Shown here in pieces: positions 1-50,917 of a stretch of DNA of 50,917 nt. Location of the stretch: contig NZ_JANZYP010000074.1 of the NCBI RefSeq assembly GCF_025506355.1, positions 1 through 50,917 on the forward strand, written 5' to 3'. The notes under the pieces are model-generated. The model was not told the origin of the DNA and did no database searches. It worked only from the letters and a program-made list of their open reading frames with translations. How positions within the stretch are numbered: position 1 is the first letter of the stretch; the number at the start of each line of letters is the position of its first letter. A program made the translations under genes and the position numbers. The stretch comes from Sphaerisporangium corydalis. Its GTDB lineage: Bacteria > Actinomycetota > Actinomycetes > Streptosporangiales > Streptosporangiaceae.

Positions 1-826
1 GCACACCGACCTTCTCCAGCGCCTCCTTCTTGGCCTGCGCCGTCCCCGCGGAACCCGACACGATCGCCCCGGCATGACCCATCGTCTTACCCTCAGGCGC
101 GGTGAACCCCGCCACATAGGCCACCACCGGCTTGGTCACGTGCTCCTCGATGTAAGCCGCCGCACGCTCCTCCGCGTCCCCGCCGATCTCACCGATCATC
201 ACGATCGCCTCGGTACCCGGATCCGCCTGGAACGCCTCCAGCGCATCGATGTGCGTCGTCCCGATCACCGGGTCACCACCGATGCCCACCGCCGTCGAAA
301 AGCCGACGTCACGCAGCTCGTACATCAACTGGTACGTCAACGTCCCCGACTTGCTCACCAACCCGATACGACCCGCCGTGGTGATGTCCGCCGGGATGAT
401 GCCCGCGTTGGACGCGCCAGGCGAGGCGATGCCGGGGCAGTTCGGGCCGATGATGCGGGTCCTGGCGCCCTTGGAGATCGCGTACGCCCAGAACTCGGTG
501 CTGTCGTGGACCGGCACGCCCTCGGTGATGACGACGGCCAGCGGGATCTCCGCGTCGATCGCCTCGATGACGGCGGCCTTGGTGCGCGCCGGCGGTACGA
601 AGATCACGGTGACGTCCGCGCCGGTCGCGGCCACGGCGTCGGACACGGTCGCGAACACCGGGAGCTGCACGCCGTCGAAGTCGACGGTCGTGCCCGCCTT
701 GCGGGGGTTGGTACCGCCGACGACCTGCGCACCGGCCTTGAGCATCCGGCGGGTGTGCTTCGACCCCTCGGAGCCCGTCATGCCCTGGACGATGATCTTG
801 CTGTTCTCGGTCAGCCAGATTGCCAT
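1..826 (-). CDS. sucD: Succinyl-CoA ligase (ADP-forming) subunit alpha, 3' end cut by window edge
   Basis: The alpha subunit of succinyl-CoA synthetase carries the CoA-binding Rossmann domain and the phosphohistidine. With SucC it interconverts succinyl-CoA and succinate with nucleotide phosphorylation in the TCA cycle. The protein begins [20 protein letters not shown], typical of the family. Near the window edge it reads [20 protein letters not shown], and the His codon at 74-76 is the expected phosphorylated residue. About 275 codons are visible, so only the last 15-20 residues should be missing. Its ATG shares one base with the sucC stop (TAATG), so the two subunits are translationally coupled. 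Identity is secure. Confidence 0.97.
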
Positions 827-2004
827 TACGCACCTACCGCAGCGAGCTCGGCGGCGCGCTTGGCCGCTTCGTCCATCGTGTCGACGAGTTCGACGCGGGC
901 CAGCCCCGCGTCGGAGAGGATCTGCCGCCCGAGGGTGGCGTTGTTGCCGTCCAGCCGGACGACCAGCGGGTGCGTCACGGTCTCGCCCCGGGAGTCGAGC
1001 AGCTTGAACGCCGAGACGATGCCGTTGGCGACCGCGTCGCACGCGGTGATGCCGCCGAAGACGTTCACGAACACCGACTTGACGCTCGGGTCGGACAGGA
1101 CGATCTCCAGGCCGTTGGCCATGACCTCCGCCGAGGCGCCGCCGCCGATGTCGAGGAAGTTGGCCGGCTTCTGCCCGCCGTACTGCTCACCCGCGTAGGC
1201 GACGACGTCCAGGGTGGACATCACCAGGCCCGCGCCGTTGCCGATGATCCCGACGGACCCCTCCAGCTTGACGTAGTTGAGGTCCTTCTCCTTGGCCCTG
1301 GCCTCCAGCGGGTCCTCGGCGGCCTTGTCGGCGTAGGACTCGTGCTCGGCCTGGCGGAAGGAGGCGTTGTCGTCGAGGGTGACCTTGCCGTCGAGGGCCT
1401 TCACCTGGCCGTCCTCGGTCAGGATCATCGGGTTGACCTCGACCAGGGTGGCGTCCTCGTCGACGAAGACGGCCCAGATCTTCTCGATGATGTCCGCGGC
1501 GCCGTCGAGCGCGGCCTCGGGCAGCCCGCCCGCCTGGGCGATCTCACGGGCCCGGGCGCGGTCGACACCGGTCAGCGGGGAGACCGGGATCTGGGCGACC
1601 TTGTCGGGCGACGTGTGAGCGACCTCTTCGATCTCCATGCCGCCCGCGGCGGAGCAGATGGCGAGGAAGGTGCGGTTGGCGCGGTCGAGCAGGAAGGAGA
1701 AGTAGTACTCCTCCGCGATCGCGCTGGCCTCCTCGACGAGGACCTTGTGGACCGTGTGGCCCTTGATGTCCATGCCGAGGATGTCGGTGGCCTTCTGCTG
1801 GGCGTCGGCGGCGTCGGCGGCGACCTTGACGCCTCCCGCCTTGCCCCGGCCCCCGGTCTTGACCTGGGCCTTGACGACAACGCGACCGGTCAGCCGCTCG
1901 GCTGCCGCGCGTGCCTCCTCCACGGTGTGCGCGACGACGCCGCGCGGCACCGGGATGCCATACTCCGCGAAGAGCTCCTTCGCCTGATGTTCGAACAGGT
2001 CCAC
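826..2004 (-). CDS. sucC: Succinyl-CoA ligase (ADP-forming) subunit beta
   Basis: This is the ATP-grasp beta subunit of succinyl-CoA synthetase, 392 residues, the usual length. The N-terminus [20 protein letters not shown] is diagnostic. The ATP-grasp core ([18 protein letters not shown], about residues 43-60) is followed by the CoA-ligase domain with [11 protein letters not shown] and GGGASAEV near residues 255-290. It starts at a GTG with a purine-rich stretch (AAGGACGGA) upstream. It is the first gene of a sucC-sucD operon. The 284-bp region in front of it holds the only AT-rich patch nearby, so the operon promoter probably lies there. Confidence 0.97.
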
Positions 2005-2177
2005 GAGGGTCCGTCCTTGCTTGTCCGGCTGACTTCTTCTCTACGTTGAGGGACCAGACCTGGGGACACCCGCGTTCTGCCGCAAGCCTGGCCTGAGAAG
2101 CCTAGCCCTCATCAGGACATGTGACGCTCGCCGGGGGTGCTTTACCCTCCGCCGTCCGGTACTGGGATACGGCAAAT

Positions 2178-2195
2178 TTTCACAAATTTCACAAA
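2178..2195. promoter_or_regulatory. AT-rich 9-bp direct repeat upstream of sucC
   Basis: The nonamer TTTCACAAA occurs twice in perfect head-to-tail tandem inside a short AT-rich island of an otherwise GC-rich gap. The gap of 284 bp lies between sucC and the upstream VOC gene. It could be part of the sucCD promoter or a regulator site. The half-site resembles Rex or CRP half-sites (TTGTGAA), but the copies are direct rather than inverted, so I do not assign a regulator. Confidence 0.35.
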
Positions 2196-2288
2196 GCCCC
2201 CTTCTGATCCGCATTTGTCGGCGCGTCCGGCCGCCGATTCCCGTCCCGTCCGCCGGTTCCCGCGTCCAGGACGGACCCGCTCGCTTCG

Positions 2289-2660
2289 TCAGGTCCGGGC
2301 CATCGCCGGTCGCTTGGTGTAGTCCGTCAGGCCGATCACGTTCCCCCACGGGTCGGCGACCTCGACCGTCCAGCCGGTGTGGACCTCGAACGGCTCCGCC
2401 AGGAGCCTCACCCCGGCCGCCACCAGTTCGGCCCCGGCCGCCCGGGCGTCGGCCACCTCCAGCCACACCCGCATCGACCCGCCGTCCGCGACGTGCCCCA
2501 CGCGGACGAGCAGGCCGGGGGCCTCGTCGCCGATCGCGAACAGGGCCATCTGCCCCACGGCGAACCGCACCGGCAGCCCGAGCCGGTCCCCGTAGAAGCG
2601 GCGCGCCTCGTCGAGGTCGCCGACGCCGACCAGGACGTTGTCCACGCCCTTGACCCGCAT
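2289..2660 (-). CDS. VOC (glyoxalase/bleomycin-resistance fold) protein
   Basis: A 123-residue single VOC module. It starts MRVKGVDNVLVGVGDLDEA and ends with the usual VADPWGNVIGL element, followed by a short tail. VOC proteins bind metals and act as glyoxalases, dioxygenases, epimerases or drug-binding resistance proteins; the substrate here cannot be read from sequence. I chose the internal ATG because it shares one base with the stop of the zinc-ribbon gene upstream (TGATG) and because the VOC fold starts there. It is the last gene of a MarR/zinc-ribbon/VOC operon, suggesting a small-molecule response. Confidence 0.85.
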   Translation of the reverse strand: MRVKGVDNVLVGVGDLDEARRFYGDRLGLPVRFAVGQMALFAIGDEAPGLLVRVGHVADGGSMRVWLEVADARAAGAELVAAGVRLLAEPFEVHTGWTVEVADPWGNVIGLTDYTKRPAMART

Positions 2661-2923
2661 CACGCCTCCGGCCGCAGGGCCGGGTGGTCGCGCCAGGCCG
2701 GCAGCGTGCGCATGTACGCCTTGGTGGCCTCCTCGGCGTCGGCGCGGGCCTGACCGGCGCGCTGGGTCTGCCACTGCACCATCCGCTCGAACCGCTCCTC
2801 GAAGGACTGGAGCGCGCCGTCGGGCGCGCAGTGGCGGCACCAGACGCCGTCCGGATGGCCCGGCGCACGGTCCTCGGCGGTCGCCAACGGCATTCCGCAG
2901 CTCTCGCAGGTATCCACGCTCAT
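2660..2923 (-). CDS. Small zinc-ribbon protein
   Basis: An 87-residue protein. The N-terminal CESCGMPL and a later WCRHCAPDG give four zinc-ligand cysteines (C6, C9, C29, C32), matching the family annotated as putative zinc ribbon with the CxxCGMPL signature. The rest is a charged helical segment (FEERFERMVQWQTQRAGQAR) and a short tail. The function of the family is not established. It overlaps MarR upstream by four bases (ATGA) and touches the VOC gene downstream, so the three are one co-translated unit. Confidence 0.8.
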   Translation of the reverse strand: MSVDTCESCGMPLATAEDRAPGHPDGVWCRHCAPDGALQSFEERFERMVQWQTQRAGQARADAEEATKAYMRTLPAWRDHPALRPEA

Positions 2924-3357
2924 CCTTTTTCTTCCTCTCTGAGTAGTGCCCGTAGCCCCTCCACCAGCCCCTGCCTTTCCCGCGTGGTCATCCGCCGCAC
3001 CGCCCGCGCGAGCGCGTCGTCGGCGAGGACCTTCGGCCGTACGGCGGCCGCCGCCGCGCGCCCCTCGTCGGTGACCCAGAGGAAGACCCGGCGCCGGTCT
3101 CGCTCGTCCCGGATGCGGGCGACCAGCCCGCGCTCCTCGACGCGGTCGGCCAGCTCGGTCGTCGCGGCCTTGGACAGGCGCAGGTGCTCGGCCAGCTCTC
3201 CCACGGTGAGCGGGCCCGAGGCGGTCAGGTGGGCGAGGACGGCGTGCATCCGGGAGGTCAGGCCGGAGCCGTCGACGGGCCGGGCGGACGCCTTGAACCT
3301 GCGGTAGACCGCCGGGTAGAGCCGGGCGATCTCGTCTGCCGCCTCTTTCTCCTCCAT
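2920..3357 (-). CDS. MarR-family transcriptional regulator
   Basis: A 145-residue winged-helix regulator. Residues around 35-100 hold the MarR fold, with LTVGELAEHLRLSKAATTEL as recognition region and the RDERDRRRVFLWVTDEG wing. MarR proteins usually repress their own operon and are released by small aromatic or oxidising ligands. I used the ATG at MEEKEAADEI. The longer upstream reading frame would cross the operator-like inverted repeat and has no family similarity. It heads an operon with a zinc-ribbon and a VOC protein, so a stress or xenobiotic role is inferred. Confidence 0.9.
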   Translation of the reverse strand: MEEKEAADEIARLYPAVYRRFKASARPVDGSGLTSRMHAVLAHLTASGPLTVGELAEHLRLSKAATTELADRVEERGLVARIRDERDRRRVFLWVTDEGRAAAAAVRPKVLADDALARAVRRMTTRERQGLVEGLRALLREEEKG

Positions 3358-3369
3358 TGGCCCCAAACA

Positions 3370-3397
3370 GTTCGTACCTGATATTTCGTGTACGAAC
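3370..3397. promoter_or_regulatory. Inverted-repeat operator in front of the MarR operon
   Basis: GTTCGTAC and GTACGAAC form a perfect 8-bp inverted repeat with a 12-bp spacer. The right part also contains an overlapping palindrome, TTCGTGTACGAA. It lies 13-40 bp upstream of the MarR start codon, in the divergent gap shared with the secreted-protein gene. That is the normal place for a MarR autoregulatory site. Inference: the site is bound by the adjacent regulator. Confidence 0.7.
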
Positions 3398-3514
3398 CTT
3401 ATGGCGGGAAAGGCGAGTTGTCCAGGGGTTCGTGATTCGAATGTGATCTTGACTGGCGAGAATATCCGGGCCCCCAAAGCGGGGCGAGCGTTACATAACT
3501 GGAGGAACCCCTCA

Positions 3515-4408
3515 ATGAGGCGACGGATCGCCCTAGCCGCAACGGCCCTGATCGCACCGGCGCTGGCGATGGCCACGCCGGCCCCCGCACAGGCGGCCCC
3601 CGCCACCGCGCACGCGACCGCCGCCGCCCCGCGGGCCGTCCCCAGCGGCCCGGTCGACGCGCTGCGGCGGCAGTTCGCGAAGAGGACGACCGTGCGTGTC
3701 GACGAGGTGGCGCGCCTGATCCTGGACCACGACGACCTGCTCTCCTACCGGCAGTCCGGCGTCGTGCGCTTCGGGAAGACCGGCGTCGACGCCTACGACC
3801 TGCGGACCTCGGGTGTGACCGGGTCGGGGAACAGCACCGTCCTGCGCACGATCAAGGTGGACGGCAAGGTCTACCTGAAGAGCGCGCTGTACGACGACCT
3901 GCTGCCCGCGGGACGGACGTGGATCCGCACCAGCACGGACGGCGACGGCGTCACCAGCAGCATGATCGACGTGCTGCGTCCGAAGGTCCTCGCGGCCGTC
4001 CTGGCGACCACGAAGTCCAAGTCCCCCGCCGGCCGGATCGGCGGTTCCCCGACCGTCCTGCTCCAGGGCTCGATCACCTTGGCGCAGCTCGCCAAGGTGT
4101 CGCCTGACGCCGGCGCCGTGGCCAAGATGTACAAGGTCAAGAAGACCGTCAAGCTGCCCTGGAAGCTGTGGATCGGCGCCGACCAGCTCCCCCGCCGCTT
4201 CGCGTCGACGTTCCCGCTGACGTTCAGCGCGAAGGCCCCCAACCTGTCGACCGCGACCGACAGCCGGTTCGCCGCGTGGGGCGGCAAGGTCGCCATCACG
4301 GCGCCCCCCGCCGACCTGGTGATCGACGAAGAGGACATCGAGACCGACATCCCGGTGCCGGACGACTTCACCACGACCATCACCAAACTGGCGGCCCGCG
4401 AACGCTGA
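3515..4408 (+). CDS. Secreted LppX/LolA-like protein
   Basis: A 297-residue exported protein. A Sec signal peptide (MRRRIALAATALIAPALAMA, cleavage after an AQA-A site near residue 30) follows a good GGAGG site nine bases upstream of the ATG. The mature part has the half-barrel style of the LppX/LprAFG-LolA superfamily: a strand-rich region with GVDAYDLRTSG, VDGKVYLKS and WIRTSTDGDG, and a later KLPWKLWIGADQLPRRF. There is no lipobox cysteine, so it is secreted rather than lipid-anchored. Family members carry lipids or act in envelope processes. The family call rests on overall pattern, not on a catalytic motif. Confidence 0.65.
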   Translation: MRRRIALAATALIAPALAMATPAPAQAAPATAHATAAAPRAVPSGPVDALRRQFAKRTTVRVDEVARLILDHDDLLSYRQSGVVRFGKTGVDAYDLRTSGVTGSGNSTVLRTIKVDGKVYLKSALYDDLLPAGRTWIRTSTDGDGVTSSMIDVLRPKVLAAVLATTKSKSPAGRIGGSPTVLLQGSITLAQLAKVSPDAGAVAKMYKVKKTVKLPWKLWIGADQLPRRFASTFPLTFSAKAPNLSTATDSRFAAWGGKVAITAPPADLVIDEEDIETDIPVPDDFTTTITKLAARER

Positions 4409-4502
4409 TCACCAGGGCCCGAAGGCCAGGGTCTCCGATTCGGCGCGGGCGAGGCCGATGAGTCCTCGCGCCGGAACCGGGAACCGGGAACCGTCCAAGC
4501 GT

Positions 4503-4531
4503 CCGGCGGAGGGAATCCTTCTCTCCGCCGG
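4503..4531. terminator. Bidirectional hairpin between convergent genes
   Basis: CCGGCGGAG and CTCCGCCGG form a 9-bp GC stem with an 11-nt loop between the secreted-protein gene and the pcrA stop. There is no T tract, as is common in actinomycetes. The direct repeat GGGAACC precedes it. Confidence 0.7.
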
Positions 4532-4549
4532 GAACGGGTACGGGAACGG

Positions 4550-6814
<2,265 letters not shown>

Positions 6815-6964
6815 GCCTTTAGATTATGGCCGCCCACCGACATTGGGCGCCCCTTCCGGCACGGCCGGAGCCACCGGACCGGCCCGGGACCCGTCCGACC
6901 GGCCCCGCCGTGCCACGGGACGGCCGAAAGATGGCCCAGAGGCGGAAATATCGAACGAAGTCCC

Positions 6965-7032
6965 CGTGTTCACCGCCCAGTGAACCGAGGAGGACGATCG
7001 TGTTCACCGCGCAGTGAACCTAGGAGGACGAT
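6965..7032 (+). repeat. 34-bp tandem duplication forming the leader of the PIG-L gene
   Basis: Two head-to-tail 34-bp units (the second starts at 6999) differ at only two positions and run directly into the GTG of the PIG-L gene. Each unit holds an inverted repeat GTTCAC-N6-GTGAAC (6968-6985 and 7002-7019) and a ribosome-binding site AGGAGG. Each unit also encodes a five-residue micro-ORF MFTAQ starting at GTG (6966 and 7000). The second micro-ORF and the real gene each have an AGGAGG at proper distance. It could be a duplicated operator, a duplicated leader cistron, or both. Confidence 0.85.
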
Positions 7033-7033
7033 C

Positions 7034-7759
7034 GTGACCGCACTTGACGACGACGGCATCAGCACGATTCTGGTGGTGACCGCCCACCCGGACGACGTGG
7101 ACTTCGGCGCCGCCGGCACCGTGGCGACGTTCACCGACAGGGGCGTGCGTGTCGTGTACTGCGTCGTCACCGACGGGGACGCCGGAGGGTTCGACCGCGA
7201 GACCGACAACGGCGGCATGGCCGCGCTGCGGCGCGACGAGCAGACCGAGGCCGCCAAGCGGGTGGGCGTCCACGAGCTCCACTTCCTCGGGTACCGCGAC
7301 GGCACCGTGGAGCCGACCCTGCCCCTGCGCCGCGACATCACGCGGGTCATCCGGCAGGTCCGCCCCGACCGGGTCCTCACCTCGACCCCCGAGCGCAACT
7401 ACGCCCGCGTCGGGCCGAGCCATCCCGACCACCGCGCCGTCGGCGGGGCCACGCTCGACGCGGTCTACCCCGACGCGCGCAACCCGTACGCCTTCCCCGA
7501 GCTGCTCACCGAGGAGGGCCTTGAGGCGTGGACGGTCCGCGAGGTGTGGCTGACCGGCGGCATGGCCAACAACCACTACGTGGACGTCACCGCCGTGGTC
7601 GACCGTAAGATCGCGGCCCTGCGCGCCCATGTGAGCCAGACCGGCCACATGGACACGCTGGAGGAGTTCGTCAAGGGCTGGCTGGCCACGAACGCCGCGA
7701 CGGCGGGCCTGCCCGAGGGCAGTTACGCGGAGGGCTTCCAGGTCGTCCCCACCGCCTGA
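7034..7759 (+). CDS. PIG-L (LmbE/MshB-like) zinc-dependent N-deacetylase
   Basis: A 241-residue deacetylase of the PIG-L family, which removes acetyl groups from GlcNAc-type substrates and mycothiol intermediates or conjugates. Zinc-binding and catalytic motifs are visible: TAHPDD (H18, D20, D21), VVTDGDAGG, and GPSHPDH (H130, D132, H133). The GTG start is set by AGGAGG seven bases upstream inside the duplicated leader. Length and motifs fit the general LmbE group; I cannot say whether the substrate is a mycothiol conjugate, lipid or antibiotic. Its last 37 bp overlap the end of the convergent CPBP gene. Confidence 0.9.
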   Translation: MTALDDDGISTILVVTAHPDDVDFGAAGTVATFTDRGVRVVYCVVTDGDAGGFDRETDNGGMAALRRDEQTEAAKRVGVHELHFLGYRDGTVEPTLPLRRDITRVIRQVRPDRVLTSTPERNYARVGPSHPDHRAVGGATLDAVYPDARNPYAFPELLTEEGLEAWTVREVWLTGGMANNHYVDVTAVVDRKIAALRAHVSQTGHMDTLEEFVKGWLATNAATAGLPEGSYAEGFQVVPTA

Positions 7760-8709
7760 GCCGCCCCGTCGGACGGCGCGCGGCCGGGCCGGGGGGCTCT
7801 GGCGGACGCCCGGCGGTCCAGGCGCCGGGCGGCGCGGGCGGCGACGAAGCCGAGCGAGTTGGTGGCCAGGTGGACCAGGGCCGGGGCCACCAGCCCGCCG
7901 CGCCGGCGCAGCTCGTGGAAGAACACCCCGGCCAGGCCGGTCGCGACGACGGACCCCGCGACCAGGCGCACGGCCTCCCCGCCGGACCCCGCGCGGCCGG
8001 GGGGCTCCTCGGCATCCTTGACGCCCTGCCCGGGAAGGGCGTGCGACTCGGGAAGTGCGGTCGCCTCGGGAGGGGTGCCCGATTCGGGAAGGGCGTCCGA
8101 CTCGGGAGGGGTGCCCGACTCGGGAGGGGTGTCCGACTCGGGAGAGGCCGCCGCCTCGGGAGGTATGGCCGAGGCGAGGTGGCCGAGGGCCGGGTTGGCC
8201 GCCGCCATGTCGAGGGCCGGCAGGACGTGCCACAGCCCGAAGACCGCCGAGGAGACCCCGACGGCCGCGACCGGCCCGTACGAGCGGCGCAGCACCGCCG
8301 GCAGCACCCCGCGGAAGGCGACCTCCTCCAGCAGGACCGTGCCCAGCGGGACCTGGACGGCGATCTCCTCCAGCAGGCGGGCGCGCGACAGCCCGAGCGC
8401 CCGCTCGTCGCGGAGGAAACGGCGGGCCGGCGGGAAGAGGACGCCTCCGGCGTAGACCACCGCGACCGCGCCGGCCAGCGCGCCGCCGATCGCCGCACCC
8501 CGGCGGGCGTCCGTGAAGCCCAGCTCAGGCCAGGACAGGCCGGACCGCCGGGCCAGGGCCACGAGCGTGCCCGCCGCGACCACCGACGTCACGGGCGCCT
8601 GGCGCCGGGCGGCCCGGTTGTTGAGCACGTTGGCCGCCACCAGCACGCCGAGGACCGCCGGCAGGAGCGGCGCGCCGTCACCTGACCTGGGCGGAGGAGT
8701 GGGGGTCAT
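7723..8709 (-). CDS. CPBP-family intramembrane metalloprotease with repeat-rich loop
   Basis: A 328-residue multi-pass membrane protein with the CPBP (Abi/Rce1-like) motifs: EEVAFRG (EExxxR), FGLWHVLPA (FxxxH) and HLATNSLGF (HxxxN). These residues form the intramembrane metal site. About 42 residues of PES-x-x-P hexapeptide repeat are inserted between the second and third motif, where most family members have only a short loop. The ATG overlaps the WhiB stop by four bases (ATGA), so the two are co-translated. The substrate is unknown; family members process membrane proteins or confer bacteriocin self-immunity. Confidence 0.88.
   Translation of the reverse strand: MTPTPPPRSGDGAPLLPAVLGVLVAANVLNNRAARRQAPVTSVVAAGTLVALARRSGLSWPELGFTDARRGAAIGGALAGAVAVVYAGGVLFPPARRFLRDERALGLSRARLLEEIAVQVPLGTVLLEEVAFRGVLPAVLRRSYGPVAAVGVSSAVFGLWHVLPALDMAAANPALGHLASAIPPEAAASPESDTPPESGTPPESDALPESGTPPEATALPESHALPGQGVKDAEEPPGRAGSGGEAVRLVAGSVVATGLAGVFFHELRRRGGLVAPALVHLATNSLGFVAARAARRLDRRASARAPRPGRAPSDGAAQAVGTTWKPSA
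8047..8172 (-). repeat. In-frame minisatellite, 7 x 18 bp, inside the CPBP gene
   Basis: Seven consecutive 18-bp units, each starting CTCGGGA on the plus strand or a near variant, encode the imperfect hexapeptide PES-x-x-P on the minus strand. Copy number changes would keep the frame and only lengthen the cytoplasmic or extracytoplasmic loop of the protease. Confidence 0.9.
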
Positions 8710-8972
8710 GAGGCGGTGCGCTGCCGCCAGCCAGGAGGGAAGCGCAGGCGGCGGCGCTCGGCCGTGGTGAGGCCGCCCCAGATGCCCTCGGGCTCGCCCG
8801 CGCGCAGGGCGTAGGCCCGGCACTCGGCGATCACCGGGCACGTGGCGCAGACCGCCTTGGCCCGCGCCTCCTGCTCGGGGTAGGGGGTCTCGGGGAAGAA
8901 CAGCTCCGGATCGGAACCGCGGCAGGACCCCCTGGAAGCCCAGCCCGCCTCGCGGACGGTCTCCGTATCCAT
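8706..8972 (-). CDS. WhiB-family iron-sulfur transcription factor
   Basis: An 88-residue WhiB-like protein. Four cysteines for a redox-sensitive [4Fe-4S] cluster are C17, C42, C45 and C51 (CATCPVIAEC), followed by the GIWGG turn at 63-67 and a basic C-terminus (TAERRRLRFP) that contacts DNA. WhiB proteins bind region 4 of the primary sigma factor and control development, redox and antibiotic responses in actinobacteria. A strong GGGAGG lies before the ATG. The length fits the WhiB1/WblE size class, but I do not assign a paralogue. It is coupled to the CPBP gene downstream. Confidence 0.95.
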   Translation of the reverse strand: MDTETVREAGWASRGSCRGSDPELFFPETPYPEQEARAKAVCATCPVIAECRAYALRAGEPEGIWGGLTTAERRRLRFPPGWRQRTAS

Positions 8973-8984
8973 GACCACCTCCCA

Positions 8985-9015
8985 GACCCCGCTCCTACCC
9001 GCCGGGCTGGGGTCT
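8985..9015. promoter_or_regulatory. Inverted repeat in the whiB-like leader
   Basis: AGACCCC and GGGGTCT (7-bp arms, 17-bp spacer) lie 13-43 bp upstream of the WhiB start codon, between it and the metallopeptidase stop. It may be an operator or an RNA hairpin in the leader; nothing in the sequence decides between these. Confidence 0.4.
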
Positions 9016-9082
9016 GTCCCCGGCGGCACGTCCACCTCTCGGTGTATCCGATCACCTCGCCGGTCGCCCCGGCGGGGGTACT

Positions 9083-9805
9083 TCAGCAGGCGCCGACCCC
9101 CTTGGTGAAGCCGGAGGCGAAGGCCTGCTGGCGCTGGACGGGGGTGCCGTGAGCGTCGGGGCGCCACCACGCGTCGGTGGGGTCGCCGGCCGCCGCGAGG
9201 TTGGCCAGCAGCTCCTCGTCGTCGCCGTTCTCGGCCTCGAGCTGCTTCTCGTCGATCAGGCCCTTCAGCGCGCCCCCGCCGTAGCAGTCGGCCTGGAGCT
9301 CACGCTGGACGTTGAGGCTGAAGTCGCTCATGAGCTGGGCCTGGACGGCGTGCCCGATCTCGTGCGGGATGATCACGTAGACCGCGCCGTCGCCGCTCTC
9401 GTCGTAGAGCGAGCGCAGCCAGTCCTTGTCGTAGGCGACGAAATGCCCGACCGGGCAGTAGAAGGCGTTCTCCGGGAGGGCGGGCTGGCCGCCGCAGTCG
9501 GGGCCGCCGTCCCCTGAGTACCCGACGAACTTCTGCAGGGGGCGGTAGGTCTTGCCCGCCGCCTGGAACTCCTGCCGCCAGTAGCGCTCGGTGAAGGTGC
9601 GCGCGAGCTCAACGTCCTCGTCGAACGTCTGCCCTGCGGGCTCGGCCGGCTTGGCGGACTGGGCGGGTTCGCCCTGCCGGTCGGAGGTCCGTAGGCCGGG
9701 CGGCGGGGTCGGCGCGGAGAACTGGTCCTTCCAGAAGTCGACCGACGAGCAGCCCGCCGCGAGAACGGCTGCGAGCACGAGCGGCAGGACTGTGCGAGGG
9801 GTCAC
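9083..9805 (-). CDS. Lipoprotein neutral zinc metallopeptidase (YpfJ-type)
   Basis: A 240-residue predicted lipoprotein. The signal sequence ends in a lipobox LAAGC (Cys about residue 18), followed by a Pro/Ala/Gln linker. The mature domain carries VIIPHEIGHAVQAQL, a gluzincin-like HExxH motif, and the downstream ELQADCYGG that supplies the third zinc ligand region. This is the putative neutral zinc metallopeptidase family. I chose the GTG directly before TPRTVLPLV because it gives a normal-length signal peptide; an in-frame TTG 14 codons upstream is possible. It is four bases downstream of the response regulator stop and may belong to that operon. Confidence 0.85.
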   Translation of the reverse strand: MTPRTVLPLVLAAVLAAGCSSVDFWKDQFSAPTPPPGLRTSDRQGEPAQSAKPAEPAGQTFDEDVELARTFTERYWRQEFQAAGKTYRPLQKFVGYSGDGGPDCGGQPALPENAFYCPVGHFVAYDKDWLRSLYDESGDGAVYVIIPHEIGHAVQAQLMSDFSLNVQRELQADCYGGGALKGLIDEKQLEAENGDDEELLANLAAAGDPTDAWWRPDAHGTPVQRQQAFASGFTKGVGAC

Positions 9806-9850
9806 ACCGTCAATCTTGGCCGACCCGGAGCCCTCCCGCGCGGGCAATCG

Positions 9851-10483
9851 TCAGACGAGGCGCCGGGCGGTAGCCCAGCGAGACAGTTCGTGCCTGTTGG
9901 AGAGCTGAAGTTTGCGCAGGACGGAGGAGACGTGCGTCTCGACCGTCTTCACCGAGATGAACAGCTCCTTGGCGATCTCCTTGTACGCGTACCCGCGCGC
10001 GATCAGCCGCAGCACCTCGCGCTCGCGGGTGGTCAGCGAGTCCAGCTCGGGGTCGATGGACGGCGCCTCGGTGGAGGCGAAGGCGTCCAGCACGAACCCG
10101 GCCAGCCGCGGCGAGAAGACCGCGTCGCCCTCGGAGACCCGGACGATCGCGTCGGTCAGCTCCCTGCCGCTGATGGTCTTGGTGACGTACCCCCGCGCGC
10201 CGCCGCGGATGACGCCGATCACGTCCTCGGCCGCGTCGGAGACCGACAGCGCGAGGAAGCGGACCTGGGACCCCGAGCCGAGCACCCGGCGCAGCACCTC
10301 CTGGCCGCCGCCCCCGGGCATGTGGACGTCGAGGAGGATCACGTCCGGCTTGAGCGCCTCGATGGCCGTGACCGCCGACTCGACGTCCTCCGCCTCGCCG
10401 ACCACCTCGATCTGGGGGCCCAGCTCGGCGCGCACTCCCGACCGGAAGAGCCGGTGGTCGTCCACGATCAGTACCTTGACCAT
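9851..10483 (-). CDS. LuxR/NarL-type response regulator
   Basis: A 210-residue two-component response regulator. The receiver domain has acidic residues D8 and D9 and phospho-acceptor D52 in LLDVHMPG, followed by a switch Lys in VTKTISG. The C-terminal LuxR helix-turn-helix reads LTTREREVLRLIARGYAYKE then FISVKTVETHVSSVLRKLQL. The ATG is used because GAGGGAG lies seven bases upstream; a GTG one codon earlier is possible. It lies 37 bp downstream of its sensor kinase. By family and neighbours it should control the PspC/toastrack genes and itself, as in LiaFSR-like envelope stress systems. Confidence 0.95.
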   Translation of the reverse strand: MVKVLIVDDHRLFRSGVRAELGPQIEVVGEAEDVESAVTAIEALKPDVILLDVHMPGGGGQEVLRRVLGSGSQVRFLALSVSDAAEDVIGVIRGGARGYVTKTISGRELTDAIVRVSEGDAVFSPRLAGFVLDAFASTEAPSIDPELDSLTTREREVLRLIARGYAYKEIAKELFISVKTVETHVSSVLRKLQLSNRHELSRWATARRLV

Positions 10484-10520
10484 CACAGGGCTCCCTCAGA
10501 GCATCGGGGCAGGCCGTGGT

Positions 10521-11708
10521 TCACGACTGCTCCCGCTTTACCGTCAGCATTACTTCCGTCCCCTCGCCAGGTCCAGTCTTGACCCTGGCGCTTCCGCCGT
10601 GGCGCTCCATCCGGCCGATGATCGACTGGCGGATGCCCATGCGGTCGTCGGGGACGTCGTCCATGTCGAAGCCCTTGCCCCGGTCCCTGACGAACACGGT
10701 GACCTCGTCCGCCTCCACCTCCGCGTACACGGATATGACCGGCGCCTCAGCATATTTGGCCGCGTTCACCATCGCCTGCCGGGCGGCCTGCAGCAGGGCG
10801 CGCAGCCCGTCGTCCAGGTCGCAGTCACCGACGCAGACGATCTCGATCGGTATGCCGTGCTCGTCCTCGATCTCGGCGGCCACCCGGCGCACGGCCGCGG
10901 CCATCGACGCGTCGGCGTCCGCCTTGGGCTGGTACAGCCAGTTGCGGAGCTCGCGTTCCTGCGACCGGGCCAGCCGGGTGACCTCGAACGGATCGCCCGA
11001 GTTGCGCTGGATGAGCGTGAGGGTGTGCAGCACCGAGTCGTGGACGTGCGCGGCCATCTCGGCGCGCTCCTCCTGCCGGATGCGCTCCCGGCGCTCCTTC
11101 TGCAGTTCCTTCCACAGCCCGGTCAGCCAGGGCGCCGCGATCAGCGCGATGCCGCCGACCACGACAGCGGTGAACACCAGGCCGGGACGGGCCTCGGCGA
11201 GCTTGCCCTGGGCGGCCAGGAAGCCGATCGCGCCGGTGACCACCAGAAGGAGGCCGATGGCGGTGCGTATCCATGATCGCCGTACCTGGCGGACCGCGTC
11301 GGTCATCCAGCGCTGGCGGCGCCCGGGTTCCGCCTGCTGCCACAGGATCAGGGTGCCGATGCCGCCCACGGCGATCGACCAGGTGCCGACGCCGCCGGTC
11401 GACGCGCCGGTGATCCAGCCGAACGCCGTCAGCGCCATGCCGAGCGCGCCGTACGCGGCGGCCTGGCCCCAGTCGCGACCGGGCGGCTCCCCCTCGTACT
11501 GTTCGCGCGGAGTGAACATCCACAGGGCGGCGTAGGCGAGGACGCCCAGCCCGTCCAGGACACTGAGCAGCACGAAGGCCAGTCGCAGCACGACCGGGTC
11601 GAGCCGTAACTGGGCGGCGGCGCCTTGGGCGACGCCCGCCACGAGCCGGCCTTTCATGGGCCGGACCATGCGCGGGTACGCCTCGGGAATGGTGGGGGTC
11701 TCAGACAT
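10521..11708 (-). CDS. PspC-domain sensor histidine kinase (HisKA_3 type)
   Basis: A 395-residue membrane kinase. An N-terminal PspC domain (about residues 12-68, MVRPMKGRLVAGVAQGAAAQ) is fused to four to five membrane helices (about 85-195). A HisKA_3 dimerisation helix follows with H223 in HVHDSVLHTL, then a HATPase_c domain (N box QAMVNAAKYAEA, G box VRDRGKGFD and GMGIRQ-like DDRMGIRQSIIGRM). This is the actinobacterial kinase class paired with LuxR response regulators and divergent PspC genes. The stimulus is probably membrane or cell-wall stress. Start: ATG of MSETPTIPEAYPR; the longer frame lacks a ribosome-binding site. Confidence 0.95.
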   Translation of the reverse strand: MSETPTIPEAYPRMVRPMKGRLVAGVAQGAAAQLRLDPVVLRLAFVLLSVLDGLGVLAYAALWMFTPREQYEGEPPGRDWGQAAAYGALGMALTAFGWITGASTGGVGTWSIAVGGIGTLILWQQAEPGRRQRWMTDAVRQVRRSWIRTAIGLLLVVTGAIGFLAAQGKLAEARPGLVFTAVVVGGIALIAAPWLTGLWKELQKERRERIRQEERAEMAAHVHDSVLHTLTLIQRNSGDPFEVTRLARSQERELRNWLYQPKADADASMAAAVRRVAAEIEDEHGIPIEIVCVGDCDLDDGLRALLQAARQAMVNAAKYAEAPVISVYAEVEADEVTVFVRDRGKGFDMDDVPDDRMGIRQSIIGRMERHGGSARVKTGPGEGTEVMLTVKREQS

Positions 11709-11755
11709 CTCCCGAGCATCGTCACACGTCGAGGGCCCTCCGTGCATCAGGGCGC

Positions 11756-11796
11756 CCCCTGACTCCTCCCCTGAGGGCTCGGGGACGAGTCAGGGG
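11756..11796. promoter_or_regulatory. 10-bp inverted repeat in the divergent PspC promoter region
   Basis: CCCCTGACTC and GAGTCAGGGG are perfect inverted arms around a 21-bp spacer that itself contains TCCCC/GGGGA. The site lies midway between the start codons of the PspC kinase and the PspC/toastrack gene, 132 bp apart. It is the best candidate in the gap for binding of the adjacent response regulator. Confidence 0.6.
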
Positions 11797-11840
11797 TGTC
11801 CCGGATGGTGAGCGGGCGGTCGTCCGGCCACGATGGACCC

Positions 11841-13646
11841 ATGACCGAAGCAGGCATTCCCGACACGACGCAGGAGCCAGGTAGCTTCGCACCCGTGGAC
11901 GAAGAGCGTGTGCTCAAGCGCAGTGACGAGGGACGCATGCTCACCGGCGTGTGCGCCGGGCTCGGCCGGTACACGGGGATGGACCCCGTGATCTTCCGGG
12001 TGGGCTTCGCCGCGCTCGTCGTCGGCTCCGGCATCGGCATCATGCTGTACGTCGGGGCGTTCCTGCTGATGAGGAGCCCGAACGGCGGGCCGGGGTACGC
12101 CGAGCAGTGGAGCCGCAGGGTCTTCGACACCGAGACCGTGATGGCGCTGCTGGCCGCGATCTTCGCGCTCGGGCTGATCATCAACCTGGCGGCCGACGGC
12201 ATCAGCACCTCGACGGTCGTCGTCGGCACGCTGCTGGCGATCGCGCTCCTCGCGGCGCACGCCCGTGGCGTCGACCTGCTGGGCCTGGCGAGGACCCTGC
12301 CCGAGCGGGCCAGGGGACGGCGCGGCACCCGGCCGGTCCCCGAGCAGTGGGCGGGCTACCCGCCGGGCGCCCGCCCCTTCTCCCCTCTGCGCGACACTCC
12401 CGCCGGCCCCTTCGCCGACGCGAGGCCGGACGGCATGCCGGCCGCGGCCGCCGAGACCGTCACCGGCCCGAACGCGGGAGCGGCACCGGTCCAGGAGACG
12501 TGGGCGGGGGCGGTGCCGCTCGCCGATCGGGCACCGGACGCGGGGCCGGTGACCGAGCGCGCCACGGGGGCCGTGACCGAGCAGGTCGCGGACGCGGCGC
12601 CGGTCAGGGACGGGGGCACGGTGCCGGGCGCGGTGCCGGGCGCGGTCCCAGGGGTTTCAGGGGTTCCGGTGGCGGACGTACCCGTCGCGGACGCTCCCGT
12701 CGCGGGGGCGGGGAGCGGCGCGGAGGCGCCGGCGGGGGCCGGCGTCGCGCAGGAGTACCGCCGCCTGGCCGACCTCGCCAGGGAGGCGCGCGGCGCCTCG
12801 CCCGAGTCGGCGGGACCGCCTCGCGTGGCGCCCGGGGGCGCGGTCTCCTCGCGCTACGGGCCGGTGCGCCGCAGTGGCACGGGATCCGGTTCGACCGGGT
12901 TCGACTCGTCGGGCGAGCCCTTCGCCCCGCACGGGCCGTACAGCCGGTACACGCCGTCCCGCGCCTACGAGCCCCACGACTGGGGCTACGGCAGGGGAGG
13001 CGCGGGCGCCGCCCGCGCGGCCCGTCCCAAACGGCCGAAGTCCTACGTGGGCGCGGTCACGATGTTCGTCGCGCTCCTGACCGGGGGGATCATGTTCGCC
13101 GCGCAGTCACCCTCAGGGACGCCCGGAAACCTGCCGTTGATCGGCGGGGTGGTTCTGATCACGATCGGCGCGGGCCTGCTCGTCACGACCTGGTTCGGCC
13201 GGGGCGCGGGGCTGGTGGCGACAGGCACGATCATGTCTCTTCTTCTGGTGGCGGGGTCGACGGTGAACGGTATTCCGAGAAAGATCGGCAGCTACACGTG
13301 GGAGCCGCTGGACAGCTCCCAGACCATCCGCTCGTACTCCGTGGGCATCGGGGACGGAACGCTCGACCTGACGGGCACCAAGCTCGTGCCCGGGTCGCGC
13401 ACCCGGTTCGACGCCTCGGTGTCCATCGGCGAACTCAAGATCATCGTGCCGCGCACGGCCCGGGTGGAGGTGTTCGGGTACACCAGGCTGGGCGACGTGA
13501 AGATCGAGCACACCGTCCAGGGTGGCGCGGACGTCCACCACGACAAGGTCCTCGAACCGGACGTCGCCTCCTCCGGGAGCACGCCCGTGATCGAGCTGCA
13601 CGTCAAGGCGGGCATCGGCGACGTGGAGGTGAACCGTGCGGCATAG
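11841..13646 (+). CDS. PspC- and toastrack (LiaF-like C-terminal) domain membrane protein
   Basis: A 601-residue protein. The PspC domain is at about residues 25-85 (KRSDEGRMLTGVCAGLGRYT), followed by two membrane helices. Then comes a long Ala/Pro/Val/Gly-rich linker (about 160-390) with short repeats such as GAVPGAVPG and PVADVPVADAPVAG, and three more helices. The C-terminal beta-rich domain (TRFDASVSIGELKIIVPRTA, GDVKIEHTVQGGADV) matches the LiaF/DUF2154 toastrack fold. Such proteins sense or buffer envelope stress and often inhibit the neighbouring kinase. It is divergent from the kinase and overlaps the next small gene by 11 bp. Confidence 0.9.
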   Translation: MTEAGIPDTTQEPGSFAPVDEERVLKRSDEGRMLTGVCAGLGRYTGMDPVIFRVGFAALVVGSGIGIMLYVGAFLLMRSPNGGPGYAEQWSRRVFDTETVMALLAAIFALGLIINLAADGISTSTVVVGTLLAIALLAAHARGVDLLGLARTLPERARGRRGTRPVPEQWAGYPPGARPFSPLRDTPAGPFADARPDGMPAAAAETVTGPNAGAAPVQETWAGAVPLADRAPDAGPVTERATGAVTEQVADAAPVRDGGTVPGAVPGAVPGVSGVPVADVPVADAPVAGAGSGAEAPAGAGVAQEYRRLADLAREARGASPESAGPPRVAPGGAVSSRYGPVRRSGTGSGSTGFDSSGEPFAPHGPYSRYTPSRAYEPHDWGYGRGGAGAARAARPKRPKSYVGAVTMFVALLTGGIMFAAQSPSGTPGNLPLIGGVVLITIGAGLLVTTWFGRGAGLVATGTIMSLLLVAGSTVNGIPRKIGSYTWEPLDSSQTIRSYSVGIGDGTLDLTGTKLVPGSRTRFDASVSIGELKIIVPRTARVEVFGYTRLGDVKIEHTVQGGADVHHDKVLEPDVASSGSTPVIELHVKAGIGDVEVNRAA

Positions 13647-13812
13647 GACGGACTGGCTGTCGCTGCTCGCGGGCCTGCTGTTCATCGGCATCGGCATCCG
13701 CTACCTGGTCCGGCCCGAGCCGGACACGCTGATCATGGCCCTGGTCCTGGTCTTCGGGATCGGCTTCGCCGGATTCGTCGGCATCATCGCCAAGGCCGTA
13801 CGCAAACGCTGA
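13636..13812 (+). CDS. 58-residue two-helix membrane protein
   Basis: A small gene starting at GTG with GGAGGTG in good position, overlapping the end of the PspC/toastrack gene by 11 bp. It encodes MRHRTDWLSLLAGLLFIGIG, then a short polar turn (RYLVRPEPD), then a second helix (LIMALVLVFGIGFAGFVGII) and a basic tail AKAVRKR. Two membrane segments, strong ribosome-binding site, high third-position GC and tight coupling make it a real gene. The function is unknown; the position suggests a small partner or modulator of the PspC system. Confidence 0.85.
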   Translation: MRHRTDWLSLLAGLLFIGIGIRYLVRPEPDTLIMALVLVFGIGFAGFVGIIAKAVRKR

Positions 13813-13814
13813 CC

Positions 13815-13839
13815 CGGGCCGGCGGGATCACCCGGCCCG
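13815..13839 (+). terminator. Hairpin after the PspC operon
   Basis: CGGGCCGG and CCGGCCCG form an 8-bp stem with a 9-nt loop, starting three bases after the stop codon of the 58-residue gene and ending two bases before the first CGNR operator. Confidence 0.6.
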
Positions 13840-13840
13840 C

Positions 13841-13874
13841 TTCTAACGGCAGTGCGATGGAAATGGCGTTAGAA
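13841..13874. promoter_or_regulatory. CGNR operator copy 1, overlapping the regulator's promoter
   Basis: TTCTAACGG, 16 bp spacer, GCGTTAGAA: an inverted repeat with 25 bp between half-site starts. The right half-site overlaps TAGAAT (13870-13875), a good -10 hexamer placed so that transcription would start at or near the regulator's ATG (leaderless). This fits autorepression. Copies 2 and 3 have the same arms and spacing. Confidence 0.8.
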
Positions 13875-13881
13875 TGGCGTG

Positions 13882-14469
13882 ATGTCCGACCCCTTGGCCC
13901 TGCGGTTCACCCAGACCGTCCGCGCGAGCCGCGACGGGCCCGCCGACGCCCTCGCCGACACGGCCGGCCTGGCCGCCTGGGTCGCCGCCAACGCCGGGGA
14001 CCTCGGCGTGGACGCCGCCACGTTCACCCCTAGCGAGTCCCTGCGCGAGGAGGTCGTCGCGCTCCGCCAGGCCGTACGGGCACTGTTCGCCAGGGCGGTC
14101 GCCCCCGGAGAGCCCAGTTCGGCCGACGCGGCCCGCCTCCCGAGGTTCACCGAGGCGCTCGCCGCCGTGAACGCGACGGCGATGGCCGTCCCGACGGCCC
14201 CGCGGCTCGACTGGCCGGCGGACTCGGGCCCGGTGGCGACGAGCGAGCCGGCCGTCGCGGTGAGCGGGTCGGCGCGGCTGCGTGCGGCGCTGGCTTCGGC
14301 GGCGGTGGAGTTCCTGGCCGGCCCCGACCGGGAGCGGCTGCGGGCCTGCCCGGCGCCGCGCTGCGTCATCTATTTCGTCAAGGAGCACACCCGGCAGGAG
14401 TGGTGCTCGGTCACCTGCGGCAACCGGGCACGCGCCGCCCGCCACTACCGGCAGCACCGCGCCGGCTGA
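13882..14469 (+). CDS. CGNR zinc-finger (ABATE domain) transcriptional regulator
   Basis: A 195-residue regulator. The N-terminal ABATE domain (about residues 5-140) is a putative ligand-binding stress domain. The C-terminal CGNR zinc finger has C156, C161, C175 and C179 (CPAPRC...WCSVTCGNR) followed by a basic helix RARAARHYRQHRAG that should contact DNA. No Shine-Dalgarno is seen, but a -10 element ends seven bases before the ATG, so the mRNA is probably leaderless. Family members are poorly characterised. The three matching inverted repeats around it are the likely binding sites, and the VOC/oxidoreductase genes downstream the likely targets. Confidence 0.9.
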   Translation: MSDPLALRFTQTVRASRDGPADALADTAGLAAWVAANAGDLGVDAATFTPSESLREEVVALRQAVRALFARAVAPGEPSSADAARLPRFTEALAAVNATAMAVPTAPRLDWPADSGPVATSEPAVAVSGSARLRAALASAAVEFLAGPDRERLRACPAPRCVIYFVKEHTRQEWCSVTCGNRARAARHYRQHRAG

Positions 14470-14533
14470 CCCCTCCCCCGGCGGTCCGATCCCACCAGCC
14501 TGCCGCCGATCCGGACCCGCCGCCCCACAGAAC

Positions 14534-14567
14534 TTCTAACGGATTGATTCGGAGCCACCCGTTAGGT
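14534..14567. promoter_or_regulatory. CGNR operator copy 2
   Basis: TTCTAACGG, 16 bp spacer, CCGTTAGGT: same architecture as copy 1. The left half-site is identical and the right half-site has 7 of 9 bases of the ideal complement. It lies 49 bp upstream of copy 3 in the gap before the VOC gene. Confidence 0.75.
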
Positions 14568-14582
14568 TAAGCTCGCCAGGAG

Positions 14583-14616
14583 TTCTAACGGACCATCGGC
14601 CTTGATTCCGTTATAA
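14583..14616. promoter_or_regulatory. CGNR operator copy 3, overlapping the VOC promoter
   Basis: TTCTAACGG, 16 bp spacer, CCGTTATAA. The left half-site is identical to copies 1 and 2; the right half-site has 8 of 9 bases of the ideal. Its right arm contains TATAAG (14612-14617), a likely -10 element that would start transcription about 15 bases before the VOC ATG. Binding here would block the promoter. Confidence 0.78.
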
Positions 14617-14638
14617 GTGAGTGGCGAAGGGTGGCGGC

Positions 14639-15082
14639 ATGGCTTTCCAGATCGGGCACGTCGGCCTCAATGTGACCGACCTCGACCAGAGCAAGCGGTT
14701 CTACCAGCGCGTCTTCGGCTTCGCCGTCCACCACGAGTCGGCGGACGGCGACCGCCGGTACGCCTCCCTCGGGTACGACGGCGCCACCATGGTGACCCTC
14801 TGGCAGCAGAGCGAGGGCCGCTTCTCCGGCGCCGTGCCCGGCCTGCACCACTTCGCGTTCCGCGTCGCCGACCTGGACGCCGTACGGCGGGCCGAGGCCA
14901 CGCTCAAGGAGATCGGCGTCGAGTTCGCCTACGAGGGCATCGTCCCGCACGGGAAGGACCGGACCTCCGGCGGCGTCTTCTTCACCGACCCCGACGGCAT
15001 CCGGGTGGAGATCTTCGCCCCCTCCGGCGCCGAGTCGCTCACGGCGCCGGTGAGCGACGCCCCGACCTGCGGGTTCTTCTGA
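14639..15082 (+). CDS. VOC (glyoxalase-fold) protein of the CGNR regulon
   Basis: A 147-residue VOC protein with two beta-alpha-beta-beta-beta modules. Plausible metal ligands are H7 (IGHVGLNV), H70 or H71 (LHHFAFRV) and E124 (VEIFAP). The FFTDPDGIRVEIF ending is typical of glyoxalase or ring-cleavage dioxygenase type members. GAAGG lies before the ATG; a GTG six codons upstream is possible. The stop shares one base with the next start (TGATG). It sits directly behind two operator copies, so it is probably the first gene of the regulated operon. Substrate unknown. Confidence 0.88.
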   Translation: MAFQIGHVGLNVTDLDQSKRFYQRVFGFAVHHESADGDRRYASLGYDGATMVTLWQQSEGRFSGAVPGLHHFAFRVADLDAVRRAEATLKEIGVEFAYEGIVPHGKDRTSGGVFFTDPDGIRVEIFAPSGAESLTAPVSDAPTCGFF

Positions 15083-15945
15083 TGGAGCACCCAGGGGAGG
15101 CCCTGCTGCAACGCCGCGCCGGGATGACCAGGCCGCTCGGCTCGGCCCGCGCGCGAGCGGAGATCCCTCCCGTGGCGGCCGAGTTCCTGCGGGCCCAGCG
15201 CATGCTGGTCATCGGCGCCCCCGGCGACGGGGGCAGGGTCTGGGCGGGCGCCCTCACCGGGCCCGAGGGGTTCGCCGACCCGATCGGCGAGCGCACGATC
15301 GCCATCGCCGCCCTGCCCGGCGCGCCGCTCGCGGGCCTGTTCGAGGAGGACCACGACATCGGGATCCTGGCCATCGAGCCCGCGACCCGCCGCCGCATGC
15401 GGGTGAACGGCCGGGCGCGCCGCGACGGCGACCGCCTGCTCGTCCACACCGAGCAGGTCTACTCCAACTGCCCGAAGTACATCCAGAGGCGCGAGCCGTC
15501 CACCGGCGGCGCGGCGGCCGGGGGCGAGGTCACGACGGGGACCGCCCTCACCCAGGCCCAGCGCAACTGGATCCGCGAGGCGGACACGTTCTTCGTCGCC
15601 ACCCACGTGGACGGCGCTGGCACCGACGTCTCCCATCGTGGCGGGAACCCGGGGTTCGTCCGGGTCACCGGCGAGCGGCGCCTGGAGTGGCCGGAGTACC
15701 CCGGCAACTTCATGTTCATGACCCTCGGGAACCTGCTGCTCAACCCCGCCTGCGGTCTGCTGTTCCCCGACTGGGAGAACGGCCGGGGCCTGCACCTCAC
15801 CGGCCGCGCGGAGATCGGCGGCGACGGGGTGACGTTCGACGTGGACGAGGTCGTCGAGGTGGCCGGAGAGCTGCCGGCGCACTGGCGGTTCCTGGAGTTC
15901 TCGCCGGTCAACCCGCCGGTGGATCGCTCGCGCGAGGTTTCGTAG
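15082..15945 (+). CDS. Pyridoxamine 5'-phosphate oxidase-fold, FMN-binding family protein
   Basis: A 287-residue protein with the split-barrel flavin-binding fold. Recognisable features are AEFLRAQRMLVIGAPGDGG near the N-terminus, a middle QVYSNCPKYIQRR motif (about residues 127-139), and a second barrel half with ADTFFVATHVDG and NPGFVRV. The YSNCPKYIQ signature marks the large PNPOx-like group of uncharacterised flavin or F420 enzymes rather than true PdxH. It is translationally coupled to the VOC gene. Role in this operon: possibly redox chemistry on the same small substrate (inference). Confidence 0.82.
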   Translation: MEHPGEALLQRRAGMTRPLGSARARAEIPPVAAEFLRAQRMLVIGAPGDGGRVWAGALTGPEGFADPIGERTIAIAALPGAPLAGLFEEDHDIGILAIEPATRRRMRVNGRARRDGDRLLVHTEQVYSNCPKYIQRREPSTGGAAAGGEVTTGTALTQAQRNWIREADTFFVATHVDGAGTDVSHRGGNPGFVRVTGERRLEWPEYPGNFMFMTLGNLLLNPACGLLFPDWENGRGLHLTGRAEIGGDGVTFDVDEVVEVAGELPAHWRFLEFSPVNPPVDRSREVS

Positions 15946-16067
15946 CGCGCCCGGACCGGTATCGATCTTCCTGGGGGACGTTCGCCCACGCACCTGGACC
16001 GGTGTCGGTCCCCGGCGGGATTCCGTCCCGCGCCCGGACCGATACCGATACCGATACCGATACCGAG
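15946..16067 (+). repeat. Degenerate 42-bp repeats ending in an ACCGAT hexanucleotide array
   Basis: The 135-bp gap before the DUF1348 gene holds three related segments (starting near 15946, 15988 and 16029). Each contains a CGCRCCYGGACCG-type core followed by GATATC-like or GRTRYCGRT sequence. The third runs into four perfect ACCGAT units plus ACCGAG (16038-16067). The array ends at the ribosome-binding site (GAGGAAAGGGA), 13 bases before the ATG. Confidence 0.75.
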
Positions 16068-16080
16068 GAAAGGGATCTCC

Positions 16081-16533
16081 ATGGCACCGCCGGTACCACC
16101 GTTCACGGAGGACACCGCACGGGTGAAGGTCCAGGGGGCCGAGGACGCGTGGAACACCCGCGACCCGCACCACGTGGCCCTCGCCTACACGCCCGGCTCG
16201 GTCTGGCGCAACCGGTCGGAGTTCGTGACCGGGCGCGACCAGATCACCGAGTTCCTCACCCGCAAGTGGGCCAAGGAGCTCGACTACGCGCTGCGCAAGG
16301 AGCTGTGGGCCTTCACCGGCGACCACATCGCGGTGCGTTTCCAGTACGAGTGCCGCGACCTCGACGGCCAGTGGTGGCGCAGCTACGGCAACGAGCTGTG
16401 GGAGTTCGACGAGGACGGCCTGATGCGGCGGCGCGAGGCCAGCATCAACGACCTGCCGATCGACGAGCGCGATCGGCGGATCTTCGGATCACGCCCCCGC
16501 GAGGAGCACGGCGTCCCGTTCCCCCTCGCGTGA
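16081..16533 (+). CDS. DUF1348 (NTF2/SnoaL-like) protein
   Basis: A 150-residue single-domain protein of the nuclear transport factor 2-like DUF1348 group. Diagnostic stretches are [24 protein letters not shown] sequence at residues 19-38, [16 protein letters not shown], and [20 protein letters not shown]. It ends with [19 protein letters not shown]. The cone-shaped fold usually binds small hydrophobic ligands, but no function is established for DUF1348. GAGGAAAGG precedes the ATG. It lies between the VOC/PNPOx pair and the molybdenum hydroxylase genes on the same strand. Confidence 0.9.
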
Positions 16534-16611
16534 CGGGCCCGGCGGGCGTGGGTCCGGCGAGACGGGTGGGGTGCGGGAGGTCTCCGGCGCGTGTTCTGCC
16601 GCCACGGGGGG

Positions 16612-16639
16612 TTGACCCGGCCGACCAGGGGCGTACTTT
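16612..16639 (+). promoter_or_regulatory. Probable promoter of the molybdenum hydroxylase operon
   Basis: TTGACC and TACTTT are separated by 16 bp, a fair match to the primary sigma factor consensus. Transcription would start near 16646, leaving a leader of about 155 nt before the 2Fe-2S subunit gene. The leader contains CTGGTCGT repeated three times (16738-16761). Confidence 0.55.
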
Positions 16640-16651
16640 CGCATTTGTCGG

Positions 16652-16685
16652 TTCTCACTCCATCCACTCCACTCACCGTTAGTGC
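16652..16685. promoter_or_regulatory. Degenerate fourth copy of the CGNR operator
   Basis: TTCTCACTC, 16 bp spacer, CCGTTAGTG. The left arm has 6 of 9 and the right arm 7 of 9 bases of the motif seen in copies 1-3, and the spacing between half-sites is exactly the same. It begins about six bases downstream of the predicted transcription start, a normal repressor position. The call is weaker than for the other copies. Confidence 0.4.
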
Positions 16686-16801
16686 GCTCGCCACATCACC
16701 GTCACCCTGCCGGAGGTCACCTCCAACGAGGTCCGCACTGGTCGTCTGGTCGTCTGGTCGGCGCACGGCCATAGCTGCCAGCCTGCGCGCATGGAGGGCC
16801 A

Positions 16802-17290
16802 ATGACCCGTATCACCGTCACCGTCGACGGCGTCACGTACGAGGAGGAGGTGGAGCCACGCCTGCTCCTCGTCCATCTCCTCCGTGAACGACTGGGCAAG
16901 ACGGGCACACCGATCGGCTGCGACACCAGCAACTGCGGCGCCTGCACGGTCATGCTGGACGGCACCAGCGTGAAGAGCTGCTCCGTGCTCGCCGTCCAGG
17001 CCGACGAGGGCGACGTCCTCACCGTCGAGGGCCTGGCGGGCGGCGGTGGATGGCACCCCATGCAGCGGGCCTTCCACGAGGAGCACGCGCTCCAGTGCGG
17101 CTACTGCACCCCCGGCATGATCATGGCCGCCATCGACCTGCTGAAGGACGACCCCGACCCCTCCGACGAGGCGATCCGGCACGGCCTGGAGGGCAACCTG
17201 TGCCGGTGCACCGGCTACTGCAACATCGTCAGGGCCGTACGGCGCGGCGCGGCCGAGATGAGCGGCCACCAGGAGGTGACCGCGTCGTGA
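16802..17290 (+). CDS. Molybdenum hydroxylase small subunit, 2 x [2Fe-2S] (CoxS-like)
   Basis: A 162-residue iron-sulfur subunit of the xanthine dehydrogenase/CO dehydrogenase family. The plant-type cluster is held by C40, C45, C48 and C60 ([11 protein letters not shown]). The second, helical cluster is held by C99, C102, C134 and C136 ([18 protein letters not shown]). It passes electrons from the molybdenum site to FAD. GGAGG lies just before the ATG. GTGA overlap couples it to the large subunit. Gene order small-large-medium is seen in several actinobacterial hydroxylases. Confidence 0.95.
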
Positions 17291-19638
17291 CCGGAGAGCC
17301 GGCCCCCGGCGGGCACGAGGTGGGCGCCGCCCGCAGGCGCAAGGAGGACGCGCGGCTGGTCACCGGCCGCACCCAGTGGACCGACAACATCCAGCTCCCC
17401 GGCATGCTGCACGTCGCCTTCCTGCGCAGCCCGATGGCGCACGCCCGCGTCACCCGCGTCGACGTCTCCGCCGCGCTGCGCCGTCCGGGGATCGTCGCGG
17501 CGTTCTCCGGCGCGGACCTGGCCGCCGAGCAGGGCAGCCTGCCGTGCGCGTGGCCCGTCAACGACGGCATGGTCATCCCCGAGCACCCGCCGATGGCGGT
17601 GGACATGGTCCGGTACGTGGGCGAGGCCGTGGCCTGCGTCGTCTCCACCGACCGGTACAAGGCCATCGACGCGCTGGAGGCCATCGAGGTCGACTACGAC
17701 CCCCTGCCCGCCGTGCTCGACATGACCGAGGCGCTCAAGGAGGACGGCCCGAAGGTCCACGAGGCGGGCAACCAGGCGTACGTCTGGAAGTTCGCCGAGG
17801 GCGACATCGACGCGGCCTTCCGCGAAGCGCCCGTGGTCATCGAGCGGACCTACGTCCAGCAGCGGCTCATCCCGACGGCGATGGAGCCGCGATCGGTGGT
17901 CGCGCAGACCGACGGCGAGTCGTTCACGCTGCACTCCGCCACGCAGATCCCGCACATCCTGCGGATCATGCTCGCGCAGGTCACCGGGATCCCCGAGCAC
18001 AAGCTGCGCGTGATCGCGCCCGACGTGGGCGGCGGGTTCGGCTCCAAGCTGCAGGTGACCGCCGAGGAGGTGCTGCTGCTCCTGCTGACCAGGCGGCTCG
18101 GCAAGCCGGTCAAGTGGACCGAGTCCCGCTCGGAGGGCAACCTGACGGTGCACCACGGCCGCGACCAGCTCCAGCGCCTCTCGCTGGCCGCCGACGCCGA
18201 AGGGCACGTCAAGGGGCTGCGGGTCGACCTGCTGGCCGACATGGGCGCCTACCTGATGCTGGTCACGCCGGGCATCCCGATCCTCGGCGCCTTCATGTAC
18301 AACGGCATCTACAAGATGGACGCCTACGACTTCACCTGTACGGGCGTGTTCACCACCAAGATGCCCACCGACGCCTACCGTGGCGCGGGCCGTCCCGAGG
18401 CGACGTTCGCGATCGAGCGGCTCATGGACGAACTGGCGCACGAGCTGTCCCTGGACCCGATCGAGGTGCGGCGGCGCAACTGGATCGCCCACGAGGAGTT
18501 CCCGTACACCACGATCGCCAACCTGACCTACGACTCGGGCAACTACGAGGCGGCCACCGACAGGGCGCTGTCGCTGTTCGGGTACGACAAGCTCAGGGCC
18601 GAACAGTCCGACCGGCGCGATCGGGGCGACCCCGTCCAGCTCGGGATCGGTGTCTCGACCTTCACCGAGATGTGCGGCCTGGCGCCCAGCCGGGTGCTCG
18701 GCTCGCTCAGCTACGGCGCCGGCGGGTGGGAGCACGCGTCCGTGCGGATGCTGCCGACCGGGAAGGTGGAGGTGGTCACGGGCTCAAGCCCGCACGGGCA
18801 GGGCCACGAGACGGCCTGGAGCCAGATCGTCGCCGACGCCCTCGGCGTGCCGTTCGACGACATCTCGGTCGTCCACGGCGACACGGCCGTCTCGCACAAG
18901 GGCATGGACACCTACGGCTCCCGGTCGCTGGTCGTCGGCGGGATCGCCGTGCTCCAGGCGTGCGACAAGGTCCAGGAGAAGGCCAGGCACATCGCCGCGC
19001 ACCTGCTGGAGGCCTCCCCCGACGACATCGAGTTCACCGGGGGCTCGTTCACCGTGCGCGGCACCGGCGCGGGCAAGACGATCCAGGAGATCGCGCTCGC
19101 GACGTTCGCCGCCCACGACCTGCCCGACGGGGTGGAGGCGAGCCTGGACTCCGACGCCACCTACGACCCCGACAACTTCTCCTTCCCCCACGGGACGCAC
19201 CTGTGCGCGATCGAGGTCGACACCGAGACCGGCGCCACCAGGATCAGGTCGTACGTCGCGGTCGACGACGTGGGCAAGGTGGTCAACCCGCTGATCGTGG
19301 AGGGCCAGGTCCACGGCGGGCTCGCCCAGGGCATCGCGCAGGCGCTGTTCGAGGAGGCCGTCTACGACCCCGAGGGCAACCTGCTGACCACGACCATGGC
19401 CGACTACCTGGTGCCCTCGGCGGCCGACCTGCCCGACTTCGTGACCGACCGCACCGAGACCGCGGCCACCTCCAACCGGCTCGGCGTCAAGGGCGTCGGC
19501 GAGGCCGGGACGATCGCCTCGACGCCCGCCGTGGTCAACGCGGTCGTCGACGCGCTCCGTCCCTACGGCGTGCACGACGTGCGAATGCCCTGCACCCCCG
19601 AGCGGGTGTGGCGAGCGATCCAGGAGACCACCTCATGA
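17287..19638 (+). CDS. Molybdenum hydroxylase large subunit (xanthine dehydrogenase/CoxL family)
   Basis: A 783-residue molybdopterin-binding catalytic subunit. Motifs: PDVGGGFGSK near residue 245 (cofactor loop), DAYRGAGRPEATFAIE near 362 (active-site loop), GSRSLVVGG near 540, and GVKGVGEAG near 734 containing the catalytic Glu. True form I CO dehydrogenases have AYXCSFR at the active-site loop; this protein has AYRGAGR, so it is a form II or other aromatic or N-heterocycle hydroxylase, not a carboxydotrophic CO dehydrogenase. Substrate unknown. Start GTG is fixed by the four-base overlap with the small subunit. Confidence 0.93.
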   Translation: MTGEPAPGGHEVGAARRRKEDARLVTGRTQWTDNIQLPGMLHVAFLRSPMAHARVTRVDVSAALRRPGIVAAFSGADLAAEQGSLPCAWPVNDGMVIPEHPPMAVDMVRYVGEAVACVVSTDRYKAIDALEAIEVDYDPLPAVLDMTEALKEDGPKVHEAGNQAYVWKFAEGDIDAAFREAPVVIERTYVQQRLIPTAMEPRSVVAQTDGESFTLHSATQIPHILRIMLAQVTGIPEHKLRVIAPDVGGGFGSKLQVTAEEVLLLLLTRRLGKPVKWTESRSEGNLTVHHGRDQLQRLSLAADAEGHVKGLRVDLLADMGAYLMLVTPGIPILGAFMYNGIYKMDAYDFTCTGVFTTKMPTDAYRGAGRPEATFAIERLMDELAHELSLDPIEVRRRNWIAHEEFPYTTIANLTYDSGNYEAATDRALSLFGYDKLRAEQSDRRDRGDPVQLGIGVSTFTEMCGLAPSRVLGSLSYGAGGWEHASVRMLPTGKVEVVTGSSPHGQGHETAWSQIVADALGVPFDDISVVHGDTAVSHKGMDTYGSRSLVVGGIAVLQACDKVQEKARHIAAHLLEASPDDIEFTGGSFTVRGTGAGKTIQEIALATFAAHDLPDGVEASLDSDATYDPDNFSFPHGTHLCAIEVDTETGATRIRSYVAVDDVGKVVNPLIVEGQVHGGLAQGIAQALFEEAVYDPEGNLLTTTMADYLVPSAADLPDFVTDRTETAATSNRLGVKGVGEAGTIASTPAVVNAVVDALRPYGVHDVRMPCTPERVWRAIQETTS

Positions 19639-20531
19639 TCCCGGCGTCCTTCGACTATGTCCGCCCGGCGTCGCTCGCCGAGGCCGTCCAGGTGCTCACG
19701 CAGGGCGGGGAGGAGGCGAAGGTGCTGTCCGGAGGGCAGTCGCTGCTGCCGCTGCTCCGGCTGCGGCTCGCCTACCCGAGCCTGCTCGTCGACGTCGGCC
19801 GGCTGGGCGAGCTGCACGGCATCCGCGACGAGGGCGGCCACCTGCACATCGGTGCCACCACCACGCACGACGAGGTGGTCAGGTCGCCGCTCGTCAACGC
19901 CGAGTGCCCGCTGCTGGCGCTCGCCACCGCGACCGTCGCCGACCCGGCCGTACGGCACCGGGGCACGCTCGGCGGCTCGCTCGCGCACGCCGACCCGGCC
20001 GGCGACCTGCCGGCGGTGGCCGTCGCGCTGGACATGGAGTTCGTGATCTACTCCACGTCCGGCGAGCGGGTCGTGGCGGCGCGCGACTTCTTCCTCGACT
20101 ACCTGGAGACGGCCCTCGGGCCCGGCGAGATCCTCACCGGGATCCGGGTGCCCAAGCTCGGCCCGGGATGGGGCTACCACTACGAGAAGTTCCACCGCAC
20201 CGCCCAGGCCTGGGCGACCGTCGGCGTCGCGGCGGCCGTCCGGGTCTCCGGCGCGAACGGCGGCACCCGCCGCATCGAGGAGGCCCGCGTCGCCCTGACC
20301 AACATGGGCCCGACCCCCATCCGCGCCACCGCCGTCGAATCCGCCATCCAGGGCACCGACCTCCCCGACCCCCACGGCCCGCCCGGCACCGACCCCGTAC
20401 GTGAGGCCGCCGCCAGGGCGGACGAGAACACCTCACCCCCCTCCGACCTCCACGCCGCCCCCGACTACCGCCGCCACCTGGCCCAAGTCCTAACCCACCG
20501 AGCCCTCCTCACCGCCGCCACCACCCCCTGA
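19635..20531 (+). CDS. Molybdenum hydroxylase FAD-binding medium subunit (CoxM-like)
   Basis: A 298-residue flavin subunit. The two FAD motifs are VLSGGQSLLPLLRLRL (about residues 34-49) and ATVADPAVRHRGTLGGSLAH (about 97-116), followed by the C-terminal CO-dehydrogenase flavoprotein domain with KFHRTAQAWATVGVAAAV. It accepts electrons from the 2Fe-2S subunit. ATGA overlap with the large subunit makes the three genes one translational unit. The last 42 bp overlap the end of the convergent MFS gene, and the C-terminal 50 residues are Pro/Ala-rich with slightly different codon use. Confidence 0.93.
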   Translation: MIPASFDYVRPASLAEAVQVLTQGGEEAKVLSGGQSLLPLLRLRLAYPSLLVDVGRLGELHGIRDEGGHLHIGATTTHDEVVRSPLVNAECPLLALATATVADPAVRHRGTLGGSLAHADPAGDLPAVAVALDMEFVIYSTSGERVVAARDFFLDYLETALGPGEILTGIRVPKLGPGWGYHYEKFHRTAQAWATVGVAAAVRVSGANGGTRRIEEARVALTNMGPTPIRATAVESAIQGTDLPDPHGPPGTDPVREAAARADENTSPPSDLHAAPDYRRHLAQVLTHRALLTAATTP

Positions 20532-21761
20532 CCCCCGCCCCGGCCGCCGCGCCCCATGTGTTGGGGCCGCGGCGGCCGGGACGTTGTCGGGGGATGTGAA
20601 GGCGGTGGTTCGGCGGACGATGGTGGCGGCGATGAGGCCGCAGGTCATCGCGGTCGCCACCGCGACGGGCAGGGTGCCGTGGTCGAGACAGGCGCCTCCG
20701 ATCCAGGCTCCGAGGGCGATGCCGAGTTGGAAGGCGACGATGTAGACGGCGGACGCGAGGTCCTGCTGGGCGCCCGCGACGCGCAGGACCGCGGCCTGCA
20801 GCACCACGGCCAGCCCGCCGGCCGGTACGGCCCACAGCACTACGGCGGCTCCCGCGATGGAACCGGAACCCGGGCCGGCGACCAGCAGCACGAGCATGCA
20901 CGCGGCGGTTCCTCCGGTGACGACCAGGGCGGTGGCCTGTGGACGACCGTCCACCTGCCGGCCGATCAGCGTCAGGCCGACCAGCCCCGCCGCCCCGTAC
21001 GCGAGGAGAAGACTCGATGTCGCGGGGCCGGTGAGGTGGACGTAGTCGGCGATGATCGCGGTGATGTAGGTGAACGCCGCGAAATGACCTGACACCACGA
21101 TCACCGTGACCAGGTTGACCGCGGCGAGGGACCGGTCGGTCACGACGCGCCGGACCGCTGACCGTCCTTGCCGTCGCGCCGAGTGCTCGGGTGGCATTGG
21201 ATGGATCGTGAGGCGGATCACCACTGCCGACAGCGCCGCGACGCCGGCCATGGCGAGGACGGCGGGTCGCCAGCCGACCGTCGCGCCGAGCCATGAGCTC
21301 AGCGGCAGCCCGAGGAGGAAGGCGAGTGAGTTCCCGGCGAAGACCACCGCGGTGGCACGGCCGACCCGCTGTGGTCCGAGCAGTCGTGCGGCCATCGGCG
21401 CGACGACCGACCAGAACACCCCGTGGCCGACGGCCGAGACCAGCCGGGCGACCACGGCGACGCCGTAACCGGGCGCGGCGGCCAGCAGCAGGTTGGACAC
21501 CGCGATCGCCGCCACCGTGGCCAGTGCGGTCGTACGACGGTCCCAGCGAGCCGTCACGGCGACCAGCGGCACCACGGTGACCGCGACGACGACCGCGTAG
21601 CCGGTGACCAGAAGGCCGATGGCCTGCTCGGACACGCCGAAGCCGGGCGCGAGCTGGGGCAGCAGGGCGACCGGAAGGTTCTCCGATGTCACAGACACGA
21701 AGCAGGCGGCGCTGAGCGCCCCGAGGGCCAAGCCCGTGCGAGATGACCTCCGAAGGAGCAT
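20490..21761 (-). CDS. MFS transporter (DHA1-type, drug or sugar efflux)
   Basis: A 423-residue major facilitator with twelve predicted helices. The region SAVGHGVFWSVVAPMAARLL and GRATAVVFAGNSLAFLLGLP resembles arabinose-efflux and chloramphenicol-efflux type DHA1 proteins. The ATG of MLLRRSSRTG is preceded by a 30-bp gap shared with a LacI regulator, with a palindrome directly at the start. It is probably repressed by that LacI protein and may export a sugar-like or antibiotic compound. The C-terminal 35 residues are low-complexity (Pro/Gly) and run into the end of the coxM-like gene. Confidence 0.88.
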   Translation of the reverse strand: MLLRRSSRTGLALGALSAACFVSVTSENLPVALLPQLAPGFGVSEQAIGLLVTGYAVVVAVTVVPLVAVTARWDRRTTALATVAAIAVSNLLLAAAPGYGVAVVARLVSAVGHGVFWSVVAPMAARLLGPQRVGRATAVVFAGNSLAFLLGLPLSSWLGATVGWRPAVLAMAGVAALSAVVIRLTIHPMPPEHSARRQGRSAVRRVVTDRSLAAVNLVTVIVVSGHFAAFTYITAIIADYVHLTGPATSSLLLAYGAAGLVGLTLIGRQVDGRPQATALVVTGGTAACMLVLLVAGPGSGSIAGAAVVLWAVPAGGLAVVLQAAVLRVAGAQQDLASAVYIVAFQLGIALGAWIGGACLDHGTLPVAVATAMTCGLIAATIVRRTTAFTSPDNVPAAAAPTHGARRPGRGSGGGGGGEEGSVG

Positions 21762-21777
21762 TGTGTAACGATACACA
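21762..21777. promoter_or_regulatory. LacI-type operator in the 30-bp divergent gap
   Basis: TGTGTAACGATACACA matches its reverse complement at 14 of 16 positions, with a central CG, which is the hallmark of LacI/GalR-family operators. It lies against the MFS start codon and 14 bp before the LacI start codon. One dimer bound here would cover both transcription starts. Confidence 0.8.
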
Positions 21778-21791
21778 GATAGGCTTGGCCC

Positions 21792-22841
21792 ATGTCCGGC
21801 CCCGGGTCTTCGCGCGTCACCATGGCCAAGGTGGCGCACCGCTGCGGCGTCTCACTGATGACGGTGTCGTACTGCTACAACCAGCCGGATCGGGTCGCCC
21901 CGGACACGTTGCGCCGCGTACGGGAGGTCGCCGCCGAGCTGGGCTACCGAGGACCGGACCCGACCGCACGGTCCCTGCGCCGTCGTCACAACGACGCGAT
22001 CGGCGTCGTGCTCGGCGAGCACCTCGCTTACGCCTTCGAGGACCCGCAGGCCCGCCGCTTCCTGGCCGGCGTCGCCGAGGTCTGCCGCGAGCGCGGGATC
22101 GGGCTGAACCTCATTCCGACCACCGGTGCGGACAGGGACGTCGACCGCGTGAGGTCGGCGTCCGTCGACGGCTACATCGTCTGGACCACCGTCGACTCCG
22201 ACCCGGTGCTCGCCGTCCTGAGCGGGATCGGCAGGCCCGTCGCCGTACACGGCGGTCCCGCCGTCCCCGGCGCCCAGGTGGTCGGCATCGACAACCGCGC
22301 CTCCGCCCGCGATCTGGCCGCACACACCTTCCCCGGGGCCCGCCGTCCCACCGTGCTCAGCTTTCCCTTCGGCCGCGACCGCCGGCCTCGGCTGGAGACC
22401 GGACCGGACCCCGGCCTCGTGGAGTTCCCGGTCACCCGCGACCGCCTCCTCGGCATCTACGACCACTGCCGGGAAACGGGTCTCGACCCGCGCCACCTGC
22501 CCGTGGCCGTCGTGGCCCGCAACGACCGCGACGAGGCCGCGGCCATGGCCGACGTGCTGCTCGACTCCTGCGAAACCGACGCGGTGGTCGCCATGAGCGA
22601 CCAACTGGCCTTCGCCGCCCTCGATGCCGCCCGCCGCCGAGGCCTCCGCGTGCCCGGCGACGTCGCGGTCGCCGGCTGGGACGACGACCCGGACGCGAGC
22701 CGGAAGGGCCTCACCACGATCGCCCAGTCCCTCCACGACCAGGGCCGAACCTGCGCCCAGATCGCCCTCGGCGACCCCGCCCCACCCCCCGAACCCACCT
22801 GGACCACCACAGTACGAACAAGCACCAGACCAACCGGCTAA
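21792..22841 (+). CDS. LacI/GalR-family transcriptional repressor
   Basis: A 349-residue regulator. The N-terminal LacI helix-turn-helix is clear (VTMAKVAHRCGVSLMTVSYC, then RVREVAAELGYRG). The periplasmic-binding-protein-like core follows, with IGVVLGEHL, DGYIVWTTV and VVAMSDQLAFAALDAARRRG. The C-terminus is Pro/Thr-rich. Almost no room exists between its ATG and the divergent MFS start, so the transcript is probably leaderless. The effector may be a sugar or nucleoside; this is family knowledge, not sequence evidence. Confidence 0.93.
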   Translation: MSGPGSSRVTMAKVAHRCGVSLMTVSYCYNQPDRVAPDTLRRVREVAAELGYRGPDPTARSLRRRHNDAIGVVLGEHLAYAFEDPQARRFLAGVAEVCRERGIGLNLIPTTGADRDVDRVRSASVDGYIVWTTVDSDPVLAVLSGIGRPVAVHGGPAVPGAQVVGIDNRASARDLAAHTFPGARRPTVLSFPFGRDRRPRLETGPDPGLVEFPVTRDRLLGIYDHCRETGLDPRHLPVAVVARNDRDEAAAMADVLLDSCETDAVVAMSDQLAFAALDAARRRGLRVPGDVAVAGWDDDPDASRKGLTTIAQSLHDQGRTCAQIALGDPAPPPEPTWTTTVRTSTRPTG

Positions 22842-22888
22842 CGCCGCCCAGGGACATGACCATGCGTCTCCGGCACCAGCGGAGCGAC

Positions 22889-22903
22889 GCAACTGCCAGT
22901 TGC
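22889..22903. terminator. Small palindrome between convergent genes
   Basis: GCAACT-GCC-AGTTGC forms a 6-bp stem with a 3-nt loop in the 94-bp gap between the convergent LacI and XRE/TPR genes. It is short for a terminator, but nothing else is visible there. Confidence 0.3.
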
Positions 22904-22935
22904 TGCCATTTGGCGCCACACTGGTAGATCGTTTG

Positions 22936-24558
22936 CTACCTCTGGGCCGACGTCGGGGTGGTGGCGAGGCCGAGAGGGTGGAGTTTTTCGTCCAGGGTGC
23001 GGATGTGGGTGTTGGTGGACCAGGGGTGGAGGGCTTGGCGGGCGGTTCGGAGGGTGTGGAGCAGGCGGGCCGAGCTGTGGCGGGTGGCGATGATCGCGAC
23101 TTCGCCCAACTGGCGGGCGACCTCCGGGATCTCCCGCTTCTGGGTCAGGGCACTCGCGTACTCGACGAGGACGAAGCCGCGTTGGCGTACCCAGTTCTCG
23201 TCAAGGGTGAGTGACTTCTCCGCTGCCGCGAGCGCTTGATCCGGCCTTTTGAGCGTGACGTAGCAGTAGAGCGAATGGCGTTGTACCCGAGCAGGCGTAC
23301 ACCAGTAAAGGTGGGCGGGGTCGGTCTCACTGCGCGGTTTCCCGGCGATGTCGTATGCGTGATCAATAGCCCGCAAGCTGGCGTTGCCGTCTCCCGAGTG
23401 GGCGAGCACACGCGCCAGGACCAGCGACGTAGCGGCATGCTGGAGCGGGCTGAGGCTACTTCTCACCCATCCTTGCGCGGCGAATGCGTGATCACGCGCT
23501 CTGGAGTGCTCCCCCTTGAAACCGGCCGCTTCGGCGAGGAGTCCGTGCATGTGGGCGAGGAGGGTCGCGTCCTCTAACTGGTGGGCGGCTTTAAGGCCGT
23601 CCTCGTAGCGGGTGACGGCGCCCTCGTGGTCCAGTACGTCGTAGTGCAGCCAGCCGCCCAGGTGTGACACCGCCCAGTAGGCGCGGAGAAGGCGGTCGCG
23701 CAGAGCGGGTGTGAGCGATTCGCGGTGGAGAAGCCGGCCCACCAGGTCTCGGTGAGCGTCCGCGATGGGAAGCAGTCTCTGGGGGCCGAGCGACTCGTCG
23801 AGCTGCCAGCAGTGGGCGATGAGCTTCTCGATCGCGGTGACGGTGTGGGCGTCGACGCGGCCGGAGCCCTGGACGGCCTGGGCGAGGTGGACCTCTTCGT
23901 CCGGGGTGAGGTGACGCAGCAGGCGCAGGGCCGGGACCCCGCCGAGCGCCACGGCCAACTGGAAGAGCAACTCACGTCGCTTCACATCGGCCTCCTCGGC
24001 GGTGAGGGCGCGAAACAAAGCAGCACAGTCGCCGGGCCGCAACCCGGCGTTCCCGGCCGAGGGCGCGTCCGTCACCGGCCACCCACTGCCCGCCGCCGAT
24101 TCCATGCTCGCATGCGGAATTCCGGATATGGCAGGCATGAGATGGGTGTGCTGGCAGGGGTCAAGGTGACGATGGTCGGTGGCGTCGATCAGTTCGCGGT
24201 CGTAGGGGCCGTAGGTGGCGTATGTGGTGTCGGTGACCAGGCGGCGCGCGGTGGTCTGGTAGATACGGGCCAGCAGATCGAGCACACGCGGCGAGGGACG
24301 ACGCCTGCCCTGCGGCCACCCCTCCAGGTCGTACAACCGGGCCGTACGCATCGAGGCCGTGCCCGCAGGGTCCAGATCGTTGAACACCGCCACCACCTGC
24401 GCGGCCGTCAACCCATGCGCGTACCGGTGCAGCAGCAGCGGGCTGTCGTCCAGATCGAGGCTCATCACGTCGGCGATCTGCTCGAACGTGAACCCCTTCG
24501 CTCGCAACGCCGCCCCGCGCCTGCGGCAGACGACCAGAATCCGATGCCCCTCCGTCAC
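22936..24558 (-). CDS. XRE-like helix-turn-helix regulator with TPR region
   Basis: A 540-residue protein. The N-terminus has a helix-turn-helix-like stretch (RGAALRAKGFTFEQIADVM) and a second segment (VLDLLARIYQTTARRLVTD) typical of the large streptomycete-type XRE/TPR regulators. Residues 190-520 are helical repeats of TPR type, e.g. YWAVSHLGGWLHYDVLDHEG and RPDQALAAAEKSLTLDE. These proteins are often encoded beside RsbW-like ATPases and DUF397 proteins and act in development or antibiotic regulation. I took the GTG nine bases after GGAGG; a TTG two codons earlier is possible. It is divergent from such an ATPase gene. Confidence 0.78.
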   Translation of the reverse strand: MTEGHRILVVCRRRGAALRAKGFTFEQIADVMSLDLDDSPLLLHRYAHGLTAAQVVAVFNDLDPAGTASMRTARLYDLEGWPQGRRRPSPRVLDLLARIYQTTARRLVTDTTYATYGPYDRELIDATDHRHLDPCQHTHLMPAISGIPHASMESAAGSGWPVTDAPSAGNAGLRPGDCAALFRALTAEEADVKRRELLFQLAVALGGVPALRLLRHLTPDEEVHLAQAVQGSGRVDAHTVTAIEKLIAHCWQLDESLGPQRLLPIADAHRDLVGRLLHRESLTPALRDRLLRAYWAVSHLGGWLHYDVLDHEGAVTRYEDGLKAAHQLEDATLLAHMHGLLAEAAGFKGEHSRARDHAFAAQGWVRSSLSPLQHAATSLVLARVLAHSGDGNASLRAIDHAYDIAGKPRSETDPAHLYWCTPARVQRHSLYCYVTLKRPDQALAAAEKSLTLDENWVRQRGFVLVEYASALTQKREIPEVARQLGEVAIIATRHSSARLLHTLRTARQALHPWSTNTHIRTLDEKLHPLGLATTPTSAQR

Positions 24559-24846
24559 GACCAACCCCCTCCATGAAGATCGAGCACAGCGCTCACGACC
24601 TCACATGACACGGCCACCCTACTCACGCAGAGTGCCCGCACGGTGACGATTTCCGGGGTCCGGGGGGTCATTGCCAGGTGGAGGCGATGGTGATCCGCGA
24701 CTCGTGGCGAGGAGTGCGGCCAGGTGGGAAGACCGCCACTCGCGTCCTCCCGTCCGAGGTCGCGGGGGTGGGGCCTGGTCGCGCGCCGGGTGACAGTACT
24801 GCTCAGCGCGGGACGGCCCCGTGCCCAGCGTCGAGGAGGTGGCCCG

Positions 24847-25428
24847 ATGGCCGATCCCAGCACCGACATCCTGCCCGGCATCGGGCGTCCCGGCGACGGC
24901 CAAGGAGCGGGTGTTCCAGAAGGCCGCCCCGCCACAGATGATCGTCCCGGCTTGGTGGAGGGGACGAAAAGCGGCCTGGTGCCGGTGGGGAGGATGGTGT
25001 GGCGGCGAGCGTTCGCCGGGCTCGCCGAGGAGGCCCCCAGCGCCCGTGCCTTCGTGCGGTGCCTGCTGGCCGGCACCCGCTGGATGGACGACGCCGAACT
25101 CGCCGTCGCGGAGCTCGTCAACAACGCCCTGTTCCACAGCCGTTCGGGCGACCCCGGCGGCTACTTCGTGGTCGAGGTCACGAGATGCCCGCGCAGCGTA
25201 CGCGTCGGGGTGTACGACCTCGGCGGAGGTGGCGCACCCGGTCTCGATGATCCGCAGATGAGGGCATCGGAGGGTCGTCCGGACGAGGCGCTTCGCGAGT
25301 ACGGCCGTGGGCTGGAGATCGTCAGGCTGCTGGCCACGCGAGTCGGGTACCGGGGAAGCCCGGACGGTGGCCATCTCGTGTGGGCGTTGTTCGGGGGCCC
25401 GGCGGTGGAGGAGACGTCGGCCTCTTGA
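24847..25428 (+). CDS. RsbW-like ATP-binding (HATPase) regulatory protein
   Basis: A 193-residue protein with a single GHKL ATPase domain: N box ELAVAELVNNALFHSRSG (about residues 87-104), G1 box VYDLGGGGAPG, and G2 box YGRGLEIVRLLA. It has no kinase dimerisation helix, so it fits the anti-sigma-factor serine-kinase-like group common in actinomycetes. A GAGGAGGTGG site precedes the chosen ATG. The N-terminal 55 residues are disordered. It faces the XRE/TPR regulator across a 288-bp gap, a pairing that recurs in actinomycete genomes. The usual third partner (DUF397) is not here but appears at 38.8 kb. Confidence 0.88.
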   Translation: MADPSTDILPGIGRPGDGQGAGVPEGRPATDDRPGLVEGTKSGLVPVGRMVWRRAFAGLAEEAPSARAFVRCLLAGTRWMDDAELAVAELVNNALFHSRSGDPGGYFVVEVTRCPRSVRVGVYDLGGGGAPGLDDPQMRASEGRPDEALREYGRGLEIVRLLATRVGYRGSPDGGHLVWALFGGPAVEETSAS

Positions 25429-25451
25429 CGGCGACTGGGGTGGGTTCCTAT

Positions 25452-25484
25452 AGTCAACCAAATGGTTTATAAAGAGATTGGTTG
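25452..25484. promoter_or_regulatory. ArsR-type operator region
   Basis: A locally AT-rich stretch directly before the ArsR start. AACCA-AA-TGGTT (25456-25467) is a palindrome, and TTGGTTG (25478-25484) repeats the same half-site, forming with CAACCAA (25455-25461) a larger inverted repeat. AACCA/TGGTT sites are typical of ArsR regulators that control SRPBCC genes, as here. Confidence 0.7.
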
Positions 25485-25931
25485 ATGATGGACGGCGAGG
25501 CCGAGGAGTGGCTGGATCGGGCGTTCGCGGCGCTGGGGGATCCGGTGCGGCGGGCGATGGTGGCGCGGCTGTCGCGGGGCGAGGCGACCGTGAACGAGCT
25601 CGCCGAGCCGTTTCCGATCACCAAGCAGGCGGTGTCGCGGCACATCCAGGTGCTGGAGGCCGCCGGGCTGATCACCCGTAGCCGCGACGGCCAGCGTCGT
25701 CCGTGCCATCTCGACCCGGCGGCGCTCGAAGCGCTGACGAGCTGGATCGACGGCTACCGGCTGGCCGCCGAGCGACGCCACCGCCGGTTGGACGCCGTGC
25801 TGGAGACCATGGCGGACGAGCCGGCCGGGACAGGTACGAGCACGTCCGGGATGAGTACGAGCACGTTCGGGACAAGTAGGAGCACGTTCGGGACAAGTAG
25901 GAGCACGTCAGAAGGAGAGCAGGAGATATGA
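25485..25931 (+). CDS. ArsR-family winged-helix repressor with repeat tail
   Basis: A 148-residue regulator. The winged helix spans about residues 8-95: ALGDPVRRAMVARLSRGEAT, ELAEPFPITKQAVSRHIQVL and RSRDGQRRPCHLD. It lacks the metal-binding CxC of arsenic sensors and belongs to the group paired with SRPBCC (AHSA1) proteins. The C-terminal 35 residues are a Ser/Thr/Gly heptapeptide repeat absent from ordinary members. Two adjacent in-frame ATGs and an upstream TTG make the exact start uncertain by one or two codons. The stop overlaps the next start (ATGA). Confidence 0.88.
   Translation: MMDGEAEEWLDRAFAALGDPVRRAMVARLSRGEATVNELAEPFPITKQAVSRHIQVLEAAGLITRSRDGQRRPCHLDPAALEALTSWIDGYRLAAERRHRRLDAVLETMADEPAGTGTSTSGMSTSTFGTSRSTFGTSRSTSEGEQEI
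25827..25910 (+). repeat. In-frame minisatellite, 4 x 21 bp, at the 3' end of arsR-like gene
   Basis: Four 21-bp units beginning GGGAC or GGGAT and containing GAGCACGT encode the heptapeptide G-T/M-S-x-S-T-x. The last two units differ at only two or three bases, so expansion looks recent. Confidence 0.9.
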
Positions 25932-27043
25932 GCGATCGCATCAATCCCACGGTCATCACGGCGCCTTCGGGTAGCCCGTTCATCGAGATCGTCCGCGAGT
26001 TCGACGCGCCGCCCGCGAAGGTGTTCCGGGCCATGACCGATCCTGGTCTGGTCCCCCAGTGGCTCGGGCCGCGTGAGGTCGAGATGGACCTGCTCGAGTA
26101 CGACGCCCGGCCCGGCGGGGCATACCGGTACATCCACCGCAGCCCCGACGGCGGGGAATACGGCTTCCGCGGCGTCTTCCACACCGTCGCCGCCGGGGCG
26201 CGGATCATCCAGACCTTCGAGTACGAGGGCAGTCCCGGCGTGGTCAGCCTGGAGTCCACGACCTTCGAGGACCTGGGCGGGCGCACCCGGGTGCACGGCC
26301 ACACCGTGTACCCGTCCGTGGAGGCGCGGGACGCGATGCTCGCCAGCGGCATGGAGCACGGCCTCAACGACTCGATGGACCGGCTGTCGGAGGTGCTCGC
26401 CGCCGGGGGTGAGACGCAGAGGTCGGGACAGGTGTTCGTCGACATCACCATGTCGCTGGACGGGTACGTCACGGCTGCGGGCGCCGGTCCCGACGCCGGG
26501 CTCGGTGTGGGCGGGGAGCCCCTGCACGAATGGGTCTTCAGCGGCGAGGACCCGCGAAACGCCGAGATCCTGGAAGCCTCCTACGCCCGGTCCGGGGCCG
26601 TGATCATGGGAAGGAACCTCTTCGACGTGGTCGACGGGCCGAACGGGTGGAACGACGAGCTGGGGTACGGCGCGGAGCGCGACCAGTCCGACGCGCCGCC
26701 GATCTTCGTGCTGACCCACTCTGTGCCGGAGAAGGTGCGGCTGACCGGAAGATTCGCCTTCGTCACCGACGGGCCGCACAGCGCGCTGGCCCAGGCCCGG
26801 GCGGCGGCGGGCGGCAGGGACGTCGTGGTCATGGGGGGCGGGAACGTCGCGCACGAGTTCCTGGAGGCGGGGCTGGCCGACGTCCTGCTGATCCATCTCG
26901 CCCCCATGGTCCTTGGGGAGGGCACCCGGCTGTTCCCGGCGGCGGCGTCCGCCGCGGTGCGGCTGGAGCTCCTGGAGTCGGTTTCGACGTCGGCCGCCCA
27001 GCACCTCACGTACCGGGTGATCAAAGAAGGCACCCGGACCTGA
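25928..27043 (+). CDS. SRPBCC (AHSA1)-RibD C-terminal (DHFR-like) fusion protein
   Basis: A 371-residue two-domain protein. Residues 15-155 are an AHSA1-type SRPBCC domain (IEIVREFDAPPAKVFRAMTD, PQWLGPREVEMDLLEYDARP). Residues 167-365 are a RibD C-terminal/dihydrofolate-reductase-like domain (QVFVDITMSLDGYVTAAGAG, AVIMGRNLFDVVDGPNGWND, VVVMGGGNVAHEFLEAGLAD). Each is normally a separate protein, and both commonly accompany ArsR regulators. There is no stop or frameshift at the junction (ETQRSGQVFVD). Co-translated with the ArsR gene. The enzyme activity is unknown; NADPH-dependent reduction is a family-level guess. Confidence 0.88.
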   Translation: MSDRINPTVITAPSGSPFIEIVREFDAPPAKVFRAMTDPGLVPQWLGPREVEMDLLEYDARPGGAYRYIHRSPDGGEYGFRGVFHTVAAGARIIQTFEYEGSPGVVSLESTTFEDLGGRTRVHGHTVYPSVEARDAMLASGMEHGLNDSMDRLSEVLAAGGETQRSGQVFVDITMSLDGYVTAAGAGPDAGLGVGGEPLHEWVFSGEDPRNAEILEASYARSGAVIMGRNLFDVVDGPNGWNDELGYGAERDQSDAPPIFVLTHSVPEKVRLTGRFAFVTDGPHSALAQARAAAGGRDVVVMGGGNVAHEFLEAGLADVLLIHLAPMVLGEGTRLFPAAASAAVRLELLESVSTSAAQHLTYRVIKEGTRT

Positions 27044-27195
27044 CGGCACATCCCCCTGAAAGGGATCCGCATGACCCTCGCATGAGGGGTACGAGGGTAG
27101 CGAGGGCACCCTGAGCGGTCATAGTGTCGCAAGAGCGACAAGGGCCGCCCAGCCGTTCACTCGGTGGGTCGTCACCCTGGAGGAGGAGCGGATCG

Positions 27196-28422
27196 ATGAC
27201 GATGCGGTTCGAGCACGACTTCACGGTCCCCGTGCCGATCGAGCAGGCGTGGTCGGTGCTTCTCGACGTCGAGCGGGTGGCTCCCTGCCTTCCGGGGGCG
27301 ACGGTCGACACCGTCGACGGCGACGTCTTCTCCGGGCGGATGAAGGTGAAGGTCGGGCCCATCACGGTCACCTACCGGGGGAAGGCCTCTTTCGAGGCCG
27401 TCGACAAGGACGCCCACTCCCTGAGCCTGGTCGCCTCGGGCAAGGAGGCGCGCGGGACGGGCACCGCCAAGGCGGTCGTCAGCGCGAAGCTGTCCGGTGA
27501 TGGCGCCCAGACCAAGGTCACGGTCGAGACCACGTTCACCGTGACCGGGCGTCCGGCGCAGTTCGGGCGGGGGGTGATGGCCGAGGTGGGAGCCAAGCTC
27601 ATCGACCGCTTCGCCGCCAATCTTTCGGCGCTGCTGCGCGAGGCACCGGAGGAGGTCACCCCGGCCGCCAGGGCGGAGGGGTCCATCCCGCCGCTGTCCG
27701 GCGAACCCGCCGCCACCCCCTTCAACCAGCCCGCCACCAGCCCCCTGAGCGAAACAGGCACCCCCACCCTCGACTCCCCCCTCCAGCCGGAACCCCCTCT
27801 GGAGACATTGCCCGCGGAACCGGAAGTCCCCCTCAAGGGAGACGAACCCTCCCTGGCTGGGCCCCATGCGGAGGGAAGCCCGCAACGGGCGGGCGGCCTA
27901 GTTCCAGCGGCCGGGTCGGTTCCAGCGGGGGGTGCCATTTCGGCCGAGCCGGATCAGGCCGACGGTTCCGTGGGCAAGGGAGACGAACCCTCCCTGGTGG
28001 GGCCCCCTGAAGAGGAGGTTCCGCAGCGAGGTACGGCCGGGTCGGGCCCAGTGGGGGGACCCGCTTCGGTTGAGCCGGATCAGGCGGAGGGGTCTGGGGT
28101 GCGGGGAGGGCCTACGCAGGTTTTGCCGGGTGGTGGGGACGGGGCCGGGGCCGGTGGGGCGCCGGCGCATGTGGGGCATGCCGCGCGGCATCTGAGTGCC
28201 GTGCCGGATGACTACGACGCGCCGATCTCGGAGGAGGCCGCCGGGCGGGAGGCGCACCCTGCCGGGACCGCTCGTACGTCCAGGAGCCCCGAGGAGGAGG
28301 CGCTCGACCTGCTGGAGATCGCCGGACTGCCTCTGCTCAAGCGTGCCGCCCCCATCGTCGCCGGCATCGCCGCCCTGATCGTCGCCGCCTGGTTCCTCCG
28401 CCGCTTCCTCACCCGCCGCTGA
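27196..28422 (+). CDS. CoxG-like SRPBCC protein with long linker and C-terminal membrane anchor
   Basis: A 408-residue protein. Residues 1-150 match CO dehydrogenase subunit G (CoxG): MRFEHDFTVPVPIEQAWSVL, PCLPGATV and GRMKVKVGPITVTYRGKASF. A Pro/Gly/Glu-rich linker (about 160-375) contains a 47-residue tandem duplication. A C-terminal helix (APIVAGIAALIVAAWFL) ending in RRFLTRR should anchor it in the membrane. AGGAGG lies nine bases before the ATG. In carboxydotrophs CoxG recruits the hydroxylase to the membrane, and this architecture would allow the same for the hydroxylase at 16.8-20.5 kb (inference). Confidence 0.85.
   Translation: MTMRFEHDFTVPVPIEQAWSVLLDVERVAPCLPGATVDTVDGDVFSGRMKVKVGPITVTYRGKASFEAVDKDAHSLSLVASGKEARGTGTAKAVVSAKLSGDGAQTKVTVETTFTVTGRPAQFGRGVMAEVGAKLIDRFAANLSALLREAPEEVTPAARAEGSIPPLSGEPAATPFNQPATSPLSETGTPTLDSPLQPEPPLETLPAEPEVPLKGDEPSLAGPHAEGSPQRAGGLVPAAGSVPAGGAISAEPDQADGSVGKGDEPSLVGPPEEEVPQRGTAGSGPVGGPASVEPDQAEGSGVRGGPTQVLPGGGDGAGAGGAPAHVGHAARHLSAVPDDYDAPISEEAAGREAHPAGTARTSRSPEEEALDLLEIAGLPLLKRAAPIVAGIAALIVAAWFLRRFLTRR
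27835..28116 (+). repeat. 141-bp tandem duplication in the CoxG-like linker
   Basis: Two in-frame copies (starting 27835 and 27976) encode related 47-residue blocks, each opening KGDEPSL and containing a later AEPDQA or VEPDQA. The copies are clearly related but diverged, so the duplication is older than the 28-bp repeat at the gene end. Confidence 0.8.
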
Positions 28423-28508
28423 GCCTCGGCCACTCCTCACCCGCCGCTGAGCCTCGGCCACTCCTCACCCGCCGCTGAGGCTCGGTCGCTCCTCACCCGC
28501 CGTCAGGG
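28407..28508 (+). repeat. 28-bp tandem repeat spanning the end of the CoxG-like gene
   Basis: Three full units (28407, 28435, 28463) plus a partial fourth. The first unit encodes the last codons and the TGA of the CoxG-like gene; the others repeat that terminus, stop included, in the downstream gap. The first two copies are identical. Confidence 0.9.
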
Positions 28509-28655
28509 CCTGGCCACGTCCTTGGTTGCCGGTGGGGGTTGGGGATAAGCGTAAAAGTCGGGCAAGAGAGGGTCAGCAGTCGGCTGGGGGCGGCGGGATG
28601 GTGGGATGCGGGGGAATACCCGAGTCAGCGCCAATGCCGACTCAGGGGATGAAGT

Positions 28656-31340
28656 ATGCAGCCGGATGTCAGCGTTGTGCTCATAACGTTCAACGATTCC
28701 GCCCGGTTGCCACGCGCTCTCGCCTCCGTGCTGAACCAGTCGCTCCGCAACCTCGAAGTGATCGTCGTGGACGACGCGAGCACCGACGACACCGCCCGTG
28801 TCCTCGCCCGCTTCGATGATCCACGGCTCAGGTACATACGCAGGGAGACCAACAGCGGAGGCTGCGGGGCGCCGCGCAACACCGGGATGGACGCGGCCCG
28901 CGCCCCGTACATCATGTTCCTGGACAGCGACGACGAGCTGACCAAGCACGCCTGCAAGAGCCTGCTGAGCGAGGTGGAGGGGACCGACGCGGACTTCGCC
29001 GCCGGTCAGATCGCCCGCCTGTTCGAGGCCACCGGGCGCGTGCAGCGGTACTACCCGTCCCTGTACCAGCCGCGCCGGGTGGTCGAGGGGATCCGTACCG
29101 AGCCCCGCCTGTTCCTCGACGGCTTCGCCACCAACAAGCTGTTCCGTACCGCCTTCCTGCGCGACCACGGCCTGCGTTTCGCCGAGAACATCCATTACGA
29201 GGACCACGTCTTCACCGCCGCCCTGTTCTGCGCGTCCCGCCGCTTCGCCGTCGTGCCGTGGGTGGTCTACCTGTGGCACCGCGCGGTCGAGTCGACGTCC
29301 ATCTCGCTGAACCTGCGGGAGATGGAGAACATCCGGCACCGGGTGCGCGCGGCGCAGACCAGTGACGCGATCCTGCGGGACAACGGCTGCTCGGACCTGG
29401 TCGGCGACCGGCAGCAGCGTTTCCTGGTCCAGGACCTGCGCGTCTACCTGAACAAGCTGCCGCACCACACCTCGGTCTGGACCAAGGACTTCGCGTCGGT
29501 GGTGCGCCCGTACCTCGACGAGCTCGAACCGGGCGTGCTCGCCCGCGCCGAGCCGATGACCAGGGTGTGCTGCCATCTCATCCGCACCGACCGGTTCGAG
29601 GACCTGGTGGTCGCGGCCCGGTCGCTGACCGCCCCGAAGGCCGCCCCGCGTCACGCCATGCTGGTGGACGGCCGGACGTACTGGGGGACGCGCGCCGACC
29701 CCGGGATGGAGATCACCGAGCTGCGCCTGGCCGAGCTGCCGTACACCGCGACCAGGATCCGGCACGAGATCTGCGAGATGTCGGCCGAGGGGACGGTCGT
29801 GTCGATGACCGTGCGCACCTACGACCCGTTCGCGGTGCTGCGCCGCTGGAAGACGGTGGCCGACCTGACGGTCAAGGGGCTGAAGGTGCCGCTGACGCCG
29901 CGACGCCAGGCGGACGGCAGCTACCTCACCCAGATCGAGATGGACCTCGCCGGGGCGAGCCTCGGCCGCCTGGGCTTCGACGGCCGCCGCGACGTGCGCA
30001 TCGGGTTCACCCGCCCCGACGGGCACCGGACGAGCGACCGGCTGCTGATCGACCCGGCCACGCCCCCGCTGACGTTCACGATCGGCCGGCACGAGGTCAT
30101 GGTCGGCCCCGAGGGGGACAGCGCGTTCCTGCGGGTCCGCTGGCGGCCGGCGAGCACGCTGCGCCGGATGTCGCGATTGCGCCGGCTCCGCACGCTGGTC
30201 GCCCGCACCGACCTTAAGCTGTGGGTGTACCGGCGGCTGATCAAGATCGTCCCGCAGCGCCGTGACCTGGCGTTGTTCGAGTCCGACATCGGCGCCGCCT
30301 ACACCGGCAACCCGAAGTACATCCACGAGGAGATCCTGCGGCGCGGGCTGCCGCTCCAGGTGCGCTGGTCGGTGCGCGGCGACCGCAGGGGCTTCCCGGC
30401 GAGCGTGCCGCTCGTCCGGCGGATGAGCTGGCGGTACGTCTGGACGCTGGCCAGAGCCGGGTACTGGGTGGACACGCACGGCTTCCCGCTGGACTTCCCC
30501 AAGCCCAAGGGGACGCGCTACCTGCAGACCTGGCACGGGCAGACGCTCAAGACGGTGGGGTTCGACTCCCCCGACCTGCGCGGCGACTTCCCCGGCCCCC
30601 GGGAGCAGTGGCGGTCGGCGGTGGCCCGGTGGGACGCCCTGGTGTCGCCGGGGCCGGAGTTCGAGCGGGTCTTCGTCCCGTCGAACGAGTACACCGGCGC
30701 GGTGCTGGGCTTCGGCTCGCCGCGCTGCGACGTGCTCGTCAACGGCGACCCTGGCGCCCTGGCCCGCGTGCGGGCGGCCCTGGAGATCCCCGAGGACCGA
30801 AAGATCATGCTGTACGCGCCCACCTACCGCGACCGGTCCAAACGGAGCGGCGCCTCGGTGCGGGTCGACCTGGACGCGCTGGCCGCCGCGCTCGCGGACG
30901 AGTGGGTCGTGGTACTGCGCACCCACCCGGCCGAACGGTACAAAGTGCCCCAGCGGATGCGGCACTTCGTCCGGCCCGCCGGGTCCTATCCCGAGGTCAA
31001 CGATCTCATCCTGGCCTCGGACGCCCTGCTCAGCGACTACTCGTCGATCATCTGCGACTACGCCTGCACCGGGCGGCCCATCCTGCTGTACGCCGACGAC
31101 TACGACGAGTACGTCCGGGTGGAGCGCGGTCTCAACTACGACCTTCGGGAGATCGCCCCCGGCCCGATGCTGTCGACGACCGGCGAGCTGGTCGCGGCCG
31201 TGCGCGGGCTGGCGGCGGTCACCGAGGAGTACGCCGAGCGGTACGCCGACTTCGCCGGCCTGTTCTGCTCGGAGGAGAGCGGCAAGGCCGCCCCCCGGGT
31301 GGTCGACGCCTTCTTCCACGGCCTGGGAACGCACCCGTGA
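28656..31340 (+). CDS. Bifunctional GT2 glycosyltransferase - CDP-glycerol glycerophosphotransferase (TagF-like)
   Basis: An 894-residue fusion for teichoic-acid-like polymer synthesis. Residues 1-240 are a GT-A family 2 domain (VSVVLITFNDSARLPRALAS, VVDDASTDDT and the DSDDE metal site). About 330-500 is a beta-rich middle domain. Residues 540-885 are the TagF/Glyphos_transf domain: YLQTWHGQTLKTVGFDSP, MLYAPTYRDRS, VLRTHPAE, DALLSDYSSIICDYA and PILLYADDYDEY. It should act at the cytoplasmic membrane, adding glycerol-phosphate (or another polyol-phosphate) and a sugar to a lipid-linked chain. The ATG follows AGGGGATGAAGT. Confident for both domains; polymer identity is inference. Confidence 0.93.
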   Translation: MQPDVSVVLITFNDSARLPRALASVLNQSLRNLEVIVVDDASTDDTARVLARFDDPRLRYIRRETNSGGCGAPRNTGMDAARAPYIMFLDSDDELTKHACKSLLSEVEGTDADFAAGQIARLFEATGRVQRYYPSLYQPRRVVEGIRTEPRLFLDGFATNKLFRTAFLRDHGLRFAENIHYEDHVFTAALFCASRRFAVVPWVVYLWHRAVESTSISLNLREMENIRHRVRAAQTSDAILRDNGCSDLVGDRQQRFLVQDLRVYLNKLPHHTSVWTKDFASVVRPYLDELEPGVLARAEPMTRVCCHLIRTDRFEDLVVAARSLTAPKAAPRHAMLVDGRTYWGTRADPGMEITELRLAELPYTATRIRHEICEMSAEGTVVSMTVRTYDPFAVLRRWKTVADLTVKGLKVPLTPRRQADGSYLTQIEMDLAGASLGRLGFDGRRDVRIGFTRPDGHRTSDRLLIDPATPPLTFTIGRHEVMVGPEGDSAFLRVRWRPASTLRRMSRLRRLRTLVARTDLKLWVYRRLIKIVPQRRDLALFESDIGAAYTGNPKYIHEEILRRGLPLQVRWSVRGDRRGFPASVPLVRRMSWRYVWTLARAGYWVDTHGFPLDFPKPKGTRYLQTWHGQTLKTVGFDSPDLRGDFPGPREQWRSAVARWDALVSPGPEFERVFVPSNEYTGAVLGFGSPRCDVLVNGDPGALARVRAALEIPEDRKIMLYAPTYRDRSKRSGASVRVDLDALAAALADEWVVVLRTHPAERYKVPQRMRHFVRPAGSYPEVNDLILASDALLSDYSSIICDYACTGRPILLYADDYDEYVRVERGLNYDLREIAPGPMLSTTGELVAAVRGLAAVTEEYAERYADFAGLFCSEESGKAAPRVVDAFFHGLGTHP

Positions 31341-31430
31341 CGCCGGAACCGGGCCGCACGTCCGTGACGCCGGGACCCACAGCGGGGTCATGCGCGCCGC
31401 CGAGCGCGGGGCCTCGCGCATGACGACGGG

Positions 31431-32516
31431 ATGGGACGCGTGAACACGGTCGTCTTCGCCTGCATGGACGCCGACACGCTCGGCGGCATCCAGCAGGTGA
31501 CCCACACGGTCGCCCAGGGTCTCGCCCTGCGCGGCCACGAGGTCCACGTGGTCGGCCTGCACCGGGCCCCCGACCCGTTCAAATACGTCGAACGGCCCCT
31601 GTACGAGCACCACGTGGTGCAACGGCGCCACCTCGGCGACGGCAGCCGGCGGGCCGCGCGGCGGGGGGTGTCCCGGCTGCTCTCCTCCCTCGGGCCCGGG
31701 TACGCGGTGCTGACCTCGCCCGGGGTGGTGTCGTGGGTCGCGGACCTGCTGCCGCCCCGGCTGCGCGCGATCGGCCAGTACCACGGCTCGTTCGACCACG
31801 CCCGGGGCACCCCGCACTTCGCGGCCGTGCGCCGCGACTACCGGCACCTGGACCAGGCCGTCTTCCTCAGCCCCGAGGACGCGTGGCGGTTCGCCGAGGA
31901 GGCGCTGCTGCCGAACGTCACCGACCTGCCCAACCCGCTGCGGGCGTGGCCGGAGCGCACGTCCTTCCTGGACGTGCCGCGCGTGCTCGGGATCGGCCGC
32001 CTGGCCGCCGTCAAGCGGTTCGACCGGCTGATCACGGCCTTCGCCCGCGCGTCCCGCACGCAGACGCAGTGGGAGCTCCACCTGATCGGCGACGGCCCCG
32101 AGCTGTCCCGCCTGCGCACGCACGCCGCGTCCGCGGGTGTGGCCGGCCGCGTGGTGTTCCGCGGCCGGGTCCCGGCGGCGGAGATCGGCCAGGAGTACCT
32201 GAACGGCTCGATCCTCGGCCTGTCCAGCGAGCACGAGGGGTTCCCGCTGGTCGTGGGCGAGGCCGCCTCGTACGGCATGCCGTCGGTCGCCTTCGACGTG
32301 TCCGGCGGCGTGCGCTCGCTGGTCCTGGACGGGACGACGGGCGTGCTCGTGCCGCCCTCGGACGTGGACGCGTTCACCGGCGCGCTGGGCGGCCTGATGG
32401 CGGACCCGGCACGGCGGCGGCGGCTCGGGGCGGCGGGGCGTGTGCACGCGGAGTCGTTCCGCGCCGACCGGGTCCTCGACCGCTGGGAGGACCTGTTCGC
32501 CCGCACCCGCCGCTGA
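31431..32516 (+). CDS. GT4-family glycosyltransferase
   Basis: A 361-residue GT-B retaining glycosyltransferase. The N-terminal half has VVFACMDADTLGGIQQVTHT. The C-terminal nucleotide-sugar domain shows VLGIGRLAAVKRFDRLI, ELHLIGDGPELSRLR and the E-x7-E signature in SEHEGFPLVVGEAASYGMPS. It resembles enzymes that glucosylate poly(glycerol-phosphate). It lies 90 bp after the TagF-like gene and probably decorates the same polymer. The ATG used lies in a G-rich context; a GTG three codons downstream is possible. Confidence 0.9.
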   Translation: MGRVNTVVFACMDADTLGGIQQVTHTVAQGLALRGHEVHVVGLHRAPDPFKYVERPLYEHHVVQRRHLGDGSRRAARRGVSRLLSSLGPGYAVLTSPGVVSWVADLLPPRLRAIGQYHGSFDHARGTPHFAAVRRDYRHLDQAVFLSPEDAWRFAEEALLPNVTDLPNPLRAWPERTSFLDVPRVLGIGRLAAVKRFDRLITAFARASRTQTQWELHLIGDGPELSRLRTHAASAGVAGRVVFRGRVPAAEIGQEYLNGSILGLSSEHEGFPLVVGEAASYGMPSVAFDVSGGVRSLVLDGTTGVLVPPSDVDAFTGALGGLMADPARRRRLGAAGRVHAESFRADRVLDRWEDLFARTRR

Positions 32517-32541
32517 ACCCCGGCCGCCCGCCCTGGACGGC

Positions 32542-32657
32542 GTGCCCTTGGACGAGCCGGGACGCCCGGGTGTCAGCCCTTGACGGGACGGGCCGCCCGG
32601 GTGTCAGCTCCAGATGAGCTGGGACGCCCGGGTGGTCAGCCCTTGATGAGCTGGGAC
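32542..32657 (-). repeat. 31-32-bp tandem repeat spanning the end of the sulfotransferase gene
   Basis: Unit starts (plus strand) at 32564, 32595 and 32626, plus a partial copy at 32542. Each unit contains GCCCGGGTGTCAGC followed by a GATGAGCTGGGAC-like part. The copy at 32626-32657 encodes the last residues and stop codon of the sulfotransferase on the minus strand, and the others repeat that terminus downstream. The layout matches the repeat at the end of the CoxG-like gene. Confidence 0.85.
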
Positions 32658-33679
32658 GACTCGCGTGGCCTCGGGACGCGGGCGAGCGAGAGCTGGCCGG
32701 AGGTGAGCATCGCCGGGAGCGGGCCGGGCTCGCGCAGCCGGTCGAGCCACTCGCGTCCCCGCTGTTTGCTCCAGGACAGCCCGCGCCGCGCGGCCGTCCC
32801 CCGGTAGGTGAGCAGGTGCTCGGCCGAGGCCCCGGGCCCGCCGGACAGCTCGTAGCCGCGCGCCTGGAGACGGTCGCCCAGCACCTCCTCGCAGAGCGCG
32901 ATCTCCCAGGGCGCGAGCCGGGTGGCCCAGCTCCCCACCCGCGCCCGGGTGATGTCCTTGTGGGTGTTGCCGTGCCAGACCTTGCGCGCGGGCACCGCCA
33001 CCGTCGCCACCCGCCGGGGGTCGCACATCGCCGGGTCGAACTCCTCGCCGATGAATTCGCACAGCTTGGTGAGCTCCGCCTCGGGGTCGGCGGTCAGGTC
33101 CTCGTAGCGCATCTCGTGGTAACTGCCGGCGGGCAGGCGCCTGGCGTACCGCCGCCCACGGTCGACCGAGTCGGCCCAGACGGAGATGGCGTGGTACACG
33201 TCGAGCCGGAACCACGGCATCTCCTTGAGCGAGGCCACGCAGTCGCGCCCGTCCCGCACGAGGTGGACGAACTGCGCGTCGGGGAACAGCCGGAGCAGCG
33301 TCCCGACGTGCTTGACGTAGGCGGGCCGCTTGTCGCCCCAGCGCGGCTTGCCGAACCGCTCGGCGTACGCCCGGAACGCCTCGCCGAGCACCGAGCCCAG
33401 CGACCCGGGCCCCTCGACGGCCCTGCGGACGTAGGTCACGCGGTCGACGCCCAGCTCGCGGAACCGGGTCGCCCGGTCGGTCGCGATCCATTCGGCCAGC
33501 CGCCGCCGGTTCTCGGCGTCGCGCATGTCCCCGTACGCGCGCCTGCGCAGGTAGGCGGCGAGCAGGAAGCGGGTCTCCGGCGGCACCGCGATCCTCGGGT
33601 GCGAGTGCAGCATGAGCTGGAGCAGTGTGGTGCCCGATCGGGGGCACCCGATGACGAAGATCGGCCTGTCTGGACTCAT
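32636..33679 (-). CDS. PAPS-dependent sulfotransferase family protein
   Basis: A 347-residue protein. The 5'-phosphosulfate-binding loop is IFVIGCPRSGTTLLQLMLHS at residues 7-26; the 3'-phosphate-binding region is VHLVRDGRDCVASLKEMPWF near 143-162. WGDKRPAYVKHVGTLLRLFP is also typical of the Sulfotransfer_3 group. It would transfer sulfate from PAPS to a sugar or lipid hydroxyl. GGAGG lies ten bases before the ATG. It lies 27 bp downstream of the CDP-alcohol phosphotransferase on the same strand, so the two are probably co-transcribed. Confidence 0.9.
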   Translation of the reverse strand: MSPDRPIFVIGCPRSGTTLLQLMLHSHPRIAVPPETRFLLAAYLRRRAYGDMRDAENRRRLAEWIATDRATRFRELGVDRVTYVRRAVEGPGSLGSVLGEAFRAYAERFGKPRWGDKRPAYVKHVGTLLRLFPDAQFVHLVRDGRDCVASLKEMPWFRLDVYHAISVWADSVDRGRRYARRLPAGSYHEMRYEDLTADPEAELTKLCEFIGEEFDPAMCDPRRVATVAVPARKVWHGNTHKDITRARVGSWATRLAPWEIALCEEVLGDRLQARGYELSGGPGASAEHLLTYRGTAARRGLSWSKQRGREWLDRLREPGPLPAMLTSGQLSLARVPRPRESSQLIKG

Positions 33680-33706
33680 CGTCCTGCACCTCCGTGTCCC
33701 ATCGCC

Positions 33707-35113
33707 CTACACCCCTGTGAAGAACGGGTCGGTCCGCACGTGCTGGTCGTCCGCGCCGGCGGTCCTCGGCTCGGCGCGGCCCGCGAGCGCGCGGGTGGAC
33801 AGCCACATGCGGTAGACGAGGAAGATCTCGTTGAGGACCAGCAGGGCGCCGGCGCAGGTCGTGACGGGCAGCAGCGCGGCGGGCCCGCCCAGCGGCGCGA
33901 TCACGAACACGGCCGCGTGGAACTCGATCCCACTCATCAGGTGGGTGCGCACCCGGTGCCGGGCGAGGAAGTGGCCGAGGCGCTGCCGCGCGCCCACCGG
34001 GGCCTCGGCCTCCCAGGCCGCCGCCTGGTCGTACGGGCCCGAGGACGGCGAGGGCGGCGCGTAGGAGAGGCTCTCGGGGGTGAGGGGCCGGGTGAAGGCG
34101 AGGGAGTCGCCGGGGATCGACCCCTGCCTCGGGATCGTGGCCCCGTAGTCGCGCAGCAGGGGGCCGGTGTCGTCCCGGTCGCCGGGCCGCGCGCCGTCGG
34201 TCTCCCGCTCGCCCTGCCGGTCGGCGGCCTCCCGCTCCCCGGGCCGGCGGGCCGCGTCCTGGCCAACGGGCCAGGGGGCCGCGTCCTGGCCGATGGGCCA
34301 GTGGGCCGCGTCCGGGTCCGTGGGCCAGGGGGCCGCCTCCCGGTCACCAGGCTGGTGGGCCGCCTGGCCGTGGGCGGCGTCCCTGCGGGTGGCGGAGTCG
34401 AAGCCCCCCTCCTCGCCGGCCTGGTCGTACGCCTCGGCCATCTGGTCGAAGGGCTCGCCGGACCCGTACCCGTGGTCGGGCGGCTCGTGGGCCCGCGAGG
34501 TGTAGTCGGGGAAGTCGTGCGGCTCGGGGAGCAGCGAGCCGCACATGGCGTACCCGGCGCCCTGGTCCAGCGACTCGACGGCCATGGCGTCCCGGACCGC
34601 CGCGAGCTCCTCGCGGCGCGCGGCCCGCCTGCGCGACTTCACCGTCTGGCGCACCCGCTTCATCTGCGGGGCGTTGACGTAGCGGAACAGGTCGAGGATG
34701 GCGATCCCGGCGCCGAGCAGGACGTAGGCCATGCGCCCGGTCGCGACGTACTGGCCGTAGGCGAGGCCGAACGCGCAGCAGACGACGCGGAACCGGTCGC
34801 CCACGTAGTCGAGCCAGAGCCCGAACGGCGTCCCGGTGCCCTTGAGGCGGGCGATCTTGCCGTCCACGCAGTCGATCATGAAGCTGACGTAGAACACCAC
34901 CGCGCCCAGCACGAGCCGGTTCGCCGCGAAGCAGGCCGCCGACACCATGCCGAGGATCAGCGAGAAGCGGGTCAGGGCGTTCGGCGTGATCTCGGTGCGA
35001 TTCGCTACGAACAGTGCCACCCGGCAGGCCACCGGGTCGACCATGAACACCGTCCACCATGAGTCTCTGCGTTTGCGCGTCGCGCGGACGTCATCCAGCG
35101 AATAGGACCTCAT
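33707..35113 (-). CDS. CDP-alcohol phosphatidyltransferase with large repeat-rich loop
   Basis: A 468-residue membrane enzyme. The CDP-alcohol phosphotransferase signature is complete: DG-x2-AR-x8-G-x3-D-x3-D in CVDGKIARLKGTGTPFGLWL (about residues 80-103). Helices lie at about 35-70, 105-160 and 405-450. A hydrophilic loop of roughly 230 residues (about 165-390) rich in Asp, Pro, Gly and Trp is inserted into the helical core and includes five 9-residue repeats. The ATG of MRSYSLDDVRATRK is chosen by family alignment (R/K-rich start before WWTVF). It would make a phospholipid or transfer a polyol phosphate for the surface polymer. Confidence 0.88.
   Translation of the reverse strand: MRSYSLDDVRATRKRRDSWWTVFMVDPVACRVALFVANRTEITPNALTRFSLILGMVSAACFAANRLVLGAVVFYVSFMIDCVDGKIARLKGTGTPFGLWLDYVGDRFRVVCCAFGLAYGQYVATGRMAYVLLGAGIAILDLFRYVNAPQMKRVRQTVKSRRRAARREELAAVRDAMAVESLDQGAGYAMCGSLLPEPHDFPDYTSRAHEPPDHGYGSGEPFDQMAEAYDQAGEEGGFDSATRRDAAHGQAAHQPGDREAAPWPTDPDAAHWPIGQDAAPWPVGQDAARRPGEREAADRQGERETDGARPGDRDDTGPLLRDYGATIPRQGSIPGDSLAFTRPLTPESLSYAPPSPSSGPYDQAAAWEAEAPVGARQRLGHFLARHRVRTHLMSGIEFHAAVFVIAPLGGPAALLPVTTCAGALLVLNEIFLVYRMWLSTRALAGRAEPRTAGADDQHVRTDPFFTGV
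34223..34357 (-). repeat. In-frame minisatellite, 5 x 27 bp, in the CDP-alcohol phosphotransferase gene
   Basis: Five consecutive 27-bp units (34223, 34250, 34277, 34304, 34331), most starting GGCCGCGTCC or GGCCGCCTCC, encode a 9-residue unit of the type DAAPWPVGQ on the minus strand. They lie in the large loop between membrane helices. Confidence 0.88.
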
Positions 35114-35228
35114 AGCTGCCAGCATGGCCACGTGAAGCCACCGAAAACTCACCGTCTGTAACTAACATGAGATCTCTAGGCGCTTTCTTGACCGGCCTTG
35201 GCGACTCTCCTCGGGCGTCTTGACCAGC

Positions 35229-35257
35229 GCCCTCGCGACGCCGGCCGCCGCGAGGGC
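35229..35257. promoter_or_regulatory. GC-rich hairpin upstream of the second GT2 gene
   Basis: GCCCTCGCG and CGCGAGGGC form a 9-bp stem with an 11-nt loop, 90-117 bp upstream of the GT2 GTG, in the divergent gap with the CDP-alcohol phosphotransferase. AT-richer sequence (35135-35180) on its left probably holds the promoters. Role unknown. Confidence 0.4.
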
Positions 35258-35345
35258 CCGTGACCCGCCGCCGGAGGCGACGACCACGCTTCGCACACGG
35301 CCGGGCGCCTATCGTAGTGGTCATGACCCGTGCGGGAGGGGGCAC

Positions 35346-37268
35346 GTGACGGAACTCAGCGTCGTCGTCCCGATCTACAACGTCGAGCCGTACCTCGCGG
35401 CGTGCCTGGACTCGCTGGCGTCGCAGACCTGGCGCGACATCGAGGTCGTCATGGTCGACGACGGCTCCCCCGACGGCAGCGCCGCCATCGCCGAGCGCTT
35501 CGCCGCGCGCGATCGGAGGTTCCGGCTGGTCAGGCAGCCGAACGCCGGCCTCGGCGCCGCGCGCAACACCGGCGTCCTGCACGCCCGAGGAGAGTACCTG
35601 GCCTTCGTGGACAGCGACGACCTCGTCCCGGAGTACGCCCTGGAGTACCTCCTGGCGAGCCTGCGCGCGACCGGCTCGGACTTCGCGACCGGCAACGTCG
35701 ACGTGCTGACCTCGCGGGGACGCAAGCGGTCCCCGATGCACCGCCCGATCTTCCGGGGGTCGGCGGCCGGGACCCACGTGACCCGCCGGCCGGTGCTGCT
35801 GTACGACCGGCTCGTGACGAACAAGGTGTGGCGCCGGTCCTTCTGGGACCGCCACGGCCTGCGCTTCCCCGAAGGCGTCCTGTACGAGGACATCCAGGTG
35901 GCGATCCCGGCCCATTTCCTGGCCGGGAAGGTCGACGTGCTGGCGGCCCCGGTGTACGTGTGGCGGCGGCACGCCAGCTCCATCACCCGCAACCGGGTGA
36001 ACATCAGGAGTATGGAGGACCGCTTCGCGGCGGTGGAGTCCGTCCGCCGCTTCCTGGCGGAGCACGGTTCCCGGCGGCACCTTCGCGAATGGGACCGCGT
36101 GGCGCTCGACTCCGACCTGCGGATCTTCATGCACCTGCTCGACCGGGCGGACGAGCCGTTCCAGGAACGCTTCCTCGATCTCGCGGGCGGCTACCTCGCC
36201 CGCGTCCACCGCGCCTCGACCGACCGCCTCACCGCCGTACGGCGGCTCCAGTGGCACCTCGCGGGCAACCGGATGCTGCCGGAGCTGCTCGAGACGCTGG
36301 GCTTCGAGCGGACGACCCAGGACGACCACGCGCGGGCCGTCCGGCACGGGCTGCGCCACTACGGCAGGCTCCCCTTCCTCGACGACCCCCGCTACGCGGT
36401 GCCGAGGGAGGTGTACCGGATGCGGGAGGACCTCGTGCTGGCCCAGGAGGTGCGGTCGGTGACCTGGAGCGCAGGCAACCTCCAGTTGTCGGGGCGGGCC
36501 CGCGTGCTCCACCTGCGCGCGGCGCGGCGCCGCGACCAGCAGATGGTGGCCTGGCTGGTGCGGAAGGGGACGTTGCGCCGCCTGCCGCTGGGCATCGTCC
36601 TCGGGTCGCGGGGCCGCTACCGGTTCACCGTCGACCCTCGGCGGCTGCGCCCCCGGCGGGCGTCCGGGCCGGCGACGTGGACGGTCGAGCTGTGGGTGCA
36701 CAACCACGGCGTCTTCCACCGGGCCGAGCTCGGGCCGCCGTCCAACGTCAAGGCGCGCGGCCTGGTGAGCAGGCAGGTCGAGGAGGGGGTGTGGGCGCGC
36801 CCGCACTGGTCGGACCAGAAGACGCTGCGCATCACGGTCGGCCCGTCCCAGGCCCGCCTGAGCGGCCACCGCCTGGCCGGCGACGACCTGGAGCTGTCGC
36901 TCGCGGTGCCGGTCCGGCTCGGCGGCGGGGCCCGGCTGCGGCTGACCCCCCGCCCGGGCGGCGTCGCCCACCACCATCCGCTCGTCCCTGGCGAGCGGCC
37001 GGGCACGTTCGGCGTCCGGGTCCCGGCCGGCCCGTTACGGCGGAGCGTGACCGGGCGTCCGTCCGAATGGCGGGCGCATGTGGTGGGGGACGCGATATCC
37101 GAGCCGATCGCGGTCACGATGGCCGGCCCGAAGGCCAGGGCGCGTTACACCACCAAGGACCGTGAGATCACGCTGTACCGGACCGCGGCCGACGAGCTGG
37201 CGATCCGGGTACGGAATCCGCGGACCATGGCCACCCTGTTTCCGGCGGAGCACCGGCCGATCGTCTGA
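35346..37268 (+). CDS. GT2 glycosyltransferase with TagF-type beta-rich C-terminal region
   Basis: A 640-residue protein. The N-terminal GT-A domain is clear: LSVVVPIYNVEPYLAACLDS, VMVDDGSPDGS, AARNTGVLHARGEYLAFVDS with the DSDD metal site near residue 90. Residues 230-360 are helical and 370-640 a beta-rich region resembling the middle domain of the TagF-like protein at 28.7-31.3 kb (RARYTTKDREITLYRT near the end), but without a glycerophosphotransferase domain. GGGAGGGGG precedes the GTG start. Likely a membrane-associated transferase of the same glycopolymer pathway. Confidence 0.85.
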   Translation: MTELSVVVPIYNVEPYLAACLDSLASQTWRDIEVVMVDDGSPDGSAAIAERFAARDRRFRLVRQPNAGLGAARNTGVLHARGEYLAFVDSDDLVPEYALEYLLASLRATGSDFATGNVDVLTSRGRKRSPMHRPIFRGSAAGTHVTRRPVLLYDRLVTNKVWRRSFWDRHGLRFPEGVLYEDIQVAIPAHFLAGKVDVLAAPVYVWRRHASSITRNRVNIRSMEDRFAAVESVRRFLAEHGSRRHLREWDRVALDSDLRIFMHLLDRADEPFQERFLDLAGGYLARVHRASTDRLTAVRRLQWHLAGNRMLPELLETLGFERTTQDDHARAVRHGLRHYGRLPFLDDPRYAVPREVYRMREDLVLAQEVRSVTWSAGNLQLSGRARVLHLRAARRRDQQMVAWLVRKGTLRRLPLGIVLGSRGRYRFTVDPRRLRPRRASGPATWTVELWVHNHGVFHRAELGPPSNVKARGLVSRQVEEGVWARPHWSDQKTLRITVGPSQARLSGHRLAGDDLELSLAVPVRLGGGARLRLTPRPGGVAHHHPLVPGERPGTFGVRVPAGPLRRSVTGRPSEWRAHVVGDAISEPIAVTMAGPKARARYTTKDREITLYRTAADELAIRVRNPRTMATLFPAEHRPIV

Positions 37269-37398
37269 CGGCCCGTGATTCTCCGGGGACCGTCCGTTCG
37301 CCATGCCACCCCAATTCGATACCGATATTGCACGATTTATCCGTCTATAGGGGGGTTGGGATAAGGTGGCGCGGCGCTGACGGTAAAGGAGACGGACG

Positions 37399-38106
37399 AT
37401 GCGGCGATGGATTCCGATCGTGCTCGCGGCGGTCATGGTGACGCTGGTGGCGGCGCCGCCGGCCTCGGCCCGTACGAGCCGCGCCGTGAACTGCGCGAAG
37501 GTGAAATGCATCGCCCTGACCTTCGACGACGGCCCCGGCCCCTACACCGGAAAGCTGCTCGACCTGCTGCGCAAGCACCACACGAAGGTGACGTTCTTCC
37601 TGGTCGGCGCGCGCGTGGAGAAGTACCGCAAGACCGCGCTCAGGATGGCCCGCGAGGGCCACGAGATCGGCAACCACACCTGGTCGCACCCGCACCTGAC
37701 CTCGCTCTCCGACGACGAGATCCGCGAGGAGATCGGCCGGACCCAGGACGCCATCGAGCACGCCACCGGCAAGGCCCCCGGCCTCCTGCGCCCGCCGTAC
37801 GGCGACACCGACGACCGCGTGGGGTCCGTCGCGGCCGAGATGGGGCTGGCGCAGATCGTGTGGAACGGGACCTCGCGCGACTGGGAGCTGCGAAACACCG
37901 TGGCCGTCACCAAGAAGGTGCTCGGGCTGGCCAAGCGGGACCGCGTCGTGCTGATGCACGACGTCTGGCCCGAGACGGTCAAGGCCATGCCGAAGATCCT
38001 GGCCACGCTGGAGAAGCGCGGGTATCACGTCGTACCGGTCAGCAAGCTGCTGCGCGGCCGGGAGCTCGGCGCGGGCGAGGTCTACCCGGTCGGCGGCTGG
38101 AACTGA
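37399..38106 (+). CDS. Secreted polysaccharide deacetylase (NodB fold, CE4)
   Basis: A 235-residue protein with a signal peptide (MRRWIPIVLAAVMVTLVAAP, cleavage near ASA-R). CE4 motifs: ALTFDDGPGPYTGKLL (motif 1, D-D), HTWSHPHL (motif 2, metal His pair), LRPPYGDTDD (motif 3), IVWNGTSRDWEL (motif 4) and VVLMHDVWPETV (motif 5). It deacetylates GlcNAc-containing cell-wall or surface polymers outside the cell. AAAGGAGAC precedes the ATG. It follows the glycosyltransferase genes, and its last 25 bp overlap the convergent hypothetical gene. Confidence 0.94.
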   Translation: MRRWIPIVLAAVMVTLVAAPPASARTSRAVNCAKVKCIALTFDDGPGPYTGKLLDLLRKHHTKVTFFLVGARVEKYRKTALRMAREGHEIGNHTWSHPHLTSLSDDEIREEIGRTQDAIEHATGKAPGLLRPPYGDTDDRVGSVAAEMGLAQIVWNGTSRDWELRNTVAVTKKVLGLAKRDRVVLMHDVWPETVKAMPKILATLEKRGYHVVPVSKLLRGRELGAGEVYPVGGWN

Positions 38107-38420
38107 CCCGGCGGTTCCTGACCTGGTGACCCCGGCGGGTCCTGCGCCGGCGGCTCGGGCGGGCTCGGCGAGAGGGTCTGGCAGGCGCGCAGGCTCCAGT
38201 GACTGATGGCCGGGTCGTCGAGCACCGCCGTGATGGTCTCCTCGACCTGCTCGCCGGTGGTGTCGTCCTGGGTGTCGACGCGGATGATGATCTCTCCGTT
38301 GGCCTGGCTGAGGTCCTTGCGCCACTGCTCGGGCAGCAGGGCGAGGATCCGGATGCCGTCGATCGGCGAGTCGGCCGACGGGTGCGACGGAGTGGTGTGC
38401 ATCGTGAGCTCGACCAGCAT
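38082..38420 (-). CDS. Hypothetical protein with Pro-rich tail
   Basis: A 112-residue protein I do not recognise. A compact N-terminal part (DGIRILALLPEQWRKDLSQA, GEIIIRVDTQDDTTGEQVEE) looks like a small alpha/beta domain. The C-terminal 30 residues are Pro/Gly/Gln/Glu-rich (PPEPPAQDPPGSPGQEPPG). No signal peptide or membrane helix. GAGGA lies nine bases before the ATG. Codon use is typical of the window. It overlaps the end of the deacetylase gene by 25 bp in antisense. Confidence 0.6.
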   Translation of the reverse strand: MLVELTMHTTPSHPSADSPIDGIRILALLPEQWRKDLSQANGEIIIRVDTQDDTTGEQVEETITAVLDDPAISHWSLRACQTLSPSPPEPPAQDPPGSPGQEPPGQFQPPTG

Positions 38421-38767
38421 TGTGTCGTGTCCTCGTCCAGTCCCAGGTGATGCCTTCGGTGCCGGCCGGAGCCGAGTCCCAGATGGTGCTCTCGGTGAGG
38501 GTGGTGACCCGCCGATGGCGATGCTACAAGGAACCACGACCGCGCGATCCCGGCTACTCCATTCGCGACGAACTTGAAATTCCCCGGGACTCGGACAATT
38601 CCGGCAATTCCCTCTGATTTCCCCGTATGGGGCGCATTCTCGCCGGTAGCCCGGCTCCGCCGGATTCCCATCCCGTCGCAGGCGGGAGGGCTGCTAACGT
38701 TGTCCACGGCTCCCGACAAGGTTACTCGCCGATGACCCTCACAAGGCCCATTAAGAAGACGAGGAAG
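38421..38767. other. 347-bp gap without a recognised gene
   Basis: The divergent gap between the hypothetical gene and the DUF397 gene. It contains AATTCC three times in an AT-richer patch (38578, 38597, 38606) and otherwise no long palindrome. TTGTCC near 38700 could be a -35 element for the DUF397 gene, without a clear -10. I see no convincing small gene. Confidence 0.4.
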
Positions 38768-38998
38768 ATGAGCGACGTGCACGAAAAGGCCGAACTGTAC
38801 GCGCTTGACATCTCGGACGTGACCTGGCTCAGCGCGCCCGGGAGCAACTCGGAGGACCGCATCGAGATCGCCTACCTCCCCGGTGGCGCGGTCGCGCTCC
38901 GCAACCCGGCCGACCCCAACGGCACCGTGCTGCGCTACACCGCCGCCGAGTGGGAAGCCTTCGTCCTAGGCGTCCGGGACGGCGAGTTCGACGACTGA
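38768..38998 (+). CDS. DUF397-domain protein
   Basis: A 76-residue protein. The DUF397 pattern is present: VTWLSAPGSNSEDRIEIAYL, GAVALRNPADPNGTVLRYTA and EWEAFVLGVRDGEFDD. DUF397 proteins usually sit beside XRE regulators and RsbW-like ATPases in actinomycetes (bldB/abaA-like neighbourhoods). Here it stands alone, 13 kb from such a pair. GAGGAAG immediately precedes the chosen ATG; an ATG 12 codons upstream is the alternative start. Confidence 0.82.
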   Translation: MSDVHEKAELYALDISDVTWLSAPGSNSEDRIEIAYLPGGAVALRNPADPNGTVLRYTAAEWEAFVLGVRDGEFDD

Positions 38999-39046
38999 CC
39001 CACCCCGCGACGGCCGGGACCTCCTCGGAGGGGTGGCGCGGGCGGG

Positions 39047-40255
39047 CTACCGGGCGGACGACGGCAGGGCGTGGGCGACGCGGCGGCCCAGGCGCCGCAT
39101 CGGGCACTCCACATACCGGTAGGTCAGCCAGCTCACCCCGAGCACCACGGACACGAACGCGGCGGCGAGCAGCGCCTGGGCGGCCAGGGGCCGCTCCCGG
39201 GGGTCGCCGAACAGGGTGAGGTAGAGCTTCAGCAGCGGGTGGTGCAGCAGGTAGACGGAGTAGCTGATCACGCCCAGCCAGACCAGCACGCGCGGCATCT
39301 CCCGGCGGCGGAAGACCATGCCGATCGCGAACGTCGCCCCGGCCAGCGCGATCGTGGTGATCCACACGCGCGGGTACGCCCACCAGCCTGAGGGGAAGGC
39401 GAAGACGGGGACGAGCGCCAGCACGACGGTCACGACCGCCACCGTCCGCAGGCCGGAGATCTGCCCCCGCTCCCAGCGGTACAGCACGGTCCCGGTGAAC
39501 ATCACCGACAGGATCGCCGGGCCCAGCCAGGGCGTGCGGCTGCCGAGGAGCACGAGCGTCACCGCGAGGCCCCCGATGAGCAGTGCGCCCGCCATGCGCA
39601 CCCGCCCGGAACCGGCGACCACGCAGCCGAGGCCGGCGACGAAGACGCCGAGGGCGACGAACGCGGCCGGGGCGCGGGTGAGGGCGGGGGCCGCGAGCAG
39701 CAGCCCGACGGCCAGCGAGGCGAGGGCGAACCCGACCGCCCAGGCGCCGCTGCGCCGGTGGAACCCGGCCACGAACAGCGCCGTGACCAGCAGGTAGAAC
39801 ACCATCTCGTACGACAGGGTCCACATCGTGTCGGCCACCCCCGCGGCCCCGACCACGTCGACGAGCATCGTGGCGTGCGCGGCGGCGGTGCCGAGGTCGG
39901 GCACGACCGCCTCGCGCAGCGGCACGAGCGCGACCAACCCGAGGACGAGCGCGACGACCAGGAGGTACAGCGGGTAGAGGCGGAAGAACCGGCCGACCCA
40001 GAACGCCCTGACGTCACCGCGGTGCTCCAGCGAGGCCGGGATGATGTACCCGCTGACCAGGAAGAACACCAGCACCCCGTACATGCCGAGGTTGAACCAG
40101 TAGGGCCGTAACCCCGGCAGGAACCGGTAGAGCATGTGCTCCATCAGGACCGCCGTCGACCCCACTCCCCGGACGGCGTCCAGCCAGGCCAGCCTCGGGC
40201 CGGGGGAATCGGAGGACGCCGTCGTCGCCGGGTCGACCGTCGAGGTCGTAAGCAT
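39047..40255 (-). CDS. Acyltransferase 3-family membrane protein
   Basis: A 402-residue integral membrane acyltransferase with about ten helices. Hallmarks: RLAWLDAVRGVGSTAVLMEH at residues 21-40 (the R/H region of the active site), YGVLVFFLVSGYIIPASLEH and RFFRLYPLYLLVV. It ends in RYVECPMRRLGRRVAHALP, like OafA-type enzymes. It would O-acylate a surface sugar, lipid or natural product using cytoplasmic acyl-CoA. It stands alone in orientation after the glycopolymer region, so modification of that polymer is possible but unproven. Confidence 0.9.
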   Translation of the reverse strand: MLTTSTVDPATTASSDSPGPRLAWLDAVRGVGSTAVLMEHMLYRFLPGLRPYWFNLGMYGVLVFFLVSGYIIPASLEHRGDVRAFWVGRFFRLYPLYLLVVALVLGLVALVPLREAVVPDLGTAAAHATMLVDVVGAAGVADTMWTLSYEMVFYLLVTALFVAGFHRRSGAWAVGFALASLAVGLLLAAPALTRAPAAFVALGVFVAGLGCVVAGSGRVRMAGALLIGGLAVTLVLLGSRTPWLGPAILSVMFTGTVLYRWERGQISGLRTVAVVTVVLALVPVFAFPSGWWAYPRVWITTIALAGATFAIGMVFRRREMPRVLVWLGVISYSVYLLHHPLLKLYLTLFGDPRERPLAAQALLAAAFVSVVLGVSWLTYRYVECPMRRLGRRVAHALPSSAR

Positions 40256-40413
40256 TCGACAAAACTTACCGGCTCCCGGCTTTCAAAACCGTGAACCAGA
40301 CTTTTCACTGGGTTTGCCCGATCACCCCGACCGCCCGGCCCGGCCGGATCACGGCCGCACCCGCCGGCGGCTCAACCCACCCGATCGCGGGTCTCAGCCG
40401 TGGACGGCCCCGG

Positions 40414-41964
40414 TCACTCCCACTCGATGGTGCCGGGGGGCTTGCTGGTGATGTCGAGGGTCACGCGGTTGATGTCCCGGACCTCGTTGGTGATGCGCGT
40501 GGAGATGCGGGCCAGCACGTCGTAGGGGACGCGGGCCCAGTCGGCGGTCATCGCGTCCTCGCTGGTGACCGGGCGGAGCACGACGGGGTGACCGTAGGTG
40601 CGGCCGTCGCCCTGGACGCCGACCGAGCGGACCTCCGACAGCAGCACCACCGGGCACTGCCAGATCTCGCGGTCGAGCCCGGCCCTGGACAGCTCCTCGC
40701 GGGCGATGGCGTCGGCCTCGCGCAGGACGGTCAGCCGGTCCTGGGTGACCTCGCCGACGATGCGGATGGCGAGGCCGGGGCCGGGGAACGGCTGGCGCCA
40801 CACCATCGCCGCCGGCAGGCCGAGCTCCTCGCCCGCGCGGCGCACCTCGTCCTTGAACAGGGTGCGCAGCGGCTCGACCAGGGAGAACTTCAGGTCGTCC
40901 GGCAGGCCGCCCACGTTGTGGTGTGACTTGATGTTGGCGGTGCCCGTGCCGCCGCCGGACTCGACGACGTCGGGGTAGAGCGTGCCCTGGACCAGGAAGT
41001 CGACGGGCCCGGCGGCCAGGATCGCCCGCTGCTCGTCCTCGAAGACCCGGATGAACTCCCGGCCGATGATCTTGCGCTTCTCCTCGGGGTCGGACACCCC
41101 GTTCAGGGCCTTGAGGAACCGCTCGGCCGCGTCCACCACCCGCAGCTTGACGCCCGTGGCGGCCACGAAGTCGCGCTCGACCTGCTCGGCCTCGCCCTTG
41201 CGCAGCAGCCCGTGGTCCACGAAGACGCAGGTGAGGCGGTCGCCGATCGCCCGCTGGACGATCGCGGCGGCCACGGCGGAGTCGACGCCGCCCGACAGCC
41301 CGCAGATCGCCCGCCCCTCGGGCCCGACCTGCTGGCGCACCGCCTCGACGGCGTCCTCGACGATGTTGAGCATGGTCCAGGTGGGGAGGCAGCCGGCGGC
41401 GTCCAGGAAGTGGCGCATGACGGCCTGGCCGTGCTCGGAGTGCATCACCTCGGGGTGGAACTGCACCCCGTACAGGCCCCGCTCGCGGCACTCCATCGCC
41501 GCGACCGGGGTGTCGCGCGTCCAGGCGGTGACCTCGAAGCCCGGAGGGGCGGCGGCCACGCTGTCACCGTGGGACATCCAGACCGACTGGGCGGCGGGGA
41601 GGCCGGCGAAGAGCACGCCCTCGCTCCCGACCGCGAGCGGTGTGCCGCCGTACTCGGCGATGCCCGTCTGGGCGACCTGGCCGCCGAGGACGCGGGCCAT
41701 CTCCTGGAACCCGTAGCAGATGCCGAAGGTCGGCACGCCGGTGTCGAACAGCCCCTCGGGGGCGGCCGGGGCACCCTCGGCGTACACCGACGCGGGGCCG
41801 CCGGACAGGATGATCGCCTTCGGGTTCCGGGCGAGCATCTCGCTCACCGGCATGCTGGAGGGGACGATCTCGGAGTACACGTGGCACTCACGGACCCGCC
41901 GGGCGATCAACTGCGCGTATTGCGCGCCGAAGTCGACGACCAGGACCGTGTCGAACTCTGACAC
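40414..41964 (-). CDS. guaA: GMP synthase (glutamine-hydrolysing)
   Basis: 516 residues, the normal length. It converts XMP, glutamine and ATP to GMP. The class I amidotransferase domain has Cys83 (GICYGFQE) and His170/Glu172 (GVQFHPEV); the ATP-pyrophosphatase P-loop [10 protein letters not shown] is near residue 217; the C-terminal dimerisation domain ends [20 protein letters not shown]. The start is a GTG ([15 protein letters not shown]) with GGGGGG about nine bases upstream. A longer in-frame extension is rejected because it crosses into the divergent gene region and has no family similarity. Confidence 0.98.
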
Positions 41965-42072
41965 CGAAAAGACCCCCCAAGAGCTGCCGCGGTCCCCCAG
42001 TCTATCGGCGCCCGCGTACGGCGGGACGCCGCGTGTTGATCTACCGGCGGGGATGAACCTCGGCCTCCTGAG

Positions 42073-44334
42073 ATGCGTCGTAGGGGCATGAGGACTTCGA
42101 TCGGTACGGCCGCGCTCGTCGCGCTCGCCGCTGGGCTGGTGGCGACGGCGTGCACGGACGGTGGCGGCGTCGCCACCGTGCCCAAGGCCGGCGAGCCCGT
42201 GACGCTGGGTGACATCAAGCTGGTCTCCTACTCCGGATGCGACGACATGCTGGAGGCCCTGCGCGGGGCCACGGCGCGCAACGTCGGCCCGTGGGGCCTC
42301 GGCGGGGACATGATCTACACCGACCTCGGCTCGCGGCGCGACGCCGTGGCGAAATCCGTCGGGCAGACCTCCGAGCCCGCCTACTCCACGACGAACGTGA
42401 ACGAGGCCGGCGTCGACGAGCCCGACCTGGTCAAGACCGACGGAAAACGGATCATCAGCTACAGCCGGGGCGTGCTGCGCGTCGTGGACGTGGCGTCCAA
42501 GAAGGTCACCGGCAGCCTGCGGCTCGTGCCGTCCCAGCAGCGGTGGGCCCCCGGCGAACTGCTGGTGCACGGCGACCGGGCCCTGGTGATCTTCGGCGGC
42601 GGCGGCATCCTGCCGCTGGGCGCGACGGCCAAGCGCGCCGCGAGCCCCGGCCCGAAGTACGTGCTGGTCGACCTGAAGGACATGAAGTCGCTGGGATCGA
42701 TCATCCCGATGGGCTCGCACGTCGACGCCCGCCTCGTCGGCTCCACCGTGCGCATCGTCGTCAGGTCGCAGCCCGAGATCACCTTCCCCCCTGGCCGCGA
42801 CGGCGACACCGAGAAGATCCTCCTCAAGCGCAACCAGGACGTCGTGCGCGCCGCGCCGGTCGACGCCTGGCTCCCCTCCTACGAGGTCACCGGGCCCGAC
42901 GGGGCGCCCCACAAGGAGAAGGTGAAGTGCGAGCAGGTCAGCCATCCCGAGGAGTACACCGGGACCTCGATGCTGACCGTGCACACGATCGACCTCGAGG
43001 GCACGCTCGACGCCGGTGACCCGATCAGCGTGGCCGCCGACGGCGACACCGTGTACGCCACCCCGTCCAGCCTGTACGTCACCAGCAACCCCCGCTGGTG
43101 GTTCCGGCGCATGATCGACGACACGCCCACGACGGAGACGACCCCCGCCATCACCTCCCCCACGCCGACGCTGACCGACCCCATCTCCACGCCGGTGGCG
43201 AGTGCGTCAGCCACGAGCACCGGCCCGGCCGCGGGGAACACCGAGGCGTCCCCGAGCGCCACGGTCGTCGCGCCCAAGGACCCGGTCAGCTCGGCGCCCG
43301 CCGAGAAGGTCGAGCCGAGCGACGACCCGGCGATGCCGTCCCTGCTGCCCGAGTCCCCGGCGCCGGTGGACACCCCGACAGTCGTGCCGCCGAGCGCGGT
43401 GGACACCCCGACGGCCGTACCGCCGAGCCCGGCCGGGACCCCGACGGCCGAGCCCTCGCCGCCGGAGCGTACCGAAGTGCACCGGTTCGACATCACCAAG
43501 CCGGGCGCGCCCAGGTACGTCGCCTCCGGGGCGGTCCCCGGACGCCTGCTCAACCAGTACTCCCTGTCGGACTACGAGGGGAACCTGAGGGTCGCCACGA
43601 CCTCCCTGGGTGAGAAGCTCGACCAGGCCAAGGCTTCGAGCGCCGTCTACGTGCTGAACGCCGACACGCTCGCGAAGGTCGGCGAGGTCTCCGGCCTCGG
43701 CTCCGGGGAGCGGATCTACTCGGTGCGCTTCATCGGCCCGGTGGGGTACGTCGTGACGTTCCGGCAGGTGGACCCGCTGTACACGCTGGACCTGCGCGAC
43801 CCGGCCCGGCCGAAGGTCACCGGCGAGCTGAAGATCACCGGCTACTCCGCCTACCTGCACCCGGCCGGCGACGGGCGGCTCATCGGCATCGGGCAGGAGG
43901 CGAGCGAGGAGGGCAGGACGCAGGGCACCCAGGTCTCGCTGTTCGACGTCAGCGACCCGGCCAAGCCGGCCCGGCTGTCCCGGTTCCACCAGAAGGACGC
44001 CGGTTCCGAGGCCGAGTGGGACCCGCACGCGTTCCTGTACTGGCCCTCGGCCGGCATCGCGGTGGTACCGCTCAACAGCTACGGCGGCAGGACCGACAGC
44101 CCGGAGTCGGCCGCGCTGGTGCTGAAGGTCGGGGACACCTCGATCACCAGGACCGGGCTGATCACCCATCCCAAGCAGGACGGCGGCGGTGGCGGAGGCT
44201 TCGCGCCGGACGACTCGATGATCCGCCGCAGCCTGGTCATCGGCGGCACGCTGTGGACGGTCTCCGACCAGGGGCTCAAGGCCAGTGACGCGACCTCCCT
44301 GGACGACCAGGGCTGGGTCCCCTTCACCACCTGA
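42073..44334 (+). CDS. Secreted beta-propeller domain lipoprotein
   Basis: A 753-residue exported protein of the Beta_propel family (DUF2152-like, archaeal/bacterial). A signal peptide ends near a possible lipobox (LVATAC, Cys about residue 27). Family hallmarks: [20 protein letters not shown] near residue 115, [78 protein letters not shown] and [18 protein letters not shown] Pro/Ser/Thr-rich insert of about 115 residues (345-460) splits the propeller and holds an 11-residue repeat. ATG at 42073 or five codons later. Function of the family unknown. Confidence 0.9.
43366..43464 (+). repeat. In-frame minisatellite, 3 x 33 bp, in the beta-propeller gene
   Basis: Three 33-bp units (43366, 43399, 43432), each with ACCCCGACGGCC or a variant, encode the 11-residue unit [11 protein letters not shown]. 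They lie in the Pro/Ser/Thr-rich insert. Confidence 0.88.
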
Positions 44335-44399
44335 GCCCGCCCGCCTCCCGGGCGTCCGTACGAGCCTCGGCGAAAGGCCGGGACGGACGCCCCACGGAC

Positions 44400-44441
44400 A
44401 CGCCGAGCCCGGACCCGCGCGCACGGGTCCGGGCTCGGCGT
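44400..44441. terminator. Strong bidirectional terminator hairpin
   Basis: A perfect 18-bp stem beginning ACGCCGAGCCCGG and closing with its exact complement, with a 6-nt loop CGCGCA. It lies midway between the convergent beta-propeller and glpD genes. No T tract on either side. It is the strongest hairpin I found in the window. Confidence 0.9.
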
Positions 44442-44464
44442 CTGAACGTCCGCCGGGCGCGGGG

Positions 44465-46195
44465 TCAGATCGTCTCGGGTTCCCCCACCGGGACGATCTC
44501 GGGGGCGCCGAGGCGGATGGCGTCCGCCTCCTGGTCGGTGTCCTGCTCCTGTGAGGCCCGCTCGGCCTCGACCCGCTTGGCGTAGTACTCGACCTCGCGC
44601 TTGACCTGCTCGGCGTCCCATCCGAGCGGCCCGGCCATCAGCTCGGCGGCCTCCTGGGCGACGGCCGTGCCCCGGTGGAAGGTCTCGATCGAGATGCGCG
44701 TGCGGCGGGTGAGCGCGTCGTTGAGATGACGCGCCCCCTCGTGCGTGGCCGCGTAGACGATCTCGGCCCGCAGGTAGTCGTCGGCGCCGGTCAGCGGGCG
44801 GGCCAGCGACGGGTCGCGCTCGATCAGCGCCAGCACCTCGTCGATCAGCGACCCGTACCTCTGCAGCAGGTGCTCGATGCGGGCGACGTGCAGGCCCGAG
44901 GAGCGGGCCAGCCGGTGGCGCGAGTTCCACAGCGCCTGGTAGCCCTCGGCGCCCACCAGCGGGATCCTGTCGGTGCAGGACGGCGGCACGCGCTGGTCCA
45001 GGCCGTGCGCGACCGCGTCGACCGCGTCCTTGGCCATGAGGCGGTACGTCGTGTACTTCCCGCCCGCGATCATCACCAGGCCCGGGACCGGGTGGGTGAC
45101 GACGTGCTCGCGCGACAGCTTGGAGGTCTCCTCGGACTCGCCGGCCAGCAGCGGGCGCAGCCCCGCGTACACGCCCTCCACGTCGTCACGGGTCAGCGGC
45201 ACCGACAGGACCGCGTTGACGTGGTCGAGGACGTAGTCGATGTCCTGGCGCGAGGCGGCCGGGTGCGCCTTGTCGAGCGACCACTGCGTGTCGGTGGTGC
45301 CGACGATCCAGTGGCGCCCCCACGGGATCACGAACAGCACCGACTTCTCGGTGCGCAGGATGATGCCGGTGAGCGAGTGGATGCGGTCGCGCGGCACGAC
45401 GAGGTGGACGCCCTTGGACGCGCGCACGTGGATCTGCCCGCGCCCGCCGACCATCTCCTGGATCTCGTCGGTCCACACGCCGGTGGCGTTGACGACCTGG
45501 CGGGCGCGGATGTCGAACTCCGCGCCGGTCTCCAGGTCACGCACCCGCACGCCGGTCACCCGCTCGCCCTCGCGCAGGAAGCTGACGACCTTGGTGCGCG
45601 ACACGACGTGCGCCCCGTAGGCGGCGGCGGTCCGCAGCATCGTCGTGACGTGCCGCGCGTCGTCCACCTGGGCGTCCCAGTACTGCACCGCGCCGGTGAG
45701 CGAGGACCGGCGCAGCGCGGGGGCCAGCCGCAGGGCGCGCCGCCGCGACAGGTGCCGGTGCCCGGGTACGCCCCTGGACAGGCCGGTCGAGAAGCCCAGC
45801 GAGTCGTACAGCGTGAGTCCCGCGCCGACGTACGGCCGTTCCCAGATGTGGTGGGTGAGCGGGAACAGGAACGGGACCGGGCGCACGAGGTGCGGGGCGA
45901 GCCGTTGCAGGAGCAGCGCCCGCTCCTGGAGCGCCTCGCGTACGAGGTCGAAGTTGAGCTGCTCCAGGTAGCGGAGGCCGCCGTGGATCAGCTTGGAGGA
46001 GCGTGAGGAGGTCCCTGAGGCGAAGTCGCGCGCCTCGACCAGGCCGACGGAGAGCCCCCGGGTCACGGCGTCGAGCGCGACGCCCGAGCCGACCACCCCG
46101 CCGCCGACCACGATCACGTCGAGCTCGTGGTCGGGGGCGGACATCCGGGCGAGCGCCGCGGCCCGCTGGGCGGGTCCGATGCGTGCCGAATGCAT
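44465..46195 (-). CDS. glpD: Aerobic glycerol-3-phosphate dehydrogenase
   Basis: A 576-residue FAD enzyme that oxidises glycerol-3-phosphate to dihydroxyacetone phosphate and feeds electrons to the quinone pool. The FAD dinucleotide fold is VIVVGGGVVGSGVALDAVTR near residue 30. Further family segments are ARDFASGTSSRSSKLIHGGL, GLRPLLAGESEETSKLSREH, MIAGGKYTTYRLMAKDAVD and the C-terminal DAO_C region with AEIVYAATHEGARHLNDALT. The start is the ATG of MHSARIGPAQR with GAGGCGGTGGG upstream; a longer frame reads into non-coding-like sequence. Monocistronic here. Confidence 0.95.
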   Translation of the reverse strand: MHSARIGPAQRAAALARMSAPDHELDVIVVGGGVVGSGVALDAVTRGLSVGLVEARDFASGTSSRSSKLIHGGLRYLEQLNFDLVREALQERALLLQRLAPHLVRPVPFLFPLTHHIWERPYVGAGLTLYDSLGFSTGLSRGVPGHRHLSRRRALRLAPALRRSSLTGAVQYWDAQVDDARHVTTMLRTAAAYGAHVVSRTKVVSFLREGERVTGVRVRDLETGAEFDIRARQVVNATGVWTDEIQEMVGGRGQIHVRASKGVHLVVPRDRIHSLTGIILRTEKSVLFVIPWGRHWIVGTTDTQWSLDKAHPAASRQDIDYVLDHVNAVLSVPLTRDDVEGVYAGLRPLLAGESEETSKLSREHVVTHPVPGLVMIAGGKYTTYRLMAKDAVDAVAHGLDQRVPPSCTDRIPLVGAEGYQALWNSRHRLARSSGLHVARIEHLLQRYGSLIDEVLALIERDPSLARPLTGADDYLRAEIVYAATHEGARHLNDALTRRTRISIETFHRGTAVAQEAAELMAGPLGWDAEQVKREVEYYAKRVEAERASQEQDTDQEADAIRLGAPEIVPVGEPETI

Positions 46196-46776
46196 CCCAC
46201 CGCCTCGGGACTCCGCGTCGGCGCCATCCCGAACCTGACCGTCACCGTGCTGGATGTCCACGATCACACCGTCCCGCCTGAAACCGCCATCGCCATCACC
46301 GTGTCCGCCTCTTCGCGGTCCCGGGCTCATCCTGAGGCCTGAGCGCCTCATCCCCGGACCTGACCCGCCGGGTCCCCTGACCGGTGTCGCCCGGTCCAAC
46401 CCCGTTGACCGCGTGAACCGGCATCGTGACCCCCCTCGGGTTGGCTTGTCGCATTGTGTCCTATTTCTACCCGCGAGTAGATAGCCGCATGCCCTGAGCG
46501 GACCGGGCCGGGGACCACGCTCCGCACGGCCGTCGACTCACGTGCCGCGCGCCGTCACAGGGGTGCCCCTCCGTCACCGGCTTCACCGGCCGGCCGAGGT
46601 AGATTTTCGCCACGCCCACCGAACCGGAGATCTTTCCGGCCCGCCAGGGGGCGCCGGTCGGGGGGTGGCCGGTCGGCGAGGATGTCGCGGACCATGGAGA
46701 TCCGGCACCGGACCACCCAGGCGCTCAGGGCCATCCAGGTTCGCAAGACCATCCAGGTTCGCAAGACCATCCGGCC
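46196..46776. other. 581-bp gap between glpD and the DeoR-type gene
   Basis: No credible gene. Towards glpD it should hold the glpD promoter. A palindrome TCTAC-CCGCGA-GTAGA (46466-46481) stands in a locally AT-rich stretch (about 46445-46485) and may be an operator, although it is 270 bp from the glpD start. Next to the DeoR-type stop codon are two 18-bp units, CCATCCAGGTTCGCAAGA, at 46731 and 46749, plus a partial third. Confidence 0.6.
46731..46772. repeat. 18-bp tandem repeat after the DeoR-type gene
   Basis: CCATCCAGGTTCGCAAGA occurs twice without a mismatch, followed by CCATCC, ending five bases from the stop codon of the DeoR-type gene. Non-coding. Confidence 0.85.
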
Positions 46777-47547
46777 TCAGACGCGGACCACCTCGACGCC
46801 CGCGGCCGTGAACTCCGCCGCCGCGTCGTCGGACAGGCCGACGTCGGTGATCAGCATGCCGATGCGCTGGATGTCGCAGATCTTGGCGAAGGCGCGGCGC
46901 CCGGCCTTGGACGCGTCCGCCACGGCCACGACGCGGGCGGCCCGGCCGATCAGCAGGTCGTTCACGCTGGCCTCGCCCTCGTGGTTGGCGGACGCGCCCG
47001 CCGCGGCGTCGATGCCGTCGACCCCGAGGAAGGCGATGTCCAGGGTGACCTGTTCCAGCACCCCGTTGGCGAGCGGGCCGATCAGCTCGTACGACTGCGG
47101 CCGGGCGACGCCGCCGGTCACGACCAGCTTCACGTTCTGCCGCACGGTCAGCTCGGCGGCGATGTTGAGCGCGTTGGTCACGACGGTCAGCCGGGTGCCG
47201 GGGTCGGCTCGCAGGGCCAGCGTCCGGGCCACCTCGGACGTCGTCGTGCCGCCGTTCATGCCGACGATGGCCCCGGGCGGGACCAGTTCGGCCGCCGCCT
47301 CGGCGATGCGCTGCTTCTCCCCGGCGTGCCTCGCGGTCTTGTAGCGGAGCGGCAGGTCGTAGCTGACACTCTGGGCGACGGCCCCGCCGCGCGTGCGCAT
47401 GAGCATCTGCTGCTGGGAGAGCTCGTCGAAGTCGCGGCGGATGGTCGCCGTCGAGACCTCGAGCGTCTCGGCGGCCTCCTCGACCGTCAGGCGTCCGTGC
47501 TGAGCCAGCAGCTCCAGCAGGGTGTTCCACCGTTCATACCGGCTCAT
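46777..47547 (-). CDS. DeoR/AgaR-type transcriptional repressor of amino-sugar use
   Basis: A 256-residue DeoR-family regulator. Helix-turn-helix near residues 18-55: LTVEEAAETLEVSTATIRRD, FDELSQQQMLMRTRGGAV. The DeoRC sugar-phosphate sensor domain follows: AIVGMNGGTTTSEVARTLAL, VVTNALNIAAEL, LVVTGGVARPQSYELIGPLA and VVAVADASKAGRRAFAKI. It is divergent from the SIS/deacetylase/aldolase operon and probably represses it until a phosphorylated amino sugar or tagatose phosphate appears. The ATG used (MSRYERWNTLLELL) matches family starts. Confidence 0.93.
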   Translation of the reverse strand: MSRYERWNTLLELLAQHGRLTVEEAAETLEVSTATIRRDFDELSQQQMLMRTRGGAVAQSVSYDLPLRYKTARHAGEKQRIAEAAAELVPPGAIVGMNGGTTTSEVARTLALRADPGTRLTVVTNALNIAAELTVRQNVKLVVTGGVARPQSYELIGPLANGVLEQVTLDIAFLGVDGIDAAAGASANHEGEASVNDLLIGRAARVVAVADASKAGRRAFAKICDIQRIGMLITDVGLSDDAAAEFTAAGVEVVRV

Positions 47548-47619
47548 GGTCCCAAAGCGTGGCACAGTCCCCGGCCCCGTACACCAACGCATCGGCCACT
47601 CGATGCACAATCGTGCTCA

Positions 47620-47643
47620 GTTCTGCTATAAAAAGTGCAGAAC
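47620..47643. promoter_or_regulatory. Operator/promoter of the amino-sugar operon
   Basis: GTTCTGC and GCAGAAC form a perfect 7-bp inverted repeat around TATAAAAAGT. CTATAA inside it is a plausible -10 element. It lies 25 bp before the start of the SIS-domain gene and 73 bp from the divergent DeoR-type start, so the DeoR-type protein is the likely ligand. Confidence 0.72.
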
Positions 47644-47667
47644 AAATCAAACAGGAGGAACCGGCCC

Positions 47668-48543
47668 GTGACGACGCACACCGAGACCGAGATCGCTTCT
47701 CAGCCGGCCTGCTGGAGCCGCGCGGCGGAGCTGGCCGGCACCGCGGCGCTCCCCCGGCCGGGCGAGCGCGTGGCCGTGATCGGCTGCGGCACCTCCTGGT
47801 TCATCGCCCAGTCCTACGCCGCCCTGCGCGAGGCCGCGGGGCACGGCGAGACCGACGCGTTCGCCGCCTCGGAGTTCCCGCTCGGCCGCGCGTACGACCG
47901 GGTGCTGGCGCTGACCCGCTCAGGGACCACGACCGAGGTGCTGGACGTGCTGCGCCGCGTCGAGGGCACCAGGACCACGGCCGTCACCGCCGACCCGCAC
48001 ACGCCCGTCATGGCGCTCGCGGACGAGGTCGTCGTGCTCGACTTCGCCGACGAGAGGTCCGTGGTGCAGACCCGCTTCGCCACCACGCAGCTCGCGCTGC
48101 TCCGCGCCCACCTCGGCGAGGACCTGACCCGGGCCGTCGCCGACGTGACGGCGGCGATCTCCGAGCCGGTCCCCGCGGAGCTGATCGGCGCCGAGCAGTT
48201 CTCCTTCCTCGGCCGGGGCTGGACGTACGGCCTGGCCCAGGAGGCGGCGCTGAAGATGCGCGAGGCCTCGCGCTCGTGGACCGAGGCGTACCCGGCCATG
48301 GAGTATCGCCACGGCCCGATCAGCATCGCCGGCCCCGGCCGCGTCACGTGGGCGCTCGGCACCGCCCCCGAGGGCCTGGCCGAGGACGTGCGCGACACCG
48401 GGGGCACGTTCGTCGCCGGCGGCGCCGACCCGATGGCCGAACTGGTCCGGGTACAGCGGCTCGCCGTGGCCCGCGCCCACGCCCGGAACCTGGACCCCGA
48501 CCACCCCCTCCACCTGACCCGCTCAGTGATCCTCTCCTCATGA
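47668..48543 (+). CDS. SIS-domain sugar isomerase/deaminase (AgaS-like)
   Basis: A 291-residue protein with two SIS domains. The first: VAVIGCGTSWFIAQSYAALR and ALTRSGTTTEVLDVLRRVEG. The second: FSFLGRGWTYGLAQEAALKM and EAYPAMEYRHGPISIAGPG. This is the AgaS/GlmS-isomerase-like group; AgaS deaminates and isomerises galactosamine-6-phosphate. With a deacetylase and a tagatose-type aldolase next door, GalNAc use is the best reading; glucosamine-6-phosphate deamination is the alternative. AGGAGG lies before the GTG start, just after the operator. Confidence 0.88.
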   Translation: MTTHTETEIASQPACWSRAAELAGTAALPRPGERVAVIGCGTSWFIAQSYAALREAAGHGETDAFAASEFPLGRAYDRVLALTRSGTTTEVLDVLRRVEGTRTTAVTADPHTPVMALADEVVVLDFADERSVVQTRFATTQLALLRAHLGEDLTRAVADVTAAISEPVPAELIGAEQFSFLGRGWTYGLAQEAALKMREASRSWTEAYPAMEYRHGPISIAGPGRVTWALGTAPEGLAEDVRDTGGTFVAGGADPMAELVRVQRLAVARAHARNLDPDHPLHLTRSVILSS

Positions 48544-48683
48544 CCACCCCCCACCCACACACGGTCGCCACCCCCGCCCACGCACGTAGTGGGGACGTGG
48601 GTGGCGACTCCCCACTCCGCGTGCGCGTGGTGGGGGCCGTCCCGGGGACCAGTCCGGTGCGACCTGTGATCCTGTCCCCATGA
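48540..48683 (+). CDS. Possible 47-residue coupling ORF between the SIS gene and nagA
   Basis: An open frame that starts at an ATGA overlap with the SIS-gene stop and ends at an ATGA overlap with the deacetylase start. It begins MTTPHPHTVATPAHARSGDV and ends VRPVILSP, close to the SIS protein's own end (SVILSS). Third-position GC is about 79%, below the window norm, and the frame covers a hairpin, so it may not encode a functional peptide. It could still carry ribosomes across the gap. Confidence 0.3.
   Translation: MTTPHPHTVATPAHARSGDVGGDSPLRVRVVGAVPGTSPVRPVILSP
48564..48608 (+). promoter_or_regulatory. Intra-operon hairpin before nagA
   Basis: GTCGCCACCC and GGGTGGCGAC are perfect 10-bp arms separated by 25 nt, and an inner CCCACG/CGTGGG pair extends the structure. 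It lies between the SIS gene and nagA, in the gap that lacks a ribosome-binding site for nagA. It may stabilise or attenuate the mRNA. Confidence 0.6.
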
Positions 48684-49813
48684 GCATCACACTCGCCGAC
48701 GCCCGCATCGTGACCCCCGATGGTGTGCACGAGGGCTGGATCACCATCGAGGACGGCCGGTTCACCCACATCGGCCAGGGCCAGGCCCCCCGCGACGGGC
48801 ACGGGCTGGCCGGGCGGTACGTCGTCCCCGGCTTCGTCGACATCCACACCCACGGCGGGGCCGGGGGTTCGTTCCCCTCGGGCGACCAGGACCAGGCTCG
48901 CAGGGCCGCGGCCTTCCACGCCGCGCACGGCACCACGACGATCATGGCGAGCCTCGTCACCGCGTCGCTGCCCGACCTGGCCCGCGCCACGGCCTCACTC
49001 GCGGACCTGTGCGACGACGGGCTGCTCGCCGGGATCCACTTCGAGGGGCCCTACATCGCCCGGTCGCGCTGCGGCGCGCACGACCCGGCCAAGCTGCGCG
49101 ACCCCTCCCCCGGCGAGCTGTCCGGCCTGCTCAAGGCCGGGCGCGGGCACGTGCGGATGGTCACCGTCGCGTCCGAGCTGCCCGGCGGCCTGGACACCGT
49201 GCGCGCGGCCGCCGCCGAAGGCGTGATCGCGGCCCTCGGGCACAGCGACGCCACCTACGAGCAGGCCATCGAGGCCATCGAGGCGGGCTGCACCGTCGCC
49301 ACCCACCTGTACAACGCCCTGCCCCCGCTGCACCACCGCGAGCCCGGGCCGATGGCCGCGCTGCTGGAGGACGAGCGGGTGACCGTCGAGCTGATCAACG
49401 ACGGGGTGCACGTCCACCCGGCGATGGTTCGGCTGGCGACCGCCGTCGCCGGCCCCGCCCGCACGGCGCTGATCACCGACGCGATGGGGGCGGCCGGGAT
49501 GGGCGACGGGACCTACCGGCTGGGGTCCATGGAGGTCACCGTGACCGGCGGCACCGCCCGGCTCACCGAAGGCGGCGCCATCGCGGGCAGCACGCTGACC
49601 ATGGACGTCGCCTTCCGGCGCGCCGTGCTCGACGCGGGGCTGCCGGTGGCCGTGGCCGCCGAGATGGCCTCGCTCACCCCCGCCCGTGTCCTCGGCGTGG
49701 ACGACCGCGTGGGCTCGATCACGGTCGGCAAAACCGCCGACCTGCTCGTCCTCAACGACGACCTCACCCTCCAGGGCGTCATGCGCCACGGCTCCTGGCT
49801 CACCTCCCCATGA
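48680..49813 (+). CDS. nagA: N-acetylglucosamine/galactosamine-6-phosphate deacetylase
   Basis: A 377-residue amidohydrolase-superfamily deacetylase. Metal and catalytic residues: HTH in VDIHTHGGAGG (about residue 57), Glu in GIHFEGPYI, His in AALGHSDATY, His in THLYNALPPLHHREPG, and the catalytic Asp in LITDAMGAAG. It removes acetate from GlcNAc-6-P or GalNAc-6-P. The context favours the galactosamine (AgaA-type) reaction, but the sequence alone does not decide. There is no clear Shine-Dalgarno, so translation may depend on coupling from upstream. Confidence 0.93.
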   Translation: MSITLADARIVTPDGVHEGWITIEDGRFTHIGQGQAPRDGHGLAGRYVVPGFVDIHTHGGAGGSFPSGDQDQARRAAAFHAAHGTTTIMASLVTASLPDLARATASLADLCDDGLLAGIHFEGPYIARSRCGAHDPAKLRDPSPGELSGLLKAGRGHVRMVTVASELPGGLDTVRAAAAEGVIAALGHSDATYEQAIEAIEAGCTVATHLYNALPPLHHREPGPMAALLEDERVTVELINDGVHVHPAMVRLATAVAGPARTALITDAMGAAGMGDGTYRLGSMEVTVTGGTARLTEGGAIAGSTLTMDVAFRRAVLDAGLPVAVAAEMASLTPARVLGVDDRVGSITVGKTADLLVLNDDLTLQGVMRHGSWLTSP

Positions 49814-49909
49814 CCGCCTCCCCGCCACGTCGAACACCACGGACCCTGGACCACCCCGCCGTGGCCGCCTCCCCGGCGCGGCGTCCGTACTGAGATCGGA
49901 GTTGGAACC

Positions 49910-50737
49910 ATGCCCGTCGTGACCACCGGCGCCATCGTGCACCAGGCCCCCGCGGCCGTGGGGGCCTTCAACGTGATCCAGTTGGAGCACGCCGAGGCCA
50001 TCGTGACCGGTGCCGAGGCGGCGGGCGTGCCCGTGGTCCTGCAGATCAGCGAGAACTGCGTCCGGTACCACCGGGCGCTGAAGCCGCTCGCCCTCGCGTG
50101 CCTGGCCGTCGCGGAGGCGTCGGCCGTCCCGGTGGCCGTGCATCTCGACCACGCCACCGACCGGGACCTGGTCGAGGAGGCGGTGCGCCTGGGCCTCGGC
50201 TCGGTGATGTTCGACGCCTCGGCGCTGTCGGACGCCGCGAACGTGGCGGCGACCGCCGACGTGGCGGCCTGGTGCCACGAGCGGGGCGTCTGGGTCGAGG
50301 CAGAGCTGGGCGAGATCGGCGGCAAGGACGGCGTGCACGCTCCTGGCGCGCGCACCAAGCCGTCGGAGGCCGTCTCCTACGTGTCCGCGACGGGAGTGGA
50401 CGCCCTGGCCGTGGCCGTGGGCAGCTCGCACGCCATGACGACCAAGGACGCCGTGCTCGACCTTGACCTGATCGGCGAGCTGCGCGGCGCGGTGCCGGTG
50501 CCGCTGGTGCTGCACGGATCGTCGGGCGTCCCGGACGACGTCCTCCGCGAGGCCGTGCGGCGCGGCATGAAGAAGATCAACATCGCCACGCACCTCAACA
50601 AGGCCTTCACCGGCGCCGTACGCGCCTACCTGACCGCCGACCCCAAAACCGTCGACTCCCGCAAATACCTAACCCCCGCCCGAGACGCCGTCACCCAAGA
50701 AGTAACCCACCTCCTAACCCTCCTCACCTCCCCCTGA
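49910..50737 (+). CDS. Class II tagatose/fructose-bisphosphate aldolase (GatY/KbaY-like)
   Basis: A 275-residue zinc aldolase. Ligand motifs: VAVHLDHATD (about residues 76-85), WVEAELGEIGGKDGVHAPG (about 126-144) and VLHGSSGVPDDVL (about 204-216); AMTTKDAVLDLDLIGELRG fits the loop. GatY/KbaY enzymes cleave tagatose-1,6-bisphosphate to DHAP and glyceraldehyde-3-phosphate, the last step of GalNAc/galactosamine breakdown. GGAG precedes the ATG. The tagatose-6-phosphate kinase and transporter needed for a full pathway are not in the window. Confidence 0.9.
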   Translation: MPVVTTGAIVHQAPAAVGAFNVIQLEHAEAIVTGAEAAGVPVVLQISENCVRYHRALKPLALACLAVAEASAVPVAVHLDHATDRDLVEEAVRLGLGSVMFDASALSDAANVAATADVAAWCHERGVWVEAELGEIGGKDGVHAPGARTKPSEAVSYVSATGVDALAVAVGSSHAMTTKDAVLDLDLIGELRGAVPVPLVLHGSSGVPDDVLREAVRRGMKKINIATHLNKAFTGAVRAYLTADPKTVDSRKYLTPARDAVTQEVTHLLTLLTSP

Positions 50738-50747
50738 ACCCCCCACC

Positions 50748-50917
50748 GCGAGGCGGCCGGCATTGGCGGGGTGCGGGTCAGCGGACCCGGGGACGGACGC
50801 GAGACCCCGATCCCCCATCACAAGACGCCGGTGGTGGGTGGGGGTGGTCAGTGGACCCGGGGACGAACGTGAGGTCCCGTCCCCTCGTCGCGAGGCGGCG
50901 GGGGCCGGTGGGGTGGG
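50748..50917. repeat. 70-bp tandem repeat at the right window edge
   Basis: Two full copies and a partial third of a diverged unit of about 70 bp. The core GGTCAGYGGACCCGGGGACG occurs at 50776 and 50846; GCGAGGCGGC occurs near 50751 and 50889. The array continues past the edge. Non-coding as far as seen; it follows the aldolase stop and may act as a terminator or spacer. Confidence 0.75.

Follow-up and report, generated by a model that had tools for sequence, protein, structure and literature searches.

Genes of the locus and three inverted repeats

The window, by which we mean the whole stretch of 50,917 nucleotides from Sphaerisporangium corydalis that was analysed, contains a gene for a small regulator followed on the same strand by VOC, PPOX and DUF1348 genes (Table 1). 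The regulator has an N-terminal ABATE domain (PF07336, 62.2 bits against a cut-off of 24.4) and a C-terminal zf-CGNR zinc finger (PF11706, 44 bits against 24). These are its only Pfam matches, i.e. an AraC-type helix-turn-helix domain is absent from them. The four cysteines of the finger and the CGNR motif are well preserved, with C156, C161, C175, C179, G180 and N181 invariant in 39 sequences. The start of the PPOX gene overlaps the stop of the VOC gene, and its match to TIGR04025 lies under the cut-off of that model. The zf-CGNR domain is found at ten places in this genome, and a relative of the ABATE/CGNR protein (E 1e-3) occurs in 128 of 150 genomes of the bacterial family.

The same two domains make up Jann_2411, the structure of which (3H0N, PMC2954205) has a four-cysteine treble-clef finger; a dimer with a DNA-binding and ligand-sensing role is proposed in that paper. 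Its text contains none of the words operator, promoter, inverted repeat or recognition. The match between a profile of the present subfamily and 3H0N is weak (E 0.018). Elsewhere a CGNR gene appears in an expression table (PMC9976334, excerpt) and CGNR in a gene list (PMC3485107, excerpt). No DNA target of the CGNR/ABATE family was described in open-licence papers among the matches listed, in agreement with the preliminary description, which held such binding sites to be barely described.

Table 1. Genes and predicted regulatory features of the locus, with positions in the window.
Feature	Position	Strand	Remarks
Predicted operator O1, TTCTAACGG-N16-GCGTTAGAA	13841..13874	.	Putative autoregulatory site in CGNR promoter; matrix score 28.4
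-10 hexamer TAGAAT (predicted)	13870..13875	+	In O1 right arm, 12 nt before ATG; start probably leaderless
ABATE + zf-CGNR regulator, 195 aa	13882..14469	+	PF07336 E 9.9e-17, PF11706 E 1.9e-11
zf-CGNR zinc finger, residues 152-191	14335..14454	+	Pfam match
Codon of Asn181, N of CGNR	14422..14424	+	Co-varies with operator base 3
Codon of Ala185	14434..14436	+	Co-varies with operator base 5
Predicted operator O2, TTCTAACGG-N16-CCGTTAGGT	14534..14567	.	Distal VOC-promoter site; predicted -10 within right arm
-10 hexamer TAGGTT of VOC operon (predicted)	14563..14568	+	Distal right arm is TAnnnT in 35/39 loci
Predicted operator O3, TTCTAACGG-N16-CCGTTATAA	14583..14616	.	Proximal site; its position places it shortly after the predicted transcription start
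VOC/glyoxalase-superfamily gene	14639..15082	+	First in target operon; PF00903 E 2.6e-17
PPOX/FMN-type flavoprotein gene	15082..15945	+	PNPOx_N domain, PF01243 E 6.6e-10
DUF1348 (SnoaL-like) gene	16081..16533	+	PF07080 E 3.8e-64

Three gapped inverted repeats (O1, O2 and O3) lie before the regulator and VOC genes as had been claimed, with identical left arms and 25 bp between the starts of the arms; the tandem pair O2 and O3 is 49 bp apart. The right arms are closely related, matching the perfect complement at 8/9 (O1), 7/9 (O2) and 8/9 (O3) positions. Three such repeats at N16 compare with 2.9e-5 expected from the base composition of the window, or 1.3e-3 when 23 spacings and two strands are allowed. 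A single arm is not rare by itself; with up to one mismatch it is matched five times in the window where 2.64 are expected, and 13 of 100 shuffles reach five. In the 9.48-Mb genome the exact core TAACGG-N16-CCGTTA occurs at two places, both at this locus, and with one mismatch at six, the third site among them. When up to two mismatches are allowed the count rises to 81, compared with 47 for the reversed pattern. The motif is not abundant in this genome.

For the nine other zf-CGNR genes found in this genome, the 900 bp preceding the finger contain no site (best unmasked scores ≤4.8). On contig 78 a near-match is flanked by a CGNR paralogue and a methyltransferase gene; with a score of -0.8 it was dropped as a member of the regulon. 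A weak CGNR-like site, TCTCACTC-N15-CCGTTAGT, lies at 16653-16683 of the window with a score of 11.3 that chance could produce; it precedes a gene at 16802 that by eye resembles the iron-sulphur subunit of a molybdenum hydroxylase.

Spacing of the arms and linkage to CGNR genes

The arm pair was sought as CTAACGG-N2..24-SCGTTAG in the 150 family genomes, and 61 places in 44 of them carry it. The spacings pile up at N16 (21 places) and N6 (17), followed by N10 and N21 (five each), N22 and N14 (three each), N15 (two), and one each at N2, N7, N12, N19 and N23. The raw counts are not above those of a reversed-pattern control (about 54 forward and about 69 reversed, counted by hand), so that the signal is carried by spacing and by gene linkage. 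At spacings N6, N14, N15 and N16, 36 of 43 places lie within 1.5 kb of CGNR, VOC, PPOX or DUF1348 genes (N6 17/17, N14 3/3, N15 2/2 and N16 14/21), compared with none of 18 at other spacings (Fisher 4e-10, ignoring shared loci). Among 268 genomes of the class from outside the family, three of four N16 places are beside a CGNR gene, as against 0/11 at other spacings (Fisher 0.009). Related species often contribute one and the same locus to the linked places, and the Fisher values thus overstate independence.

Repeats with the same arms at N10 and at N21/N22 have no CGNR gene within 1.5 kb and were set apart. CTAACGG-N10-CCGTTAG, with partly similar inner bases, occurs at five places in the family genomes and three in other genomes of the class (L048, L177, L179, L188, L193, L194, L198 and L199), and is perhaps another operator. 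The long palindromes of the N21 class, CTAACGG[TC]GTTAGG...CCTAAC[AG]CCGTTAG, occur in five genomes (L046, L072, L073, L197 and L200), again not beside CGNR genes.

Orthologues of the regulator were sought in the 150 family genomes, and the flanks were read of 30 loci among the matches listed; a named set of 80 loci was kept from 488 relatives. The preliminary description had proposed scanning upstream of related CGNR genes, and the motif is present at most orthologues. Sites in the named set with at least 13 of 14 arm bases are found at N16 (40), N6 (25), N15 (five), N14 (two) and N21 (one), and at no other spacing. To test the motif on held-out promoters, sites over 310 bp away from a CGNR start (found at N6 and N16, mostly before VOC genes) were used to train a half-site matrix, which was then run on the 80 CGNR promoters, allowing N2-N24 and taking score thresholds from base shuffles of each region. 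Sixty-five promoters exceed the 1% shuffle level where 0.8 are expected (N16 34, N15 20, N6 nine and N14 two). Fifteen lie under threshold, 12 of which are still best at N15; the CGNR promoters of L102, L128 and L153 have no plausible site in the matrix scan. The fixed N16 spacing of the preliminary description must consequently be widened, with N6, N14, N15 and N17 sites also found. Nothing between N6 and N14 passed in the named-locus, CGNR-promoter or VOC-promoter scans. In a quickly built protein tree N16 is the spacing of one group (mostly Streptosporangiaceae, plus Actinomadura and Nocardia) and N15/N14 that of a second (mostly Streptomyces and Micromonospora), while N6 appears at two places, Microbispora corallina and Planomonospora/Planobispora.

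A VOC relative is in reach at 40 of 81 loci (window included) and out of reach at the other 41. Two tandem sites stand before it at 39/40, but the matrix was trained mostly on sites in front of VOC genes and this count is therefore not an independent test of presence. The tandem spacings are N16+N6 (19), N16+N16 (18) and N6+N6 (two), with a single N15 site at the remaining locus; the second site of L109 is also readable as N6. VOC keeps its sites even at 2-5 kb from the CGNR gene, and in two Planobispora genomes a DUF1348 gene is found on a different contig together with an N16 operator of its own. Where VOC is preceded by N16+N6 (19 loci), the CGNR promoter has N16 in 11 cases, and a single protein thus probably uses the two spacings. 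At four loci (L132, L140, L141 and L150; three Actinomadura and one Nocardia) two N16 sites lie 33 bp apart upstream of the CGNR gene, with neighbouring arms nearly touching.

A set of 82 diverged CGNR proteins was also assembled, comprising 79 of the 129 matches listed and three from an earlier search for relatives. Three of the proteins (L178, L185 and L244) had first been found via their site, and two (L228 and L239) had already been met earlier. Fifty-eight of the genes have a site above threshold, 56 of them at N14-N17 (N16 23, N15 15, N17 15, N14 three, N7 one, N20 one). The N17 spacing tracks an insertion of one residue between the final two zinc cysteines; in a table of sites at N6 and N14-N17 only, it is seen with 16 of 19 proteins that have the insertion vs one of 118 that lack it. 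A second wing of CGNR proteins (L337-L352), which has a different finger, near DTSRGRRRRWCSSEVCGNRERVARHRRR, had no such inverted repeat in a de novo search of 230 bp upstream. Two diverged CGNR genes with an N16 site have a DUF1348 relative (L083) or a PPOX relative (L086) as neighbour. Their products are CGNR paralogues about 40% identical, and may control the same kinds of enzyme.

The possibility that the repeats belong to another DNA-binding protein, acting near CGNR genes by chance, has to be weighed against this distribution. Inverted repeats before enzyme genes are typical of many families, and seven of the 21 N16 places adjoin none of the expected genes, two of these being beside an alpha/beta hydrolase gene. 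Yet the sites accompany CGNR genes across many genera, in several families and in diverged paralogues. Together with the correlation between operator bases and recognition-helix residues of the CGNR protein described below, this makes another protein very improbable. The repeats are very probably binding sites of the neighbouring CGNR zinc-finger regulator. N16 sites were also seen beside genes for an alpha/beta hydrolase (L078), a luciferase-like monooxygenase (L080), an S15 peptidase/HPP (L082) and an MFS protein (L088), which are possible further targets.

Promoter overlap and predicted mode of action

The site overlaps the predicted core promoter of both the CGNR gene and the target operon. 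Identifying hexamers by sequence only, the right arm holds TAnnnT in 37 of 38 CGNR promoters (loci L096-L135). Before VOC it does so in 35 of 39 distal sites vs one of 39 proximal sites, and the sixth base of the hexamer is T in the same proportions (35/39 and 1/39). O1 had been thought to cover both the -10 element and the leaderless start of the regulator gene; it does cover TAGAAT, but stops 7 nt short of the ATG at 13882. The -10 of the VOC operon had been placed under the last tandem site. This assignment was dropped on the proximal count and the hexamer is now placed in the first, a position new to this analysis, so that the distal site would position the operon start and the proximal site would follow downstream. 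The left arms of autoregulatory sites are often CTCACGG, one base off the consensus, which may weaken them.

From the position of the sites we infer repression. We note that no clear -35 hexamer is seen by eye at either promoter, so that the promoters could need help, and that the tandem sites before the operon resemble some activator layouts. The CGNR protein might thus bind the sites and activate, or do both depending on ligand. However, with the -10 in the right arm and the left arm of N16 sites overlapping the -35 position, a bound dimer should exclude polymerase, and the proximal site lies downstream of the predicted start. Activation is for these reasons unlikely.

We give hardly any credence to the idea that a special sigma factor uses the arms as promoter elements, or that they form RNA hairpins. 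The right arms do contain -10 hexamers and the arms could pair in RNA, but the proximal site is out of register with a -10 (1/39), the left arm stands at either of two distances, O1 and O2 are upstream of the predicted starts, and the bases co-vary with residues of the CGNR protein.

We consider it likely that the repeats are CGNR operators, where a dimeric autorepressor would cover two -10 elements, that of the VOC-PPOX operon and that of its own gene, until released by a ligand. One CGNR zinc finger would read each arm, with the dimer spanning both. A dimer at O1 would cover the -10 of its own leaderless gene, giving autorepression, and one at O2 the -10 of the VOC-PPOX(-DUF1348) operon, while O3, in the early transcribed region, would be a second block. 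A ligand of the ABATE domain is predicted to release the dimer, so that the operon is induced. A DNA-binding dimer would fit the two-fold symmetry of the sites and the co-variation of residues and bases. The preliminary description had invoked a tetramer or two dimers to explain the length of the sites. The inner positions of N16 sites carry little information and contain no conserved half-site, and the same arms recur at N6. One dimer with two reading fingers is thus simpler, and the tetramer with its inner half-sites was dropped. The N6 spacing is a new observation and is one helical turn under N16; as arms 6 or 16 bp apart differ by 10 bp, their relative facing is kept.

Operator bases and residues of the zinc finger

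The half-site consensus is T-C1-T2-A3-A4-C5-G6-G7, and the arm is non-palindromic. Residue 181 tracks base 3 and residue 185, less strictly, base 5; both correlations are new. Bases 3 and 5 were left out of the scoring in one scan, which 86 of 161 loci passed, 83 of them at N6, N14, N15, N16 or N17. All 11 Asp181 proteins there have C in both arms at base 3, and the single His181 protein has G in both. With Asn181 base 3 is A in both arms at 39 loci, A and C at 31 and C in both at one; the exceptions are thus L282, with C twice, and one C arm in 31 of 71. Residue 181 is among the best columns for base 3. On an ABATE-only tree Asp181 arose only twice, and base 3 is C both times. L232 is a lone Asp among Asn relatives, with the sequence CADRARAARHY and the site TCTCACGG-N15-CCGTGAGG. 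Four further Asp proteins comprise L261 and L275, whose C arms are sub-threshold, and L285 and L293, for which no site was found. The arms of two Thr181 proteins are sub-threshold and carry A. Taken singly, the sites of L331 and L322 do not reach significance, being equalled by 25% and 27% of shuffles. Five further His proteins comprise L357 (the same gene as L331) with a CTGACGC-N16 repeat, L359 with a TGACGG-N16 repeat, L360 and L361, whose imperfect arms read as G by eye, and L358, for which no repeat was found.

The named set alone held too few independent changes at base 5, and a wider set was therefore fetched. Residue 185 is the best of 195 columns for this base; C in both arms accompanies Ala in 60 cases and Val in six, and T in both arms Val in 37 and Ala in three. 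For this test two near-identical proteins were dropped and 30 sites whose arms differ, C in one and T in the other, were counted separately; 12 of 139 sites lie under the held-out matrix threshold. The held-out matrix favours C at base 5 and the diverged-set matrix does not. With bases 3 and 5 unscored the correlation is looser; Ala185 proteins have CC 54, CT 13 and TT three times, and Val185 proteins TT six, CT one and CC four times. Base 5 changes 11 times on the ABATE-only tree. Six supported independent pairs divide into 3.4 with residue 185, 0.1 against and 2.6 without difference, which is not significant; the tree by itself offers too few independent changes to reach significance.

Contacts of Asn with adenine, Asp with cytosine and His with guanine are textbook pairs. 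Residue 181 would set base 3 (Asn:A, Asp:C, His:G), and residue 185 would influence base 5 (Ala:C, Val:T) less strictly. We lean towards a general reading in which the N of CGNR picks base 3 and the residue four further on biases base 5, so that operators might be predicted from the protein, and the dimer bridges 6 or 16 bp, the same protein perhaps doing both in one genome.

Comparison of genomes establishes the motif, its set of spacings, its linkage to CGNR genes and putative targets, its overlap with predicted -10 hexamers and the co-variation of its bases with the protein. The proposal that these are operators of the CGNR/ABATE regulator is strongly supported by the linkage, the held-out matrix, the diverged set and the residue-base correlation.

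One-component autorepressors of the TetR/MarR type have inverted-repeat operators over the -10. The CGNR system is similar in its apparently autoregulated gene beside a target operon and an operator over the promoter. It differs in that the predicted reading element is a C-terminal zinc finger and that the arms are 6 or 14-17 bp apart, with the spacing switching by a full turn. AraC-type regulators that accommodate an extra turn of the helix separating their half-sites are alike in a flexible reach with two half-sites kept on one face. The CGNR regulator is nevertheless not a member of that family, since Pfam finds ABATE and zf-CGNR only and its half-sites are inverted, not direct.

ABATE/CGNR proteins are common in the bacterial family of the host, and are known mainly from one structural paper. 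The predicted operator, promoter layout, targets and residue-base code make CGNR regulons listable and testable. It would be an unusual geometry if the dimer of a small zinc-finger repressor did accept half-sites a full turn apart, and the residue code, if correct, would allow the operators of many uncharacterised CGNR regulators to be predicted from protein sequence.
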